From positions 62,001-126,000 of the forward strand of contig JAAUZJ010000030.1 in the NCBI GenBank assembly GCA_014804695.1: DNA of 64,000 nucleotides. Reading direction: 5' to 3'. Origin of the DNA: Lachnospiraceae bacterium (lineage in GTDB: Bacteria; Bacillota; Clostridia; Lachnospirales; Lachnospiraceae). Positions 1 to 64,000 of the stretch are shown in pieces. Positions within the stretch are counted from its first letter, which is position 1. The number at the start of each line of letters is the position of its first letter. A program made the translations under genes and the position numbers. The notes beneath the pieces are model-generated. The model did no database searches and had not been told where the DNA came from. It saw nothing but the letters and a program-made list of their open reading frames with translations.

Positions 1-216
1 GACATGGTTAATCTTCAGATGGGTATGGCGATTGGCCAGCAGATGGTGAACCAGATGGGACAGAACCAGAATAATGGTTCTCAGAATGGTTTTGCAGGGA
101 ATAACGCCGCAGGAGCATCACAGGCGAATGGAGCAGGTCCTAAATTCTGTCCGAATTGCGGAACTCCTACAACCGGAATGAAATTCTGTGGTAATTGCGG
201 GAACCAGTTATTTTAG
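1..216 (+). CDS. C-terminal end of a zinc-ribbon protein (5' partial)
   Basis: The reading frame is open from base 1, so the gene starts outside the window and only about 71 residues are visible. The visible part is a Gln/Asn/Gly/Met-rich linker followed by a C-terminal zinc ribbon with two CxxC-type pairs (CPNCG and CGNCG). Such a short ribbon after a low-complexity linker is common at the end of SPFH-domain or virion-core-like proteins of Clostridia, but the defining N-terminal domain is missing here, so that is only a suggestion. The stop lies 63 bp before the pcrA start. Confidence 0.5.
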   Translation, partial: DMVNLQMGMAIGQQMVNQMGQNQNNGSQNGFAGNNAAGASQANGAGPKFCPNCGTPTTGMKFCGNCGNQLF

Positions 217-279
217 GATTGGTATATTAAGAATTATGTCGCATTTGGTTTGCGGGCAGCAGGAAGGTCACATTATTGC

Positions 280-2721
280 ATGAGCATTTATGATACTTTG
301 AATGAACAACAGAAGAAGGCGGTTTTTACCACTACTGGTCCGGTACTTATACTGGCTGGGGCAGGAAGTGGAAAGACACGTGCTCTTACGCATAGGGTTG
401 CATATTTAATTGAAGAGGAAGGCGTTTCCCCTACTAATATTCTTGCAATTACTTTTACAAATAAGGCCGCGGGAGAAATGAAGGAACGTGTAAATCAGCT
501 TGTTGGTTTTGGTTCCGAGCAGATATGGGTATCTACATTTCACTCTACATGCGTCAGAATTCTTAGACGGTACATAGATAGATTAGGATTTGATAATAAT
601 TTCACAATTTATGATACGGATGACCAGAAGGGAATTATTAAGGAAGTCTGCAAGAAACTTGAGATTGATACGAAGATGCTTAAAGAACGTACCATCATGA
701 GTGCGATTTCTTCCGCCAAGGACGAACTGATTTCTCCTACGGAGTATGAAATGCAGGCTCTTGGAGATTATAATGCAGGCAGGATAGCCAAAGCATATAA
801 GGAATATCAGGCAACGCTTAGAAAAAATAATGCACTGGACTTTGATGACCTTATCTTTAAGACCGTAGAGTTGTTTAAGGCAAATCCTGATGTATTAGAG
901 TCTTATCAGAATCGTTTTCGTTATATTATGGTGGATGAGTATCAGGATACCAATACATCACAATTTGAATTGATCAGGTTATTGGCGGACAAATACAGAA
1001 ATTTGTGCGTAGTGGGTGATGACGATCAATCGATTTATAAGTTTCGCGGCGCAAACATACGTAATATTCTTGACTTTGAAAAAGTTTATACGGAGGCCTG
1101 TGTAATTAAGCTGGAGCAAAATTACCGTTCCACCCAGAATGTGTTAGATGCAGCTAATGCTGTGATTCAGAATAACGTCGCACGTAAAAACAAGGCGCTT
1201 TGGACCGATAAGAAAGACGGTTCTCTGCTGCATTTTCACCAATTTGATACGGCTTATGACGAAGCAGAGTATATTGCGGATAATGTACGTGAAAAGAAGC
1301 GGGAGGATATTGCCGATTACGGCGAGTGTGCGGTGCTTTACCGTACTAATGCGCAGTCCCGTATGCTTGAGGAACGCTTTATCATGAAAGGGATTCCCTA
1401 TCAGGTTGTGGGGGGAGTGAACTTTTATTCAAGAAAAGAAATCAAAGATATTCTGGCATATTTAAAGACTATTGACAACGGCAGGGATGATGTTGCCGTT
1501 AAGCGTATAATAAACGTACCCAAAAGAGGTATAGGAGCAACTACCATACTCAGGGTTCAGGAATATGCAAATGAGCGTAACATTAGTTTCTATGATGCGC
1601 TTAGGGAAGCGGACCAGATTATGACAATCGGCAAAAGTGCGGTTAAATTAAAGCCTTTTGTGACAATGATACAGGCTTTCAGAAGCAAACTGGAATTTTT
1701 TAATCTGGAAGATTTGATAAAAGATATATTGGAAACAACAGGATATGTGAGGGAATTGGAGAATTCCGATACGGAGGATGCCGAAGACCGGATTGAAAAT
1801 ATTGATGAGCTTCTAAGTAAGGCGGTCGCTTATGAAAAAGCGCATGAGGAAGCGAATTTAAGCGAATTTTTGGAAGAGGTTGCATTGGTTGCGGATATTG
1901 ATCAGGTTGAGGGCGACAATAATAAGGTTCTGCTTATGACCTTACATAGTGCAAAGGGCTTGGAATTTTCACATGTGTATCTGGCAGGAATGGAAGACGG
2001 AGTTTTCCCAAGTTATATGACAATCGTGTCAGATAATCCGGAGGATGTGGAGGAGGAGAGGCGACTTGCGTATGTGGGAATTACAAGAGCCAAAGACGAT
2101 CTGACAATTACCTGCGCAAGACAGCGTATGATACGCGGAGAAACGCAGTACAATCCGGTCAGTCGTTTTGTCAAAGAGATTCCGCCGCTGTTGTTGGATC
2201 ATAAGCTGCCGGAGCCAAAGTATAAAAGCTATGAGGCTCATGATGATGACTTCTCAGGACGAAATTCTTTTAAGGCGAAACCTTATGAGGCAAGGCAGAG
2301 CGGAACGATACAAACTAAGACAGCACAAGCCGGGACAGTACAATTTTCTGAAGCCGGATATAGAAAGACCGAAAATGTATATAAAAGGCAGTTTGGTAAG
2401 GATGCTGATACGATTTTTGATAAGCCCAAAGTCTCTGCAAGGCCAAAGGCAGTGCTAAAACCCAAACGTACGGCATATGAAGACCAGCCCTATATTACTC
2501 GGGCGGCGGCGCAGATAAAAGAGCAGTCACAAGGTGCGGCTTCAAGCTCTGGCTCATCTCTTGGATATGGACAGGGAGACAGGGTAAAGCACTTAAAATA
2601 CGGTGAAGGTACCGTAATGAAAATCGAGTCAGGACCAAGGGATTATCAGGTGACGGTAGTGTTTGACGAGGTTGGACAGAAAATCATGTACGCCGGTTTT
2701 GCCAAGCTAAAGAAGGTTTAA
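280..2721 (+). CDS. pcrA: ATP-dependent DNA helicase PcrA/UvrD (superfamily 1A)
   Basis: A 3'-5' DNA helicase for nucleotide excision repair and clearing of recombination intermediates. Visible motifs are the Q-motif region LNEQQKKAV at residues 7-15, Walker A AGAGSGKT at 26-33, Walker B/motif II VDEYQDTN near 218, motif III VVGDDDQSIYKFRGA, motif IV QNYRST, motif V TLHSAKGLEF and motif VI VGITRAK. The basic linker and the last ~50 residues (GDRVKHLKYGEGTV...) match the Tudor-like C-terminal domain of PcrA. The frame extends back to a TTG at 250, but ATG 280 has an AGGAAGG site 12 bp upstream and starts where the family normally does, giving 813 residues. The transposon lies 24 bp after the stop, with no native terminator between. 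Confidence 0.95.
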   Translation: MSIYDTLNEQQKKAVFTTTGPVLILAGAGSGKTRALTHRVAYLIEEEGVSPTNILAITFTNKAAGEMKERVNQLVGFGSEQIWVSTFHSTCVRILRRYIDRLGFDNNFTIYDTDDQKGIIKEVCKKLEIDTKMLKERTIMSAISSAKDELISPTEYEMQALGDYNAGRIAKAYKEYQATLRKNNALDFDDLIFKTVELFKANPDVLESYQNRFRYIMVDEYQDTNTSQFELIRLLADKYRNLCVVGDDDQSIYKFRGANIRNILDFEKVYTEACVIKLEQNYRSTQNVLDAANAVIQNNVARKNKALWTDKKDGSLLHFHQFDTAYDEAEYIADNVREKKREDIADYGECAVLYRTNAQSRMLEERFIMKGIPYQVVGGVNFYSRKEIKDILAYLKTIDNGRDDVAVKRIINVPKRGIGATTILRVQEYANERNISFYDALREADQIMTIGKSAVKLKPFVTMIQAFRSKLEFFNLEDLIKDILETTGYVRELENSDTEDAEDRIENIDELLSKAVAYEKAHEEANLSEFLEEVALVADIDQVEGDNNKVLLMTLHSAKGLEFSHVYLAGMEDGVFPSYMTIVSDNPEDVEEERRLAYVGITRAKDDLTITCARQRMIRGETQYNPVSRFVKEIPPLLLDHKLPEPKYKSYEAHDDDFSGRNSFKAKPYEARQSGTIQTKTAQAGTVQFSEAGYRKTENVYKRQFGKDADTIFDKPKVSARPKAVLKPKRTAYEDQPYITRAAAQIKEQSQGAASSSGSSLGYGQGDRVKHLKYGEGTVMKIESGPRDYQVTVVFDEVGQKIMYAGFAKLKKV

Positions 2722-2737
2722 ATCAGATTAATAATAA

Positions 2738-2745
2738 AAACATAA
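2738..2745. repeat. Target site duplication, left copy
   Basis: AAACATAA directly before the left inverted repeat. It is identical to 8363-8370 directly after the right inverted repeat. It lies in the AT-rich spacer behind pcrA. Confidence 0.9.
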
Positions 2746-2773
2746 CTCCCTTTTCGGAATTGTGTACCCAGTG
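2746..2773 (+). repeat. Left terminal inverted repeat of the transposon
   Basis: Begins CTCCCTTTTCGGAA. It matches the reverse complement of 8335-8362 at 24 of 28 positions, with the first 14 bases identical. The mismatches are at positions 15, 16, 21 and 26. Confidence 0.9.
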
Positions 2774-2865
2774 AAAATGAGCCTATAAATATACATTTCT
2801 GATGTATAAAAATTCATTTTGGTGATTGAGATATTCTATAAGTTTCAAATTGCGAGAATATTTAG

Positions 2866-2901
2866 TAAGCCTATCAACAGCCAGTTGGTGGGCTTATTTT
2901 T
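2866..2901 (+). terminator. Hairpin with T-run inside the transposon left end
   Basis: A 13-bp stem (TAAGCCTATCAAC with GTTGGTGGGCTTA, two G-U pairs) is followed by TTTTT. It lies between the left end and the first transposase start. It probably stops readthrough from pcrA from driving the transposase, as insertion sequences often do. Confidence 0.6.
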
Positions 2902-2952
2902 ATGCTTGAAGAACATTTGATAATGTGAATTTTTATTGAAAGGGGTTATGTT

Positions 2953-4194
2953 ATGGCATTATCAGATGAAACTTTAGAGCAGATAGTATCTAATCTGACA
3001 CCAGAAGAAAGGGAACAGCTGTTTTCTCAGTTAGGCAGACAGATTCAACAGGATAAAAAGGACATATCCGAGGGAAAAGAGCCTTTGTCACCTTCTAATA
3101 AGCCTAAAAGGACAAAAGACATATACGGAAACGATAACATTTATAGCTGTGTTTATTGTGGAAGTACCAAATTGAAATCTCATGGTGTTACATCAGCAGG
3201 AAATCAAAGATACATATGTAAAAGTTGTGGTAAGACATTTACAGAAAATCATGGTTCAGCTATGAGATATTCTCACATTGATAAAGATACATGGCTTGAT
3301 ATTTTAAGAGGAATCATAAACAACCACAGTACCACAGTAATAGCCAGAGACACTGGTTTAGTTCCAAGTACAGTCTGGTTATGCAAACAAAAAGTGTGTA
3401 ACGCTATCAAAGATATGTACGGATACAACGATCTGTTCAATGGCGTTGGTGAAGCTGATGAATATTACTGCCGTGCAGCATTCAAAGGTAAAAGGGATGC
3501 AGAATTTTTCATATATACACTAAGAAGAATGCCCCGTCACCATAGAAACAGACAAGAGAAAATAGACTGGCTCATAAAGAACAATTTATATGACAGACTT
3601 TCGACAGAAGAACCCGATTATTTAGCAGAATTATTATCTGATGATACCAAAATGAAAAGAGGAATAAGCAACGAGCAGATTTGTATTTTAACATTAGTTG
3701 ACCAGAACAACACATTATACCTTGAACCAGTATCAGTCGGAAGATTAGAAAAAGCAATGGCAAAATCAAAGCTAAAACAAAAGTTTAATGGAGATAACAA
3801 TATATTAGTTACTGATGACCATAAAGCCTATGACAGAATCATGTATGGAACAGGCGTAAAACATCAAGTAGTTCCCGCCAACGAGCATAAGAAATCAAAA
3901 TATAACCTTGCAAAAGTAAACAGTGTCCATAGCTTATTGACTGGCTATATGGATAGATTCAGCGGAAGGGTTTATACAACCAAATATTTAGACCTTACGC
4001 TTATGCTATTCTGGTGGCTGTTCAAATACAAAGATTATTCTACAGAACAAAAAGCACAAGCACTATACAAAATAATGATAGACGAAATCCCAGATTTAGA
4101 CGCAAAAGAACGAGTTGACCTTGTGACCATGGATAAGATAACAAACAGAGAAATTACTTTAGATACCAAAGGTCAATTTCCAACAAAACTATGA
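2953..4194 (+). CDS. IS1595/IS1-like transposase A (zinc ribbon + DDE-type)
   Basis: A 413-residue transposase. An N-terminal region that starts ALSDETLEQIVSNL leads to a zinc ribbon at about 56-84 (CVYCGS ... YICKSCGKTF), then a helix-turn-helix-like stretch. The catalytic region has GEADEYY as the likely first Asp, FFIYTLRRMPRHHRNR, VTDDHKAY as the second Asp, and VNSVHSLL followed by TKYLDLTLMLFWW around the third catalytic position. The third catalytic residue (Asn, His or Glu) cannot be fixed by eye. AAAGGGG lies 8 bp before ATG 2953. A strong terminator follows, so this gene is a separate transcript from the nuclease/transposase B pair. It is full length, unbroken, and clearly related to but different from transposase B. 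Confidence 0.88.
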   Translation: MALSDETLEQIVSNLTPEEREQLFSQLGRQIQQDKKDISEGKEPLSPSNKPKRTKDIYGNDNIYSCVYCGSTKLKSHGVTSAGNQRYICKSCGKTFTENHGSAMRYSHIDKDTWLDILRGIINNHSTTVIARDTGLVPSTVWLCKQKVCNAIKDMYGYNDLFNGVGEADEYYCRAAFKGKRDAEFFIYTLRRMPRHHRNRQEKIDWLIKNNLYDRLSTEEPDYLAELLSDDTKMKRGISNEQICILTLVDQNNTLYLEPVSVGRLEKAMAKSKLKQKFNGDNNILVTDDHKAYDRIMYGTGVKHQVVPANEHKKSKYNLAKVNSVHSLLTGYMDRFSGRVYTTKYLDLTLMLFWWLFKYKDYSTEQKAQALYKIMIDEIPDLDAKERVDLVTMDKITNREITLDTKGQFPTKL

Positions 4195-4202
4195 TAATTA
4201 TG

Positions 4203-4244
4203 TTGAGCCTGTTAGAAACACTATCTGACAGGCTCAATTTTTTT
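4203..4244 (+). terminator. Intrinsic terminator of transposase A
   Basis: A 14-bp stem (TTGAGCCTGTTAGA with TCTGACAGGCTCAA, one G-U pair), a 7-nt loop and a run of seven T. It starts 8 bp after the transposase A stop. Confidence 0.9.
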
Positions 4245-4376
4245 AATGCAAGGATACGTATGGTCATACAATATAGATTTTTTGAGGCGCTATATACGTG
4301 AAAATAGGCATTGGAGTATATGCAGTATCTTTAAAAATTCAAGCTACAGAAATTTTTGAAAAATGGAGGTATGCAT

Positions 4377-5141
4377 ATGCGTAGTGCGGTAGACATTGGT
4401 GTAGGGTTTGAGGAGTTAGTAGTTAAGATGTTGAAGACATATGGACTGGAGGCATACAGGACTAACAAGACCAACATACATGACCCTGAAGGTTATAAAC
4501 ATGGCTTTGATGGTGGTGTAGACATTATTGCCACGTTCCAGACGTCCCTAAAAAAGGACAGAGATTTTGTTTTCTTCATACAGTGCAAGTGTCAGAAGCA
4601 ACCATTGGAGAAGTCAGCTATATCAGAGGTTTATGCAGGCATGCATTTCAGAAAAGGCTTTGGAGATTCCAGTATACCTGTAGTAATTGCCACATGTGAA
4701 ACATCACAGGAGACCATGCAGTATGCCAAGGAATTGGGCGTTGAATTATTCTTAACCGCAGAGGCTAATATAGTGAGGAATGCAGACCAGACCTTCAAAG
4801 TGCCCTATGGGAATTATGGTATTCTGACAAAAGTGTTATTATATCAGCGTACTAAAGACATGGTATGGTTAGATACATTACCATCAAATGGGAACTTGCT
4901 GTCAAATGTGTCAATGACAGAACAGTTATTGGCTGATACTAAAGCAGATTATGACAAGGCGCAGTCTTATATGGATAGTGCGGACAGTCTGGAACGCAAG
5001 GCAAGGGAACAAAGGCAAAAAGCCCTTGATATCCAGAGATACGCAGCATACAGGGCAATACAAGCCAATAGTTTAGCGAATAACAGTAAAGAGAACCATA
5101 CAAAAAAGGAGAAGCCAACAGTCATTGAGGATTCTGGATAG
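4377..5141 (+). CDS. Mrr_cat-like PD-(D/E)XK nuclease inside the transposon
   Basis: A 254-residue protein resembling the catalytic domain of Mrr-type restriction endonucleases. Seen: an N-terminal GVGFEELVVKML helix with the conserved Glu, then GFDGGVDIIA carrying the catalytic Asp near residue 51, and the FIQCKCQ strand with the (Q/E)xK element near 70-75. The conserved ISEVYAGMHF helix follows, so the active site looks intact. The C-terminal third is charged and probably coiled (KADYDKAQSYMDSADSLERKAREQ...). GGAGG lies 7 bp before ATG 4377, preferred over the earlier in-frame TTG 4356 and ATG 4371. It ends 23 bp before transposase B, so the two are probably co-transcribed. It could be a transposition partner (compare TnsA, another nuclease-fold protein), or a cargo restriction or defence enzyme. 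The nuclease call is firm; its role is inference. Confidence 0.8.
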   Translation: MRSAVDIGVGFEELVVKMLKTYGLEAYRTNKTNIHDPEGYKHGFDGGVDIIATFQTSLKKDRDFVFFIQCKCQKQPLEKSAISEVYAGMHFRKGFGDSSIPVVIATCETSQETMQYAKELGVELFLTAEANIVRNADQTFKVPYGNYGILTKVLLYQRTKDMVWLDTLPSNGNLLSNVSMTEQLLADTKADYDKAQSYMDSADSLERKAREQRQKALDIQRYAAYRAIQANSLANNSKENHTKKEKPTVIEDSG

Positions 5142-5164
5142 CCGGAAAGTTAGAGGAGATATTA

Positions 5165-6436
5165 TTGAGGTTCCTTGCTGACAGTCAAAATTATTCCGAT
5201 TGGCTCAGAGGAATCGACAAACTGACCCAAGACCAGAAAGAAGTCCTCTTTGAAAGGCTAAAATCTGAACTGGGAAACAGTGTAAGAAAAGCTAATAATA
5301 CAGTTGAATTAAAAGTTGAAAGCACTGTAGTTACAAAAGAAATTTCCAGAATAAGGGAGATAGCAGACAAACCTACAAGCCCTATTGAGTGTTGTCTCCA
5401 TTGTGGCAGTACCCGTATCAAGAAACATGGCAAGACCAGAGGCGGTGTGACCAGATACATATGTAAAGATTGTAAAAAGACCTTTTCCGAGAATTATGGT
5501 CTGATAACCCATTACAGTCATTTGGACAACTGGCAGTGGTTAGCAATTATACAGGGTGTCGTATTGCATTTGTCAATTACAGATATTGCAAAGAATATAG
5601 GAACATCAAAAAGCACAGCCTGGTCATGCAGATTAAAGATTTATAAGACCATAGAGAGCATCTATGGACATTCCGACACATTCAATAATATTGTTGAGGT
5701 TGACGGAAAATATGAGCGACTGTCATTTAAGGGATGCAAGGATAAGGAGTTCTTTATAGATACCTTAAAAAGAATGCCCCGACACCACAGGAGCAGAAAA
5801 GAACGTACCGAATATCTGGACAGTTGTAACAAATATAGGGAACTATTTGAGAATAACCCAAGCTTATTAAAAGAAATGATATATCATAGTCAGAAACGAA
5901 TGGATGGCACCAGAACCATTGACAAGAACCACCAACACATTTGTATTCTGACAGCGATAGACCGAAGTAATAACATTTATATTGAGCCTGTTACTTCTGG
6001 AACAGCTAATTCTATAGATGTTTACAACAAGCTACATGAAAGAATATCTAATGACGCAGTACGTGTGACAGATGACCACCGCAGTTATAAGTATTTTGTC
6101 AGAACAGAAAGGATTGAGCATATACAAATTACAGGAGGTACATACACAAGTGGAGCCTATAGTTTGAGCCGTGTAAACAGTCTGCATAGTGCCATGGATA
6201 AGTTTATAAGCAAGGATATGGAGCGTAAACCGGCTACAAAATATCTGGACTTATATTTGATGATGTTCTGGTGGTTACAAAAGAATAAAGACCTAAGTCA
6301 GACGCAAATGTCAGAGTTGCTGTTTAATATCATGACAGGTCATGTTGATTGCCATATGCGGGCAAATATGATCCCAGTGACCATTGATGATTTAGTAGGC
6401 AGACCTTTACCAATAGATACAAAGGGATTCTTTTAA
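5165..6436 (+). CDS. IS1595/IS1-like transposase B (zinc ribbon + DDE-type)
   Basis: A 423-residue paralogue of transposase A. It has a zinc ribbon at about 76-104 (CLHCGS ... YICKDCKKTF), EVDGKYERLSFKGCKDKEFF with the first Asp, the shared RMPRHHRSRK segment, VTDDHRSY as the second Asp, and VNSLHSAMDKF before TKYLDLYLMMFWW. The likely start is the TTG at 5165: AGAGGAGAT sits just upstream and no in-frame ATG precedes the ribbon. It lies 23 bp behind the nuclease gene. The two transposases differ along most of their length, so they are old paralogues and not a recent duplication. Both keep their catalytic Asp residues, so both may be active. Confidence 0.87.
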   Translation: MRFLADSQNYSDWLRGIDKLTQDQKEVLFERLKSELGNSVRKANNTVELKVESTVVTKEISRIREIADKPTSPIECCLHCGSTRIKKHGKTRGGVTRYICKDCKKTFSENYGLITHYSHLDNWQWLAIIQGVVLHLSITDIAKNIGTSKSTAWSCRLKIYKTIESIYGHSDTFNNIVEVDGKYERLSFKGCKDKEFFIDTLKRMPRHHRSRKERTEYLDSCNKYRELFENNPSLLKEMIYHSQKRMDGTRTIDKNHQHICILTAIDRSNNIYIEPVTSGTANSIDVYNKLHERISNDAVRVTDDHRSYKYFVRTERIEHIQITGGTYTSGAYSLSRVNSLHSAMDKFISKDMERKPATKYLDLYLMMFWWLQKNKDLSQTQMSELLFNIMTGHVDCHMRANMIPVTIDDLVGRPLPIDTKGFF

Positions 6437-6460
6437 ACAGAACTGTCAGACAACGGGGAG

Positions 6461-6486
6461 TAGTCGGAAACAATTCCGACTATTTC
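6461..6486 (+). terminator. Hairpin after transposase B
   Basis: A 9-bp perfect stem (TAGTCGGAA, loop ACAA, TTCCGACTA) followed by TTTCC. The T-run is weak, so termination may be partial. Confidence 0.5.
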
Positions 6487-6493
6487 CTATGCA

Positions 6494-6522
6494 TTGAAAT
6501 ATGCAATAAAATATAGTATGAT
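6494..6522 (+). promoter_or_regulatory. Promoter of the transposon cargo genes
   Basis: TTGAAA at 6494-6499, a 17-bp spacer, and TATGAT at 6517-6522. It lies behind the transposase B hairpin and 33 bp before the first cargo gene, so the cargo probably has its own transcript. Confidence 0.6.
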
Positions 6523-6554
6523 ATAAAATATAATTTTTAAAGAAGGAGTTAACA

Positions 6555-6911
6555 ATGAGGCAGAACACAATATTTTGGCTTGTTTTATCTGTAGCGATTA
6601 TGCTGTTATTGCCATGGATGGCAGTAACTTTTGTAAAAGGCGATGGAGGTATGGCCGCCTGTTTCATTTTATTTTTTGCTGTAAATCCAATGTATTTTGT
6701 TATTATAGGTGCTTTTGCAGGAAAAAATAGTAAACAGTTGTGGTATTTACCAGTTATTTCAGCAGTACTGTTTTTATTAGGAACATGGATTTTCTTTGAC
6801 ATGGGAGAAACAGCGTTTATATTATATGCAGGGATATATCTTGTTTTAGGGGTTCTTGCTATGTTAATTTCTATGGTTATCAATAAAAAACCCTTTTACT
6901 TTTCGTGTTGA
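6555..6911 (+). CDS. Small polytopic membrane protein (transposon cargo)
   Basis: A 118-residue hydrophobic protein with about four predicted membrane segments: WLVLSVAIMLLLPWMAV, ACFILFFAVNPMYFVIIGAF, WYLPVISAVLFLLGTWIFF and FILYAGIYLVLGVLAMLI. It ends in a short basic tail. AAGGAG lies 7 bp before the ATG. I do not recognise the family. It is the first gene after the cargo promoter and lies within the element's ends, so it moves with it. Immunity or stress-related membrane functions are possible but nothing in the sequence shows this. Confidence 0.65.
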   Translation: MRQNTIFWLVLSVAIMLLLPWMAVTFVKGDGGMAACFILFFAVNPMYFVIIGAFAGKNSKQLWYLPVISAVLFLLGTWIFFDMGETAFILYAGIYLVLGVLAMLISMVINKKPFYFSC

Positions 6912-7007
6912 TGGGTAAACGCTTTGCCAATTTCACTATATTATTTGTTCTGAATAAATATTGGGGATAGAATAAACAGCACAGAAACTTATTGACTGGA
7001 GGGCGAA

Positions 7008-7190
7008 ATGAAAGATAAAGAAAAAATTGCATTTTATTGTTATTTAGTTGCATCCATTTGCTTTTTTATCAGTGCTATTATCAATTTTTTTAGTAGTGAA
7101 ACAAAATATTTGTCTGTTACACATCTTTGCTTGGGGGCAGCATTCTTATGCCTGGCATCAACTCATAAAAAGGATAAGGACGAAAAGTAA
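7008..7190 (+). CDS. 60-residue membrane protein (transposon cargo)
   Basis: Two hydrophobic segments (FYCYLVASICFFISAIINFF and HLCLGAAFLCLAS) with charged ends (MKDKEK and KKDKDEK). GGAGGG lies close to the ATG, which supports translation of this short frame. Family unknown. It lies 96 bp behind the 118-residue membrane protein and 24 bp before the lipoprotein. Confidence 0.6.
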   Translation: MKDKEKIAFYCYLVASICFFISAIINFFSSETKYLSVTHLCLGAAFLCLASTHKKDKDEK

Positions 7191-7214
7191 TTTCGATTCG
7201 TTAGGCGGATAACC

Positions 7215-7580
7215 ATGAAAAAGAAATTATACTGTATTATTTGTTTATATGGCCTTATTTCTATTATGCTATGTGCATGTGGGAAACAAGAATTAGCAAA
7301 TATGACCACAGAAGTTACTGATTATTATGCTTCAATCATTTGGAAAGATAAAACCTATGTTCCCTATTGTGCTATATCAGAGAAGAATCGTGGTAAACAG
7401 ATAGGCATTGTAGATGATGACGAAGACAATAGAATTTATGAGTACAAAGGCTATTCTTCCGACGAATGGATTGTCAATTCTTACATTTCTGGTCTTATGG
7501 ATGGCTCTATGTTGTACAAGGAGATTAACGTATCCGATATACCGGATGGCTTAGAATCAGAATATGAGTGGAACAACTAA
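7215..7580 (+). CDS. Small lipoprotein (transposon cargo)
   Basis: A 121-residue protein with a type II signal peptide (MKKK, a hydrophobic core, then LCAC with Cys22 as the lipid site). The mature part is acidic and has a NRGKQIGIVDDDEDN segment and YSSDEWIVNSYISG. It is probably anchored to the outer face of the membrane. Family not recognised. It is flanked by small membrane proteins on both sides, 24 bp and 18 bp away, which suggests one transcript and perhaps one membrane complex. Confidence 0.65.
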   Translation: MKKKLYCIICLYGLISIMLCACGKQELANMTTEVTDYYASIIWKDKTYVPYCAISEKNRGKQIGIVDDDEDNRIYEYKGYSSDEWIVNSYISGLMDGSMLYKEINVSDIPDGLESEYEWNN

Positions 7581-7598
7581 TTATAAGGAAGGGATATT

Positions 7599-7799
7599 AT
7601 GGATAAAAAAGCATTAAAGAAGATCCTTTTTGTGTTAAGCATCTTTTTCACAGTATTAACTTTTGTAGGAGTTGTATATGTATTGCTTAATAAAGGACAG
7701 GTTAGTGCTGGATATTCAGCAGTTCCTATGCTTTTTGCAGCATTGTTTATAACAACATATAACAAGGTAAAAAAGGATTTGGAAATGGAGAAGAAATGA
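7599..7799 (+). CDS. 66-residue membrane protein (transposon cargo)
   Basis: Two hydrophobic segments (ILFVLSIFFTVLTFVGVVYV and YSAVPMLFAALFITTY) with a basic N-terminus (MDKKALKK) and a charged C-terminus (KVKKDLEMEKK). AAGGAAGGG lies 9 bp before the ATG. Its stop overlaps the next start (ATGA), so translation is probably coupled. Family unknown. Confidence 0.6.
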   Translation: MDKKALKKILFVLSIFFTVLTFVGVVYVLLNKGQVSAGYSAVPMLFAALFITTYNKVKKDLEMEKK

Positions 7800-7987
7800 A
7801 GAAAGCTATTTTTTGGATTCAAATTGTAGTACTTATGATTCAATTTTTTTGTGTGATTTTATTAGGACTTGAAATATATGGTCATATGAATCCTGATAAC
7901 ATAACAATAGAAGCAATTATATTGGGAATAGGGCTAATCATCAATATGGTTTGCGCATTTTATAAATTGTATACAGAGAAAAAGTAA
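7796..7987 (+). CDS. 63-residue membrane protein (last transposon cargo gene)
   Basis: Two hydrophobic segments (IFWIQIVVLMIQFFCVILLG and IEAIILGIGLIINMVCAF) and a YTEKK tail. It starts in a 4-bp overlap with the previous gene, and GGAGAAG inside that gene serves as its ribosome site. A terminator follows about 45 bp later. Family unknown; length and layout resemble its partner, so the two may form a hetero-oligomer. Confidence 0.58.
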   Translation: MKKAIFWIQIVVLMIQFFCVILLGLEIYGHMNPDNITIEAIILGIGLIINMVCAFYKLYTEKK

Positions 7988-8030
7988 AAATTCTAAAATA
8001 TAAGACTTTGAGATATAGGCAAAAGGCTAC

Positions 8031-8054
8031 CCAATCAAATGGATAGCCTTTTTT
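8031..8054 (+). terminator. Terminator of the cargo genes
   Basis: AAAAGGCTACCC pairs with GGATAGCCTTTT (one mismatch) and is followed by more T. The right arm is also the first part of the 157-bp right-end repeat. Confidence 0.65.
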
Positions 8055-8197
8055 CAATTCCCAGACCAATTTTTCCCAATATTCAGTAGGCAAAATCCCA
8101 AATACAGTTGCTCAAATTGCTTGAAAATTTAGAAATGTATGAATATACAGGTTAGTTCAGGCTAATAAGCAGTGGGAACACTTTTCCGAAAAGGGAG
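8041..8197 (+). repeat. Right-end repeat, inner copy, with its own terminal inverted repeat
   Basis: 157 bp starting GGATAGCCTTTTTTC and ending in the 28-bp right inverted repeat (8170-8197). It is nearly identical to 8206-8362, with small differences around 8145-8170. No AAACATAA follows it, so it was not the end used in this insertion. Confidence 0.88.
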
Positions 8198-8205
8198 CAT
8201 CAAGC

Positions 8206-8362
8206 GGATAGCCTTTTTTCAATTCCCAGACTAATTTTTCCCAATATTCAGTAGGTAAAATCCCAAATACAGTTGCTCAAATTGCTTGAAAAATTAAGAA
8301 ATGTATGAATATTCACCAAATTTTGGGAAATGAACAGTGGGAACACTTTTCCGAAAAGGGAG
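8206..8362 (+). repeat. Right-end repeat, outer copy, carrying the functional right terminal inverted repeat
   Basis: 157 bp, the second unit of a 165-bp tandem period. It ends with the inverted repeat at 8335-8362 directly before the target duplication, so this is the end used in the last transposition. Confidence 0.88.
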
Positions 8363-8370
8363 AAACATAA
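8363..8370. repeat. Target site duplication, right copy
   Basis: AAACATAA directly after the right inverted repeat, identical to 2738-2745. Confidence 0.9.
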
Positions 8371-8518
8371 TTATAATTAAAAAAAATGTAGTAAAAAATA
8401 CAAATAAGTGGTATATTATATATTAATAAAGATACTTCCATTAGAAATAATTTCCGCAATGTGAAGGCGGATGGGGAGTGGGGATTACTTATAAAGTCAG
8501 GAAAGAGAGGATTTAGGT

Positions 8519-8824
8519 ATGAGCAGATTTGAAATCAGAGAGATGAAAGAAGAAGTTTTAAATAAATTGGATGAGGTATTAGATAATACTGGCGTAAACG
8601 AGCTTTTAGGTAAAAAGAAGGAAGAAGAGAAGAAGAAAAATACTATTTTATGGGTATTTGCTATTATTGGTGCAATTGCGGCAGTAGCAGCTATTGCTTA
8701 TGCGGTATATCGTTACATGGAGCCGGATTATCTGGATGATTTTGATGACGATTTCGATGATGACTTTGATGACGATTTTTTTGAAGATGAGGATGATGAC
8801 GACGATTCGGAAGATAATCAGTAA
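8519..8824 (+). CDS. Single-pass membrane protein with a poly-acidic tail
   Basis: A 101-residue protein with three parts: a charged N-terminal region (EIREMKEEVLNKLDEVL, then a Lys/Glu-rich stretch), one membrane segment (ILWVFAIIGAIAAVAAIAYA) and a tail made almost wholly of Asp, Glu and Phe. The tail repeats DDFDDDFDDDFDDDF. The charge pattern suggests the acidic tail faces outside, though this is uncertain. AGAGAGGA lies 7-12 bp before the ATG. Function unknown; the tail may bind cations or basic cell-wall partners. Before the transposon inserted, this gene lay about 180 bp behind pcrA. A terminator follows. Confidence 0.75.
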   Translation: MSRFEIREMKEEVLNKLDEVLDNTGVNELLGKKKEEEKKKNTILWVFAIIGAIAAVAAIAYAVYRYMEPDYLDDFDDDFDDDFDDDFFEDEDDDDDSEDNQ

Positions 8825-8860
8825 TAGTTAGTTGGTGAAAAGATTATAGAATATGTCTAT

Positions 8861-8895
8861 AGCGGGATGTGCGGTGAGGGTGCATCCCGTTTTTA
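8861..8895 (+). terminator. Intrinsic terminator
   Basis: GCGGGATG pairs with CATCCCGT, followed by TTTTT. It ends the acidic-tail protein transcript. Confidence 0.85.
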
Positions 8896-8922
8896 TAATA
8901 TTAGGAAATAATAGGAGCAATT

Positions 8923-10425
8923 ATGAAAAAAGGTCTGATAATAGAGGGATTTGTGCAGCGAATAGACTTCCCGAATAAGGGAGTTGTAGAGACGCAGGAC
9001 GGTGACGTCTGTATAGTGAAAAATGCATTGCCGGGACAGAAGGTAAGGTGTTCTGTAAATAAAGTGAGAAAAGGTAAGGCTGAAGGAAGGCTGTTAGATA
9101 TTTTGGAGCCTTCGCCGCTTGAAATAGGAAGTCCATGCCCGCATTTTGGGGAATGTGGTGGTTGTCTATATCTTTCTTTTCCATATGAAGAACAGTTGAA
9201 AATTAAGGAAATGCAGGTAGAGAAGCTGCTAGACCAAGTATTATGCAGGCAGGAAAATTATGATTTTGAAGGAATTAAGGCAAGTCCTATCTGTTATGGC
9301 TATCGCAACAAGATGGAATTTTCTTTTGGTGATGAGATAAAGGATGGTCCGCTTTCGCTGGGAATGCACAAAAGAGGGAGTTTTTATGATGTAGTGTATG
9401 TCAAGGACTGTCAGATTGTGGACGAGGATTATCGTAAGATATTAAGCTGCGTTAGAGATTATTTTCATGAACTGAGGGAAGAAGGCGTTGATGTAAGCTT
9501 TTATCATAGGCTTAGGCACGTTGGCTATCTGCGCCATCTTTTGGTGCGTAAGGCTTCAATGACCGGAGAGATATTGATTGCGCTTGTAACAACCACACAG
9601 AGACCGATGCGGCTGGATGAGAATGAGAGTGTGAAACCGGATGTTAATATAGACGAACAAGCAGATGGAAAAATGGAAGAAGAGAGTTTAGAGACACGAG
9701 TATTAGACGGATTTAAACGAAGATTGTTAGAATTACCGCTAGATGGACAGATTACAGGAATCTTGCATACAAAAAATGACTCGCTGGCAGACGTAGTGCA
9801 AAGCGATGATACGGAAATTCTATATGGTAAAGACTATTTCTATGAAGAACTGCTTGGGCTAAAATTTAAAATATCACAATTTTCCTTCTTCCAGACTAAT
9901 AGCAGGGGAGCGGAAGTGCTGTATCAGACAGCCAGGGAATATATTTCGGACTATATAAAAACGTCGCAAAATGAAAACACACAGCCGGACAAAGTCGTAT
10001 TTGACCTATATAGCGGAACTGGAACGATAGCCCAGCTTATGGCGCCTGTCGCCAAGAAGGTTATAGGTGTGGAGATTGTGGAAGAGGCAGTAGAAGCTGC
10101 AAAGAAAAATGCAGAATTAAATGGTTTACATAACTGCGAATTTATTGCAGGAGATGTCCTGAAGGTTATTGATGAAATAGAAGAAAGGCCTGATATTATT
10201 ATTTTGGATCCGCCACGTGACGGAATACATCCCAAAGCGCTGGATAAGATAATCCGCTATGGAGTGGAGCAGATTTTGTATATATCCTGTAAGCCGACAA
10301 GTCTAGTCAGGGATTTGGAGGTGTTTTTGGAGAGGGGATATGGGGTGGAGCGTGCTGTGGCGGTGGATCAGTTTCCCTGGACTGGGAATGTGGAGACGAT
10401 ATGCCTGCTTTCAAGAAAACCTTGA
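8923..10425 (+). CDS. rlmD: 23S rRNA (uracil-5-)-methyltransferase, RumA/RlmCD type
   Basis: Methylates C5 of uridine in 23S rRNA (U1939, and in Firmicutes RlmCD also U747) with S-adenosylmethionine. An N-terminal TRAM-like beta domain occupies about 1-60. Cys residues in CPHFGECGGC near 72-82 are followed by a later Cys in VKDCQIV, the usual [4Fe-4S] ligand set. The Rossmann fold follows: FDLYSGTGTIAQLM, ILDPPRDGIHPK, and the catalytic Cys in YISCKPTSLVRDL. Its 500 residues are slightly above the family norm because of an acidic insert near 225-260. AGGAGC lies 6 bp before the ATG. It is convergent with the next gene, with 13 bp between stops. The RlmD versus RlmCD specificity cannot be read from the sequence. 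Confidence 0.92.
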   Translation: MKKGLIIEGFVQRIDFPNKGVVETQDGDVCIVKNALPGQKVRCSVNKVRKGKAEGRLLDILEPSPLEIGSPCPHFGECGGCLYLSFPYEEQLKIKEMQVEKLLDQVLCRQENYDFEGIKASPICYGYRNKMEFSFGDEIKDGPLSLGMHKRGSFYDVVYVKDCQIVDEDYRKILSCVRDYFHELREEGVDVSFYHRLRHVGYLRHLLVRKASMTGEILIALVTTTQRPMRLDENESVKPDVNIDEQADGKMEEESLETRVLDGFKRRLLELPLDGQITGILHTKNDSLADVVQSDDTEILYGKDYFYEELLGLKFKISQFSFFQTNSRGAEVLYQTAREYISDYIKTSQNENTQPDKVVFDLYSGTGTIAQLMAPVAKKVIGVEIVEEAVEAAKKNAELNGLHNCEFIAGDVLKVIDEIEERPDIIILDPPRDGIHPKALDKIIRYGVEQILYISCKPTSLVRDLEVFLERGYGVERAVAVDQFPWTGNVETICLLSRKP

Positions 10426-10438
10426 TGCAGGCAAAGCA

Positions 10439-11866
10439 TTACCAACTCTTCTGAAGCTCCATACCCCAATCCAGTGTATAAGGACCATTCTCCATCTCAA
10501 GCAGATCCAAATAACATTGATAACGGCGTTTAGTAGGCGACATGTCTGTGAGCGCCGGATCGCTCTGCCAAAACTGGTATCCCAGAAGATATGCATTTAC
10601 CATATCCTCCCAAGATGAATACATCTTTTGTAGAATAATGGAATTTTCAAGTGATGCATCCAGTGCCTCTTCGTATGTCATATATCCGCAGATGTAAAAA
10701 TCCGCATATAGCTGATTCACCCTGCATAGATCCCATGCTGCGATGTAATCGGCATCCAGTCCGTTTTGGTGCATAGTATAAGCAATAACATAACGGTAAA
10801 GATTTTCTTCTATTCCTGAATCCTCAAGTTCCTGAAGGAATGTCTCCGGATTTTTTTCATCCAGAATTCCCAATTCCTCCAGTTCTTCCATGCACTCACG
10901 GCATTTTGCCCTGTGCCCATTCTCTTTCAGATTCTCTATTGTTTCCATTGCAGAATCCTTGTCTTCTATACTCCAATCCCTGCTCAATACTTTTTGGTTA
11001 AATTCCATATTATATTCTGAAGGATCCATGCCGCCTACTTTTTCCCAGTCGCAGTCATTGCTGTAGGTCAAGGGCGCATAAGTCGCATTGAACCACAGAA
11101 TGGTTTCGGGCAGTCTTTTTGCCAATTTCTCCGCTGAGATACGTTCTTCATTTGCTGAAGCCCAGCCGCCGTCTGATTTAATTGCATCCAGATCTACATT
11201 GTAACATTTTCCCAATTCATCTATGATTGAATCCGTCTCCGAATCAATCGTTATTTCAGACAAGTGCAGATCCCAGAACACTCCGGCCCCATGTTCCCGG
11301 ATATCCATATAGTAAATATATTTGACGTCATAAGGTGTTCCGTAAAGATCATTTCTTTTAGCTGTAATAATCTGATATCTGTCTTCTTCATTCTCCATTA
11401 CTTCACTGATTTCAACATCCGTATATTCCGAATCATCATCCATCCAGCCTTCTGTTTCATATTCTACCGCAGATTTCAAAGATTCTACTAAAAAGCTGTC
11501 TGAACCATAATTATAGACAGATGCAACAAATGTAAGTCCATGGTCAGAATAAGTAATATAACCGTTTTCGTTGGTGTTTCCCTTGGGCGCATAAACATCA
11601 AACATAGATTTGTCACCGAAATAATCCTCAACCTCGGTGAGTTCTATATATTTCAGTTCTAAGTTTTTTTCCTCGTTTTCCTCGGAAGAATCCGTCACCT
11701 CATTGCCTGTTTTCGGTTCTGGTGCCTTGGTATCACCGTCTACTCCCACGACACTACTTCCGGCGCCGGCATATTGGTTTGATTCGTCAGCATTTCCACA
11801 TCCATTCATTGCTGCCGCAGAAAGCAAGATGATCATTAATAGTTTCATTTCATATCTTTTTAACAT
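10439..11866 (-). CDS. Predicted lipoprotein of unknown function
   Basis: A 475-residue protein with a signal peptide and lipobox ending at Cys23 (AAMNGC), then a low-complexity linker (GAGSSVVGVDGDTKAPEPKT...). The mature part is acidic, with many Tyr and Trp. It falls into a central beta-rich region (YITYSDHGLTFVASVYNYGS) and a helical C-terminal half (EECMEELEELGILDEKNPET...). The start at 11866 has a GAGG site 9-12 bp upstream. I do not recognise a named family. It is anchored outside the membrane, is transcribed alone, and diverges from the solute-binding protein gene. Confidence 0.8.
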   Translation of the reverse strand: MLKRYEMKLLMIILLSAAAMNGCGNADESNQYAGAGSSVVGVDGDTKAPEPKTGNEVTDSSEENEEKNLELKYIELTEVEDYFGDKSMFDVYAPKGNTNENGYITYSDHGLTFVASVYNYGSDSFLVESLKSAVEYETEGWMDDDSEYTDVEISEVMENEEDRYQIITAKRNDLYGTPYDVKYIYYMDIREHGAGVFWDLHLSEITIDSETDSIIDELGKCYNVDLDAIKSDGGWASANEERISAEKLAKRLPETILWFNATYAPLTYSNDCDWEKVGGMDPSEYNMEFNQKVLSRDWSIEDKDSAMETIENLKENGHRAKCRECMEELEELGILDEKNPETFLQELEDSGIEENLYRYVIAYTMHQNGLDADYIAAWDLCRVNQLYADFYICGYMTYEEALDASLENSIILQKMYSSWEDMVNAYLLGYQFWQSDPALTDMSPTKRRYQCYLDLLEMENGPYTLDWGMELQKSW

Positions 11867-11977
11867 ATTGATTTTAACCTCATCTTAAATTTATTGTACA
11901 GTTTTTGTCAGGTATATCATAGCCACAGAAGCAATAACCGTAACTTACTCCAGTAAAAATTACGAAGTAATTCTTAT

Positions 11978-12001
11978 AGCTCAGGCTGTTTCGCCTGAGC
12001 T
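11978..12001. repeat. Small hairpin in the divergent intergenic region
   Basis: A perfect 9-bp stem (AGCTCAGGC with GCCTGAGCT, 6-nt loop) between two divergent genes, where a terminator would not be expected for either. The 276-bp spacer also holds the promoter of the + strand gene; nothing else was seen in it. Confidence 0.5.
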
Positions 12002-12056
12002 TATTATAACACAAATGTTTAGAGAAACAATATTATATTCCTTTTTATTCTCTTTT

Positions 12057-12085
12057 TTGACACCGATTTACTTATATGATAAAAT
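12057..12085 (+). promoter_or_regulatory. Promoter of the solute-binding lipoprotein gene
   Basis: TTGACA at 12057-12062, a 17-bp spacer, and TAAAAT at 12080-12085. This is a near-consensus vegetative promoter about 60 bp before the coding start. Confidence 0.75.
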
Positions 12086-12142
12086 CAGCTTAATCAGCAA
12101 TCCCGTTGTGGGCAAATATTGCCTGTGTGACTTGAGTAGAGA

Positions 12143-13513
12143 ATGGAGAGAATTTCGTTGAATAATCTGAAAATAAACAAACTTATAAAATTGATATGTA
12201 TCCCTTTATGTATCACTCTGTTAACGGGATGTGGTTCCGACGAATTTTCGGAAAATGATCTTGAATTTAAAGACTTAGCCCGCAAATCTAAACTAAGCGG
12301 TTCCACGATTACACTGATGGCGTCGGCAGATTGGGTGACAGATGCAGAGATGCAGTTGGGGACAAATTTTGAAGCTGCGACAGGTATTCAGGTGGTTTAC
12401 GATCTGTATCAGGATGATGTCTATTTGGATACGCTTTTTGCCAAATTAGACAGCGATGATCCGCCGGATATCTTTATGACACAGTCCGGATTGGCCATCA
12501 AAAACACTTATCATCTTGACGAATACTCTGTTGACCTATCAAGCGAGCCTTGGATGGAGGTATATGATACTTTCTCAGCAGCAGAAACATCTATTGACGG
12601 ACGCAATTACGGAATGTCCTACTTTGACAATACGACTGATTACTATATGATCTACAACAAGGAGCTGCTAAGCAATGCGGGAGTTACAGAAGTCCCGACC
12701 ACATATGACACCTTTGTCACTATGTGTCAAAACCTTGCAGACATTGATGTGATACCTATTTACGAGCCAATGGCTGACGGATGGCATCAGACAATGCTAT
12801 TTGCCGAGAACGGTCAGTTCCTTGAAAAGAGCGAGCCGGGAACCATTGAGAAATTAAACGACAATACAATCACATTTGCGGAAATTGAATCAATGAAGCT
12901 TGCTTTGGAACAGATACAAAATCTGGCGCTTAGCGGATACATGGGTAAAAATTTTGCAACGGACACCTATGACAATGCGGTGGGATATCTGGCAAACGGC
13001 GAATATGCGATGTGTATGTTAAGACCTGGAATGATCGATTCCATAATATCCAGCGAAATGAACAAAGGCTTCGATAAAGAGGATTTCGGTATAATGCTGC
13101 TGCCAGTCTGTGACAACCAGATACTTAATGTCCATCCTACCGGGCCGTCAAAATACATAAGCAATGCATCTCAGAATATCGATGCTGCCAAATTATATTT
13201 ACAATATATCGCAGCTAAGGACAACATACAATATGTGATTGATAATTCCAACAGCGTGAACAATTTACCTTTTGATTTGGGACAAGTTACCAGCCATGAT
13301 GAAGTAACATTGGAATTCCTTGACCAGTTTGACAATGAAGAGTCCGGTATGGTTCTCCAGGATGAGGTTACTTATTTCAATGAACAATGGGGTGAAATCT
13401 CAAGTGATATTCTCAAAATGTGTGAGGGGACAATGTCTCCTGAGGATGTTCTAAACCAGATTGATGCAAGACGGGCTTCTCTTGCACAGGCGGCGAATGA
13501 CCCTGCATGGTAA
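12143..13513 (+). CDS. Extracellular solute-binding lipoprotein (carbohydrate ABC-type)
   Basis: A 456-residue lipoprotein: basic N-terminus, hydrophobic core and lipobox LLTGC with Cys30. The mature domain has the class I sugar-binding protein layout: TITLMASADWVTDAE, the early FEAATGIQVVYD strand, DPPDIFMTQ, YYMIYNKELLSNAGV and ALEQIQNLALSGYMG. It would bind a sugar or oligosaccharide for import, but no permease or ATPase gene is next to it, so it may be a sensor subunit or share a distant transporter. The start is unclear: ATG 12143 has only a weak site, while TTG 12158 has GGAGAG 7 bp upstream. It is convergent with the EAL-domain gene across a double hairpin. Confidence 0.82.
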   Translation: MERISLNNLKINKLIKLICIPLCITLLTGCGSDEFSENDLEFKDLARKSKLSGSTITLMASADWVTDAEMQLGTNFEAATGIQVVYDLYQDDVYLDTLFAKLDSDDPPDIFMTQSGLAIKNTYHLDEYSVDLSSEPWMEVYDTFSAAETSIDGRNYGMSYFDNTTDYYMIYNKELLSNAGVTEVPTTYDTFVTMCQNLADIDVIPIYEPMADGWHQTMLFAENGQFLEKSEPGTIEKLNDNTITFAEIESMKLALEQIQNLALSGYMGKNFATDTYDNAVGYLANGEYAMCMLRPGMIDSIISSEMNKGFDKEDFGIMLLPVCDNQILNVHPTGPSKYISNASQNIDAAKLYLQYIAAKDNIQYVIDNSNSVNNLPFDLGQVTSHDEVTLEFLDQFDNEESGMVLQDEVTYFNEQWGEISSDILKMCEGTMSPEDVLNQIDARRASLAQAANDPAW

Positions 13514-13562
13514 AATCGAGCGCCTCGGCGCTCGATTCAGAGAATGCATTGCATTCTCTTTG
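13514..13562. terminator. Double hairpin between convergent genes
   Basis: A 10-bp stem (AATCGAGCGC, loop CTCG, GCGCTCGATT) is followed by a 9-bp stem (AGAGAATGC/GCATTCTCT) and TTT. It can serve both convergent transcripts. Confidence 0.75.
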
Positions 13563-13575
13563 GAATTATTTATTA

Positions 13576-15852
13576 TCATAAATACTTCGCCTCAAAGTCC
13601 GCTACGGACATAGGCTTTGAAAAATAGTATCCCTGATAGATATCACAGCCCACTCCTTTAAGGAATTCCAACTGTTCCTCTGTTTCCACGCCCTCCGCGA
13701 TGGTTTTCATGTTAAGCTCTCCCGACAGATCCACAATACTTTTAAGGATGGCATGGCTTCGCGCCTCATTTTCCGTATCCCCTAAGAACTTCATATCAAT
13801 TTTAAGCACATCCACACAGATATCTTTCAGCATGTTAAAGGAGGAATACGCGCTCCCAAAATCATCCATCTCGACCTCGAATCCCGCCGCCTGCAGTTTC
13901 TCCACAAGGTGCACATGCTGCTTCAGATCATTGATGATAGCAGATTCCGTGATTTCCAGCTTTAAGTTCCTGGCATCAATACCGTACTCTTTTACAAGCG
14001 ATACATGATGCTCATAAATATCAAGGGCATAAAGATCTCTTGCTGAGATGTTGACAGATATATGAAGGTCGTCCCTGCCCTTTTCCTTCCATTCTTTCAG
14101 CTTCTCACAAGCCTGCCTCCAAATACATATATCCAGTTCCGTTATTCTGCCGTTCATTTCAAAGAAGGGAATGAAATGTGCCGGAGGAATTAAGCCGTCC
14201 TCTCTGTGCACCCATCTTGCCAAAGCCTCCGCACCGATTACTTTCCCCGCATTGTCTACTTGCGGCTGAAGGTAAATCTGTATTTCCCCGTGTTCAATTG
14301 CCTTACTTAGTTCGGCGTTATAGCGTTCCCTAAGCATCGACTCTTTCTGGATGCTCTCATCAAACCACATAATACGCGTTCCATAATCACCTTTAATCGT
14401 GTCACAGGCCATTGAAGCTTTGTTACAGATTGCCAACATATCCTGCAACGGCTCTGTTATCTCGTATACACCGGCCTTTACGATCAAATTAAAGTTATTG
14501 GTGCTATATGATTTCGCCACTTCGTCTATAGCATCCAATAACTGTTGAGGATCAAAGGATTCCTTCGGCATCATTATGTAAAAATCCGCTTCCCCGATTC
14601 TGCCATATACGCAATTCGGAATATGAACGAGCCCCGTCTTTAAAGATTCCGCCGTCCGAATCAGATAGTCATCATATTTTTCCTGACCAAACAGCTCCTT
14701 GAAAACCCTGAACTTCTCAACACTCGAGCAGGTCATGACAAAGTCAGTGTCCGGGTGTTCCTCAAGCAGCTTCCTTGCCATTTCATGAAAATGCGCCTCA
14801 TTATAAATCCCGGTGAGCTCGTCAAAATTGGCGCGGCGAACCATTTCCCCATAATTCTTTATGGATTCGGTGACATTTCTGATCCAATAAACGGTTCCGA
14901 TTAATTTACCGTCTTCATCAAGTGCCATATGCTGGATCTCGTAATAGTATGTACCGTCATCACGGTCAACTGACATCACCCGCCCATTCCACGCATTTCC
15001 AACATTGGCCTCGGAGATTACTTTTTTCCAATAAGTTTCCTCATTACCTATTCCCTGCATCCCCTTAAGCCCGACAGCGTCGCTGTATCCTGTGGATACA
15101 AATTGAAGCTGATGCTCGTCATCATATAGCACAATGCCATCATTCAATTTATCAGCCACGAACTTCATCGCCCTCTGATTCAGCTTTCTGGGCGCATAAT
15201 ACACCGCCATATACACAATCACCATTTCGCAAAACGCGAAACAGATCACCTGCACCAGAATAGGTTGATGCTTAATCTGTGAAGCCACACAGGAAGCTGC
15301 CATCACCGCAAGAATTATCGCAATTCCCGAATACTTAAGCCTGAATATTCTGGCGCTTTGGGATGCCGCGATAATAAGCACGGCCACAGCTCCGACCAGA
15401 GAAATACCGCTCACTATGGCATATGCATAGAGAATGGAAAATCCTCTGGAAATCCAGTATATATGATCATACCACTTGTAATGGGTGATTGTAAAAAAAC
15501 TCTCTGAAAACATGCCCCAGATTAAGGCGGCTGACTCTATTGCCACAATCCAAAACAAAGGTGATTTATAAACTTTAAATAATTTATATCCTGAGTAGCT
15601 TACAGAAAACCTGAAAATCATCATTGCATACCACGCAAAGGCAATGTAGTAAAACGTAAATGCATAATACGCAATCTGTCTGTTCTTTGTAAGCAATATA
15701 ATCATTTCCGGAACAATAATCCCTGCCACTCCAAAAGCCATATTTCTAAGATGCTTTATGATGTCCGTCCTATTCATATCACTGAGCTTAATAATCATTA
15801 TACTGTTAATTGCCAACAAAAGAAGCAGAAAACCTGCCATGGTGGTTTGCAT
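13576..15852 (-). CDS. Membrane PAS - degenerate GGDEF - EAL protein (c-di-GMP phosphodiesterase)
   Basis: A 758-residue membrane signalling protein. The first ~220 residues form about seven membrane helices (a 7TM histidine-kinase-like sensor). A PAS domain follows at about 230-335 (DGIVLYDDEHQLQFVSTGYS). The GGDEF-like domain (about 345-495) has GEADF in place of GGDEF, so it is probably not a cyclase. The C-terminal EAL domain keeps its catalytic set: AEALARW, EITES, DDFGSAYSSF, KIDMKFL, AEGVETEEQL and QGYYFSKP. It most likely hydrolyses c-di-GMP, with the degenerate GGDEF as a regulatory domain. It is transcribed alone and convergent with the binding-protein gene. Confidence 0.92.
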   Translation of the reverse strand: MQTTMAGFLLLLLAINSIMIIKLSDMNRTDIIKHLRNMAFGVAGIIVPEMIILLTKNRQIAYYAFTFYYIAFAWYAMMIFRFSVSYSGYKLFKVYKSPLFWIVAIESAALIWGMFSESFFTITHYKWYDHIYWISRGFSILYAYAIVSGISLVGAVAVLIIAASQSARIFRLKYSGIAIILAVMAASCVASQIKHQPILVQVICFAFCEMVIVYMAVYYAPRKLNQRAMKFVADKLNDGIVLYDDEHQLQFVSTGYSDAVGLKGMQGIGNEETYWKKVISEANVGNAWNGRVMSVDRDDGTYYYEIQHMALDEDGKLIGTVYWIRNVTESIKNYGEMVRRANFDELTGIYNEAHFHEMARKLLEEHPDTDFVMTCSSVEKFRVFKELFGQEKYDDYLIRTAESLKTGLVHIPNCVYGRIGEADFYIMMPKESFDPQQLLDAIDEVAKSYSTNNFNLIVKAGVYEITEPLQDMLAICNKASMACDTIKGDYGTRIMWFDESIQKESMLRERYNAELSKAIEHGEIQIYLQPQVDNAGKVIGAEALARWVHREDGLIPPAHFIPFFEMNGRITELDICIWRQACEKLKEWKEKGRDDLHISVNISARDLYALDIYEHHVSLVKEYGIDARNLKLEITESAIINDLKQHVHLVEKLQAAGFEVEMDDFGSAYSSFNMLKDICVDVLKIDMKFLGDTENEARSHAILKSIVDLSGELNMKTIAEGVETEEQLEFLKGVGCDIYQGYYFSKPMSVADFEAKYL

Positions 15853-16103
15853 TTACTCACTTCCTTCCATAAGCTTATCGCCCTTCTGCAAGCATATCCG
15901 GTCATCTCATTGCCTGCAGGGATCAAACATGTCTATAAAAGGTATTATAGCATATATTTCTAAATATCAATATCTTTTTTGTTTTTAATTTGTACGGTTT
16001 TATTTTGTCCGGGAGGTAGCGTTGATTATGGGACGGATAAGAAAACTTGAAACCATGATAGAACTGTGATATTCTTTATTGAGACTTTCTTAAGGAGAAC
16101 GGC

Positions 16104-16757
16104 ATGGTGATTAATATGAACTGTAAAGGCGCAATTTTTGATATGGATGGACTGCTGTTTGATACGGAGCGGGTTTTTCAGCAGACATGGCAGGAGATTG
16201 CAAGGGAACATGATATTGTGTTGAACGATACGTTTATAAGGACGGTCTCAGGGACAAGTGGTGAGCGCTTATGTCAGGTGATAGAGGATTATTATCATGT
16301 TGATAATGCAGCCGAACTTGTGGAAGACTGCATGAAAAGGGTAAGAGAAAAGCTTGCTGCCCATGTTCCGATGAAAGATGGGGTTTTCGAAGTATTGGAT
16401 TTTTTTAAACAAAAAAACGTAAAGATGGCGGTCGCAAGCAGCAGCCGTATTGAACAGATAGAGGCAAACCTTAAAATATCGGGGATAAGGGATTATTTTG
16501 CAGCGGTTGTAAGCGGAACGGAAGTAAGTAGCGGGAAGCCTGAACCGGACATTTTTTTGTATGCTGCAGAAAAAATTGGCTGCAGCCCTAAAGAATGTTA
16601 TGTTTTTGAAGACAGTGAAAATGGTATAAAGGCAGGATATGCCGCAGGCTGTGTAACCGTCATGGTTCCGGACTTAATAGAGGCTTCGGAAGAAATATTA
16701 CCTTATTGTTCAATGGTATGTTCAAGTCTCCTTGATTTTTTAAAAAAATTGTGTTAG
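16104..16757 (+). CDS. HAD-family phosphatase/phosphomutase (beta-phosphoglucomutase-like)
   Basis: A 217-residue HAD superfamily protein. Motif I is IFDMDGLLFDTE with nucleophile Asp13 and acid/base Asp15; the cap is helical. Motif II is ASSSRIEQI, motif III is GKPEPDIFLYAAEKIG and motif IV is VFEDSENGIKAGYAAG. This layout is that of beta-phosphoglucomutase-like and sugar-phosphate phosphatases. The substrate cannot be told from the sequence. AAGGAGA lies 5 bp before the ATG. Confidence 0.88.
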   Translation: MVINMNCKGAIFDMDGLLFDTERVFQQTWQEIAREHDIVLNDTFIRTVSGTSGERLCQVIEDYYHVDNAAELVEDCMKRVREKLAAHVPMKDGVFEVLDFFKQKNVKMAVASSSRIEQIEANLKISGIRDYFAAVVSGTEVSSGKPEPDIFLYAAEKIGCSPKECYVFEDSENGIKAGYAAGCVTVMVPDLIEASEEILPYCSMVCSSLLDFLKKLC

Positions 16758-16871
16758 ATTAGTTTGATAGAGAGTTACGATAAAGAATCAATTTTGATAG
16801 CTCAAACTTTGTGCATGGTATTTTGTGGTACGAAGCCTGAGTTATAATATTGAAAGGGAAGGACACATAAA

Positions 16872-18011
16872 ATGGCAAAAAAGGCAAATGAAGTTAATGA
16901 AAATTCAAACATGAGTAAGAGCAAGGCAAAACGCGAGGCTCAAAGAAAAGAGGCTGCAAAGATAAGGAAACAGCGGATGGTTTCTAAAGTAGTAAGCAGT
17001 GTTATATTGGCAGTGATCGCGTTGCTTATCTTATTCGCAGTGGGCAAGCAGATTTATATACTGGCGATACGTACTACACCAAGTTCAGACTATAGTGCAG
17101 GACTCAGTGCAGATGGTAAAATTGAGAATACCAATGTGTTGTCAGCGCTTTCGTTGGTAGATTACGAGAACATATCTATACCTGAGGATGAGGTCAACGC
17201 TACCGATGAAGAGGTAGATGCTGAAATTGATTCGGCTCTTGAAGCATATAAGGAACTGAGTACAGATGAAACTCTTGAAATTGTAGACGGTGACGAAGTT
17301 AATATTGATTATGTAGGAACTATAGACGGAGTTGAATTTGAAGGCGGAAACAGTGAAGGTGCAGGTTATGACCTGACGATCGGCTCAGGCTCGTTTATAG
17401 ATGACTTTGAAGAACAGCTCATAGGGCATAAACCGGGTGAGGAAGTATCGGTTGAGGTTACTTTCCCTGATGATTACGGTGATGATGAGGTTGCCGGCAA
17501 GGATGCAGTTTTTGCAGTTACCATTAATGGTATTATGAAGGCACCTGAACTTACGGATGAGTTTGTAGAGGTAAATCTTGCTGATAGTGAAGGCGTTTCA
17601 ACAGCATCGGAATATCGTGTAAAGATAGAGAATGATTTTTATGAGGAACATCTGGAAGAGTATCTTACCAATTATATTATAGATAACTCTACGGTAAATA
17701 CTTATCCTAAAAAATATTTAAAACATATAAAGGCTCTTCTTAAGAATGGCGATAATATGGGTTCAGACATTGAAGATGAGATCGAGTATGAAAAAGAGCT
17801 GACGGAACGTGCGCAGGAGACTGTAAAAGAAGCTATGGTATATCAGGCAATCGCTGAGAGCGCAGGACTTACTTTTGATATGGAAGCATACACCGAAGAA
17901 AACGGCGAAGATTATGTAGAAAGTATGAAAGAGTCATACGGTGAGGGCTATATAGCCCAATCTGAAGTAAGACAGATGGTTGTTGATTATTTGATGGATT
18001 TGTATAGATAA
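16872..18011 (+). CDS. Membrane-anchored trigger-factor-like FKBP peptidyl-prolyl isomerase
   Basis: A 379-residue protein with a basic N-terminus (SKSKAKREAQRKEAAKIRKQR), one membrane helix at about 40-58 (VVSSVILAVIALLILFAVG), then an extracytoplasmic region. An FKBP-type domain lies near 140-225 (VDGDEVNIDYVGTIDGVEFEGG ... GSFIDDFEEQLIGHKPGEEV ... FAVTINGI). A trigger-factor-like helical C-domain follows (LTDEFVEVNL..., YPKKYLKHIKALLKNG...). Cytoplasmic trigger factor has no membrane anchor, so this one probably folds exported proteins outside the membrane, a role that PrsA or FkpA plays elsewhere. It has a TATAAT at 16843 and a terminator of its own. Confidence 0.85.
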   Translation: MAKKANEVNENSNMSKSKAKREAQRKEAAKIRKQRMVSKVVSSVILAVIALLILFAVGKQIYILAIRTTPSSDYSAGLSADGKIENTNVLSALSLVDYENISIPEDEVNATDEEVDAEIDSALEAYKELSTDETLEIVDGDEVNIDYVGTIDGVEFEGGNSEGAGYDLTIGSGSFIDDFEEQLIGHKPGEEVSVEVTFPDDYGDDEVAGKDAVFAVTINGIMKAPELTDEFVEVNLADSEGVSTASEYRVKIENDFYEEHLEEYLTNYIIDNSTVNTYPKKYLKHIKALLKNGDNMGSDIEDEIEYEKELTERAQETVKEAMVYQAIAESAGLTFDMEAYTEENGEDYVESMKESYGEGYIAQSEVRQMVVDYLMDLYR

Positions 18012-18084
18012 TATAAGAAATAAGTGAAAATAAGATATAAATGAAGATAAGATATAAACTAAAGAAATATAAGTAAAGTATAAT

Positions 18085-18121
18085 AATGGGGGCTGTCATA
18101 ATGGTGATGGCACCCCATTTT
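18085..18121 (+). terminator. Intrinsic terminator
   Basis: AATGGGG pairs with CCCCATT and GCTGTCA with TGATGGC (two G-U pairs, one bulged A), followed by TT. It lies behind the isomerase gene. Confidence 0.65.
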
Positions 18122-18180
18122 AAAATCTGACATTGTGATTTGCAGATATATACAACAAATGGATGTAGGAGAGAAAAGAA

Positions 18181-19218
18181 ATGGCTTTTTTGGAGAAAAA
18201 TTGGAAGGGACTGCTGTTATGTCTTATTATTGCAATTCCTTCATGGCTTTTGGGAAAGCAGTTCCCGATTATCGGGGGTGCGGTTATTGCCATTATTGCC
18301 GGAATGATAGTTACTTTATTTTTTAAGGATAAGACGTCTTATGAGGCAGGCATTAAGTTTACGTCTAAGAAAGTGCTGCAGTGGGCGGTAATACTGCTTG
18401 GTTTTGGCATGAATCTGACCGTAATACTTCAGACCGGAAAGCAGTCGCTGCCTATTATTATAAGTACTATAGCAACTTCGTTGATCATTGCGTACGTACT
18501 GCACAAAGTTATGCATATTCCGGGGAAAATATCAACCTTGGTCGGTGTAGGTTCTTCGATTTGCGGAGGTTCTGCGATAGCTGCAACGGCGCCTGTAATT
18601 GATGCGGACGATGAGGAAGTGGCACAAGCTATTTCGGTCATCTTTTTCTTTAATGTGTTAGCTGCATTGATTTTTCCCACCTTTGGAAAAATAATCGGAT
18701 TTGATATAAGCAGTGGGGAGGCGTTCGGAATATTTGCAGGAACAGCGGTAAATGATACTTCTTCGGTTACTGCGGCAGCTTCCACCTGGGACAGTATGTG
18801 GGGACTTGGTTCGGCTACGCTGGATACGGCGGTTACCGTAAAACTCACTAGAACTCTGGCAATAATACCTATAACTTTGGTATTGGCCCTGATGCGTACA
18901 AGGAAGGAGAAAAAGAGTGGGGAAGAGGGTAAAAAGGTCAGCTTAAATCAGATTTTTCCTTTTTTCATTTTATACTTTGTAGCAGCTTCAATAATTACAA
19001 CGGTGGCAGTTTCTATGGGAGTAGATTCAGGTGTGTTTTCCCCTATTAAAGAACTGAGTAAGTTTTTTATCGTACTTGCAATGGCGGCGATTGGTTTGAA
19101 TACCGATATCGTAAAGCTAGTCAAGACAGGCGGAAAACCTATAGTTATGGGATTTTGCTGCTGGGTAGGGATTACGGGAGTAAGTCTTTTTATGCAGCAT
19201 TTGCTGGGGATCTGGTAA
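18181..19218 (+). CDS. YeiH/UPF0324 family membrane transporter
   Basis: A 345-residue protein with about ten membrane helices. Characteristic segments are [19 protein letters not shown], the acidic [31 protein letters not shown] and [20 protein letters not shown]. These are hallmarks of the YeiH family, annotated as putative sulfate or sulfonate-derived ion exporters; the substrate is not proven. GGAGAG lies 7 bp before the ATG. It stands alone: terminator upstream, long foldback hairpin downstream. Confidence 0.9.
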
Positions 19219-19237
19219 TTAGGAATGATCTCCTCGA

Positions 19238-19337
19238 TATCCAGAACTTAGACAATATAAACAAAAACGGGGCGACCTTCGCTCCTGCGGTTCGAGCTCT
19301 GTTTTTGTTTATATTGTTTAAGTTCGTGGCTCTGGAT
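19238..19337. repeat. Long foldback hairpin between the YeiH-type gene and the aldo/keto reductase gene
   Basis: A 25-bp stem (19244-19268 with 19301-19325) with one G-T pair encloses a 32-nt GC-rich loop. Weaker outer arms ATCCAG (near 19239) and CTGGAT (near 19331) extend it. It is far longer than a normal terminator stem and lacks a T-run at the base on the + strand. It probably ends transcription or protects mRNA ends, or it is a small foldback mobile remnant. Confidence 0.75.
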
Positions 19338-19381
19338 AATAATTTCGCAATTAGACAATGAAACTTGAAAGGGGTTATATT

Positions 19382-20533
19382 ATGAAGTACAGGGAACTTA
19401 AACGCTGCAACAATTTAAAGGTAAGTGAAATTGCGCTTGGATGTGAAGGTTTTATGGAAAAATCCAAAGATGAGTATAGGGCAATGATTGACAGGGCTTT
19501 AGAGCTTGGAATCAATTTTATTGATATGTATTCTTCTAATCCGGATTTTCGGGATAATATGGGCGCGGCTATTGCCGGGCGCAGGGATAAGATTGTTTTA
19601 CAGGGGCATATTGGCTCAACATGGGAGAATGGACAATATCTTAGAAGCAGGGATGTTGAAAAGGCGAAAAATGCTTTTGATGACCAGCTAAAACGACTTG
19701 GCACCGACTATCTGGATATCGGTATGATTCATTATGTGGATGGAGCCGATGATTTTGAAACGGTATTTCGTGGAGATTTTATTACATATTGTAAGGAGCT
19801 CAAGGAAAGCGGGAAGATTCATTGTCTCGGTATGAGTTCCCATAATCCGGTGATAGCGAAAAAGGCTGTGGAAACCGGTTTGATTGATGTCCTTATGTTT
19901 TCTGTAAATGCAGCATACGATATGCAGCCGCCTTCAGAAAACTGTGAGGATTTGTGGAATCCCGAGAATTATAAAAACGGAAGTGACGGCATTGATCCCG
20001 ACAGAAAAGCTCTTTATGAACTGTGCGAAAGAGAAGGTGTTGCCATTGATGTTATGAAAGCTTTTGGCGGGGGAGATATGTTAAATGAGCAATATTCGCC
20101 TTTTGGAGTAGCTTTTAACGAATATCAGTGCATTAATTACTGCCTTACAAGGCCTGCGGTAGTATCGGTTATGGCGGGCTGTCATTCTATCGCTGAAATG
20201 GAAAAACTGGTGCGTTATTATGATGTTTCAAAAGAGGAGAAGGATTATTCGACGGTTCTTTCCAAAATAGAGAAGTTTAGTTTAAAAGGTAACTGCATGT
20301 ACTGCGGACACTGTGCGCCATGCACTGTCGGTATAAACGTAGCTGACATTAATAAGTATTTAAATCTTGCACTGGCACAGGGAGAGGTTCCGGAGACAGT
20401 TGCGGATCATTATAAGCTGTTAGAGCACCACGCTTCAGAGTGCGTTGCCTGCCGTAGCTGTGAGCGCAACTGTCCTTTTGGAGTGGAAATTGTGCAAAGG
20501 ATGAAGAAAGCGGTAGAGGTATTCGGGTATTAA
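19382..20533 (+). CDS. Aldo/keto reductase with C-terminal [4Fe-4S] domain
   Basis: A 383-residue protein. The N-terminal TIM-barrel aldo/keto reductase has the catalytic Asp-Tyr region (NFIDMYSSN), GTDYLDIGMIHYVD and GLIDVLMFSVNAAYDM. The C-terminal domain carries two Cys clusters: CMYCGHCAPCTVGI and CVACRSCERNCPFG. It presumably couples NAD(P)H or ferredoxin to reduction of a carbonyl; the substrate is unknown. AAAGGGG lies 8 bp before ATG 19382, preferred over ATG 19358. It faces the next gene tail to tail with a single base between the stop codons, and both are the same type of enzyme. Confidence 0.88.
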   Translation: MKYRELKRCNNLKVSEIALGCEGFMEKSKDEYRAMIDRALELGINFIDMYSSNPDFRDNMGAAIAGRRDKIVLQGHIGSTWENGQYLRSRDVEKAKNAFDDQLKRLGTDYLDIGMIHYVDGADDFETVFRGDFITYCKELKESGKIHCLGMSSHNPVIAKKAVETGLIDVLMFSVNAAYDMQPPSENCEDLWNPENYKNGSDGIDPDRKALYELCEREGVAIDVMKAFGGGDMLNEQYSPFGVAFNEYQCINYCLTRPAVVSVMAGCHSIAEMEKLVRYYDVSKEEKDYSTVLSKIEKFSLKGNCMYCGHCAPCTVGINVADINKYLNLALAQGEVPETVADHYKLLEHHASECVACRSCERNCPFGVEIVQRMKKAVEVFGY

Positions 20534-20534
20534 T

Positions 20535-21713
20535 CTACCACAGTTTAAAAAGTTTAACAACGCCTTTTGCGAGTTTATAGAACGGTGTTTCAAGCTCGCC
20601 GGAGGCGTTTTTTAATTCCTTACGTATTTCAATGTGCTGAGGACAGTGGCTTTCACATTTTCCGCATTGTATACACTGGGAGGCGCTGCTTGTGTCTTTA
20701 CGAAGGGCAGTATATTGCAGATAATCCATTCTACCGGACCGCTTACCTTCGGAATACATAGCATTATAGCAGCGGAAAGTGCCGGGGATATCAACACCTT
20801 TGGGGCAGGGCATACAGTAGCCGCAGCCTGTGCAGCCGACTTTTACACTTTTGTCAATTTCTTTTTTTACAAGTTCTACAAGTTCTTTATCGGAAGCAGT
20901 CATACAGCCTTCGTGAGACTCAGATGCGGTCTTTAGATTCTGTTCAACCATTTCCATAGAGTTCATTCCGGACAATACGCAGGTGACTTCCGGCTGGTCA
21001 TAGAGCCATTTAAAAGCCAGTTCGGCCGGAGTTCGTTTCTCCGAATCTTTATGGAATAGTGCCTTGGCGGATTCCGGAAGTAAATTCACCAGACGGCCGC
21101 CGCGAAGGGGTTCCATTATAATTACCGGAAGTCCTTTGGAATGGGCATATTTAAGCCCTTCTACGCCTGCCTGGGAATATTCGTCCACATAGTTATACTG
21201 AATCTGGCAGAAATCCCAGTCATAAACATCTACAAGCTGCTTAAACATATGTGAACTGCCATGGTAAGAAAAACCGATATTTCGTATCTGACCTGACGAA
21301 ATTTTGTCTTCTATCCATTCTACAATGCCCATCTGCTTTAATTTTTCCCAGACAGAAACATCGCTGAGCATATGCATCAGATAGAAGTCTACATAGTCCG
21401 TTTGAAGACGCTTTAATTCTTCGCGAAAAGTCCTTTCCACTCCATCCATGGATTTAATCATATAGTGGGGGAGTTTAGTTGCAATATACACCTTTTCGCG
21501 GCATTTATTACGGTGAAGTATTTCGCCTACCGCGGCTTCGCTTCCCGGATATATGTATGCCGTATCTAAATAGTTTACACCGCCTTTAATTGCGGCCATA
21601 ACTTCTTTTTCTGCTTTATCAATGTCTATGCCGGCGCCCTTTTTGGAAAAGCGCATACAGCCGTAACCCAATAGGGAAATGTCATTGCCTTTTTTGTCTT
21701 TACGATATTGCAT
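20535..21713 (-). CDS. Aldo/keto reductase with C-terminal [4Fe-4S] domain
   Basis: A 392-residue enzyme starting at ATG 21713 with AGGA 5 bp upstream; the frame runs back to 21785 but with no ribosome site. Seen: LGYGCMRFSKKG, the catalytic YLDTAYIYPGSE, KLPHYMI, YVDFYLMHM, QIQYNYVDEYSQAGVEGL and PLRGGRLVNL. The C-terminal Cys clusters are CTGCGYCMPCPKGVDIPG and CIQCGKCESHCPQ. This is the common clostridial Fe-S aldo/keto reductase form. It is related to the convergent neighbour at 19382-20533 but clearly different in sequence. Confidence 0.9.
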   Translation of the reverse strand: MQYRKDKKGNDISLLGYGCMRFSKKGAGIDIDKAEKEVMAAIKGGVNYLDTAYIYPGSEAAVGEILHRNKCREKVYIATKLPHYMIKSMDGVERTFREELKRLQTDYVDFYLMHMLSDVSVWEKLKQMGIVEWIEDKISSGQIRNIGFSYHGSSHMFKQLVDVYDWDFCQIQYNYVDEYSQAGVEGLKYAHSKGLPVIIMEPLRGGRLVNLLPESAKALFHKDSEKRTPAELAFKWLYDQPEVTCVLSGMNSMEMVEQNLKTASESHEGCMTASDKELVELVKKEIDKSVKVGCTGCGYCMPCPKGVDIPGTFRCYNAMYSEGKRSGRMDYLQYTALRKDTSSASQCIQCGKCESHCPQHIEIRKELKNASGELETPFYKLAKGVVKLFKLW

Positions 21714-21881
21714 TTTATTCCTGTGCCTTTCTGTACATTGAAATATTGGTTTGGGTACAATATTTGCAATGTGAATAGTTTTCATTGTATTAGATTAGAT
21801 TGTATACAAGATTAATAAATAATATTATATAATTTGTTTAATGCGATGTCAAATGTTATATGGGATTTTGGGGAGTGGGGA

Positions 21882-22059
21882 TTTCACCTACCAGTACTTG
21901 TGCCTGTGCCGCAGTAAAAGTGTGGCGGAAGGCACGCTTGCGCTCCGACTTCGGCGCAGCGGTACTAAGCTCGAAAATACCTCGCCAAGTACCGGCGCCT
22001 GCATAGGGCCTTTCCGTCACATTTTTACTGCGGCACAGGCACAAGTACTGGCAGGCAAA
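21882..22059. repeat. Very long inverted repeat (foldback hairpin)
   Basis: Arms 21891-21933 and 22008-22051 pair over about 43 bp. The outer 29 bp (21891-21919 with 22023-22051) are perfect; inner differences are G-T pairs and one extra base. Imperfect extension reaches 21882 and 22059. The 74-nt loop has its own short inverted repeat GGTACT/AGTACC. It fills most of the 21786-22186 intergenic region, between divergent genes; nothing else was seen there. Confidence 0.85.
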
Positions 22060-22186
22060 ATAAGTAGTTGATATGGAGTTAGGAGTATTGTAGAATATAT
22101 TTCGTATAAAAGTGTTGAAATGTGATAAGATTATATGTTTGGAAGTTAGGTAGAAATATAGAATGAAAATTGGGCGGAGGATGGAC

Positions 22187-22786
22187 ATGATAAATACGAT
22201 TATTTTTGACATAGGAAATGTGCTTGCGGATTTTACGTGGAGGGAGTATTTTGAGCGTTTGGGGTATACGGGAGAGATGCTTGAGCGTATAGCCAGGGCC
22301 AGTGTGATGAATGAGAAGTGGGAAGAGTATGATAAGGGGCTTATGAGTGATGAAGAAATTCTGCAGTGTTTTGTGGATAAGGATCCGGAGATTGAGGATG
22401 ATATACGGCGATGTTTTGAAAATGTGAAGGGAATGGTGTCAAGAAATGATTATGCAATTCCCTGGATAAAGGAACTTAAGCAGAAGGGGTATAAGGTGCT
22501 GTATCTATCGAATTTCTCCAGAAAAGCGTCGCAGGAGTGCGCGGATGCATTGGATTTTCTGCCATATATGGATGGAGGGATTCTTTCTTATAGAGATAAG
22601 GTGATAAAACCGATGCCGGAGATTTATAAGCTTCTTATAGATAGATATGATCTTAATCCAGACGAGTGCGTTTTTATGGATGATACGGAGATAAACCTAA
22701 AGGGTGCTGAAGCGTTCGGGATTCATACTATTTTATTTAGAAATAAGTCGCAAGCGGTAGAGGAACTTAAGAAACTGGGAGTATAG
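22187..22786 (+). CDS. HAD-family hydrolase
   Basis: A 199-residue HAD protein. Motif I IIFDIGNVLADF has the nucleophile Asp, but the second position is DxG instead of DxD, as in several YihX- and epoxide-hydrolase-like HADs. A small helical cap follows, then motif II LYLSNFSRKA, motif III with VIKPMPEIYKLL and motif IV VFMDDTEINLKGAEAFG. The start ATG 22187 has GGAGG 6 bp upstream; the ATGs at 22163 and 22181 are less likely. Its terminator overlaps the end of the convergent membrane protein gene. Substrate unknown. Confidence 0.85.
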   Translation: MINTIIFDIGNVLADFTWREYFERLGYTGEMLERIARASVMNEKWEEYDKGLMSDEEILQCFVDKDPEIEDDIRRCFENVKGMVSRNDYAIPWIKELKQKGYKVLYLSNFSRKASQECADALDFLPYMDGGILSYRDKVIKPMPEIYKLLIDRYDLNPDECVFMDDTEINLKGAEAFGIHTILFRNKSQAVEELKKLGV

Positions 22787-22795
22787 AACAAATAA

Positions 22796-22822
22796 AGCGC
22801 GGAATCATTCTTCCGCGCTTTT
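22796..22822. terminator. Bidirectional terminator
   Basis: AAAGCGCGGAA pairs with TTCCGCGCTTT around a 6-nt loop. T on one side and A on the other let it serve both convergent genes; its right arm lies in the end of the small membrane protein gene. Confidence 0.85.
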
Positions 22823-23041
22823 ATCGTTAGAGTTTTCTTTAATTTTGCTATAGAGCCACATATATATCCAAAGCAATATCGGAAGTCCAATTGTAGCGAG
22901 CAGACAGGCTGCAAATTGTCTGCCTGAATTCGGAAAATCCAGACAGGCAACCACTAACGTAATTATATACATACATACTAATATGGCTACACAAACTAAG
23001 GCTGCAATTTGTTTTGGTGTTCTTTTTTTATTTTCATTCAT
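22805..23041 (-). CDS. Small two-helix membrane protein
   Basis: 78 residues with a basic start (MNENKKRTPKQI), two hydrophobic segments (ALVCVAILVCMYIITLVVAC and FAACLLATIGLPILLWIYMW) and a charged tail (KIKENSNDKSAEE). AGGAT lies 8 bp before the ATG. Family not recognised; similar short membrane proteins are common in Lachnospiraceae. Confidence 0.7.
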   Translation of the reverse strand: MNENKKRTPKQIAALVCVAILVCMYIITLVVACLDFPNSGRQFAACLLATIGLPILLWIYMWLYSKIKENSNDKSAEE

Positions 23042-23091
23042 AGTTGATTATCCTATTAAACTTCTAAAAAGATTTGAAAATTATTATAGGG

Positions 23092-23868
23092 TTATTGTAC
23101 ATTCAAGTCATTGATAGTAACGGTGAGACTTGATAATCTTGAATCTATTTCTTTGCTGGTTTCCGCCATACCGCTTGCCAGTTTCTGTACTTCGGCAGCA
23201 ACAACAGCAAAACCTTTGCCGCTTTCTCCGGCCCGGGCAGCTTCGATGGATGCATTAAGGGCAAGCATGTTTTGTCTTTTACTAAATGCGGCAATCTGTG
23301 AAGTACTTATATTGGCAGCCTCGATTTCCTCTGCAGCCTGAGCAATGCCGGTTTTTAATTTGTCCAGTATATGAGTGTTCTGATGCTCCTGATAGCTGGA
23401 ACGAACAAACATATTAATAACGTCGCCTAAAAGATTGGCAGATGCTTCAATTTGTTCTCTTGTTTTTATTGAAACTTTATGTAATGCATCTATATATACA
23501 TCTTCATTTATATCCAGTTCCCTTGCGACCTGACGGAATTTATTCTCATCCGGTTTTTCAGGGAGCACCTGACCACCGATCACGCTGCCAAGAACGGTTC
23601 CATCACTAAGAGTAATAGGGATACCAAAATCTACCAGTCCGGCGTGGCAGGAATAAACGCCTTTTCCTTCCTGATCGCATTTTTCACATCTTCTACATCC
23701 TTCTGCGCTGCCTCTTGTCAGTTTAATACAAAAGTCGGTAAAATTGTAACACTCACTTATGTACTTTCCGTCAGCACCTACTGCAACAGTAGCAAGTCCC
23801 GTACTTTTTGCCCAGTTGTTCATGATGCTTTCAAATTTTTTCATGTCACAGAATTCGTCGATTCTCAT
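23092..23868 (-). CDS. Soluble PocR-domain chemoreceptor (short MCP)
   Basis: A 258-residue protein without membrane segments. Residues about 5-160 form a PocR-type ligand domain: [43 protein letters not shown] and [13 protein letters not shown]. The Cys-rich motif resembles those in PocR and MadN-type sensors. Residues about 195-258 are the methyl-accepting signalling tip ([33 protein letters not shown]). It is truncated compared with full MCPs, which have a long coiled coil on both sides of the tip. It would sense a cytoplasmic ligand and act on CheA/CheW in the cytoplasm. No chemotaxis genes are adjacent. Confidence 0.87.
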
Positions 23869-24194
23869 AGTAGATGTTCCTTTCTTTCCAAGTCAGAAGG
23901 CGAACTTGTTTGCTTTTTATGTATTTTATATTCAATTTATTGTATCAGTTTTATGTGTAAAAGTAAAGAAATATTATTTGCGGAAAATTGATGGAAAATT
24001 GGCGGAAAATTAGAAAGATCAAAAGAAAAACCAGTGTAGAAAATAATATGCAAATACTTTAAATGGATGAAACTTATAGGACGTTTCAATCGTATTTATT
24101 ATAGAGAGATATATAGTTTTGTGAAAACGATAAAAACATGGCGGCTGTGAATGGCAGAGGGGCTGCCAATAAAATTATGATAGGGGATGACTTT

Positions 24195-24932
24195 ATGGAT
24201 AATTCAATGAATTTCAGCTATATGACTAGATTCTGCCACAATATTTTACAGACATATCAGACGCAGAAGGCAGGCAGCGTAAAACCAACGGGTTTTTATG
24301 ATAAATTTATAGAAAAAAGTCAGGAAAACGGCGTAGATGAGATAGAGGCAGCGTTTGTTAAAAATATGACAATGGATGAGTACAAGAGCTATATTTATGA
24401 TAAAATTGCTGCGCTTCCGCTTGATTCATCAAATACGCAGGATTCCATATCCGTTCATATAACGGACGCCGGTTTTGAAGCAATGAAAAATGATCCGGAA
24501 TATGAGAAATGGGTACTGGATACACTTAGGTCAAATTTTCGCTGCAATGATCCTTGGAGCGGTACATGCGGAGGAAAATTCTGCGTATTTTATTTTGGCG
24601 CGACTAAAGAAGAATGTCGCGGAGAGAGCTGGAGGATGGGTTTCAGGCATGGAAACGGGGAAAGTGTATTTAATAAAAAGTCCGAGGACAGCTTTTGGGT
24701 GCGCAGGATGAAGCGAAGAAAGGAACTGCTTGAGCAGATTGAGGAATTGGAAGAGAAGAAGGCGATTGCCAAGAGAATGGCAAGGTCTGAGTATTATACG
24801 CAGCTTTCCGAGATGTCATTTGACGATGGACGGACGGTAGAGCCGGAGAACTGCGACAGACTTGCGATGCAGATTTTTTCTTCTTTTAAAGCTAATATAT
24901 TGCTGGAGACGTTTAGAGGAAAGAAATTTTAG
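24195..24932 (+). CDS. Conserved protein of unknown function (DUF6033-like segment)
   Basis: 245 residues from ATG 24195, which has GGGGAT about 8 bp upstream; an earlier ATG at 24138 has no site. The middle has SVHITDAGFEAMKNDPEYEK followed by WVLDTLRSNF, a pattern I associate with DUF6033-type proteins. A Cys-containing segment (CGGKFCVFYFGATKEECRG) follows, then a charged coiled-coil-like stretch (RRMKRRKELLEQIEELEEKKA). No signal peptide or membrane segment is present. Function unknown. A terminator follows directly. Confidence 0.7.
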   Translation: MDNSMNFSYMTRFCHNILQTYQTQKAGSVKPTGFYDKFIEKSQENGVDEIEAAFVKNMTMDEYKSYIYDKIAALPLDSSNTQDSISVHITDAGFEAMKNDPEYEKWVLDTLRSNFRCNDPWSGTCGGKFCVFYFGATKEECRGESWRMGFRHGNGESVFNKKSEDSFWVRRMKRRKELLEQIEELEEKKAIAKRMARSEYYTQLSEMSFDDGRTVEPENCDRLAMQIFSSFKANILLETFRGKKF

Positions 24933-24937
24933 AATAG

Positions 24938-24982
24938 AAACCCCCGAACCCGCGCCTTTGCGGATTTGGGGGTTTCTTTTTA
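24938..24982 (+). terminator. Intrinsic terminator
   Basis: GAAACCCCC pairs with GGGGGTTTC, followed by TTTT. The loop contains a smaller CCGCG/CGCGG-like stem. Confidence 0.85.
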
Positions 24983-25149
24983 GGGGAGGATAAGTATTTC
25001 CTTATCTTTTGACTAATATCATTGTTGCCTGATTTTAGAAAAATATTCAATATAATTTACTTTTTTTAAAAAATGTTATATACTAACGAGTATCGGTAGA
25101 AACGATGACTTATTTAATAATCAATACAAGATAAAGGTGGTATTTTAAA

Positions 25150-25656
25150 ATGGCATTATTAAAACAATGGCGTGATATGGCGTATTCTGAGACAGCAAAC
25201 AAAGGCGATCTGCAGAGATTATGGTCTGATTATTTTCAGAAGGAAAAGGATATCTATGCGCAGCTTTTAAAAAATCCGGATGAGGTTGTAGAAGGAACAG
25301 TCAAAGAGCTGGCTGAAAAATACAATGTGGATATTATGACAATGACAGGTTTTCTGGATGGTATAAATGACAGTTTAAAAACTGCCAATTCTATAGAGGA
25401 GATGGAAGAAGATACCAAGGTCAGCCTTGACTTTGACACACCTCTCCTTTATAAAAACATGGTAGCGGCAGGCGCTGACTGGTTATATAATCTGGAAGAG
25501 TGGAATGATATATATGATGAGGAGACCAGAAAGAGCCTTTATAAGGAGCAGAAAGAGTCTACCACAATCCATAAGGCACCCAAGGTATATCCTAACGATC
25601 CTTGTCCTTGCGGAAGCGGTAAGAAATATAAAAAATGCTGCGGGAAGAATGCATAA
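25150..25656 (+). CDS. SEC-C motif protein
   Basis: 168 residues. The N-terminal ~130 residues are helical and acidic ([39 protein letters not shown]). The C-terminus is a SEC-C zinc motif: [23 protein letters not shown] is known from SecA tails and many uncharacterised clostridial proteins, where it binds zinc and often contacts protein or ribosomal partners. AAAGGTGG precedes the ATG. Its stop overlaps the next start by one base (TAATG), so the two genes are translationally coupled, followed by thrS. Confidence 0.88.
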
Positions 25657-26096
25657 TGAGAGCAGATGAGGCTGAGAAGCTTTTTAGAAGCGGATATAAC
25701 TGTGCGCAGTCGGTTTTTGCAGCTTATGCGGATTTGTTTGATATGGATTTTGAAACTGCGCTCAAGATGTCAGGTGCACTTGGCGGCGGAGTAGGAAGGA
25801 TGAGGGAAGTCTGCGGTACGGTGCTTGCAATGTCGATGATCGCAGGACTTAAGGAAGGAAATGCAGATCCGGAGAATGAGGAAGCCAAGGAGCATATATA
25901 CGCATTGGTGCGGCGGATGAGTAATATGTTTAAAGAAAGACAGGGAACGATCATCTGTCGTGAGATATTAGGGATAGAGGGCATGGAGGAAAGTGCGAAA
26001 CCTTCGGTAAGAACGCCTGAATTCTATGCATCAAGGCCTTGCGCGGGGATAGTCAGATGCGCGGCTGAAATTATTGATGAGGTTTTGTTTTCATAG
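25656..26096 (+). CDS. C_GCAxxG_C_C family redox-type protein
   Basis: 146 residues from ATG 25656. The family signature is visible: NCAQSVFAAYADLF, then SGALGGGVGRMREVCGTVLA, then Cys residues in IICREILGIEG and ASRPCAGIVRCAAEIID. The conserved Cys set is thought to bind a metal or redox cofactor, and the family is often membrane- or transport-associated; the exact role is unknown. It lies between the SEC-C gene (1-bp overlap) and thrS (32 bp gap), probably one operon. Confidence 0.87.
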   Translation: MRADEAEKLFRSGYNCAQSVFAAYADLFDMDFETALKMSGALGGGVGRMREVCGTVLAMSMIAGLKEGNADPENEEAKEHIYALVRRMSNMFKERQGTIICREILGIEGMEESAKPSVRTPEFYASRPCAGIVRCAAEIIDEVLFS

Positions 26097-26128
26097 TGGT
26101 ATAAATATCATGGAAGGAGCATGGATAT

Positions 26129-28093
26129 ATGAAAATTACGTTAAAAGACGGTTCTGTTAAGGAATATGCGCAGCCGATGAGCATTTATGATATTGCGGCC
26201 GATATATCGGAAGGGCTTGCAAGGGTGGCATGTGCAGGCGAGATTGACGGTAAGGTCGAGGATTTAAGAACTGTTATAGATAAGGATTGTGAGCTTAATA
26301 TAGTGACGGCTAGTGACGAGGCAGGGCTGCGCGTGATCAGGCATACTGCTTCACATGTGCTGGCGGAAGCGGTTAAACGGTTATTCCCAGACGCTAAAGT
26401 GACAATTGGACCGGCAATAGACGAGGGCTTTTATTATGATTTCGACGCAGAGCCTTTCTCAAGGGAAGATTTGGACAACCTTGAGTCTGAGATGAAGAAG
26501 ATCATCAAGGAAGGTCATAAGATAGAGCGTTTTACAATGCCCAGGGAAGAAGCTATCCGTTTTATGGAGGAAAAGGGAGAGCCATATAAGGTTGAGCTGA
26601 TTAAGGATTTGCCGGAAGATGCGGAGATCTCCTTCTATGATCAGGGTGGATTTGTGGACTTGTGCGCGGGACCTCATCTTATGAGCACTAAGTCAATTAA
26701 GGCGTATAAGCTGATTTCTTCGTCTATGGCATATTGGAGAGGCGATTCAAATAAGGCGCAGCTTCAGAGAATATACGGTACTGCTTTCCAGAAAAAGGAA
26801 GAGCTTGCAGCATATCTGGAGCATTTAGAGGACATAAAGAAACGCGACCACAATAAACTCGGACGTGAGATGGAACTTTTTACAACAGTAGATGTGATTG
26901 GACAGGGACTTCCGCTGCTGCTTCCTAAGGGAGCCAGAATGGTTATCAAGATGCAGCGTTGGATAGAGGATTTAGAGGATAAAGAGTGGGGATATGTCCG
27001 CACTAAGACGCCTTTAATGGCAAAGAGCGATCTGTATAAGATTTCCGGACACTGGGATCATTATACTGACGGTATGTTTGTACTTGGGGATGAAGAAAAG
27101 GATAAAGAAGTGCTTGCGCTTCGTCCTATGACCTGTCCTTTCCAGTATTATTGTTATAAAAATACGCAGCATTCATACCGCGATCTGCCAATTCGTTATG
27201 GTGAGACATCCACTTTATTTAGGAATGAGGATTCCGGAGAAATGCATGGACTTACCAGAGTACGTCAGTTTACGATTTCGGAGGGGCATTTAATTGTAAG
27301 GCCTGATCAGATGGTGGAAGAATTTAAGGGCTGTATGGCGCTTGCTAAATACTGTCTGACTACTCTTGGAGTTGAGGAGGATGTTACTTATCATCTTTCC
27401 AAATGGGATCCGAATAACCGTGAAAAATATATCGGTGAACCGGAAGTGTGGGAAGAGACGGAGCAGCATATCAGAGAAATCCTGACTGAGCTTAAAATTC
27501 CGTTTGTAGAAGATGTCGGTGAGGCTGCCTTTTACGGACCGAAGGTAGATATCAATGCCAAGAATGTATACGGCAAAGAAGATACCATGATCACTATCCA
27601 GTGGGATGCGCTTTTGGCTGAACAGTTCGATATGTATTATATAGACCAGAACGGAGATAAGATTCGTCCTTATATTATCCATAGAACTTCTATGGGTTGT
27701 TATGAAAGAACGTTGGCATGGCTGATTGAGAAGTATGCCGGAAAGTTCCCGACATGGCTGTGTGCTGAACAGGTACGTGTTCTTCCTATTTCAGAGAAGT
27801 ATGAGGAGTATGCCGAGAAGGTAAGAAAAGAGCTTGCCAAAAATGATGTGGATGTTACGGTAGACGCTCGTTCCGAAAAGATTGGCTTTAAGATCCGTGA
27901 AGCCAGACTTGCCAAAGTGCCTTATATGCTGGTTGTAGGGCAACAGGAGGAAGAGGATGGTACTGTTTCGGTAAGAAGCCGTTTTGCAGGCGATGAGGGA
28001 GTTAAGCCTCTTGGTGATTTCATAGATCAGATTTGTAAGGAAATCAGAACTAAGGAAATCCGTAAGGAAGAAGTAAAAGAAGAAGGCAAGTAA
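26129..28093 (+). CDS. thrS: Threonyl-tRNA synthetase
   Basis: 654 residues, full length. Domains in order: TGS (about 1-62, MKITLKDGSVKEYAQPMSIY), the editing domain with the HxxxH of RHTASHVLAEA and the later CAGPHLMSTK, the class II catalytic core (motif 2 GETSTLFRNEDSGEMHGLTR; motif 3 region YIIHRTSMGCYERTLAWLIE) and the anticodon-binding domain (LCAEQVRVLPISEKYEEYAE to the end). GGAAGGAG lies 8 bp before the ATG. No T-box leader is seen: only 32 bp separate it from the C_GCAxxG_C_C gene, unlike the T-box-controlled thrS genes of many Firmicutes. Confidence 0.97.
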   Translation: MKITLKDGSVKEYAQPMSIYDIAADISEGLARVACAGEIDGKVEDLRTVIDKDCELNIVTASDEAGLRVIRHTASHVLAEAVKRLFPDAKVTIGPAIDEGFYYDFDAEPFSREDLDNLESEMKKIIKEGHKIERFTMPREEAIRFMEEKGEPYKVELIKDLPEDAEISFYDQGGFVDLCAGPHLMSTKSIKAYKLISSSMAYWRGDSNKAQLQRIYGTAFQKKEELAAYLEHLEDIKKRDHNKLGREMELFTTVDVIGQGLPLLLPKGARMVIKMQRWIEDLEDKEWGYVRTKTPLMAKSDLYKISGHWDHYTDGMFVLGDEEKDKEVLALRPMTCPFQYYCYKNTQHSYRDLPIRYGETSTLFRNEDSGEMHGLTRVRQFTISEGHLIVRPDQMVEEFKGCMALAKYCLTTLGVEEDVTYHLSKWDPNNREKYIGEPEVWEETEQHIREILTELKIPFVEDVGEAAFYGPKVDINAKNVYGKEDTMITIQWDALLAEQFDMYYIDQNGDKIRPYIIHRTSMGCYERTLAWLIEKYAGKFPTWLCAEQVRVLPISEKYEEYAEKVRKELAKNDVDVTVDARSEKIGFKIREARLAKVPYMLVVGQQEEEDGTVSVRSRFAGDEGVKPLGDFIDQICKEIRTKEIRKEEVKEEGK

Positions 28094-28116
28094 AACGTCG
28101 CAAGATAAGGTATATT

Positions 28117-29805
28117 ATGGAAAAAGATATGAAAATACGTAGAATATCCTGCAAAGAGTTAATCGGATGCTTATTTATCTTAGTCAGTCTGATAATGCTT
28201 GGGAACAGTATCCGGTTATGCTTTAGCAGTGATATCTGGTATGATGAGTTATTCACCATGGGGATGGTTGAACATTCCTATGGTGAATTAATTGGTTTTA
28301 CGGCAAGGGATGTGCATCCGCCGCTGTATTACTGTATAGGAAAATGTGTTTTGGATTTATGTAAACTAATATTGTCTTCGGCAGACAGTGTCATGATCAT
28401 TAAGATTGTATCTGTCATGCCTTATTTTTTGCTGTTTATTTATGCGGTTACATTTTTGAGGAAAAGATTCGGGCTCTTTGTGTCCGGGGTATTTCTGTTT
28501 TGTATTCTGGCAATGCCTCAGATGAGTGCATATACGGTGGAGATGCGTATGTATGGCTGGGCGCTGTTTTTTGTGACCGCAGCGTTTTTTCATGCGTATG
28601 AGATTATGTGTGCCGGGGAAAAAGGTATAGCGGGGAAATATTATATGCAGAATTATGTCGCAATATTATTATATGGTCTGGCGGCGGCATATACCCAGTA
28701 CTTTGCCTGTGTAGCAGTGGTTATGATTTATTTATGCCTTTTGGTATGGATTGTTTTATGTTGTAGGAAAATCCGTCATGGAAAAAGTGGTTATGTTAAA
28801 ACTCATGACAAAGCGGATTTTAAGGCTTTAAAGGGCTGGATATGCTGCGTAGCGCTTTCGATAATAGGCTACCTGCCCTGGCTGTTCGTACTGATATCGC
28901 AGATTACCACAATACGAGATAATTATTGGATTCTTCCGCTTACATGGCGAAGTATAGGTGGCTGCGTGAAATTTCTTATGAAGCCTGCTTTTCAGAATGA
29001 GATGCTTAATGTTGTGATGGCGGTTGCTTTGTTCGGGATTTATGTGGGATTGACAGCAGCATATGGATATTCTGAGTGGGAGAAACATGCTAGTTTTGCG
29101 ACTTTTTTCTATACAATATCAGGCTGTCTGGTCTTATGTGGTTTGGTATTGTTCGGTTTTATTGCATCTATTATTATACGGCCGATTTTTGTATATAGAT
29201 ATATGCTGCCGGCTGTAGGTTGCTTTTGGCTGTGCTTTGCGCTGTGTCTGGATAATTTGTACGGGCACATGGGTAGTATCGGTTTGGGTAGTAATAAACC
29301 TAAAAGCAACAGCTTAAGTAACATAAATTTAAAAAACAATATACGCATATTATGTTCTTTTATAATTGCGACGTTTGTCTTAATTATAGGAATCCGAGAT
29401 TACCGTGCATTTATGGGAGAGGAAGAGTACAGGGCGGTGTTAATGAAAGGGACCGCGCAGGCAATTTCTGACATTGATAAGGATGACATTATCCTGTATA
29501 ATTTTGACCAGTTACAGGCCGTATGCGGTTATTACATGAATCAGGAGAGTTATTTGTGGAATGGGGAGCCGGAGCAGTTGATCGTAGATATGTTTGGCAA
29601 TAAAGGAAGTATACAGGATGTCTCAGATATTAAGGAATGGCTTGATAATGGGAGAACAGTTTGGTTTTTTGGAAGTTTTAACAGCAGGGAAGATATTCGG
29701 GAGGAGTGGGAAAACGACGGGATCTTTACCGATGAAACAGGCAGTTATATGTTGGAGCGGTACTGGTTTAATATTTATAAATTGAAATTAAATTCTGAGT
29801 ATTGA
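28117..29805 (+). CDS. Polytopic membrane protein, GT-C glycosyltransferase-like
   Basis: 562 residues with about ten to twelve membrane helices and a soluble C-terminal region of about 120 residues. The first outer loop has SSDIWYDELFTMGMVEHSYG followed by RDVHPPLYYCIG. The acidic pair followed by HPPLYY is typical of GT-C enzymes of the PMT/ArnT/GT39 type, which use polyprenyl-phosphate sugars at the outer membrane face. Acceptor and sugar are unknown. It lies 23 bp behind thrS, so it may be read through from that operon. Confidence 0.75.
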   Translation: MEKDMKIRRISCKELIGCLFILVSLIMLGNSIRLCFSSDIWYDELFTMGMVEHSYGELIGFTARDVHPPLYYCIGKCVLDLCKLILSSADSVMIIKIVSVMPYFLLFIYAVTFLRKRFGLFVSGVFLFCILAMPQMSAYTVEMRMYGWALFFVTAAFFHAYEIMCAGEKGIAGKYYMQNYVAILLYGLAAAYTQYFACVAVVMIYLCLLVWIVLCCRKIRHGKSGYVKTHDKADFKALKGWICCVALSIIGYLPWLFVLISQITTIRDNYWILPLTWRSIGGCVKFLMKPAFQNEMLNVVMAVALFGIYVGLTAAYGYSEWEKHASFATFFYTISGCLVLCGLVLFGFIASIIIRPIFVYRYMLPAVGCFWLCFALCLDNLYGHMGSIGLGSNKPKSNSLSNINLKNNIRILCSFIIATFVLIIGIRDYRAFMGEEEYRAVLMKGTAQAISDIDKDDIILYNFDQLQAVCGYYMNQESYLWNGEPEQLIVDMFGNKGSIQDVSDIKEWLDNGRTVWFFGSFNSREDIREEWENDGIFTDETGSYMLERYWFNIYKLKLNSEY

Positions 29806-29894
29806 AAATAAACAGCATATTTTAAATTAATAAGGCAATAATAACCTTGACGGCGTATTAGGGCGTTAAAAATAGTATATTTCAGGAGGTTATT

Positions 29895-30209
29895 ATGGCG
29901 GAATTAAAATGTGGTGTTGAAAATTGTTGTTATAATCAGGAGTGCTGCTGCTGTAAAGGTGATATTATGGTAGGCGGAAAACATGCAGATGTCAGCAAGG
30001 ATACCTGTTGTGAGAGCTTTTCACAAAAAAGTTCCGATTCCTATACCAGTTCACTGAATCATCCGAGTGTGACAATCAGTATTGATTGTGAAGCAACAAA
30101 TTGTATGCATAACAGTAATTATAAATGTTATGCTGAGCACGTAGATATAAGAGGCCGTGGAGCGTCAAATTGTATAGAAACAGAATGTGCGACTTTCAAG
30201 GAGGCTTAA
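29895..30209 (+). CDS. DUF1540 protein with two Cys-rich repeats
   Basis: 104 residues with 14 or so Cys. Two DUF1540 units are visible: LKCGVENCCYNQECCCCKGD near 4-23 and SIDCEATNCMHNSNYKCYAE near 62-81. Each ends in a separate Cys (DTCCESF and TECATF). The Cys patterns suggest metal binding. The family is common in spore-forming Firmicutes, function unknown. CAGGAGG lies 7 bp before the ATG. Confidence 0.9.
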   Translation: MAELKCGVENCCYNQECCCCKGDIMVGGKHADVSKDTCCESFSQKSSDSYTSSLNHPSVTISIDCEATNCMHNSNYKCYAEHVDIRGRGASNCIETECATFKEA

Positions 30210-30224
30210 ATCCGCTTTAGGAGA

Positions 30225-30294
30225 GGGTGAAAAATCAAAGATTTTTCACCCGCAAGTTTGGTGCTAAAGCGCTTTCAGCGCTGCCCAAACTCGC
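30225..30294 (+). terminator. Pair of hairpins behind the DUF1540 gene
   Basis: The first is a perfect 12-bp stem (GGGTGAAAAATC, loop AAA, GATTTTTCACCC). The second pairs GCAAGTTTGG with CCAAACTCGC (one mismatch) and holds an inner AGCGC/GCGCT stem. There is no long T-run, so this is either a terminator or a small intergenic repeat. Confidence 0.55.
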
Positions 30295-30322
30295 AGGTTG
30301 AGAAAGAATGGGGTATTGGTCT

Positions 30323-31063
30323 ATGAAAAAAAGAAATAAAAAAAATAGAAAAATTACGCCTTGGCTTCTTGTATCAGTTTCGATTTTATTGAATGGCTGC
30401 AACTCGGCTCCTTGGGCTGAAGAGACAATGCAGGCTGGGGACTTGGTCGAGAATAATGTGGATAAAAATACAGCGCCTGCAATTAAATTGAACGAAGATA
30501 TAACGCATATTTGGAATATGTATGAATATACAGATATTTCTGATAAAGATACATCTGATGATGACGATAGGACAGAACTCACAACTGAGTTATTAGAGGA
30601 GAAAAATCTGGACACCTCAGTAGTAACAAATCCTATAGAAACCAAAGGATGTACCTTTGTTCCACCGGAGGGGTTTGAAGAAGTGCCGGATATGGAAGGT
30701 ATGTATGTGAATAAACATTACCCCATAGATGTATCTACGGTTTATTATACGGAAAAAGAAATGGACATATCATTACAGCTGATGACAGAAGATACTTTTA
30801 CAGACCACATGAAGGATGAATTAGAACGGATGTACGATTCGGAAGTGGAGATAAATGTTGATACTTTTGAGAAAATAACAATAGACGATTTACCGGCATT
30901 TAAGATCCTTTGCAGTTATTCATACGAAGATGTGAAGATCACACAGCTTGAGTACATAATAAATGCGGACAAAAGTTACATTATTATATATTCCCAGACA
31001 GATGATTACGACAAAATGGAAGAGTTTAAGGCAAGTGCGGAAACAATTCAGATTAAAAAATAA
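30323..31063 (+). CDS. Predicted lipoprotein
   Basis: 246 residues from ATG 30323 (an earlier frame start at 30308 lacks a site). Basic N-terminus, hydrophobic core, and lipobox ILLNGC with Cys26. An acidic linker follows (SDKDTSDDDDRTELTTELLE). The C-terminal ~150 residues look like a small folded alpha/beta domain (FVPPEGFEEVPDMEGMYVNK, AFKILCSYSYEDVKITQLEY), resembling short sensor lipoproteins of Clostridia. Function unknown. The strong infC promoter starts 10 bp after its stop. Confidence 0.78.
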   Translation: MKKRNKKNRKITPWLLVSVSILLNGCNSAPWAEETMQAGDLVENNVDKNTAPAIKLNEDITHIWNMYEYTDISDKDTSDDDDRTELTTELLEEKNLDTSVVTNPIETKGCTFVPPEGFEEVPDMEGMYVNKHYPIDVSTVYYTEKEMDISLQLMTEDTFTDHMKDELERMYDSEVEINVDTFEKITIDDLPAFKILCSYSYEDVKITQLEYIINADKSYIIIYSQTDDYDKMEEFKASAETIQIKK

Positions 31064-31072
31064 AAATATTGA

Positions 31073-31101
31073 TTGACATAGCATTAAACATGTGTTAAAG
31101 T
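31073..31101 (+). promoter_or_regulatory. Promoter of the infC-rpmI-rplT operon
   Basis: TTGACA at 31073-31078, a 17-bp spacer, and TAAAGT at 31096-31101. The start site would fall near 31108. Confidence 0.85.
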
Positions 31102-31107
31102 TATTAA

Positions 31108-31247
31108 GCGTGTTAAATACGTGACAACAAAGCAGAGTATCCACTCTCACCCTGCAACAATCGGGTTCGCAGGTGTTCATAGCTAAACAAGTCAGTTTTT
31201 TGTATATGTGCTTTGAATTTAGTGGATAGTTATGCTATCCATTTTTT
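31108..31247 (+). promoter_or_regulatory. Leader of the infC operon with attenuator (L20-leader-like)
   Basis: About 200 nt of untranslated leader precede infC. It contains the conserved-looking stretch GAGTATCCACTCTCACC and ends in an intrinsic terminator: GTGGATAG (31222-31229) with CTATCCAT (31235-31242) and a T-run. Firmicute infC-rpmI-rplT operons are known to be controlled by L20 binding such a leader, with a premature terminator. The assignment to that RNA family is from memory of the pattern, not a covariance search. Confidence 0.72.
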
Positions 31248-31307
31248 GTTGTGTAAGAAAGGGCTCGTACATTTGCGGGAAGCTTTTATTTTGAGGAGGG
31301 AAAAGCT

Positions 31308-31814
31308 ATTAGCGAATTATTTATTAACGAACAGATTAGAGACAAAGAAGTCAGAGTCATTGGGGAAGACGGGGAACAGCTTGGGATCATGTCTTCTAAG
31401 GAGGCGCTTAAGCTTGCGGAGGAGGCAGGCGTAGATTTAGTAAAAATTGCTCCTACGGCTAAGCCGCCGGTCTGCAAGATCGTAGATTACGGTAAGTTTA
31501 AGTATGAGCAGACAAGGAAAGAAAAGGAAGCAAAGAAGAAGCAGAGAACCATAGAGATCAAGGAAATTCGTTTGTCTCCGAATATTGATACTAACGATCT
31601 GAATACTAAGGTCAATGCTGCAAGAAAATTTATTACAAAAGGCGACAGAGTCAAGGTAACGCTTCGTTTCAGGGGACGTGAGATGACTCATATGAATAAT
31701 AGCAAACATATTTTAGATGACTTTGCACAGGCTCTTTCAGATATTGCAGTTGTTGAAAAAGCACCTAAGGTTGAAGGACGGAGCATGACAATGTTTTTAG
31801 CTGAGAAGCGTTAA
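31308..31814 (+). CDS. infC: Translation initiation factor IF-3, with an ATT start codon
   Basis: 168 residues. Blocks 50S joining until the initiator tRNA is correctly placed on the 30S subunit. The frame upstream of the first ATG (31389) encodes the conserved IF-3 N-terminus (ISELFINEQIRDKEVRVIGE), and this begins with ATT at 31308, seven bases after GAGGAGGG. Non-canonical ATT/ATC starts are the known device by which infC represses its own translation. The N-domain, the lysine-rich linker (YEQTRKEKEAKKKQRT) and the C-domain (VKVTLRFRGREMTHM) are all present. An ATG-only start would lose the first 27 residues. Confidence 0.95.
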   Translation: MSELFINEQIRDKEVRVIGEDGEQLGIMSSKEALKLAEEAGVDLVKIAPTAKPPVCKIVDYGKFKYEQTRKEKEAKKKQRTIEIKEIRLSPNIDTNDLNTKVNAARKFITKGDRVKVTLRFRGREMTHMNNSKHILDDFAQALSDIAVVEKAPKVEGRSMTMFLAEKR

Positions 31815-31889
31815 GCTTATTCAGTTTAAAATAAATGATATCCATATGATATCTTATTAATTTAATATAAATATAGGAGGAATTCTGAA

Positions 31890-32087
31890 ATGCCAAAAAT
31901 GAAGACAAGCAGGGCTGCTGCAAAACGCTTTAAAGTAACAGGTACAGGTAAATTAAAAAGAAATAAAGCTTATAAACGCCATATCTTAACTAAGAAAACA
32001 ACAAAGTTGAAGAGAAATCTTAGGAAGCCTGCTATGACAGACAAGACAAATGTTAAGAATATGAAGAAAATTTTGCCTTACATGTAA
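31890..32087 (+). CDS. rpmI: 50S ribosomal protein L35
   Basis: 65 residues with the family sequence [20 protein letters not shown] and [17 protein letters not shown]. Very basic. GGAGGAATT lies upstream of the ATG. Middle gene of the infC-rpmI-rplT operon. Confidence 0.97.
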
Positions 32088-32133
32088 GATTTAATATTTT
32101 ACATGTATCAGAAGTAGAAGGAGGAGAAAAGAC

Positions 32134-32490
32134 ATGGCAAGAATTAAGGGCGGTTTGAACGCTAAGAAAAAACATAACAGAGTATTAAAACTTGCAAAAG
32201 GATATAGAGGTGCAAGGTCAAAACAATACAGAGTAGCAAAACAGTCTGTAATGAGAGCATTAACATCATCATATGCCGGAAGAAAAGAGAGAAAACGTCA
32301 GTTCAGACAGTTGTGGATTGCACGTATCAATGCTGCTGCAAGAATGAACGGTTTATCATACAGCAAATTCATGTATGGTCTTAAGAAAGCAAATGTTGAT
32401 ATGAATAGAAAGATGTTAGCTGAAATGGCAGTTAATGATGCAGAAGGTTTTAAGACCTTAACAGAGCTTGCAAAAGCAAATCTTGATTAA
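32134..32490 (+). CDS. rplT: 50S ribosomal protein L20
   Basis: 118 residues, full length: [40 protein letters not shown], and the C-terminal [20 protein letters not shown]. It binds 23S rRNA early in assembly and in Firmicutes feeds back on the operon leader. GGAGGAG precedes the ATG and a terminator follows. Confidence 0.97.
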
Positions 32491-32511
32491 TATTTACTTT
32501 TTAATACAAAT

Positions 32512-32540
32512 GGAGGATAGCGTATTGCTGTTCTCCTTTT
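32512..32540 (+). terminator. Terminator of the infC operon
   Basis: GGAGGATAGC pairs with GCTGTTCTCC (two G-U pairs, 5-nt loop), followed by TTTT. Confidence 0.75.
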
Positions 32541-32574
32541 ATGTTTAATTGTTCATAATTAAGGAGGAAAATAT

Positions 32575-34020
32575 ATGGGAGTATTAGCAGGGCTGGAACC
32601 GGTATCGGTGTTTCATTATTTTGAGGAAATCTGTAATATACCGCATGGTTCGGGAAATGAAGAGCAGATAAGTAATTATATAAAAGAATTTGCGGGTAAA
32701 AGAGGGCTGAGTTGTATACAGGATGAATGGAATAATATAATTATAGTAAAAGAAGCCACAGAGGGGTATGAAGAACAGGAAACCATGATTATGCAAGGGC
32801 ATATGGACATGGTGGCAGTTAAGGAAGCGGAAAGCAGCATTGATATGGCAAAAGATGCACTGCGTCTTGAGGTAAACGGAGATTATATAAGCGCAAAGGA
32901 AACCAGTCTTGGGGGAGATGACGGAATTGCCGTAGCTTATGCCTTGGCGCTGTTAGATTCGGATGACATTGCACATCCACGTTTGGAAGTAGTTCTTACC
33001 GTAGGAGAAGAAGTTGGAATGGATGGAGCGAGGGAAATGGATCTGTCCATGCTAAAAGGCAGAAGGATGTTAAATCTGGATAATGAAGAGGAAGGCGTAC
33101 TGTTAACCAGCTGTGCCGGAGGGGCCGGAGCGGATTGCAGACTTCCGGTTAACTTGGAAAAACGTCGCGGAGCTTTGCTCAATATACAGGTGAAGGGCTT
33201 GCAGGGCGGACATTCAGGCGCTGAGATTCACAAGGAGGGGGGGAATGCCAACTGTCTTATGGGGCGGGTGTTAGATGCTTTGATCCAGGAAACATCGGCA
33301 TCGCTTGTGAGTTTGGAAGGTGGTCTTGCGGATAATGCCATACCAATACTGAGCAAAGCCTTAATTGTTGCAGATGAAGGCGAATGGAAGACTTGTCTTA
33401 GTATAGTAAATAAAATAGAGAAAGAGATACAAAACGAGCTTGCAATAAAAGATAAAAACGTCGCAATTTCTATAAAAAGCCAAGAAAGTGCCGAGGTAGA
33501 GTGCTTACAGTTAGAGAGTATGAAAAAAGCGGTGCAGTATATCCTGGCTATGCCAAACGGAATACAGGCAATGAGCGCAGATGTAAAGGGGCTGGTGGAA
33601 ACCTCGCTCAATCTGGGAATCATGAAACTTGATAAGGATACACTTATTTTGCAATATGCCATAAGAAGTTCATTAGACAGTGCGAAGGAGGCTCTTATCA
33701 GGAAAGTTAAATGCATATCAGCTCTTGCCGGAGCAGAGGTAGAGATCAAGGGGGATTATCCGGGCTGGGCATATAGAAAGGATTCGCCGCTTAGGGATAA
33801 AATGATTAGGATCTATGAAGAAATGTATGGTAAAAAGCCGAAGGTGGAGGCCATCCATGCAGGACTTGAGTGTGGCTTGTTTTCAGGGAAAATCCCGGAT
33901 CTGGACTGTATTTCGTATGGGCCGGATATGAAAAATATCCATACAACAGGGGAAGTATTAAGTATTTCATCTGTTAAAAGGGTATGGGAGTATCTTTTGG
34001 AAATTCTTAAACAGAAATAA
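32575..34020 (+). CDS. pepD: Aminoacyl-histidine dipeptidase (M20C family)
   Basis: 481 residues, typical length. Cytoplasmic metallopeptidase that splits Xaa-His and other dipeptides. Zinc-binding and catalytic motifs are seen in order: MQGHMDMV (first His, Asp), LGGDDGIAVAYALAL (bridging Asp), VGEEVGMDGAREMD (general base Glu-Glu), LNLDNEEEG, GLQGGHSGAEIHKEGGNAN and HAGLECGLFSGKIPD. AAGGAGG lies 8 bp before the ATG. It sits behind the L20 terminator and is probably transcribed on its own. Confidence 0.94.
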   Translation: MGVLAGLEPVSVFHYFEEICNIPHGSGNEEQISNYIKEFAGKRGLSCIQDEWNNIIIVKEATEGYEEQETMIMQGHMDMVAVKEAESSIDMAKDALRLEVNGDYISAKETSLGGDDGIAVAYALALLDSDDIAHPRLEVVLTVGEEVGMDGAREMDLSMLKGRRMLNLDNEEEGVLLTSCAGGAGADCRLPVNLEKRRGALLNIQVKGLQGGHSGAEIHKEGGNANCLMGRVLDALIQETSASLVSLEGGLADNAIPILSKALIVADEGEWKTCLSIVNKIEKEIQNELAIKDKNVAISIKSQESAEVECLQLESMKKAVQYILAMPNGIQAMSADVKGLVETSLNLGIMKLDKDTLILQYAIRSSLDSAKEALIRKVKCISALAGAEVEIKGDYPGWAYRKDSPLRDKMIRIYEEMYGKKPKVEAIHAGLECGLFSGKIPDLDCISYGPDMKNIHTTGEVLSISSVKRVWEYLLEILKQK

Positions 34021-34111
34021 GCAGCAGAGGACAGAAATTTTAAGCAATTTCCCAAATGTTACGCGGACGTGGAAGTAAAAAAAATAAAATGTATATAAAT
34101 TGTAGTAAATA

Positions 34112-34140
34112 TTGACACTTTTTCCATAAAATTGTAGACT
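34112..34140 (+). promoter_or_regulatory. Promoter of the thioesterase/GGDEF-EAL pair
   Basis: TTGACA at 34112-34117, a 17-bp spacer, and TAGACT at 34135-34140, about 50 bp before the thioesterase start. Confidence 0.72.
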
Positions 34141-34189
34141 ATAGTTATCTTTGGGAATAGGGTGAAAATTGTAAGAATAGGGGATCATT

Positions 34190-34609
34190 ATGATGAATTC
34201 CTACGAACATCAGGCGCAATATTATGAAACCGACCAGATGGGAATCATCCATCATTCAAACTATATCAGATGGATGGAATCATCCAGAATATGGTATATG
34301 AGCCAGATAGGCGTTGATTATAGGACAATGGAAGAAACTGGGATTATCAGCCCGGTACTGGAGGTTTCATGTCAGTACAAATCTATGGTACGTTTTGGGG
34401 ATACGGTACTTATAGAGCCTGAGATTGAAAAATATAACGGAGTTACATTGGAATTGTCATATCGGATCACGGATAAAGAAAGCGGGGAACTTAGGATGTT
34501 GGGGAACAGTAAGCACTGCTTTTTGGACAGCAGTGGAAAAATAGTTTCCTTAAAAAAATCTTATCCGGAATACGATAGGGCATTTAAGGCAAGGCTAAAA
34601 AGGGAATAA
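34190..34609 (+). CDS. Acyl-CoA thioesterase, 4HBT hotdog family (YbgC/FadM-like)
   Basis: 139 residues. The signature YYETDQMGIIHHSNYIRWME contains the catalytic Asp and the conserved His-Asn of 4-hydroxybenzoyl-CoA-type thioesterases. The beta strands (VLEVSCQYKSMVRFGDTVLI) and the final GNSKHCFLDSSGKIV complete a single hotdog fold. It hydrolyses an acyl-CoA thioester in the cytoplasm; the chain is unknown. The start is ATG 34190 or 34193, both after GGGGAT. The c-di-GMP gene follows directly, probably in one transcript. Confidence 0.9.
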   Translation: MMNSYEHQAQYYETDQMGIIHHSNYIRWMESSRIWYMSQIGVDYRTMEETGIISPVLEVSCQYKSMVRFGDTVLIEPEIEKYNGVTLELSYRITDKESGELRMLGNSKHCFLDSSGKIVSLKKSYPEYDRAFKARLKRE

Positions 34610-34633
34610 TTGTTGCCAAGGGGGTATGGTAGC

Positions 34634-35965
34634 ATGGCAGAAGTAAAAGACATTTTAACCGGATTGGACAGATACGAGACTTTCATTGAGAAGCTTGACA
34701 AAGAAATTGAGAAAATGGACGATTATCGTATTGCAATAGTCTATACGGATATTAAGCATTTTAAATATATTAATGATACTTATGGATATCAGCGGGGAGA
34801 TATGCTGCTTAGGGAGTTCGTCAATCATGTGCTTAAGATTGATGATAAACTTATTTGTGCAGCACGAGTGTATTCTGATAACATTGTAGTAGCTACACGT
34901 CTTGATAGTGAATATTCAAACAATGAGTTTCGTGACCTTATATATGGCCGCAATATGGAATTGGAAAGGATGCTCAGAGACAATTATCTGGACGAGGGGC
35001 TAAGGCTCAGCACAGGTATAAGCATTATATCTAAGGATGACAGAAGGCTGGATGCCGCAACGGCTGTTTCCAACGCTAATCTGGCAAGAAAACTGGCAAA
35101 AGAGATGAAGGATGACTGTTGTGTCCTGTTTGATAACCAGATGATAGAAGGTATCAAGAAAGAAGTTGAAATTACCTCATCGCTTTCATCGGCAATCAAT
35201 AACGGGGAATTTAAGGTTTATTATCAACCCAAAATCGATACCAAGGATTTAAGGCTTATAGGCGCCGAAGCTTTGGTACGCTGGCAGAAACCGAATGGGA
35301 CGTTCATTTTTCCGGATGAATTTATACCTTTTATCGAACAGAGCGGACAGATTGTTGATTTGGATTATTTTGTGTATCGAGAAGTTTTTAAATTTATTGC
35401 GGATCGTATAAACAATGACGAACCTGTAGTGCCTGTGTCCGTTAATGTGTCTAGGGTACATTTAAGCCGGATGGGTATTTTAGAATACGTCGCAGAGCTT
35501 TTTGACGAATATCAGATTCCGCCACAGTATGTAGAGTTTGAGCTGACAGAGAGCATTTATATTGATAATACCGAGAAAGCACTGCAACTGGTGGAAGGGC
35601 TGCATGATATGGGAGTTAAGGTATCAATGGATGATTTTGGCTCCGGTTATTCTTCGCTAAATCTATTAAGCGGACTGCCGATTGATATTATTAAGCTGGA
35701 TAAGGTCTTTTTGAAAAAAGCAAGCGCCAATGAGGGAAGACTGAAAGAAAACGATAAGATTATCATTTCCTGCGTTGTTGATATGGCAAGGAGACTTAAA
35801 ATAACCTCTTTATGTGAGGGGGTTGAAACTCCGGAACAGAGTGATTATCTTGCAGAGATAGGCTGTGAGATACAGCAGGGCTATTATTTTTCCAAACCGA
35901 TTCCGCAGGAGGATTTTGAGGAGTTTATAGATGCGCATTTTAACTCGTGTAGTGCAGTGGTATAG
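34634..35965 (+). CDS. Soluble degenerate-GGDEF/EAL protein (c-di-GMP phosphodiesterase)
   Basis: 443 residues without membrane segments. The N-terminal GGDEF-like domain (TDIKHFKYINDTYGYQRGD) has ARVYSDNIVV at the active loop in place of GGDEF, so it should not make c-di-GMP. The EAL domain keeps AEALVRW, ELTESIYI, DDFGSGYSSL, KLDKVFL, CEGVETPEQ and QGYYFSKP, so c-di-GMP hydrolysis is likely. AGGGGG lies about 9 bp before ATG 34634; TTG codons just after the thioesterase stop are less likely starts. It is the second gene of the pair. Confidence 0.9.
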   Translation: MAEVKDILTGLDRYETFIEKLDKEIEKMDDYRIAIVYTDIKHFKYINDTYGYQRGDMLLREFVNHVLKIDDKLICAARVYSDNIVVATRLDSEYSNNEFRDLIYGRNMELERMLRDNYLDEGLRLSTGISIISKDDRRLDAATAVSNANLARKLAKEMKDDCCVLFDNQMIEGIKKEVEITSSLSSAINNGEFKVYYQPKIDTKDLRLIGAEALVRWQKPNGTFIFPDEFIPFIEQSGQIVDLDYFVYREVFKFIADRINNDEPVVPVSVNVSRVHLSRMGILEYVAELFDEYQIPPQYVEFELTESIYIDNTEKALQLVEGLHDMGVKVSMDDFGSGYSSLNLLSGLPIDIIKLDKVFLKKASANEGRLKENDKIIISCVVDMARRLKITSLCEGVETPEQSDYLAEIGCEIQQGYYFSKPIPQEDFEEFIDAHFNSCSAVV

Positions 35966-36000
35966 GGTGATAGCGGATATTGGGATTTAGATATGATGAT

Positions 36001-36033
36001 AAAAACCCAGGAAGTTCAAACTTCCTGGGTTTT
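36001..36033. terminator. Bidirectional terminator between the EAL gene and tRNA-Pro
   Basis: AAAACCCAGGAAG pairs with CTTCCTGGGTTTT around TTCAAA. T-runs lie on both strands, so it serves both convergent transcripts. Confidence 0.88.
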
Positions 36034-36040
36034 ATAAATA

Positions 36041-36113
36041 TCGGAATGACAAGACTTGAACTTGCGACCTCTACTTCCCTAAAGTAGCGCTCTACCACCT
36101 GAGCCACATCCCG
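36041..36113 (-). tRNA. tRNA-Pro (anticodon AGG)
   Basis: A 73-nt cloverleaf reads out cleanly on the minus strand: acceptor CGGGATG with CATTCCG (one G-U), D-arm GCTC/GAGC, anticodon stem CTACT/AGTAG with loop TTAGGGA, 5-nt variable loop, T-arm GCAAG/CTTGT with TTCAAGT. The anticodon AGG reads CCU. G37 after GG is the usual tRNA-Pro identity feature. No CCA is encoded. The MATE gene lies upstream on the same strand. Confidence 0.92.
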
Positions 36114-36191
36114 AAAGCATTTACAATTATAACTAATTTCTTTATAAAAAGCAAGCACTTCTTTATAAAAATAGAAATCTTTAAATAAAAT

Positions 36192-37565
36192 CTATTTCCC
36201 CCATATTTTAGCCAGTTTACGTCTCACGATCACAAAACATATCACATGCGTCATAAATGTTATGAACCAGCTTACCGGATAAGTCATATAGAGCGAGGTC
36301 ACAGTGTGGAAAGGCTCCGTGCGGAAAAATGTAAAAATCCAAATCAGTCTTAGACCGCACGCACCTATTAAGGACACGATCATAGGCATTACCGAGTAGC
36401 CGAGTCCGCGCAGGGCGCCTACCATAACGTCCATCATACCGCAAAACGCATATGTACTGCATATTACACGAACCCTTCTCATACCTGCATCCATTACCTC
36501 AGCGCTTGAGGTATACATACTAAGCAGCGGACGGCCGAAAAGTACCGCTAAGTTTCCAAGAATTAAGCCCACTGTCAAAACGCATAACTCAGCTGTGTAT
36601 ACAATTTTATTAACCCGCTCATATTTCGCAGCGCCTACATTCTGACTGACAAAAGAAATCGTCGCCTGATGGAACGAATTCATTGACACATAGACAAAGC
36701 CCTCTATATTCGCAGCTGCCGAGTTTCCGGCAACAGTTATTGCGCCGAACGAATTAACCGACGATTGGATTATTACATTGGAAAAAGAAAAAAGTATTCC
36801 CTGTACGCTTGCCGGCAGTCCAATCTGCAGTATCCTCTTAAATTTATCCGGATTAATACGAAGAGCGGACAGTTCCAGATGAATACTGTCTTTCATATTC
36901 ATCATGCACCTTACGATCAAAAAAGCGGAGATGCACTGTGAAATTACGGTTGCCGTAGCAACGCCTGCCACATCCATATGAAGCACGATAACAAAGATTA
37001 AATTCAAAATTACATTAATAACTCCCGCAGCAGCCAAATAATACAGCGGGCGTCTGGTATCTCCTACAGCCCTCATGATCGCACTTCCGAAATTATACAG
37101 CATCATTGCCGTCATTCCGATAAAATATATACGCAGATACATTACGGAGAGTGGAAGTATATCTTCAGGCGCCTGCATCCAGACTAAAATCTGCGGTGCG
37201 CCTATAAAGCCGATCAGTGTTAATGCAAGTCCGCTGTAGATGCTTAACATCATTGCGGTATGCACCGTCTCTTTCAGATCCTTATTCTGCTTAGCCCCAA
37301 AATAACGGGCAACCAGCACATTCGCTCCAACCGACAGTCCCATAAAAAAGTTAGTCAGAAGATTAATAAGAGACGAAGTGGAACCGACAGCTGCCAGAGA
37401 GTTATCCCCAGCAAACCTTCCCACCACAATAATATCCGCAGCATTGAAAAGAAGCTGTAAAATACTTGAACACATAAGCGGCAGCGAGAACAACAGAATT
37501 TTTCCAAGTATTGAACCGCTGCACATATCCATTTCATATTTTTTCTTTTTAATTTCCGTATCCAT
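36192..37565 (-). CDS. MATE family efflux transporter
   Basis: 457 residues, twelve membrane helices in two halves. Family segments: GKILLFSLPLMCSSILQLLF, DIIVVGRFAGDNSLAAVGST, GLSVGANVLVARYFGAK, GSAIMRAVGDTRRPLYY and the second-half NSAAANIEGFVYVSMNSFHQ. It exports cationic compounds using a Na+ or H+ gradient; the substrate is unknown. The gene 9 bp upstream on the same strand is probably co-transcribed. The ribosome site before ATG 37565 is weak, which fits coupling to that gene. Confidence 0.92.
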   Translation of the reverse strand: MDTEIKKKKYEMDMCSGSILGKILLFSLPLMCSSILQLLFNAADIIVVGRFAGDNSLAAVGSTSSLINLLTNFFMGLSVGANVLVARYFGAKQNKDLKETVHTAMMLSIYSGLALTLIGFIGAPQILVWMQAPEDILPLSVMYLRIYFIGMTAMMLYNFGSAIMRAVGDTRRPLYYLAAAGVINVILNLIFVIVLHMDVAGVATATVISQCISAFLIVRCMMNMKDSIHLELSALRINPDKFKRILQIGLPASVQGILFSFSNVIIQSSVNSFGAITVAGNSAAANIEGFVYVSMNSFHQATISFVSQNVGAAKYERVNKIVYTAELCVLTVGLILGNLAVLFGRPLLSMYTSSAEVMDAGMRRVRVICSTYAFCGMMDVMVGALRGLGYSVMPMIVSLIGACGLRLIWIFTFFRTEPFHTVTSLYMTYPVSWFITFMTHVICFVIVRRKLAKIWGK

Positions 37566-37574
37566 ATTAAGTTA

Positions 37575-37871
37575 TTAAACCAGCGGCGTGCGCAGGCTCT
37601 CCTTCCATTTGTCTTCTTGCTTTATATACTGTTCGTTTAGCCAGTCAGCTGCCATCTCCACACCTTCTTCGGTAAGCGGCACATCTATAGACTGCTTCTT
37701 ATCATCAGGCGTCTTACTTATTCCAAAAGGCTCAGGCCAGATAGTAACCCTTATTACATCACCATCTTCAGCTTTAGCTTTTTTTAACATATAACGCATA
37801 CCATCCATGCTTCCGGAATACTCTTCCTTCTTAATATAATTTAATGGATGGAAATTTTTTTTGTCTATCAT
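37575..37871 (-). CDS. Small conserved-looking protein upstream of the MATE gene
   Basis: 98 residues, mixed charge, no signal or membrane segment: FHPLNYIKKEEYSGSMDGMR, then VIRVTIWPEPFGISKTPDDK and a Lys/Glu-rich C-terminus. GAGGAT lies 8 bp before the ATG. I do not recognise the family. It lies 9 bp before the MATE gene and diverges from the giant surface protein gene. Confidence 0.7.
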   Translation of the reverse strand: MIDKKNFHPLNYIKKEEYSGSMDGMRYMLKKAKAEDGDVIRVTIWPEPFGISKTPDDKKQSIDVPLTEEGVEMAADWLNEQYIKQEDKWKESLRTPLV

Positions 37872-38014
37872 GAATATAATCCTCTATAAAATATAATAGT
37901 GTAATTTACCATCGATATTATCATATTTTGCATTGAGGGTGTTGTCAACTTCTATTTTACAAAGAGAACTTGATAGAAATATGTAATTTTTATAAAATTT
38001 TCCAATACACCCCA

Positions 38015-38043
38015 TTGACAGTTTCGGGGGGGGGTAGTATTAT
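38015..38043 (+). promoter_or_regulatory. Promoter with a G9 tract in its spacer (likely phase-variable)
   Basis: TTGACA at 38015-38020, a 17-bp spacer (38021-38037) that contains nine consecutive G at 38026-38034, and TATTAT at 38038-38043. With nine G the spacing is exactly the optimum; gain or loss of G would shift it. It lies about 80 bp before the giant secreted protein. Confidence 0.75.
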
Positions 38044-38118
38044 AGTTATAATATTTGCACTTTTACAACAAAACGTTGTGCAGAGACAATTTAATAATAT
38101 TATAGAAGGAGGATTTTT

Positions 38119-41100
38119 ATGAAACGCGGAAAGAAGAAAATGAGCAGAATTGTATCACTGCTTCTTGCGGCAGCAATGATCGTGACTTCGCTGCCACAGT
38201 CAATGCTTACTGTGAATGCCGCTGAGGTAAGTGACGTTTCGGTATCTAACGAAGCGTTTTCGGAGGAAGGAACGCAGGAGAGCGGAGCTTCTGAAAACGG
38301 AATAACAGAAGGTGAAGCTTCGGGAGATGATTCGGCGAAGGATGGAATCGCAGAGGGAGATTCATCAGGCGATAATGTTGTGGGTGAAGATTCTTCAGAA
38401 GGTAATACCTCAGATGGAGAAAATCCTGACAATGGGACTTCTAATGAAGGAAAATTGGATGGCGAGACTTCGAATGAAGGGAAGGCGGATGATGATGCCC
38501 AAGGAGAAGATAAGACTGAGGGTGAGGATTCTGAAGTCGGCGATACATCAAGTGAAGATGATGGTAAAGATGACGCCGGACAGGGAGAGGATGAGGAATC
38601 ACAGAATGGCGAGGAAGACGGAGAAGAAGCTGGTTCTGTAGATTATGATATTGCGGAGAAACCGGAATCGGAAGAGCCGCTGCTTGATGAAGGAGAGGAG
38701 AAAGAGCCGATAAGTATTAGTTTTGTGGGAAATTCTGAATCTTTTACTGTATATGATGAAAGTGGCAATGATATTACGAATAATGGATTTATCGTGCCAT
38801 ATGGAAGCATTGATATATTAAAATTTAAGATTATGCCTAAAGCTGAAACTGGATATGTTGTGGAATTTTCTGATGAACCATATCTTTATACTCAATGTAA
38901 ATGGGCAGGCATGGAGTTTTCAAAAACTGAGGTTAATGGCGGTGGATATGAATGTACAATAAGCCCTGTAGATAAAGACACTGGATATACACAAGGCATA
39001 TATATTTGGATGCGGGAAGCAAACAGAGAAACATATAAATTGAAGTTTTTATATTCAAGCGAGGATGTTGATGAGTTAGTATTAACTAACAATCCGGAAG
39101 GTGATAAGCAGAATGTAAGTAATAATGTTACTGTAAGGGTAATAAATGAGTATAGGACATCATTTAAGTTGAAAGCAAAGGCAGGAAAATCATTGGCAGT
39201 GTCGTATAAATCAGATGACCAAGATGATTATGACCGGGATGCTTTCAAGAGTTATTATGTAGAGGATGAAGACGGTTACTATAACTTTGACTTAGGAAAA
39301 GTATCTGAAAATGCAACAATAACTATACAAGAGGGATGGAAGGTCAATTTTGAGTATAATGATGATGAAATTGAGGAATTGTATAGAAAAATATTAGTAG
39401 GTGATGAAGATGATTTACTCTCAGGTAACGCGTGGTTTGAGACATGCAATATAATAAACCATACGGAAGGTGTAACTAAGGGAGAAGTTCTCTATTTTTC
39501 TTTTTATCCTACGGAAGAGTATTATTTGTGTGATGCGTCTGTAACTGATGGTTTGGGAAATAACATTGAAAAGATTTGGTACGGCGGTGATGCTCGAGAC
39601 TGGGCGGGAGGCTATGTATACAAGGTTGTTCCGACAGCTGATATGACGATTAATATAGAATTTACATCTAAAACGCTGCCGGTGACATATGTGGATGGCG
39701 TTGTTAAAAATATTAGCATAACTGCCAAAGATGAAGGCGGAGAAGCTAAAGAAGTTTATGATAAAGATAAGAAAGAAATAATTAATATTTATAGCGATAT
39801 GACGGAGTATAATATCAGCTTTGAAGTTGCAGAAGGTAAGCTTTTTGATCGCGTGGAACTTGTTAATTATTATACATGGTATGATGAAGAAACCGGTGAA
39901 ATGCAGGAGGAATATGATTACGAGAAAATAGAAGTTGAGAGAAAAGATGATGGTACTTATGCTTCCGTATACTCGTTTTGTATTTGGTCGGATTCTAGTG
40001 AACTAAGAATAATAGCAGATGATGCGTATACGGTAACATTTGTGCCGTCGGATGAAGTTAAATTATATGCATATGATGATTATGAGTTGACTAATGAATT
40101 AAGCGGAGAGAAAAATATAGTAAAGGATTCCGAATATGAATTTAGAATAACCTTTGATACGGAATATGAGTTAGCCACGCCTTATGTTATTGCAACATCG
40201 GATGGAGAGGAGCGTGAACTCAAAGTCATTGGTGACAAGTACGAGATGTGGGATCCTAGCGAAGAGAAACTGGTTTATTACTATTATTGCAGCTTTATTA
40301 CCACAGCCGATACAACGATTTCAGTTTCTCTCAAACCGCTATCCATACCGCTTAAATACGACAAGAACGCATTGAAGAATGTTGAAATAAGTGAGCAAAG
40401 AGGCGCTAAGCTTTCAGCGGATAGGGATGCCGTTATTGCTAATAAATATGATGAACTGCGTGATTGTGAAATCATGTTTGGACTTGAGGATGGTAAGACT
40501 GTTAAAGAAGCATATTATGCATATACCAGATATCATGATACATATACTGAAAATATTCCTATGTCATACGATGAAGAAACCCAGATTTACACAATCACTT
40601 TAAATGTGCCTGAAGTTGATGATTATCGGAATATGAGTATAGACTATATACAAATAGTGGCAGGTGATAAATGCGAGATATCTTTTGAGGGATATGAAGG
40701 CAAGGCGGAAATAATTGATTTTAATAATTATGAGGATATTAACTTTGATAATGATAAGCCTGTGGGAGTTGTAAAGAACAGTGAATATTTATTCAGAGTG
40801 GAATTATTGCCGGATTATAATGCGGCATTATGCCGTGTCACAACAGAAGGTGGAGAAGAACTTCCTGTAAAATATTATTCCATAAAAGGAGAGTCGTGGG
40901 AAGAAATCAGAAATATTCAATATTACAGCTTTACTCCAACAACAGATACAACAATTCATATTGAGATAAGTCCGCTGTCTATACCAATTAAATATACGGA
41001 CAGTGCTGTTGAAAGCCTTACGCTTACACATAATATGGGGGAAGTTGAGAATGCGCCAGAGTTATCCGCAGATAAGAAAGCTGTTAATGTTTGGCGTTAT

Positions 41101-44100
41101 GAAACTGATTTGAGGTTTGATTTGGAGCTTGAAAGCGGTAGAACCCTCAGTAGAATATTCAGCCGTCGTTCCAACGTAGACGATTATGGGAATAAAATAG
41201 ACGGCTATTATGAAGATGACATTCCATATCAAATGGTAGACGATAAGTATTATTTTGAAGTTGGAATATATTATGATGATTATGGCAGCAATTTACTCGA
41301 AATCGAAATTGTTACTGATAAAGTAAACCTGCGTGATTGCACGGTAGAGCTTGATCTGGATAATGATTATTGGAGGTACTATGTTTCTTATAGAGCAGAA
41401 GAAATTAAACCTGGGGTGACTCTTAAATATGAGGTAGAAGAGGGTAAGCCAGAAATCATAGATCCGAATGAATATTCCGTAACTTATGAGAATAACAGGA
41501 ATGTCGGAGAAGCCTATGTGATTATTAAGGCTAAGGAAGATTCAGAGGCTTGTACCGGAAGCATAGAAGCATATTTTGAAATTGTAAAGGCGCAGGCTCC
41601 TACAATTGATCCAATTAGTATTTCTGTGGATGTTAATGATATAAAAGAAAACCCAGATAGGGAGTTAAATCTTTCCAATAGTGTTTTAGTGAATACCGGC
41701 TTAGAACAAGGCGTTAAACCTATCTGGTATATTGTAGATACAGGGAACGAAGATTATACACCGGGTGATGTGCTTGTAGATGGAACGGATCCCTTTATAG
41801 ATTCTCAATCCCAATACTACTGGAATGAAGAAAACAAAGAAGAAAAAGTAATCTGGACTCATACTTTAAAATACAGTATCAAGGATGATGTTGATGAGGA
41901 TTCTAAGAGCGCAATGATTGTTCTGATTGCATCTTTTGACAATTACGAAGATGCCAAAATTGTCATAGAAATATCTATGGCGGAAAAAGAAGAGATTATA
42001 CTTGATGGATACTCATGTACTAGAAATAAAACATATGATGCTAAGCCGTATGACTATGATTATGATAACTTATATCTGGTGGGTGAGAACGGTTTAGAGC
42101 GTGAAGATTCAGCCGAAATTATGAAGGAATTGAAGAATTCCATTAAATTTCATTATAAAGGTGAGGAATATACAAAAGACGGATATCGGTCTTATGATTC
42201 ATATGAGGCACCTGTAAATGTAGGTAATTATACTCTGACAGTGGAACTTTCGGAAGAAAATAAGTCGTATACTGCTACTCCTTATGAGGTCGGAAATGTC
42301 AGGATAAATCGGAGAGAGATATATATCAGGGCAGAGGCGTTGAATCTTAATGTGGGAGACTTACTGCCTGATAAATATTCCTACAGAATTACTGGTGACG
42401 GATTGTTAGAGGGTGATAAGATAAGTCCGGAGCCAACGCTGCTATGCGATGCGACTGATACAGAGACGGCAAAGAAATATAAAATTGTCGTTGATACGAG
42501 TGATATGGATATCTGCAATAGTGATGGTGAAAGTGTCAGATATTATTACAGTATTGATTATTATGACAATTGGTTGACTATCTCCTCAGTATCAAAGACC
42601 GAAATAACCCTAAACCATAAAACCGGCACATCCCTTACCAAGATATATGACGGTGAAGCTTTTGACGGTATTTCGTTAATAGAAGCCAAGAATGATGAAA
42701 CACCTATAGAGGATGCTATAATTACGGTTAAGTATACCGGACGTGGAAATACAGTGTATACCGAGTCAGAAACGGCGCCTGTCGATGCGGGGACATATAC
42801 AATGAAGGCGAAGGTTGCTTCAAACGACGGACAGTATAAGTCAGAAGAACTTTCCCTTGACATAGAAATCACTAAGGCCGAAGCTCCGGTTTTGCAGGAG
42901 CAAGGAATAAATTTACCGCCTGTTACCGAAGATACTCTGAAAACTCTAGACCTTACCCAGTATATACCTACCGGATATGAAGTGACAGGTTATGGCACAG
43001 TTAACAAGACTGATTCGGCTAACATGCTTACGGGAACTGCGCAAGTAGACGCACAAGGCGTGTTGTCTTATACGCTTAAAGCGGACATAAACACAGGTAC
43101 GGCTGAACTTACTATTCCGCTTGAATTTAAGAACCATAAAGATACAACGCTGACAGTAAAAATAATGTTGACATCTAAGACATTACTGACATTGTCAAAG
43201 GCAGCAGGCGTGGACGTAAATAAGGAATATGACGGAAATGCATATAATATCCCGGCAGAAGCTGTAACTGTTTCCGGTATGTCACAGGGAACAGTAGCAC
43301 AGCCTGAGTTAGATTATACTTATACTTTAAGAGGAAGTGTAGAACCTATTACAGCACTTCATGCAGGACTCTACAGCGTAACGGTAACCGTTGCAGAGGA
43401 TGATGAGAATTATGCAGCACAGTCTCCGCTTGTAATTGACTTTGAGATAACGAAGAAGACAGTTAATGTTACAGCTAAGAGCGGCAACTGGAACAAGGCT
43501 TTTGTTGCCCGTCCTACCGCGACAGAATATCCGCTTGAATACGAGCAGGATAGTCTTATAGGCAGTGACAGCTGGACTAACGGACCTACAAGTTATACTT
43601 ATACATATAATGTAGACGGAAAAGAAACAGTATTGCCTGATACGGATGATGCATGGGAGGCTTTGGAAGCAGGTACGGTAATTACCGTTACACCTGCCGG
43701 TGCAAAGGCAACAGATGATTATGAGGTCGTTCATATTTCCGGTAAACTTACTGTAGCGGATATGCCGGAAGACGGACAGATGTATGTTCCGGATATTGAG
43801 GCGATGACCTATACAGGCAGCCAGATAAAACCTCAGGTCAAGGTATATTTTATTAAAAATGGAGAGCCAGTAGAGCTCACCTCTAAGGATTATAAGGTTA
43901 CATACGGAGAAAACAAAGACGCCGGTACAGGAACCGTAAAGATCACGGGTAAAGGAAACTACGATAAAGAAATTGAAAAAACATTTACAATTGAAAAAGC
44001 GTCAATTGGTGACGGAAGTGAGAATACAGCACTCGGAATCACCCTTAAGTATACGGACCAGTCACTTGATACCAAGGCGTCCAAACTTGTTACATCCTTA

Positions 44101-45864
44101 AAGTACAAGAAAGCGCTTAAGGAAGGAACCGACTTTACGGTAACGCTTACAAAAGCAGATGCACCCGAGGGCACAGCGCCGGTAAGCAAGACCGAAGGCA
44201 CCACACCGGCCAAGACACCTACAGGCGCAGATAAGGCAGGAGCTTACACACTGCGGATCAAGCCGGTGGATAATTCCAACTACAGCGGATATATCGAGAA
44301 GACGGTTTATATTGCAGGAAAAGACAAACTGCTTAAGAACGCTAAGATCACTATTAAGACAAAGACTCTTAAGTGGGATGACAAGGACACTACAGGCTAT
44401 GGAAATTACAATAAGGATAGCTGGGGCGGATTTTACCTTATACCAGGTTCATCCAAGGATGACGCTAAGGACTTTACCGTAAGCATGGGCAAGACTTATC
44501 TTACAAACGGTCAGACCGGTGTAAATGATAAGGATGCTGATAAGAGTCAATATTATATCTCTTATACGAATAACGATCAGGCGGGAACCGCAACCATAAC
44601 CGTTACCGGTGACGGAATAAATTACATTGGTACAAAGAGCGCAACCTTCAAGATTCAGGGAACTGCGTTTAAAGCGGGAACCAAGGCAGGAAACATTAAG
44701 CTGCCTGATACGCTCACTGCTCCGGAAGCTTATACCGGAAAAGCGATAACGAAAGACCTTAGCAGTCTGGAAATCGTAGGAAAGACCGATGGAACGAAGC
44801 TAAGCGAGGGTGTAGACTACAGCGTAACCCATAGTAACAACGTTAAAAAAGGAAATGCTACGGTAATAATTACGGCTAAGCCTGAATCAGGTTATACCGG
44901 AAGCATCAAGAAGACATTTAAGATTCAAGCTGCAGATCTGAAAAAGGCCATAAAGAGCGCAAGTGGAGGAAATGCAGAGCTTAAATCCGGGACAGACGGC
45001 AGTATAACCGGAATAGAATATAAGGATCCTGTATCTTATTCCAAAGCCGGAGCAACAATATCCGGTCTCGTATTCAAAAACGAGACGGGAACAGAGCTAA
45101 AGTCTGGAACAGACTATACGGTTAAGTATACTTATACTGATAAGAAAGATAAAAAAGCAGGTTCAAGCGCAAAAATGACTCTTAAGGGCAAAGGCAACTA
45201 TAGCGGAACAGTAGATGTAGAATTTACGATCGGCAAAGCTGCTTATAGCAACTTAGAGGTAAGCGTGGCACCGGTCAAACTCGGCAATAAGGCATTGAAA
45301 CCCAAGGTAACTGTTAAGGACGGAAAGAAAGCCCTTACGGTTTCCGAGGATGGCAAGAAGGAAGTAAAGGTAACATATGCTAATAATGAGCCTGAGAAAG
45401 TGCAGGCATGGCTTACATGGCTTGCATCCGGTTCTGCTGAGGAAACAGAGCCTGCTGCGCCTACGGTAACGATCGAAATCGTGAATAACGCTAACTACGA
45501 ACAGGTATTATCGGATACACGTACACTCAATGTATACAGCGATAAACTGGACAAAAATAAGTTAACAATCAACTGGCGTGACACTGCAAAGGTAACTGAC
45601 TTTACCTATAACAATGGCGAGCAGATTAAACCGGAAATAAGCAGTATTAATTATGATAATAAGACTTATACGGTTATGGCTGCCGGTAAAGATTATTACG
45701 CATACGATAGTAATAATGTTGAAATATTCAAGATTATATACGGTGCAAACAACAAGTCAGGCAAAAAGGCAGGAAGTGTAACGATAGAAGGTTTGAAACT
45801 TTACGGTGGTAAGTATACTGAGAAGTTTGAGATTAAACCAAGAGATATAGTAATAAATAATTAA
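38119..45864 (+). CDS. Giant secreted repeat protein (2581 residues)
   Basis: A Sec signal peptide (MKRGKKKMSRIVSLLLAAAM..., cleavage near VNA-AE, residue 34) is followed by a ~160-residue Ser/Gly/Glu/Asp linker. Three related modules follow to about residue 1100, each closing with a similar strand (SKTLPVTYVDGVVKNI, KPLSIPLKYDKNALKNV, SPLSIPIKYTDSAVESL). From about 1450 there are Ig-like/MBG-like modules with the YDGEAFDG..., VDAGTYTMKAKV pattern, and from about 1880 modules with GTGTVKITGKGNYDKEIEKT-like strands. No LPXTG, SLH or choline-binding anchor is visible at the C-terminus, so it is released or held by other contacts. AAGGAGG precedes the ATG; a terminator follows. Adhesion or matrix function is inference. 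Confidence 0.85.
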   Translation: MKRGKKKMSRIVSLLLAAAMIVTSLPQSMLTVNAAEVSDVSVSNEAFSEEGTQESGASENGITEGEASGDDSAKDGIAEGDSSGDNVVGEDSSEGNTSDGENPDNGTSNEGKLDGETSNEGKADDDAQGEDKTEGEDSEVGDTSSEDDGKDDAGQGEDEESQNGEEDGEEAGSVDYDIAEKPESEEPLLDEGEEKEPISISFVGNSESFTVYDESGNDITNNGFIVPYGSIDILKFKIMPKAETGYVVEFSDEPYLYTQCKWAGMEFSKTEVNGGGYECTISPVDKDTGYTQGIYIWMREANRETYKLKFLYSSEDVDELVLTNNPEGDKQNVSNNVTVRVINEYRTSFKLKAKAGKSLAVSYKSDDQDDYDRDAFKSYYVEDEDGYYNFDLGKVSENATITIQEGWKVNFEYNDDEIEELYRKILVGDEDDLLSGNAWFETCNIINHTEGVTKGEVLYFSFYPTEEYYLCDASVTDGLGNNIEKIWYGGDARDWAGGYVYKVVPTADMTINIEFTSKTLPVTYVDGVVKNISITAKDEGGEAKEVYDKDKKEIINIYSDMTEYNISFEVAEGKLFDRVELVNYYTWYDEETGEMQEEYDYEKIEVERKDDGTYASVYSFCIWSDSSELRIIADDAYTVTFVPSDEVKLYAYDDYELTNELSGEKNIVKDSEYEFRITFDTEYELATPYVIATSDGEERELKVIGDKYEMWDPSEEKLVYYYYCSFITTADTTISVSLKPLSIPLKYDKNALKNVEISEQRGAKLSADRDAVIANKYDELRDCEIMFGLEDGKTVKEAYYAYTRYHDTYTENIPMSYDEETQIYTITLNVPEVDDYRNMSIDYIQIVAGDKCEISFEGYEGKAEIIDFNNYEDINFDNDKPVGVVKNSEYLFRVELLPDYNAALCRVTTEGGEELPVKYYSIKGESWEEIRNIQYYSFTPTTDTTIHIEISPLSIPIKYTDSAVESLTLTHNMGEVENAPELSADKKAVNVWRYETDLRFDLELESGRTLSRIFSRRSNVDDYGNKIDGYYEDDIPYQMVDDKYYFEVGIYYDDYGSNLLEIEIVTDKVNLRDCTVELDLDNDYWRYYVSYRAEEIKPGVTLKYEVEEGKPEIIDPNEYSVTYENNRNVGEAYVIIKAKEDSEACTGSIEAYFEIVKAQAPTIDPISISVDVNDIKENPDRELNLSNSVLVNTGLEQGVKPIWYIVDTGNEDYTPGDVLVDGTDPFIDSQSQYYWNEENKEEKVIWTHTLKYSIKDDVDEDSKSAMIVLIASFDNYEDAKIVIEISMAEKEEIILDGYSCTRNKTYDAKPYDYDYDNLYLVGENGLEREDSAEIMKELKNSIKFHYKGEEYTKDGYRSYDSYEAPVNVGNYTLTVELSEENKSYTATPYEVGNVRINRREIYIRAEALNLNVGDLLPDKYSYRITGDGLLEGDKISPEPTLLCDATDTETAKKYKIVVDTSDMDICNSDGESVRYYYSIDYYDNWLTISSVSKTEITLNHKTGTSLTKIYDGEAFDGISLIEAKNDETPIEDAIITVKYTGRGNTVYTESETAPVDAGTYTMKAKVASNDGQYKSEELSLDIEITKAEAPVLQEQGINLPPVTEDTLKTLDLTQYIPTGYEVTGYGTVNKTDSANMLTGTAQVDAQGVLSYTLKADINTGTAELTIPLEFKNHKDTTLTVKIMLTSKTLLTLSKAAGVDVNKEYDGNAYNIPAEAVTVSGMSQGTVAQPELDYTYTLRGSVEPITALHAGLYSVTVTVAEDDENYAAQSPLVIDFEITKKTVNVTAKSGNWNKAFVARPTATEYPLEYEQDSLIGSDSWTNGPTSYTYTYNVDGKETVLPDTDDAWEALEAGTVITVTPAGAKATDDYEVVHISGKLTVADMPEDGQMYVPDIEAMTYTGSQIKPQVKVYFIKNGEPVELTSKDYKVTYGENKDAGTGTVKITGKGNYDKEIEKTFTIEKASIGDGSENTALGITLKYTDQSLDTKASKLVTSLKYKKALKEGTDFTVTLTKADAPEGTAPVSKTEGTTPAKTPTGADKAGAYTLRIKPVDNSNYSGYIEKTVYIAGKDKLLKNAKITIKTKTLKWDDKDTTGYGNYNKDSWGGFYLIPGSSKDDAKDFTVSMGKTYLTNGQTGVNDKDADKSQYYISYTNNDQAGTATITVTGDGINYIGTKSATFKIQGTAFKAGTKAGNIKLPDTLTAPEAYTGKAITKDLSSLEIVGKTDGTKLSEGVDYSVTHSNNVKKGNATVIITAKPESGYTGSIKKTFKIQAADLKKAIKSASGGNAELKSGTDGSITGIEYKDPVSYSKAGATISGLVFKNETGTELKSGTDYTVKYTYTDKKDKKAGSSAKMTLKGKGNYSGTVDVEFTIGKAAYSNLEVSVAPVKLGNKALKPKVTVKDGKKALTVSEDGKKEVKVTYANNEPEKVQAWLTWLASGSAEETEPAAPTVTIEIVNNANYEQVLSDTRTLNVYSDKLDKNKLTINWRDTAKVTDFTYNNGEQIKPEISSINYDNKTYTVMAAGKDYYAYDSNNVEIFKIIYGANNKSGKKAGSVTIEGLKLYGGKYTEKFEIKPRDIVINN

Positions 45865-45895
45865 CATTAATGGAAGAACGACAAAAGTAACATGA

Positions 45896-45937
45896 AAAAA
45901 CTAAGCGGGGAAGTTATGTCAACCCCGCTTAGTTTTT
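45896..45937 (+). terminator. Terminator of the giant protein, first copy of the ACTAAGCGGGG hairpin
   Basis: ACTAAGCGGGG pairs with CCCCGCTTAGT around a 12-nt loop, followed by TTTTT. The same stem recurs at 46715-46745. Confidence 0.88.
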
Positions 45938-46055
45938 ATAATTATACATATTTTTGAACCACGAGCAGAAAAATAATAATAGTTAATTTTTATATAGCAT
46001 GGTATAATGTATAAAAACGTGAGAAAGCAGTGTGAATTTGTAAAGGAGAATGCTT

Positions 46056-46292
46056 ATGTCAACATTAGAAAAGACAATAGTTCTGTTAAATGCCTTGCCT
46101 GAAAGTCAAATAGAGACAATATATAGTTTTGTACAGTTTCTCAGCTCACAGCAGACAACAGAAAAACCTGCTGATATGGAATCGTTGGATAATATTTTGG
46201 GGAAGATAGTGGGAGCTGTACCAGATACTGGTAAGACATTGGAAGAATACAGAGAGGAACGGATAAAGGATCGGTATGAAATTATTGATTGA
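46056..46292 (+). CDS. Antitoxin of a PIN toxin-antitoxin pair
   Basis: 78 residues from ATG 46056 (GGAG 7 bp upstream; ATG 46050 is too close to it). Acidic and helical: LEKTIVLLNALPESQIETIY, FVQFLSSQQ, ILGKIVGAVPDTGKTLEEYR. The helical start and the EEYREERIKDRYE tail fit DUF2281-like antitoxins of PIN toxins. It overlaps the toxin gene by 17 bp. An extended -10 (TGGTATAAT, 46000-46008) lies upstream. Confidence 0.8.
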   Translation: MSTLEKTIVLLNALPESQIETIYSFVQFLSSQQTTEKPADMESLDNILGKIVGAVPDTGKTLEEYREERIKDRYEIID

Positions 46293-46698
46293 CACGAATG
46301 TAATTTTGGATATGGTATTTAAAAGACAAGATTATAATGTTGCTATTGAGTTGTTTAGAAAAATCAGGTCATCCGGGGTGGATGCGTGCATAACTGCGTC
46401 ATCTGTAACAGATTTATTTTATATTATACGTAAAGAAACACACGACACCCAACAGACATATGAGATCATAGAGAATATCTTTAAGCTGGTAGCGATTCTT
46501 TCTGTAACAGAAAAAGATATTCATGATGCTTTCAGAAAAAAATGGAAAGACTTCGAAGATTGTGTTCAATATATGACAGGTAAAAATAGTATGGTAGATT
46601 ATATCGTTACAGATAATCAGAAAGATTACGAAGAAGACTTGCTGCCTGTCCTAACACCGGAAGAGTGCATAAAAATGATTGATGACATAAAGAAATGA
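46276..46698 (+). CDS. PIN-domain toxin (VapC-like ribonuclease)
   Basis: 140 residues with a PIN fold. LLIDTNVILDMVF carries the first acidic residue, FEDCVQYM gives the middle acidic pair region, and DYIVTDNQKDYEE provides the last. Such toxins cleave tRNA or rRNA when released from the antitoxin. Its start lies inside the antitoxin gene, so translation is coupled. The module is closed on both sides by the same hairpin sequence. Confidence 0.86.
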   Translation: MKLLIDTNVILDMVFKRQDYNVAIELFRKIRSSGVDACITASSVTDLFYIIRKETHDTQQTYEIIENIFKLVAILSVTEKDIHDAFRKKWKDFEDCVQYMTGKNSMVDYIVTDNQKDYEEDLLPVLTPEECIKMIDDIKK

Positions 46699-46714
46699 CT
46701 ATAGCATTATAAAG

Positions 46715-46745
46715 AACTAAGCGGGGAAGTCCCCGCTTAGTTTTC
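46715..46745. terminator. Second copy of the ACTAAGCGGGG hairpin
   Basis: AACTAAGCGGGGA pairs with TCCCCGCTTAGTT around a 2-nt loop, followed by TTCTC. The stem matches that of 45896-45937. Its right arm holds the stop codon of the convergent DegV gene. Confidence 0.85.
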
Positions 46746-47624
46746 TCTTTTATCCCCCCAGAAAAACAACGCTACGGTTCCGGGGCCCGTATGGCTGCCG
46801 ATAGTAGCGCCAATCGAAAATATTTCCACATTTCCGTTAAGCTTGGGGAAACGTTCCTCTATAAGAGCGGCAACGGCTTTTGCATCTTCAATACATGCCG
46901 ATTGGCTGATAAAGCACTTGCCTGAATAGTTAAGGCCATCACGCGCATGGGCTTCCATTTGTTCTACTATACGGTTGATGACCTTTTTCTTGGTTCTTAT
47001 TTTCTCTCTTGGTATAAGTTTTCCTTCAAAATCTACATTTAATAATGGGCAGATATTTAGGACGGAGCCGATAAACCCGCTTGTTTTGGAAATGCGGCCG
47101 CCTCGTATATAGAATGTAAGGTCGGTAGAGAAGAACCAGTGCTGTAAGTTAAGTTTATTGTTCTCAACCCAGTCATGGAGTTCATCAATTCCCATGCCGG
47201 AATCACGCATATCGGCAAGGGTGTCCATGAGAAGGCCAAAACCGCTAGAAGCCGCAAGAGAGTCCACTATATATAACTTCCTGTCGGGATATTTTTCCAA
47301 AAGTTCATCCCGGGCGATGCAGGCGGAATTGTATGTGCCTGAAATACCGCTTGACAGGGTAAGGTGCAGAACGTCTTTACCGTCTTTTAACATTTTTTCA
47401 AAATATTCTTCGTATTCGCCAAGTGAAATTTGCGACGTTTTGGTAGATGCGCCTTCTGTCATCTTGCGATACATTGTATCAAGAGGGAGCGACTGACCAA
47501 GGTCGTCCAAATAATCTTCTCCATCCAGCTCAAAATGAAAGCAGGCATAACGGATGTTATTATGTTCAAAATGTTCTTTGGTCAAATCTGCGGTGGAACA
47601 GCAGCTGAGTATATATTCTGACAT
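46737..47624 (-). CDS. DegV family fatty-acid-binding protein
   Basis: 295 residues. Family features: YILSCCSTADLT at the start, ASTKTSQISLGEYEEYFEKM, LSSGISGTYNSACIARDELL, IVDSLAASSGFGLLMD and the C-terminal IGATIGSHTGPGTVALFFWG. DegV proteins bind a fatty acid and in some bacteria deliver it to the FakA kinase; no kinase gene is adjacent. A spacer of 178 bp separates it from the divergent chemoreceptor. Start at ATG 47624. Confidence 0.93.
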   Translation of the reverse strand: MSEYILSCCSTADLTKEHFEHNNIRYACFHFELDGEDYLDDLGQSLPLDTMYRKMTEGASTKTSQISLGEYEEYFEKMLKDGKDVLHLTLSSGISGTYNSACIARDELLEKYPDRKLYIVDSLAASSGFGLLMDTLADMRDSGMGIDELHDWVENNKLNLQHWFFSTDLTFYIRGGRISKTSGFIGSVLNICPLLNVDFEGKLIPREKIRTKKKVINRIVEQMEAHARDGLNYSGKCFISQSACIEDAKAVAALIEERFPKLNGNVEIFSIGATIGSHTGPGTVALFFWGDKREN

Positions 47625-47802
47625 AGTCTTAAACCTCCTGTTAAGTTTATATTTTTAAGTTTAGCATGATGATTTGATATATGTAAATAGCAAAATACTA
47701 ATCTACCTGGCATTGTATATTAATTTATAGACGTTTTTAATATAATATAGTATAATGATATTCACTAAGGGGTTAAAATCGGAAGGTATACAGGGGGAAC
47801 AA

Positions 47803-49818
47803 ATGAAGACGATTAGAGGAAGACTGATTGCGGCTATATCGCTGTCAGTAGTTGTAGTTTTAACAATAGTGGCGCTTTCAGGATATCTGACTGCCAACAG
47901 GGTTGTGGAAAAGGATATTAAGGAGCTGCAATATGTTAAAGCCCAGAAATCGGCCGAAGAAATTGATGGCTGGCTCGCGGTGCAGATGGCATGGGTTGAA
48001 GAGAATGTCAATACATACGAGCTTAAGATGAGGCAGGAATCCTATGACGAGATAAAAGCTTATCTGGCGGCGCACCTTGCTGAGGATGACGGAACAATTC
48101 TGGATGCTTATTATGGTTTTGAAGATCATACAATGCTGCTGATTAATTCCGAATTGCCGGAAAACTATGACTGTTGTGAGCGTGACTGGTATAAAATGGC
48201 TAAGGAAACCGATGCGCTTGTTTTAACGGATCCTTATGTGGATGCATTTACGAATAGAATGGTTGTGACAATTGCAGCGCCTGTTCATGATGCAGATGGC
48301 AAAATAGCAGGTGTGTGCGGTGCCGACATTACGACGGACGAGCTTATAAGTGTGGTAGATAAGCTTAAATCGGATGATGCATATGGTTTTCTTGTGGACA
48401 GTACGGGACACTTTATTACGCATCAGAACGAAGCTTTTCTTCCTATGAATGATGGTTTAACCTCAGTTTCCGATGTGGAATATGGCGGATATGGGGAAAT
48501 CGGCGCCGATGGGAGCTCAGAAGGCATAAAAATCGCAACGGATTACGATGGAGTAAGGAAATATTTTGCTATCGTGGAATTAGATAACAGCGATTGGACA
48601 ATAGGCGTTGTAATGCCGGAGAGCGTTGTATCAGATGAATTGACTACATTGGTCACCAATTCGCTGGCAACCAGCATTGCAGGAATAGTGTTGATCATAG
48701 TCTGTGTTGTGATTACGGTTAATAAGCTTATGGCGCCTATAGCAACCTTAAAACAGTTCGCAATAGGTGATTTCAGGGAAGATACCGAGATAAAAGGCAA
48801 GGTTAAGCACACTGTTGCCGAAGGATTCAAGAATGAGGTAGAGGAAATCAACTATGCGGTTGGTTCGGTGCGTAATCAGATTCGTGAGACTATTACAGGA
48901 ACCAAGCAGGAGGCTGCGGGAATTGCAGAAAGTGCATCCGAAACCTATATTAATATGGCGGAAGTAAATAATGGTCTTGACCAGATGGATCAGATGATAG
49001 AAGAGGTAATGACAAGAGCCAATAATGCTGAAGAGCTTACCCGGATGATAAAAACGACAAGTTCTGAAATCGGTACGGTTGTAGATATTGTATCTGCTAA
49101 GGCATCAGAGTCAGCGAATATATCGAGTGAAACAAATGCCCGAGCTGATAAGATGCTTGAAAGTACGGTAGAAGCAAGGAAACAGGCAAGTGTAATTTAT
49201 CGCGACGTGGAGAAAAAACTTGAAGCCGCATTGCAGGAAGTAACGGGAATTGAAACGATAAAGTCATTTTCACAGGAGATTTTGGGTATTGCTTCCAAAA
49301 CCAATCTGATTGCTCTAAATGCGTCGATAGAAGCGGCACGGGCGGGAGAAGCCGGAAAGGGATTTGCGGTAGTAGCCGAAGAAATCAGGGAGCTTGCGGA
49401 TAATTCCACGCAGGTTGTAGATAGTATGCAGGCGGCCATTGACGAGGTTTATGATTCAGTAACGCTGCTTAGGGATAATGCATCCACTTTACTTGATTTT
49501 ATGAAAAATCAGGTAGTGGAAGATTATCATAATATGGTGGATACTGCAAAACAGTATAAGGAAGACGCCTCTTATTATGATGATATTGCCACAGACCTTG
49601 GAGCCTCGGCACAGCAGATGGGGGCATCCATAGAGGAAATTCTGGAAACGCTGAATACTGCTACGGAGGTCATTGAAAAAATGTTAGAGTCTATTGACCA
49701 ATTAGCGATGGTGAACCAGAATACGAATATAAGCTCGGAAGAAATTTTAAGACAGATGGCAATCCTTGAGCGAAGCAGCCGCAAACTTGAAGAAATTGTG
49801 GGCAATTTCCAGATATAG
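47803..49818 (+). CDS. Methyl-accepting chemotaxis protein with dCache sensor
   Basis: 671 residues from ATG 47803, which has GGGGGA upstream; an earlier ATG at 47755 overlaps the -10 box (TATAAT 47751-47756). Order: membrane helix at about 10-28 ([20 protein letters not shown]), an extracellular double-Cache domain to about 285 ([40 protein letters not shown]), a second membrane helix ([16 protein letters not shown]), then a cytoplasmic signalling coiled coil with the tip [19 protein letters not shown]. It senses a small extracellular ligand such as an amino acid and signals through CheA/CheW. It converges on the AGCS symporter with 8 bp between. Confidence 0.92.
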
Positions 49819-49826
49819 GGCAGCAC

Positions 49827-51125
49827 TTACGCTTTTATATGCCGTCGCAGAAAATAGAGCGCAATAATATTAGGAACTACCATAAGTCCGTTGATCAGGT
49901 CGCTGCATTCCCACACAAGGTTTAGGGGGATGACAGCTCCGATATAAATCATCAGGATATAAAGCAGTTTATAGTACGGAATACCTTTTTTGCCAAGAAG
50001 GTATTCCGTTGCCTTTTCACCAAAATAGGACCAGCCAATCAGGGTAGTGACGGCGAAGGCGGCCAGAGAGATAGTTAAAAAAGCATCCCCTATATAGGGA
50101 AGATGCGCAAAGGCAGCGGAGGTTAGGCCGGTAGATGGCACATTTTGGATAGAAGCAGGATCATAGAGCATATTTGATACAATAACTAAGCCTGTAACCA
50201 GGCACATTACAACGGTATCCCAGAAAACGGCGGTCATGGATACATAGGCCTGAATCCTTGGATCGTTGGTGCCGGAGGCAGCAGCGGCTATTGCCGAAGT
50301 ACCGATTCCGGCCTCATTGGTAAAAAGCCCCCTTGCAATGCCATAGCGCAGGGATAACTGCAGGGTAGAGCCAACGAAGCCGCCTGCTATTGAAGAGATA
50401 CTGAAAGCATTTTTTAAAATCCAGATACAGGCCGCCGGAAGCTGCCTGCGGTATAGGATAAGCAGAAGAAAGCAGCCAAATAGATAGAAAAAGCTTATTG
50501 CCGGAACAACTCTTTCGCATAAATTTCCGATTGCTTTTATACCGCCCAGGATCACACAGCCTGTAAGGATGGCAAGTATAATACCGCTTATATGCGGAGA
50601 TATTTTAAAAGATGCATAGGCCGCCTGTGTTACCGAATTGGACTGTGTGGTAGAGCCTATGCCAAAAGCCGCGGCAAGGGTACATATAGCATAGAAGGTG
50701 CCAAGTGTTTTGTTATGTAAACCATTGCGCAGTACATACATAGGGCCTCCTACAAAGGTGCCGTCCGCTTGTCTGCTGCGAAACAGTACGCTCAAATAAC
50801 ATTCGCTGTAGGCAGTCGCCATACCCAATATTCCGGTAATCCAACACCAGAATATGGCGCCCGGTCCACCAAGGGCTACAGCGGTAGAGACGCCGATAAT
50901 GTTGCCGGTGCCAAGCGTAGCCGCAAGTGTTGTGGCAAGCGCAGAAAACGGTGATAAATTCGTATCTTCGTTATCCGCAAGTCCAAGGGAAAGTTTTATT
51001 GCATAGAAGATTTTGCGCTGCGGGGCGCGCAGTTTCAGAGTAAAATATATATGAGTGCCCATGAGCACGAAAAGAAGGGGTAACCCCCAGATAAAATTAT
51101 TAGCGTTTTGTATAATTTGAAGCAT
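49827..51125 (-). CDS. AGCS family sodium:amino-acid (alanine/glycine) symporter
   Basis: 432 residues, about ten membrane helices. Family motifs: SPFSALATTLAATLGTGNII with GVSTAVALGGPGAIFWCWI, GGPMYVLRNGL, LFTNEAGIGTSAIAAAA and GWSYFGEKATEYLLG. It imports alanine, glycine or a similar amino acid with Na+. It is about 30 residues shorter than many AgcS proteins but has the full core. It lies tail to tail with the chemoreceptor, which may sense related compounds; that link is a guess. Confidence 0.93.
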   Translation of the reverse strand: MLQIIQNANNFIWGLPLLFVLMGTHIYFTLKLRAPQRKIFYAIKLSLGLADNEDTNLSPFSALATTLAATLGTGNIIGVSTAVALGGPGAIFWCWITGILGMATAYSECYLSVLFRSRQADGTFVGGPMYVLRNGLHNKTLGTFYAICTLAAAFGIGSTTQSNSVTQAAYASFKISPHISGIILAILTGCVILGGIKAIGNLCERVVPAISFFYLFGCFLLLILYRRQLPAACIWILKNAFSISSIAGGFVGSTLQLSLRYGIARGLFTNEAGIGTSAIAAAASGTNDPRIQAYVSMTAVFWDTVVMCLVTGLVIVSNMLYDPASIQNVPSTGLTSAAFAHLPYIGDAFLTISLAAFAVTTLIGWSYFGEKATEYLLGKKGIPYYKLLYILMIYIGAVIPLNLVWECSDLINGLMVVPNIIALYFLRRHIKA

Positions 51126-51208
51126 AGTCCACCGGATTGTTTCAGTTACTTTATTTATATGGGTGGGGAGTGGAAAAAAGAACGTGGATTGAAATAGGAG
51201 GAATTTTC

Positions 51209-51595
51209 ATGGAGGAAACAAGGGAAAGAGAGGCGGCGTGGCAGTGGGCTAAGGCACTTTGTTACTACGCGGGAGAGAATGAGGAATTTTTGAAGCAGTT
51301 TTGGGATGCGTTAATGGCTTCCGAAGGTGTTTATAAGGAGTTTGTTTATTATTTAACAAACCAGACCTTTCTTTGTGAATATAAGGTGGAAGGGTATAGT
51401 GTGGTTGACATAATGGTTTGGCAGATGGATCATTTTAAGGCTCAGATGGACAGAGGACATGATGATATGAAGCAAAATGGGGATAAGATGCTGCTTATGG
51501 CGTTTGATACAATGCTTAAGATGGAGAAACAGCCGGAGAAGTATGTGCTATTAATGCAGTCGGAAACCGGCACGGATTATCCGGAGAAATACTGA
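51209..51595 (+). CDS. Uncharacterised small cytoplasmic protein
   Basis: 128 residues from ATG 51209, which has AGGAGGAA 6 bp upstream; the longer frame from 51137 has no site. The sequence is helical and rich in Trp, Met and aromatic residues (EREAAWQWAKALCYYAGENE, FVYYLTNQTFLCEYKVEGYS, MVWQMDHFKAQMDRG). There is no signal or membrane segment. I do not recognise the family. The trkA promoter begins at its stop codon. Confidence 0.7.
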   Translation: MEETREREAAWQWAKALCYYAGENEEFLKQFWDALMASEGVYKEFVYYLTNQTFLCEYKVEGYSVVDIMVWQMDHFKAQMDRGHDDMKQNGDKMLLMAFDTMLKMEKQPEKYVLLMQSETGTDYPEKY

Positions 51596-51596
51596 G

Positions 51597-51625
51597 TTGA
51601 TAATTGTCGAAGTAAAGAATATAAT
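51597..51625 (+). promoter_or_regulatory. Promoter of trkA-trkH
   Basis: TTGATA at 51597-51602, a 17-bp spacer, and TATAAT at 51620-51625, about 85 bp before trkA. No c-di-AMP riboswitch-like structure was seen in the leader. Confidence 0.75.
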
Positions 51626-51710
51626 ATAGTATGTAATTGTAGAAAATCTTTGATAATCAGAATTTGAATAATTATTCGGATATCTATATGAAGAAAGGTA
51701 CAGTAAGCAG

Positions 51711-53066
51711 ATGCAGATAATAGTAGTAGGATGCGGAAACGTAGGTTCAACGCTGACCGAACAGCTAAGTTCGGAAGGACATAATATAACGGTTATAGAC
51801 GCAGACAATCAGAAATTACAAAATCTGGTCAACAGTAATGATGTAATGGGCGTAATAGGAAACGGCGTGAGTTTTGCTGTACAAAAAGAGGCGGGAGTGG
51901 AACATGCACATCTTCTTATAGCGGTTACAGGTTCCGATGAAGTCAATCTTTTATGCTGTCTGATAGCCAGAAAGACAGGTGGCTGTCATACAATTGCCAG
52001 AGTAAGGAATCCTATATATAGTATGGAAATAGCCTATATAAAAGAGGAACTTGGCTTATCCATGATAGTTAATCCGGAACTTGCGGCAGCGCAGGCGATG
52101 GCGAGGCTTTTAAAATTTCCATCGGCTATTACAATTGATACCTTTATCAAGGGGCGCGTAGAGGTAGTTAAATACCGGGTAGGGGCAGATTCCATACTTT
52201 GTGACCAGACTTTGCAGCAGATTAATTCCCGATTAAAAGCGGACGTCCTTATATGTACGGTAGAACGTGACGAAAATGTCTATATTCCGAGTGGTAATTT
52301 TATTATTCGTGAACGTGACGAAATATCAATTGTCGGTACAACCCAGAAAACACTTGCTTTTTTTAAAAAGCTTGGCGCTGCGGTTACAAGGGCAAGAAAC
52401 GCCATGATCATAGGCGGTGGTGAAATCTCATTTTATCTTGCAAAGCAGCTTCTTGCGATGGGGCTTCAGATTAAGATCATAGAAATAGACAAAGAGCGGT
52501 GCGAGGAGCTTAGCGAACTGCTTCCCGGCGCGGTTATCATACATGGAGACGGCACTGACAGGAATCTTCTTATGCAGGAGGGCATTATGCAGACAGAAGC
52601 ATTTGTTTCCCTGACAAATGTGGATGAAGAGAACATCATGCTTTCGCTTTTTGCTAAAAGTCTGACTAAGGCGAAGCTGATTACCAACGTACACAGGATC
52701 TCCTATGATGAGATAATAGATAGTCTGGACATAGGAAGCGTTATTTATCCTAAGTATCTGACCGCTGAGAATATTATAAAATACGTCCGGGCGATGGACA
52801 ATTCGCTGGGCAGCAATATAGAAACGCTTTACCGTTTAAATGATAACAGGGTAGAAGCACTTGAATTTTATATAAAAGAGGGTTCTCCGGTGGTTGGAAT
52901 ACCACTGCAGAATCTGCAGATTAAGCCGAATATTCTGATCTGTGCGATAAACCATAGAGGAACGATCACTATTCCGGGAGGTCAGAGTATTATACAGGTA
53001 GGAGATACGGTTATTGTTGTGACAACTAATACGGGATTAAATGATATACGGGATATACTGAAATAG
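51711..53066 (+). CDS. trkA: Trk potassium uptake protein TrkA
   Basis: 451 residues with two RCK_N plus RCK_C halves. The first NAD-binding motif is IIVVGCGNVGSTLTEQL at 2-18, with GNGVSFAVQKEAGVEHAHLL after it; the second is MIIGGGEISFYLAKQLLAMG near residue 227, with IHGDGTDRNLLMQEGI. RCK_C domains end each half (VEVVKYRVGADSILCD..., VEALEFYIKEGSPVVG). It gates TrkH in response to nucleotides. It lies 18 bp before trkH. Confidence 0.95.
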   Translation: MQIIVVGCGNVGSTLTEQLSSEGHNITVIDADNQKLQNLVNSNDVMGVIGNGVSFAVQKEAGVEHAHLLIAVTGSDEVNLLCCLIARKTGGCHTIARVRNPIYSMEIAYIKEELGLSMIVNPELAAAQAMARLLKFPSAITIDTFIKGRVEVVKYRVGADSILCDQTLQQINSRLKADVLICTVERDENVYIPSGNFIIRERDEISIVGTTQKTLAFFKKLGAAVTRARNAMIIGGGEISFYLAKQLLAMGLQIKIIEIDKERCEELSELLPGAVIIHGDGTDRNLLMQEGIMQTEAFVSLTNVDEENIMLSLFAKSLTKAKLITNVHRISYDEIIDSLDIGSVIYPKYLTAENIIKYVRAMDNSLGSNIETLYRLNDNRVEALEFYIKEGSPVVGIPLQNLQIKPNILICAINHRGTITIPGGQSIIQVGDTVIVVTTNTGLNDIRDILK

Positions 53067-53084
53067 AAACAGAGGTACTTTGAA

Positions 53085-54527
53085 ATGAATTATTCCATTA
53101 TAAGATATATATTGTTTCGTGTATTGGAATTTGCGGGTATTTTTCTTATACTGCCGTGTCTGGTAGCAATCATTTATCATGAAAAAGCAGGTTTTGCCTT
53201 TGCTGCGGTAATGGTAGTATGTATCGTTGCCGCGCAGATCGGAAAGCAATGGAAACCAAAGAGTAATATTTTTTATGCGAGGGAAGGCTTTGTTACGGTT
53301 TCGCTTACATGGATACTTCTTAGTATCGTGGGTGCTCTGCCTTTTTATATAAGCAGGGAAATCCCTAACTTTGTGGATGCGCTTTTTGAGACAGTATCGG
53401 GATTTACGACTACCGGAGGAAGTATTTTGTCCGATGTGGAGTGCCTTTCACGGAGCGTACAGTTCTGGCGGCTTTTTACACACTGGATTGGCGGTATGGG
53501 GGTGCTTGTTTTTATTATTGCGGTTCTTCCATTGTCCGGAGGATATAATATGCATCTTATGCGTGCGGAAAGCCCCGGACCATCGGTTGGCAAGCTGGTG
53601 CCAAGGGTGCAGTCGACGGCGAAAATACTCTACGGTATCTATATTGCGATCACGCTTCTGGAGATAATTTTGTTAAAAATATCGGGAATGGGCTTTTATG
53701 ACTCCGTTGTACTGTCTTTTTCCACTATGGGAACGGGCGGTTTTGGCGTCTTAAACAGCAGCGTAGGAAGTTATGCAATTACGTCTCAGGTTATTATTAC
53801 CGTTTTTATGATATTGGGAGGTCTCAATTTCAATGTCTATTATCTGCTCGTAGTTGCAAGAAAGCCTAAGGATGCCATAATGCACGAGGAAGCAAGGACG
53901 TTTATATTGATCACACTGATTGCATCAGTGCTTATAACACTGGATATCAGGGGATATTACAGCAGTACTGCGCTTGCATTTAAAGATGCGGTCTTTCAGG
54001 TGGCTTCAATGGGCAGCAGTACCGGTTTTTCAACCATTAACTTCGATCTGTGGCCTTCATTTTCCAAGGCAGTACTTTTTGTCGTTATGGCTATCGGAGC
54101 CTGCGCGGGCAGTACGGGGGGTGGTCTTAAGGTATCGCGTATTATGATTTTAGTGCAGGATGCAAAACATGAGCTGCTTAGGGTTGTACATCCTCAGATA
54201 CTTAAGAAACCACATGTTGAGGGAAGGGCGGTAGAAGATACGACGGTACGTTCAATTCAGTCTTACCTCATGATATACTTAATGATTTATATAATCTCTT
54301 TCTTAGTTTTATCGCTTGATAAATATGATTTTACGAGTAATTTTACTGCTGTTATGGCCAATATAAATAATACGGGACCGGGATTTAATGCGGTTGGACC
54401 GGCCTGCAATTACGGCGGATATTCGGTTATTTCCAAATTCGTACTGATGTTCGATATGATAACGGGACGTTTGGAACTTTTGCCGATGCTGATTTTATTT
54501 TCACCTAATACATGGAAGAAATATTAA
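53085..54527 (+). CDS. trkH: Trk/Ktr potassium channel subunit TrkH
   Basis: 480 residues, eight or more membrane helices in four pore repeats. Selectivity-filter-like segments are seen: TVSGFTTTGGSI, STMGTGGFGVLN, SMGSSTGFSTINF and NNTGPGFNAVGP. Further family sequence: HWIGGMGVLVFIIAVLPLSG and GACAGSTGGGLKVSR. It takes up K+ together with TrkA, encoded just upstream. Confidence 0.95.
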   Translation: MNYSIIRYILFRVLEFAGIFLILPCLVAIIYHEKAGFAFAAVMVVCIVAAQIGKQWKPKSNIFYAREGFVTVSLTWILLSIVGALPFYISREIPNFVDALFETVSGFTTTGGSILSDVECLSRSVQFWRLFTHWIGGMGVLVFIIAVLPLSGGYNMHLMRAESPGPSVGKLVPRVQSTAKILYGIYIAITLLEIILLKISGMGFYDSVVLSFSTMGTGGFGVLNSSVGSYAITSQVIITVFMILGGLNFNVYYLLVVARKPKDAIMHEEARTFILITLIASVLITLDIRGYYSSTALAFKDAVFQVASMGSSTGFSTINFDLWPSFSKAVLFVVMAIGACAGSTGGGLKVSRIMILVQDAKHELLRVVHPQILKKPHVEGRAVEDTTVRSIQSYLMIYLMIYIISFLVLSLDKYDFTSNFTAVMANINNTGPGFNAVGPACNYGGYSVISKFVLMFDMITGRLELLPMLILFSPNTWKKY

Positions 54528-54540
54528 GGAATGGCCTGAG

Positions 54541-54570
54541 GGGTGAAATTTCTAATTTCACCCTAATCAC
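54541..54570 (+). terminator. Terminator of trkA-trkH
   Basis: GGGTGAAAT pairs with ATTTCACCC around TTCTA; a T-rich stretch follows within 15 bp. Confidence 0.7.
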
Positions 54571-54624
54571 GTTTTATTTTTTATGTCATAAGATAATGAT
54601 ATAACCGTGATTTGGGGTTTTGTT

Positions 54625-55281
54625 ATGCGTTCCTCTATTTCTATTGCAATAATCGGACGTGCGGCGGATACCGTTAATTATGAAAATGCTCTTAGATTTC
54701 TTGGCGCGGATGTAACCACGTCTTTAGATCCTGAACAATGCGGAAAGTGCGATGGACTTCTTTTGCCGGGTGGAGGAGATATTACTCCGGCGTTTTTCGG
54801 ACAGTTAAATCATGGCTCCAGAAATATTGATACGGAGCTTGATATCATACAGCTTAAAGCATTGGATTTTTTTGTTAAATGGAAAAAGCCTGTGCTGGGA
54901 ATTTGTAAGGGACTTCAAATAATTAACGTGCATTTTGGCGGGACTATCTGCCAGCATCTTGAAAATGCCGGTAAGCATGAGTGGAATGGAAAGGACCAGT
55001 TCCACTATGTATATCATATCGGTTGCAGCCGCAGGGATTTCTTCTATCAGTTGTATGGAAACAGTTCATTTGTCAATTCTGCACATCATCAAGCTGTAAG
55101 CAGGCTTGGTAAGGGCCTGAATCCTGTATGTCAGTCATATGACGGCATAATAGAGGCAATTTCTCATGATACGCTGCCTATTATGGCGGTGCAGTGGCAT
55201 CCTGAGAGGATTATGGATAAGGGTGGGGAGGAAATTCTTACATATTTTCTAAATTATTGTAAGTCAGGCTGTCAGGCCTGA
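54625..55281 (+). CDS. Gamma-glutamyl-GABA hydrolase-like class I amidotransferase (PuuD-like)
   Basis: 218 residues from ATG 54625; a GTG at 54607 would add six. The triad is visible: nucleophile Cys in LGICKGLQIINVHFGG, then His and Glu in AVQWHPERIMDK. LLLPGGGDITPAFFGQ is the family's oxyanion region. The usual substrate is gamma-glutamyl-GABA, but related enzymes cut other gamma-glutamyl amides. Its stop lies within its own terminator hairpin. Confidence 0.86.
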   Translation: MRSSISIAIIGRAADTVNYENALRFLGADVTTSLDPEQCGKCDGLLLPGGGDITPAFFGQLNHGSRNIDTELDIIQLKALDFFVKWKKPVLGICKGLQIINVHFGGTICQHLENAGKHEWNGKDQFHYVYHIGCSRRDFFYQLYGNSSFVNSAHHQAVSRLGKGLNPVCQSYDGIIEAISHDTLPIMAVQWHPERIMDKGGEEILTYFLNYCKSGCQA

Positions 55282-55287
55282 CTTTTT
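55260..55287. terminator. Terminator overlapping the stop codon
   Basis: AAGTCAGG pairs with CCTGACTT around an 8-nt loop, followed by TTTT. The left arm and part of the right arm lie in the coding region. Confidence 0.8.
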
Positions 55288-56306
55288 TATAGTCGGGCCT
55301 CCAGATGTTCAATATTTTTAATCAGCACGGAAACTGTTCCATTGGGATTGGTAATAAATTCCACACTTCTTGGATTCTTATATTGTTCCATCGGAATTTT
55401 AATTTCGATTCCGGTATCGGTATATAAATGCTGGCTTTGGTATTTACGTATGGTGTTTTCACTCTGAGGCTGTATTTCTTCTTTTACCATGTCATATTTT
55501 TCCATTTTATCTTGAAATGCTATTTTTAATTCCGGTTTTTCTTCAAAAATCTTATCTGCAATTTCCTCTACCGTAAATCCACCGTTTTCATTGATTTCTT
55601 CCTGAATGATGCTCTTAGCTTCCATTTGTTTTGCAAAGCGCTCGCTTTCATCATATCCTTCTTTTTGCACGCTCTCAACTGCTTTACTTACAATGGAAAG
55701 CTTGGATTTATGGGAAAGATGGCTGCTGCACTTTAAGAAAAGGAAGGAAAAGTAGTTGGTTTTTTCACCATTGACCTCATATTTCTTCTCGATGACATGC
55801 AGCGCAAGGTCATCCAGCCTAATGATCGCCGCTTCCGTAAGCCTCTGCCCCTCTGAGGGCAGGATGGATTTATGACGTATGATCTCATTGCTGTTTCCTT
55901 CTTCAAGAGCCATAGTCCTATGGGTATAGAGAGATTTGTAGTTCATTTTAAGGAGAGCGAGATACTCTGCGTCATCATACTGGAAACGTGTAATTATAAG
56001 GTCCGCCGGCGGTATGTCTATATTGCTTTTCATAATTTCATATAAAAGGCAGGCAATGTCCTTGGTTATGTCAATGAAAGAATCGTCCGAATACTGCTCC
56101 AATATGTGGTACACTTCGGATTCTTCTTTATAAAAACGACATTCCTTGGCGTCGTCTCCGGAACTTATTTTGGCGATATGTTCCTTGATGAAATCGGCAA
56201 ATTCCGAACCGTATTCAAGTTCAGTATCGGATAATACAGGCATCCCGATAGTGGAATCCATGATATGTACGATGGCTTTTCTGATTCTTATGTTTTCTTT
56301 TAGCAT
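55287..56306 (-). CDS. Nucleoid-associated protein (NdpA/YejK family)
   Basis: 339 residues. The start ATG 56306 has GAGGAG 5 bp upstream; ATG 56330 is less likely. The sequence fits the nucleoid-associated NdpA family: KAIVHIMDSTIGMPVLSDTE near the start, SFIDITKDIACLLYEIMKSN, LLKMNYKSLYTHRT and the final SVEFITNPNGTVSVLIKNIE. NdpA proteins bind the nucleoid; in some phages and mobile elements related proteins act in defence. It stands alone here. Confidence 0.8.
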   Translation of the reverse strand: MLKENIRIRKAIVHIMDSTIGMPVLSDTELEYGSEFADFIKEHIAKISSGDDAKECRFYKEESEVYHILEQYSDDSFIDITKDIACLLYEIMKSNIDIPPADLIITRFQYDDAEYLALLKMNYKSLYTHRTMALEEGNSNEIIRHKSILPSEGQRLTEAAIIRLDDLALHVIEKKYEVNGEKTNYFSFLFLKCSSHLSHKSKLSIVSKAVESVQKEGYDESERFAKQMEAKSIIQEEINENGGFTVEEIADKIFEEKPELKIAFQDKMEKYDMVKEEIQPQSENTIRKYQSQHLYTDTGIEIKIPMEQYKNPRSVEFITNPNGTVSVLIKNIEHLEARL

Positions 56307-56377
56307 GATTACTCCTCTTATGGATAGCATATGTTATTTATTGTATTGGCTTATATTTCATATCTTCTTTGTTATGC

Positions 56378-56752
56378 TTAGGTAAAGTTATAGAATGTAT
56401 CTGTTTCGGCATCCCGGTACTCGTGCTTTTCGTAGTAGCCGATAAGCGTACCATTCTCGTCGCGAAGGGCGACCATATAGACGTCCCTGTTTTCCTTGGC
56501 ATTATGAAAGGTATATATGATATTGTGCTCGGTACTTTCTTCAAACCATGCGGTTACCTTCTTAATGAGCTCGCATGACCTGTCATTGTGACAGTTTAGA
56601 AGACTTGTGCCTATTAGTTGGTCGCTGTCGTTTTTTTGATATTTTGCTATGGCAGCAGGATTCATGTAGATGATTTCATGCTCAAGATTGCAGATAACTA
56701 CTGAACATTTGTCCTGTTCTATGATGCTGCGAAAATATGTTGATAATTCCAT
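56378..56752 (-). CDS. Stand-alone PAS domain protein
   Basis: 124 residues forming one PAS fold: SVVICNLEHEIIYMNPAAIA at 17-36, LIGTSLLNCHNDRSCELIKK, then the strands YTFHNAKENRDVYMVALRDE and GTLIGYYEKHEYRD. The Cys/His in NCHNDRSC could bind a metal or haem, but this is not shown. AAGGTC lies 7 bp before the ATG. No output domain is fused and no kinase is near. Confidence 0.85.
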   Translation of the reverse strand: MELSTYFRSIIEQDKCSVVICNLEHEIIYMNPAAIAKYQKNDSDQLIGTSLLNCHNDRSCELIKKVTAWFEESTEHNIIYTFHNAKENRDVYMVALRDENGTLIGYYEKHEYRDAETDTFYNFT

Positions 56753-56843
56753 TTTGGTGACCTTGCCTTTCTTTCAAATTTGAGTATCAAGCGTTATTTA
56801 ATGTAAAGAGACGCTTTAAATATAAATGTAGTTAACAATGTTC

Positions 56844-57773
56844 CTACAAATTATTTTCCTGATATAGTTGTTCACGATAAGCCTTGTCATTTAAAACTCG
56901 GTTTAAGTCTTTGGTTCTTCCTGATTCTAAAAGAAGCTGATATAACTTAAGAAGACGCTGCTCGCCCAATTGTTTACCTTCTGTAAGGCCCAACTGCTTA
57001 CCTTCTGTCAGACCAAGCTCCCTGCCCTCAACCAGTCCATCCTCATGTCCGTTATTATACGCCCATTCGCGCTCGCTTTTCATGTGCTTTTCTTCATCAT
57101 ACTCAAAGATGCTCATTTCTATTGCCTCCGCTCGATTCTTTGATAAAAAGTCTGATAATATCCCATTTTTTATACAATAATCAACCGCCTTTTCTACTGC
57201 CTCAGGAAAAGACATTTCTTTAGCATACGTTCTGACCTGTTCCACATACTGCGCATATTCCTTCAAAGTATGGCATGCGTTCATCAGTTCCTGATTGTTT
57301 CCCCAGTTGATATTATATACCGTAACTTTAAGTTCAAGTTCCGGATATGCCTGTTTTTTCTCATACGCATCTGAAAGTCTCAGTGTCTGTGCCTTAGGCT
57401 GTTCATCTGTCCCATTATAAAAGACGACAAACCTGGGTGTAGGCAGTTTGATCAATGTCTGTCCATACAGATTCGCATCTTTTACTATTGTCTGTAGCAC
57501 TTTTGTTACATAAATCAAATCCCTAAACGGCATATTGGGATTTACGCTGGACTGGTGTTCATACAACATTAGCTCATAATCAAATACAAATGAAATGTCA
57601 TTTTTGTAATTCATATAAACTGCATTTTCCAACGTTGTGATTTCCAGCTTGTCCACATCTGTGTAAGTTGTCCGGTTAAGCGCATTGTATAGGCTTAGCA
57701 GGTTTTCTTTTTCTTTAAACAGCATACGGAACAATGTGTCTTTGTAATTACGTTTTACATACTTTTCTTTCAT
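56844..57773 (-). CDS. Rpn family recombination-promoting nuclease/putative transposase
   Basis: 309 residues. The N-terminal PD-(D/E)XK-type domain has YKDTLFRMLFKEKENLLSLY, ISFVFDYELMLYEHQSSVNP (catalytic Glu-x-Gln/Lys-like strand) and RDLIYVTKVLQ. The C-terminal part has tandem LGLTEGKQ repeats (EGRELGLTEGKQLGLTEGKQ). Rpn proteins cut DNA and may promote recA-independent recombination. The family is usually present in many copies in Lachnospiraceae genomes. AGGAGGG lies 9 bp before the ATG. No inverted repeats were seen around it. Confidence 0.87.
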   Translation of the reverse strand: MKEKYVKRNYKDTLFRMLFKEKENLLSLYNALNRTTYTDVDKLEITTLENAVYMNYKNDISFVFDYELMLYEHQSSVNPNMPFRDLIYVTKVLQTIVKDANLYGQTLIKLPTPRFVVFYNGTDEQPKAQTLRLSDAYEKKQAYPELELKVTVYNINWGNNQELMNACHTLKEYAQYVEQVRTYAKEMSFPEAVEKAVDYCIKNGILSDFLSKNRAEAIEMSIFEYDEEKHMKSEREWAYNNGHEDGLVEGRELGLTEGKQLGLTEGKQLGEQRLLKLYQLLLESGRTKDLNRVLNDKAYREQLYQENNL

Positions 57774-58181
57774 AGATAATACCCTCCTGGTTGATAAACC
57801 GAATTTGAATGAACGGTTTTTAGATACAGAAGAGCCGTCTCAGACTCCCCTGCTTGTTTAGAATTGATTGGAATAAAAGCATGGATTTCCTGAAACATAA
57901 AATATAGATTATATCTGAAATAATAGATTTGTCTTAAAGAAAATTATGCTTTTCATTATCATAGCACATTAATAAAGATATTGTAAATATACATTTAGAT
58001 TGAATTTTTTCATTAAAAAAAATAGTACTCCTACAGCCGCTTGGAAAGTGGTACTAATTTAATATGAGTCAATATTCTACGCACATCCTATACATTTCAT
58101 GTTATAATTATTCCAATAGGTATTATATATTGACACCCGAATCCGAACATCCTACACAGTGAAAAGGAGAATAGTAATAAT
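57774..58181. other. Intergenic region, 408 bp
   Basis: An AT-rich spacer between divergent genes. It holds an inverted repeat TAGTAC...GTACTA near 58023-58057 and a TATAAT at about 58103-58108 that may drive the racemase gene. No coding frame of note. Confidence 0.4.
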
Positions 58182-58874
58182 ATGAAAACAATAGGCTTAA
58201 TAGGCGGCATGAGCTGGGAAAGCACGGTGACTTATTATCAGGTTATTAATGAGGCGGTAAAAAGTGAATTAGGCGGCCTGCACTCTGCCAAAATTCTGTT
58301 ATACAGCGTTGAGTTTGCAGAAATTGAACATTGTCAGGCGGTGGGCGACTGGGATAAGAGCGCGGATATTTTATCGGATGCAGCGCTTAAGCTTGAACAG
58401 GCCGGGGCAGATTTTATTCTTATTTGTACAAATACTATGCACAAGGTTGCAGATAAGGTGCAAAGCCGTATAAGTATTCCACTTATCCATATTGCCAAAG
58501 TGACCGCAGATATATTAAAACAGAATAATATAACCAAGGCGGCGCTGCTTGGCACAAAATATACAATGACACAGGATTTTTATAAAGAAAAATTAAATGA
58601 AGCAGGAATATCTGTATTAATTCCGGATGAGGCTTCAATTGAAATAGTGAACAGTGTTATCTTTGACGAGCTATGCCGGGGTATCGTATCTGAACAGTCA
58701 AAGCGTAAATACTTGGATATTATTGATGAATTAGCTAAGCAAGGGGCGCAGGGAGTGATATTCGGCTGTACGGAGATTGGTTTACTTATAAACCAGGAGG
58801 ATACTGCACTGCCTGTTTTTGATACGGCACAGATACATGCGAAACAGGCTGCAGTCTTGGCGCTTAGTGATTAA
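58182..58874 (+). CDS. Aspartate/glutamate racemase family protein
   Basis: 230 residues. GLIGGMSWESTVTYYQVINE at the start, catalytic Cys in ILICTNTMHKVAD and the second in GVIFGCTEIGLLI, typical of the cofactor-independent RacX/YgeA-type amino-acid racemases. The usual role is making D-amino acids; YgeA-type enzymes act on several amino acids. AAAAGGAGA lies about 13 bp before the ATG. Confidence 0.92.
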   Translation: MKTIGLIGGMSWESTVTYYQVINEAVKSELGGLHSAKILLYSVEFAEIEHCQAVGDWDKSADILSDAALKLEQAGADFILICTNTMHKVADKVQSRISIPLIHIAKVTADILKQNNITKAALLGTKYTMTQDFYKEKLNEAGISVLIPDEASIEIVNSVIFDELCRGIVSEQSKRKYLDIIDELAKQGAQGVIFGCTEIGLLINQEDTALPVFDTAQIHAKQAAVLALSD

Positions 58875-58968
58875 GTCGATTAAAAGGGCAGTAAATATGA
58901 AAAACTAAAAGGAATATCTATATGTTTCAATAACGGATGTTATAATAAGAATATCTATGGCACTGACA

Positions 58969-59010
58969 GAGTACGCAGCTCACCAATAGAGTATGGAGCT
59001 GCGTACTTTT
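58969..59010 (+). terminator. Strong hairpin in the 590-bp gap after the racemase gene
   Basis: GTACGCAGCTC pairs perfectly with GAGCTGCGTAC around a 13-14-nt loop, followed by TTTT. It lies 95 bp after the racemase stop, with a TATAAT near 58941 in between. It may be the 3' end of a short independent RNA rather than the racemase terminator. Confidence 0.7.
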
Positions 59011-59036
59011 GCACAAAGCATAAAGGAGATATATTT

Positions 59037-59312
59037 ATGGCTGATAATGCTTATTATTTTCCTTTTTACAGCAAAATCATATGTTAAATCCTGATTTAAT
59101 AAAATGAAATTGGAGCAAAATGCTGATATAAGGCTGCTTAATGCCTTGAATTTGCTAGTGAGATTATGGTTGCTATTTTATTCGTAGTGATTTGAGCGGC
59201 AGCGTTTTTCCGCGGGATGTTTTATGCTTTCACAAGCGAGATGGTGACGGAAGGGATGCAGGATGAGAGGAATATATTTACATTTGTGAAAAAAGTAACA
59301 CCTGATATTTAA
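59037..59312 (+). pseudogene. Possible gene remnant in the gap before the diguanylate cyclase
   Basis: A short frame with a strong AAGGAG site starts at ATG 59037 and stops after 16 codons. A protein-like stretch in another frame (FYAFTSEMVTEGMQDERNIF...) ends at a TAA at 59310-59312. This looks like pieces of a decayed gene. The family cannot be named. The rest of 58875-59464 shows nothing else apart from the hairpin at 58969-59010 and the promoter at 59372. Confidence 0.3.
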
Positions 59313-59371
59313 TAAAGAACTTATCTATATGCATCAAATGCCGCTTCATGTTATATAGAGTGGCATTTAAA

Positions 59372-59400
59372 TTGTATTTCTTTAATTAGTATGTTAGAAT
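59372..59400 (+). promoter_or_regulatory. Candidate promoter of the diguanylate cyclase gene
   Basis: TTGTAT at 59372-59377, a 17-bp spacer, and TAGAAT at 59395-59400, about 65 bp before the start. Confidence 0.5.
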
Positions 59401-59464
59401 AAAATTTAATTACATGCACAGAGAGAAAGCCGAGCCGGATGAATGACGAAACGGAGAAATAAAT

Positions 59465-61192
59465 ATGAACAGTTCAGGTGAAAAAAACATAAACATTAAG
59501 AAAAACAGGATTTATCATATTACATATGCCGTTATGATTGCGTTCTTTTTTGTTATGATCGTAGGACTGGCGGTGAAAAACCGGGGGCAATCTCCGTCGG
59601 AGCAGCTTTCTGAGGGCAAAATTGCATTTGATGAAGGGTGGTATCTGGAGGACGGCAGCGCGGTGGATGTCGGCCATTTGAATAAAATTACATCCGTTAT
59701 TCCATATCAGGAACAAAGTGTCTATCATATGCTGCCCGATGATCTGGAAGAAGGACTTTCATTGTGTTTTCGTACAAAAAACATTGATTATCAGGTATAT
59801 GTGGATGGTGAGCTGCGCTATGAGCCATTGCGCAGGGAGAGCAGTGTCTATAATAAATCCTTTGGAAACAGGTGGAATTATGTTCCGCTTTATAGCAGAG
59901 ATGCCGGAAAAATTGTGGAATTGCGTTTTCATACCGTGTATGATGGCGGCCGGGCGTGCATAGACCATCTCTGCTTGGGATCTGCGGCTGGCGAGATCGT
60001 CGATACATTTACCGGTAAGGCATTGGCCTTTTCTACAGGTCTGTTAATATTGTTTGTAGGATTTCTGCTGATCCTGGTGGATATTCCGGCCAATATTCAG
60101 ATGCATAAAAGCCATGAGCTGCTTTATCTTGGTTTATTTGCCATGGCCACTGCCGTCTGGTGCATTGCGGAGACAAATCTGTTGCAGTTTTACACTGATG
60201 ACAGCAGGCTTGTTCAGCTTTTATCTTGTTGTGCTCTGATTATGATTCCTATTCCGATGCTGCTTTATCTGGATGCGGCATTTGGATTTAAAAGGAGGTT
60301 TGTTCTTCCGGTTACCTGTGGACTGTCTGTGGCGGAGTTTGTCATTTGCACTGTCCTGCATTTCACAGGGGTGATGGACTATCACGAGACATTGACCTTT
60401 TCCAATGTTGTGCTGGCAATCTCGGCAGCTTTAATGCTGTATACAATCCTGAAAAACGTGTTTCGGAAGAGAAAAAGCGAGGTAAGGAATATTTATGAGA
60501 TTCTGCGCACCATCGGATTCATGGGGCTCGGCCTTGCCGCGGTGATAGATATTTTAAGATATTATAGTGGCAGTAGTAATGATAACGCTATGTTTATGCG
60601 CATCGGTCTGCTGATTTTCATACTCTGCTATGGAATCTCCAGCCTGGAGAAAATGATTAATGCAGTCAAGCTTGGAGTGCAGTCGGAGTTTGTCAGCCAG
60701 CTTGCCTACCGGGACGGTTTGACGGGCATCGCCAATCGGACGGCTTTTCAGGAGCGGCTGGAGGAGTTGGAGAAAGAAAAGAACCAGCTTCCCGGAATCG
60801 CTATTATCATGTTTGATGTAAATGACCTGAAGCTGGTAAACGACAATCAGGGCCATCAGAAGGGAGACCAGTTGCTGGTGTCCAGCGCGGAAATCATCAG
60901 GACAGCGGTGGAATCCGTGGAGGGCAGCTGCTACAGGATTGGCGGTGATGAGTTTGCATGCATCTTAAGCGGGGAGGATGTGACCGGTCGCTGTGAAAAG
61001 GTGATCGACTGCTTTAAAAAGGGTATGGACGATTATAATTCTGTGGAAGGACAGCCATTCCGCATCAGTATCGCCAGCGGTTATGCTCTCTACGACAAGC
61101 TTAAAGAAAACGAGATGCTTATGGACGTATATCAGCAGGCGGATGCCCGCATGTATGAAAATAAACAACAGATCAAAGCAAAACGTGCTTGA
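59465..61192 (+). CDS. Membrane diguanylate cyclase (GGDEF)
   Basis: 575 residues. One N-terminal membrane helix (YAVMIAFFFVMIVGLAV), an extracellular beta-rich domain of about 130 residues (LSLCFRTKNIDYQVYVDGEL, similar to 7TMR-DISM extracellular regions), about seven membrane helices to residue ~390, and a C-terminal GGDEF domain. The active site is canonical (FDVNDLKLVNDNQGHQKGDQ and RIGGDEFACIL). No RxxD inhibitory site is visible ahead of GGDEF, so product inhibition may be lacking. It makes c-di-GMP, opposed by the two EAL proteins in this window. Confidence 0.92.
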   Translation: MNSSGEKNINIKKNRIYHITYAVMIAFFFVMIVGLAVKNRGQSPSEQLSEGKIAFDEGWYLEDGSAVDVGHLNKITSVIPYQEQSVYHMLPDDLEEGLSLCFRTKNIDYQVYVDGELRYEPLRRESSVYNKSFGNRWNYVPLYSRDAGKIVELRFHTVYDGGRACIDHLCLGSAAGEIVDTFTGKALAFSTGLLILFVGFLLILVDIPANIQMHKSHELLYLGLFAMATAVWCIAETNLLQFYTDDSRLVQLLSCCALIMIPIPMLLYLDAAFGFKRRFVLPVTCGLSVAEFVICTVLHFTGVMDYHETLTFSNVVLAISAALMLYTILKNVFRKRKSEVRNIYEILRTIGFMGLGLAAVIDILRYYSGSSNDNAMFMRIGLLIFILCYGISSLEKMINAVKLGVQSEFVSQLAYRDGLTGIANRTAFQERLEELEKEKNQLPGIAIIMFDVNDLKLVNDNQGHQKGDQLLVSSAEIIRTAVESVEGSCYRIGGDEFACILSGEDVTGRCEKVIDCFKKGMDDYNSVEGQPFRISIASGYALYDKLKENEMLMDVYQQADARMYENKQQIKAKRA

Positions 61193-61217
61193 CAATTTTC
61201 ATTTATTTTGTTATTAT
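61189..61217 (+). promoter_or_regulatory. Promoter of the second MATE gene, inside the cyclase stop
   Basis: TTGACA at 61189-61194 overlaps the cyclase stop codon; a 17-bp spacer; TATTAT at 61212-61217. Confidence 0.78.
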
Positions 61218-61220
61218 GCA

Positions 61221-61313
61221 ATGGATTACTCGGAGGGTGAGTCATTCGTTAGGAAATGATGAGCTGGATAAGGTAACAGGTTGAGATGCCTGTTTTCTTA
61301 CCGGCTCTTTTTT
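61221..61313 (+). promoter_or_regulatory. Transcribed leader with attenuator before the MATE gene
   Basis: About 150 nt separate promoter and MATE start. A TCATT/AATGA hairpin near 61242-61258 is followed by a strong terminator: GAGCTGGATAAGGTAACAGG (61261-61280) with its partner arm at 61289-61307, then TTTTTT. A 12-codon frame (MDYSEGESFVRK) at 61221-61259 lies ahead of it, but the predicted start site falls on its ATG. The terminator must be bypassed to express the pump, so control by attenuation is likely. I recognise no named riboswitch. Confidence 0.65.
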
Positions 61314-61373
61314 GTTAACATAAGGACAGTTCGCGGAGCGTGCTGTCTGTTGTTTTTTAAAGGAGATGAGAAA

Positions 61374-62684
61374 ATGGATATGTTATCTGGAAATGTCAAG
61401 AGTATTTATTTTAAATATTTAGCTGCGGCTTTTGGAAGTGCGCTTATCAGTTCCATTTATGGTATTGTGGATATGGCAATGGTGGGGCAGTATCAGGGAC
61501 CGGGCGGTACGGCCGCGCTTGCAGTTGTAGCCCCAATCTGGAATATAATATACAGTCTGGGGCTCTTAACAGGAATCGGCGGTTCTGTGCTGCTTGGCAC
61601 TGCTAAGGGAAAAGGTGAAAAAAAAGAGCAAAATGAATATTTTTCAGCAGCATTGATATTTACCGTAATCCTTGCGGTGGTTTGCTGGGGCGCCGTTGTG
61701 TTTTTTGATACGGAAATGCTGACTCTTTTTGGTGCAGAGGAAACTTTGTTACCTTTGGCAAAAGAATATCTTGTTCCGATTAAATTTGTAATTCCCGCCT
61801 TTTTATTTAATCAAATGCTGGCGGCATTTTTGCGGAATGATGAAGCTCCGGGACTTGCAACAGCAGCGGTTTTAATCGGCGGAGTATTTAATATTTTTGG
61901 AGATTATTTCTTTGTATTTACGTTGGACATGGGAATAAAGGGCGCAGGATTAGCAACCGCAATAGGGGCGGTCATTACCTGCATGGTCATGATTTCGCAT
62001 TTTTTTACACGTAAAAACAATTTGAGATTTGTTTTTCCTTCTTTTATCTTAAAAAAGGCATGGCAGATATTGGTGGTTGGGTTTTCCACCTTCTTTATTG
62101 ATGTGGCAATGGGCTTTTTGACTATGATTTTTAACAGGCAGATTGTAAGGTATTTTGGAACGGATGCTTTATCTGTTTATGGTGTAATTGTGAATGTCAG
62201 TACGATTGTACAGTGTTGTGCATATAGTGTAGGGCAGGCGGCGCAGCCCATTTTATCTGTCAGCTATGGTTTACATAACTGGGAGCGAATAAAAGGAACA
62301 CTCCGGTATGCGTTGTATACGGTGGCATTTTTCAGTATTGTATGGACAATAGCCATTTGGGCAGTTCCAAATGGATTTATCCGTGTTTTCATGGCCCCAA
62401 CGGAATCTGTCATCCGGATTGCACCATCCATTATGCGCAGCTATGGAATATCATTCCTGTTATTGCCGCTTAATATTTTTTCAACCTATTATTTTCAGTC
62501 TTTAATGAAACCGGGTGCATCTTTCTTTGTTTCTGTTGCAAGGGGGATGGTTGTCAGTGGGATTTTGATTTATGCACTGCCTGCTTTGGCAGGGGCCGGT
62601 TTTATCTGGTTTGCCATGCCGATTACGGAACTGTTGGTGGCATTTGCGGTTATTATTTTGATGATAAGATATACATCGAAGTGA
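61374..62684 (+). CDS. MATE family efflux transporter
   Basis: 436 residues from ATG 61374, which has AAGGAGATG upstream; the longer frame from 61281 would cover the leader terminator region. Twelve membrane helices in two halves: SIYGIVDMAMVGQYQGPGGT, GLLTGIGGSVLLGTAKGKGE, LNQMLAAFLRNDEAPGLATA-type segment, and YGVIVNVSTIVQCCAYSVGQ. Related to but different from the MATE protein at 36192-37565. It probably exports drugs or natural toxins, which fits the attenuator in its leader. Confidence 0.9.
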   Translation: MDMLSGNVKSIYFKYLAAAFGSALISSIYGIVDMAMVGQYQGPGGTAALAVVAPIWNIIYSLGLLTGIGGSVLLGTAKGKGEKKEQNEYFSAALIFTVILAVVCWGAVVFFDTEMLTLFGAEETLLPLAKEYLVPIKFVIPAFLFNQMLAAFLRNDEAPGLATAAVLIGGVFNIFGDYFFVFTLDMGIKGAGLATAIGAVITCMVMISHFFTRKNNLRFVFPSFILKKAWQILVVGFSTFFIDVAMGFLTMIFNRQIVRYFGTDALSVYGVIVNVSTIVQCCAYSVGQAAQPILSVSYGLHNWERIKGTLRYALYTVAFFSIVWTIAIWAVPNGFIRVFMAPTESVIRIAPSIMRSYGISFLLLPLNIFSTYYFQSLMKPGASFFVSVARGMVVSGILIYALPALAGAGFIWFAMPITELLVAFAVIILMIRYTSK

Positions 62685-62744
62685 ATTGGGTGATATAATA
62701 GATGCTATAGCACGGATTTGCGAGTTTAGATGAAAGGCAGAAAA

Positions 62745-64000
62745 ATGAAAAGCGATAAGAAAAGTATATCAAATATACAAAGAACAGGAATTTTAATTAC
62801 ATTGCTTGCGGCGGCGTTTATAACATCAATGTCTACCACGGTAACAGCAAATATGATACCGAATTTTACGCAGTATTTCGGAGTATCATCCAATCTTGCC
62901 CAGTGGCTCACAAGCGGCGCAACACTGATTTCGGGAATCACGATACCGATAACGGCATTTTTAATAAAGAGAGTACCGAACAAAGTATATTTCTTTTCTG
63001 CAATGACCGCATTTACAGTCGGTTCTCTGGCAGCCATTTTATCTGTAAACTTTGAAGTGCTGCTTGTAAGCAGGTTGTTTCAGGCTGTAGGCTGCGGTAT
63101 GCTGCTGTCGTTTGCGCAGATTGTTCTGTTGAAGCTTTATCCGAAAGAAAAACATGGAACAATTATGGCTGCATATTCTATGGCAGCAATGGTATCCTCG
63201 GTTGTAGGACCTACATATGCAGGACTTATTCTGGATTCATTTGGATGGAAAGGCGTTTTTGCGTCACTGTTTATTGTCGGAATCCTGATTATTACTTGCG
63301 GTATCATATTTATGAAAAATATTACAGATAAGGAAGATGCAGATTTAAATATTATGTATGTATTACTTTCTTCATTAGGATTTGCGGCGTTTCTTATCGG
63401 TGTGAGCAATATAAGCGGTGGTTTCTTTTCTTTAAAAGGCGGCGGACTTATACTTGTCGGACTTTTGCTTCTTGGTACTTTTGTAGTTTTACAGCTAAGG
63501 TCCGAAAAACCTATGCTTAATTTGCGTGTGTTCAGGAATCCGGGGTTCAGAATAGCCGTTATACTAAGCCTTTGTATGTATCTTATTTGTATGGGAAACG
63601 CAATGATATTACCTATTTTCTCAAAAGCGATCAGAGGCTTTTCCGATACCGCATATGGGCTTGCAACTATCGTAGGCTCGGTTTTATCGGTTATTACAAC
63701 GCTTTCCGCAGGAAGGCTGTATGATAAAGTCGGGATCAAACCGATGTTTTTTGCGGGAACCGGTTTATTTGCAGTATATTCGGTAATGGGCTTCTTATTC
63801 TCGCAGAATACGTCAATCATATACATAGCTGTTGCATTTGCAGTACAGACGATTGCCATGTCATCTTTAAATTCACCGACAACCGCAATGGCACTGAGCG
63901 GACTTGAAGGAAAGGAACGGGTTGACGGTAGTGCAATCTTTAACACACTGAGGCAGATTTCAAGTTCGCTGGCATCCACGCTTTCTGTGCTGATTTACAC
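62745..64000 (+). CDS. MFS efflux transporter, DHA2 (EmrB/QacA)-type, 3' partial
   Basis: The frame from ATG 62745 is open to the end of the window, about 418 residues, so the C-terminus is missing. Segments: TTVTANMIPNFTQYFGVSSN, WLTSGATLISGITIPITAFL, RLFQAVGCGMLLSFAQIVLL and the motif-C-like SSVVGPTYAGLILDSFGWKG. It continues with FLIGVSNISGG and LRVFRNPGFRIAVILSLCMY. This is the layout of 14-helix drug:H+ antiporters. It lies 60 bp behind the MATE gene on the same strand, so two multidrug-type pumps may share one transcript. The ribosome site (AAAGGCAG) is moderate. Confidence 0.88.
   Translation, partial: MKSDKKSISNIQRTGILITLLAAAFITSMSTTVTANMIPNFTQYFGVSSNLAQWLTSGATLISGITIPITAFLIKRVPNKVYFFSAMTAFTVGSLAAILSVNFEVLLVSRLFQAVGCGMLLSFAQIVLLKLYPKEKHGTIMAAYSMAAMVSSVVGPTYAGLILDSFGWKGVFASLFIVGILIITCGIIFMKNITDKEDADLNIMYVLLSSLGFAAFLIGVSNISGGFFSLKGGGLILVGLLLLGTFVVLQLRSEKPMLNLRVFRNPGFRIAVILSLCMYLICMGNAMILPIFSKAIRGFSDTAYGLATIVGSVLSVITTLSAGRLYDKVGIKPMFFAGTGLFAVYSVMGFLFSQNTSIIYIAVAFAVQTIAMSSLNSPTTAMALSGLEGKERVDGSAIFNTLRQISSSLASTLSVLIY

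What the first reader, a model, noticed from the sequence alone, without database searches (positions are those of the whole stretch)
38015..38043. G9 tract in the promoter spacer of the giant secreted protein: probable phase variation
Nine G residues (38026-38034) lie between TTGACA and TATTAT. With nine, the spacer is exactly 17 bp, the optimum; slippage by one or more bases would lower transcription. This mechanism is established for porA and opc in Neisseria, where poly-G or poly-C tracts sit between the promoter boxes. It is the only such tract noticed in this window, and it sits before the largest, surface-type gene.
Basis: partly seen in the sequence, partly recalled or inferred. Interest (0 to 1): 0.85.

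Follow-up and report, generated by a model that had tools for sequence, protein, structure and literature searches.

The report
Slippery G-run in a surface-gene promoter
A run of nine Gs sits between the two halves of the promoter of a giant secreted protein in what looks like a Lachnospiraceae genome, and related genomes carry similar runs at the start of related genes, so the bacterium probably switches this protein up and down by random slips of DNA copying.

Summary
In detail: TTGACA 38015-38020, G9 38026-38034, TATTAT 38038-38043, spacer 17, before a 2581-aa secreted protein. Phase variation by slippage is well supported by comparison but not shown at this locus. (1) TTGACA-polyG-TATWAT: 24 matches in 19 of 397 family genomes and 16 in 13 of 77 genus genomes; the reversed pattern has 0 in both. 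(2) In public contigs such promoters precede a signal peptide or lipobox in 50 of 80 counted genes, against 93 of 492 background ORFs. (3) Of 50 homologous gene starts in the genus, 17 carry a G/C run of 8 or more, about 0.45 expected: in promoters, a leader or the coding frame. Five of ten coding runs are out of frame with another frame open. Weak point: 17 bp as the fully-on state. Poly-G promoters sit mostly at 18-19 or 16, rarely at 17 (13 of 139, against 15 of 32 ordinary promoters). Precedents: porA, opc and, closer, P. acnes PPA1880. Verdict: new member of a known kind, in a family for which my searches listed no report.

The parts
38015..38020 (+). -35 box TTGACA
38026..38034 (+). G9 tract inside the 17-bp spacer
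38038..38043 (+). -10 box TATTAT
38047..38052 (+). second, perfect TATAAT without a suitably spaced -35 (26 bp from TTGACA)
   Evidence: spacing read from the sequence
37970..37998 (+). weaker upstream promoter-like site TTGATA-17-TAAAAT that does not depend on the G tract
   Evidence: 7 sites found in the region against 3.0 +/- 1.6 in shuffles, so it may be chance
38106..38112 (+). Shine-Dalgarno AAGGAGG of the giant gene
   Evidence: read from the sequence
38119..45864 (+). giant secreted protein, 2581 aa: signal peptide (read from the translation), acidic linker (36% D+E in residues 36-200), C-terminal region about 1880-2577 shared with relatives; no LPxT[GAN] motif; no Pfam match at 0.001, no NCBIfam match above cut-off, no PDB match at 0.1

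Best explanation
The G9 tract is a contingency site. [quoted passage not shown] A clonal population is then a mixture of cells that make much, little or none of it. Shown here: the sequence, the enrichment of the architecture against its reversed control, its preference for secreted-protein genes, and the repeated presence of G/C tracts at the starts of related giant genes, in several cases out of frame. Inferred: that this tract slips at a useful rate in this species, that these boxes are the used promoter, and which length is most active.
For: Boxes, tract and spacing. TTGACA-N-G7+-N-TATWAT: 24 matches in 19 of 397 family genomes, reversed pattern 0; 16 in 13 of 77 genus genomes, reversed 0; poly-C instead of poly-G only 4 in 4 of 397. 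Downstream genes: signal peptide or lipobox in 50 of 80 against 93 of 492 background ORFs, Fisher p 1e-14. Same protein family in the genus: 17 of 50 gene starts with a run of 8 or more, about 0.45 expected as an upper estimate, P 2e-21 (starts not independent). Four orthologues have TTGACA-N10-G9-TATAAT. Ten runs of 7 or more lie in the coding start, five of them out of frame, each with 439 aa or more open in another frame after the tract (1527 aa in G034). Tract length differs in 8 of 14 related promoter pairs, the rest of the spacer in 2 of 14 (p 0.046). The G047 and G007 homologues have G7 and G10 before the -10. The same layout with strain-variable length is described for P. acnes PPA1880 and for porA. 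A tract of eight or nine Gs can be mixed within one culture, as in C. jejuni cgtB.
Against: No length variation or expression data for this locus. The four orthologous G9 promoters (G011, G017, G019, G055; 85-95% identical DNA) all have exactly nine Gs, and a fifth, more distant homologue (G053) has a different upstream region without a tract. The full-length orthologue of the window gene (G050, 57% identity) has no tract: an acetyltransferase-like gene (my reading) lies where the promoter would be. 31 of 50 homologous starts have no run of 7 or more. G047, G007 and G005 lack a TTGACA before their tract. The own genome has few long tracts (nine of length 8-9), unlike two relatives, G001 and G003, whose tracts peak at 10. 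An upstream promoter-like site could drive the gene regardless.
Confidence: 0.74

Rival explanations
1. The tract is a fixed spacer element: it sets a constant promoter strength (or stiffens the spacer) and does not vary at a useful rate in this species.
For: Four orthologous promoters in relatives all keep exactly G9; the own genome has few long tracts.
Against: Tract length differs in 8 of 14 related promoter pairs while the rest of the spacer differs in 2; spacer lengths of poly-G promoters are broader than those of ordinary promoters and centred elsewhere; the same gene family carries tracts inside reading frames, five of ten out of frame.
Confidence: 0.15
2. The G9 is a chance run and the gene is driven mainly by another site, such as TTGATA-17-TAAAAT at 37970-37998.
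For: Nine runs of 8-9 in a 3.65-Mb genome is near what the window's decline of run lengths would give (my extrapolation); an upstream promoter-like site exists.
Against: The reversed pattern occurs 0 times in 397 family and 0 times in 77 genus genomes; the boxes are 11 of 12 consensus; related giant genes carry tracts at the same place.
Confidence: 0.09
3. The tract is a protein-binding or structural site (repressor target, G-rich strand structure) and acts without length change.
For: Strong preference for G over C on the non-template strand, 24 against 4.
Against: Across loci the G run and the boxes are what recurs; run lengths go from 7 to 14; a single G run is not expected to form an intramolecular four-strand structure (recalled).
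Confidence: 0.02

Closest known systems
Neisseria meningitidis porA promoter (opc only recalled)
   Same: Poly-G between -35 and -10 of a surface-protein gene; one base changes expression (10G about 2-fold and 9G 13-fold lower on the surface than 11G; passages of PMC3639595).
   Different: Gram-negative pathogen; outer-membrane porin; variation shown by experiment, here not.
Propionibacterium (Cutibacterium) acnes PPA1880
   Same: Gram-positive commensal; G tract in the putative promoter spacer of a secreted putative adhesin; spacer 18, 20 or 23 nt in three strains, protein secreted only by the strain with 18 (passages of PMC3224659).
   Different: Different protein, with PT repeats; strain variation known there, not here; the authors also allow that the tract is coding.
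Bifidobacterium breve pilus loci bbr_0113 and bbr_1889
   Same: Gut commensal; G11 and G10 tracts slip in culture and in mice; the paper also mentions unlisted G tracts in promoter spacers (passages of PMC9187656).
   Different: The studied tracts are in coding sequence, like those of G033, G034 and others here, not in the promoter.
Haemophilus influenzae hifA/hifB
   Same: Repeat number changes the -35/-10 spacing (passage of the review PMC3899988).
   Different: TA dinucleotide repeat, divergent promoter pair.

Membership tests
Promoter-spacer homopolymer phase-variable locus (porA/PPA1880 type) | Homopolymer between a recognisable -35 and -10 | tested here: met
   reversed-pattern control 0 in 397 and 0 in 77 genomes
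Promoter-spacer homopolymer phase-variable locus (porA/PPA1880 type) | Gene encodes a surface or secreted product | tested here: met
   signal peptide read from the translation; surface attachment not tested; class-wide 50 of 80 against 93 of 492 by a crude rule
Promoter-spacer homopolymer phase-variable locus (porA/PPA1880 type) | Tract length varies between cells or strains | not testable with these tools
   one genome per species, no reads; between loci and species only: 8 of 14 related promoter pairs differ, but four orthologues all have G9
Promoter-spacer homopolymer phase-variable locus (porA/PPA1880 type) | Transcription depends on tract length | not testable with these tools
   needs a reporter or RNA data
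Promoter-spacer homopolymer phase-variable locus (porA/PPA1880 type) | Transcription starts from these boxes | not testable with these tools
   no RNA data; a rival upstream site exists
Giant secreted protein family of this genus | Homologous start and C-terminal region | tested here: met
   N-terminus in 30 of 77 genomes, the own included; the C-terminal part of the window protein aligns with all 8 relatives compared (9 stretches fetched; the out-of-frame G034 copy was not aligned)
Giant secreted protein family of this genus | G/C tract near the start (a common, not universal, feature) | tested here: met
   window gene, and 17 of 50 starts overall with a run of 8 or more

The most novel reading that the evidence does not exclude
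Poly-G spacer promoters are a distinct, widespread promoter class of gut anaerobes, above all of this family, devoted to surface and secreted proteins. Their spacing rule differs from that of ordinary housekeeping promoters: assemblies sit at 18-19 (and 16) bp and avoid 17, either because a G run takes a shorter, A-like helix so that the optimum is shifted, or because populations rest in an off state next to the optimum. In this genus one family of giant secreted proteins has acquired slippery tracts several times, in spacer, leader or coding frame.
Probability: 0.4. Interest if true: 0.75.

Novelty: new member of a known kind. Interest (0 to 1): 0.62.

Why it matters
Phase variation in gut Firmicutes is mostly known through DNA inversion (recalled). 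A slippage-driven class of promoters before surface and secreted proteins would mean that short-read assemblies hide which surface proteins a strain makes, and that expression must be read from tract length. It also gives a clean test of how spacer length and helix form set promoter strength, using many natural examples.

Tried and rejected
Pfam, NCBIfam and PDB sequence searches of the giant protein gave nothing above chance. A looser own-genome pattern (TTG..G6..TANNNT) was little better than its reversed control (8 matches against 6), so loose matches were dropped. A phylum-wide draw with G8 gave 3 of 398 including the own genome. At G8 the family count, taken by hand, is 15 of 397 with the own genome in it, against 2 of 397 in the phylum draw without it (p 0.002). 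So the class is concentrated in the family. The 4 poly-C matches were not pursued. The signal-peptide rule is crude and home-made; it was applied alike to foreground and background, and some foreground genes may remain in the background with another start, which would weaken the contrast. Of 122 wide-set promoters, 26 had no ORF with a ribosome site within 300 bp and 16 had one shorter than 100 aa; these 42 were dropped from the 50-of-80 count. Of 144 deduplicated promoters, 5 with spacer outside 14-21 were dropped from the 13-of-139 count. The 50 homologous starts are not independent (for example four G9 orthologues), so P 2e-21 is a guide only. The 14 promoter pairs include three identical copies of one promoter and some pairs of only 60-63% flank identity. 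Resting state and shifted optimum cannot be told apart here.

Full report
What is there. The window lies in a 3.65-Mb, 55-contig genome. No call names it; I take it for a member of the Lachnospiraceae from the style of its secreted proteins and because its family has more than 330 genera in the draw (inference). At 38015-38043 stands TTGACA-GTTTC-G9-TAG-TATTAT with a 17-bp spacer, followed by a leader, a Shine-Dalgarno AAGGAGG and an ORF of 2581 aa with a signal peptide and an acidic linker. G9 is the longest G or C run of the window. The genome holds nine G/C runs of 8 or more: six of 8 and three of 9. So the run is not rare by length; what is unusual is its place.

Is the place more than chance? 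The pattern TTGACA-N3-12-G7-N0-5-TATWAT was sought in 397 genomes of the family: 24 matches in 19 genomes, and 0 for the same pattern read backwards. In the 77 genus genomes there are 16 matches in 13 genomes, control 0. With C in place of G there are 4 matches in 4 of 397 (24 against 4, p 2e-4). A phylum-wide draw with G8 found 3 of 398 including the own genome, so the class is concentrated in this family. The 80 listed titles include Clostridia, Bacilli, Saccharibacteria, Candidatus Ancillula, Blautia wexlerae, Streptobacillus and Helicobacter, many from animal-gut samples by their titles, but also groundwater and lake records.

What do such promoters drive? In those 118 stretches (122 promoters), the first ORF of 100 aa or more carries a signal peptide or lipobox by a simple rule in 50 of 80 cases, against 93 of 492 other ORFs of the same contigs (odds ratio 7.2, p 1e-14). 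The family set shows the same tendency: 11 of 16 (24 promoters, 8 without such an ORF).

The gene's own family. The first 67 residues have matches at 50 places in 30 of 77 genus genomes, the own included. I read all 50 starts. A G/C run of 7 or more lies within -150..+450 in 19, and of 8 or more in 17, against about 0.45 expected from each genome's own density, an upper estimate because overlapping matches were counted. Eight runs are upstream at promoter distance: the window; G011, G017, G019 and G055 with TTGACA-N10-G9-TATAAT, spacer 19; G047 with G7, G007 with G10 and G005 with G8 (cut by a contig end), these three without a TTGACA. One is in the leader (G071) and ten are in the coding start. 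Of these ten, five are in frame and five out of frame with an early stop; in each of the five another frame stays open for 439 aa or more after the tract, 1527 aa in G034. That is the ordinary signature of an on/off reading-frame switch. The members form a real family: the window protein aligns over full length with the G050 orthologue (57%) and over roughly its last 500-700 residues with the other seven relatives compared.

Does length vary? Strain data are not held. Between related promoters, G length differs in 8 of 14 pairs and the remaining spacer in 2 (p 0.046). Against this, the four G9 orthologues are all nine, the more distant G053 homologue has no tract, and the G050 orthologue has none either, with an acetyltransferase-like gene in the promoter's place. 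Two relatives whose tracts were fully listed show a length peak at 10 (G003: 8 x1, 9 x4, 10 x10, 11 x2; G001: 8 x1, 9 x1, 10 x5, 11 x2), not the steady decline of random runs; the own genome does not show this peak.

The spacing. Ordinary TTGACA..TATWAT promoters on the same contigs peak at 17 (15 of 32 in 14-21). Poly-G promoters, after removing related copies, sit at 14 x2, 15 x12, 16 x19, 17 x13, 18 x29, 19 x42, 20 x16, 21 x6; 17 is rare (13 of 139, p 4e-6). In the genus the 16 matches have spacer 19 (10), 16 (4), 18 (1) and 17 (1, the window). This fits promoters that wander in length, and it speaks against reading 17 as the obvious on-state. In P. acnes PPA1880 the strain that secretes the protein has 18. 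For porA, 10G is about 2-fold and 9G 13-fold lower on the surface than 11G; the spacer lengths of porA I only recall. A G run may adopt a shorter A-like helix and shift the optimum (recalled physical chemistry; my one search, listed no paper on it), or populations may rest off-optimum. I cannot separate the two.

Mechanism, with steps marked. Slippage of the tract: inferred, with between-species support; nine Gs can slip, as passages on C. jejuni cgtB with mixed 8 and 9 Gs show (PMC6437147). Change of spacer and so of transcription: established for porA and proposed for PPA1880, inferred here. Use of these boxes: inferred; a weaker upstream site exists. Function of the protein: unknown by sequence; secreted, very large, with a family C-terminal region; a role in contact with host, phage or neighbours is a guess.

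Literature. Searches of the held library listed no title on homopolymer phase variation in Lachnospiraceae. Two lists were capped (20 of 364, 20 of 4,159), and subscription journals and preprints are mostly not held. The one paper holding all terms (PMC6437147) concerns C. jejuni by the passages seen. I saw passages of PMC3899988, PMC3639595, PMC9187656, PMC3224659 and PMC6437147; all other papers only as search listings.

Conclusion. It is best filed as a new member of the known kind of promoter-spacer homopolymer switches, likely but not proved, and as one example of a promoter class that recurs in its family.

Noticed in passing
L227:5481-5536 (own genome, contig C7): A 16-codon reading start runs into a G9 tract out of frame; 120 aa stay open in another frame. 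It lies upstream of another giant secreted gene (L227:5979 onward). A second slippage candidate in the same genome.
   Followed up: partly
L224 (G003:C54:211500-231000): Five G9-G10 tracts within about 16 kb of what read like sugar-transfer and glycan genes (my reading, no family search); an acyltransferase-like ORF is split over two frames near its tract. Looks like a phase-variable surface-glycan cluster.
   Followed up: partly
77 genus genomes: Overlapping G8 matches range from 0 (G041) to 188 (G069) per genome: tract load differs enormously between species of one genus.
   Followed up: no
L226 (own genome, contig C27): A G8 in frame in the acidic linker of a secreted protein of at least 2193 aa that reads like a pectin-active enzyme (no family search); may be plain glycine codons.
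   Followed up: partly
L088, L111, L131, L163 (Candidatus Ancillula, one MAG): Four poly-G spacer promoters with similar cores and G11, G12, G12 and G13 in one genome.
   Followed up: no
L073, L083, L085 (G287): Three copies of one G7 spacer promoter, 97-100% identical in their flanks; the two with a called ORF precede different genes about 320 bp on, as if the promoter itself were moved or duplicated.
   Followed up: no
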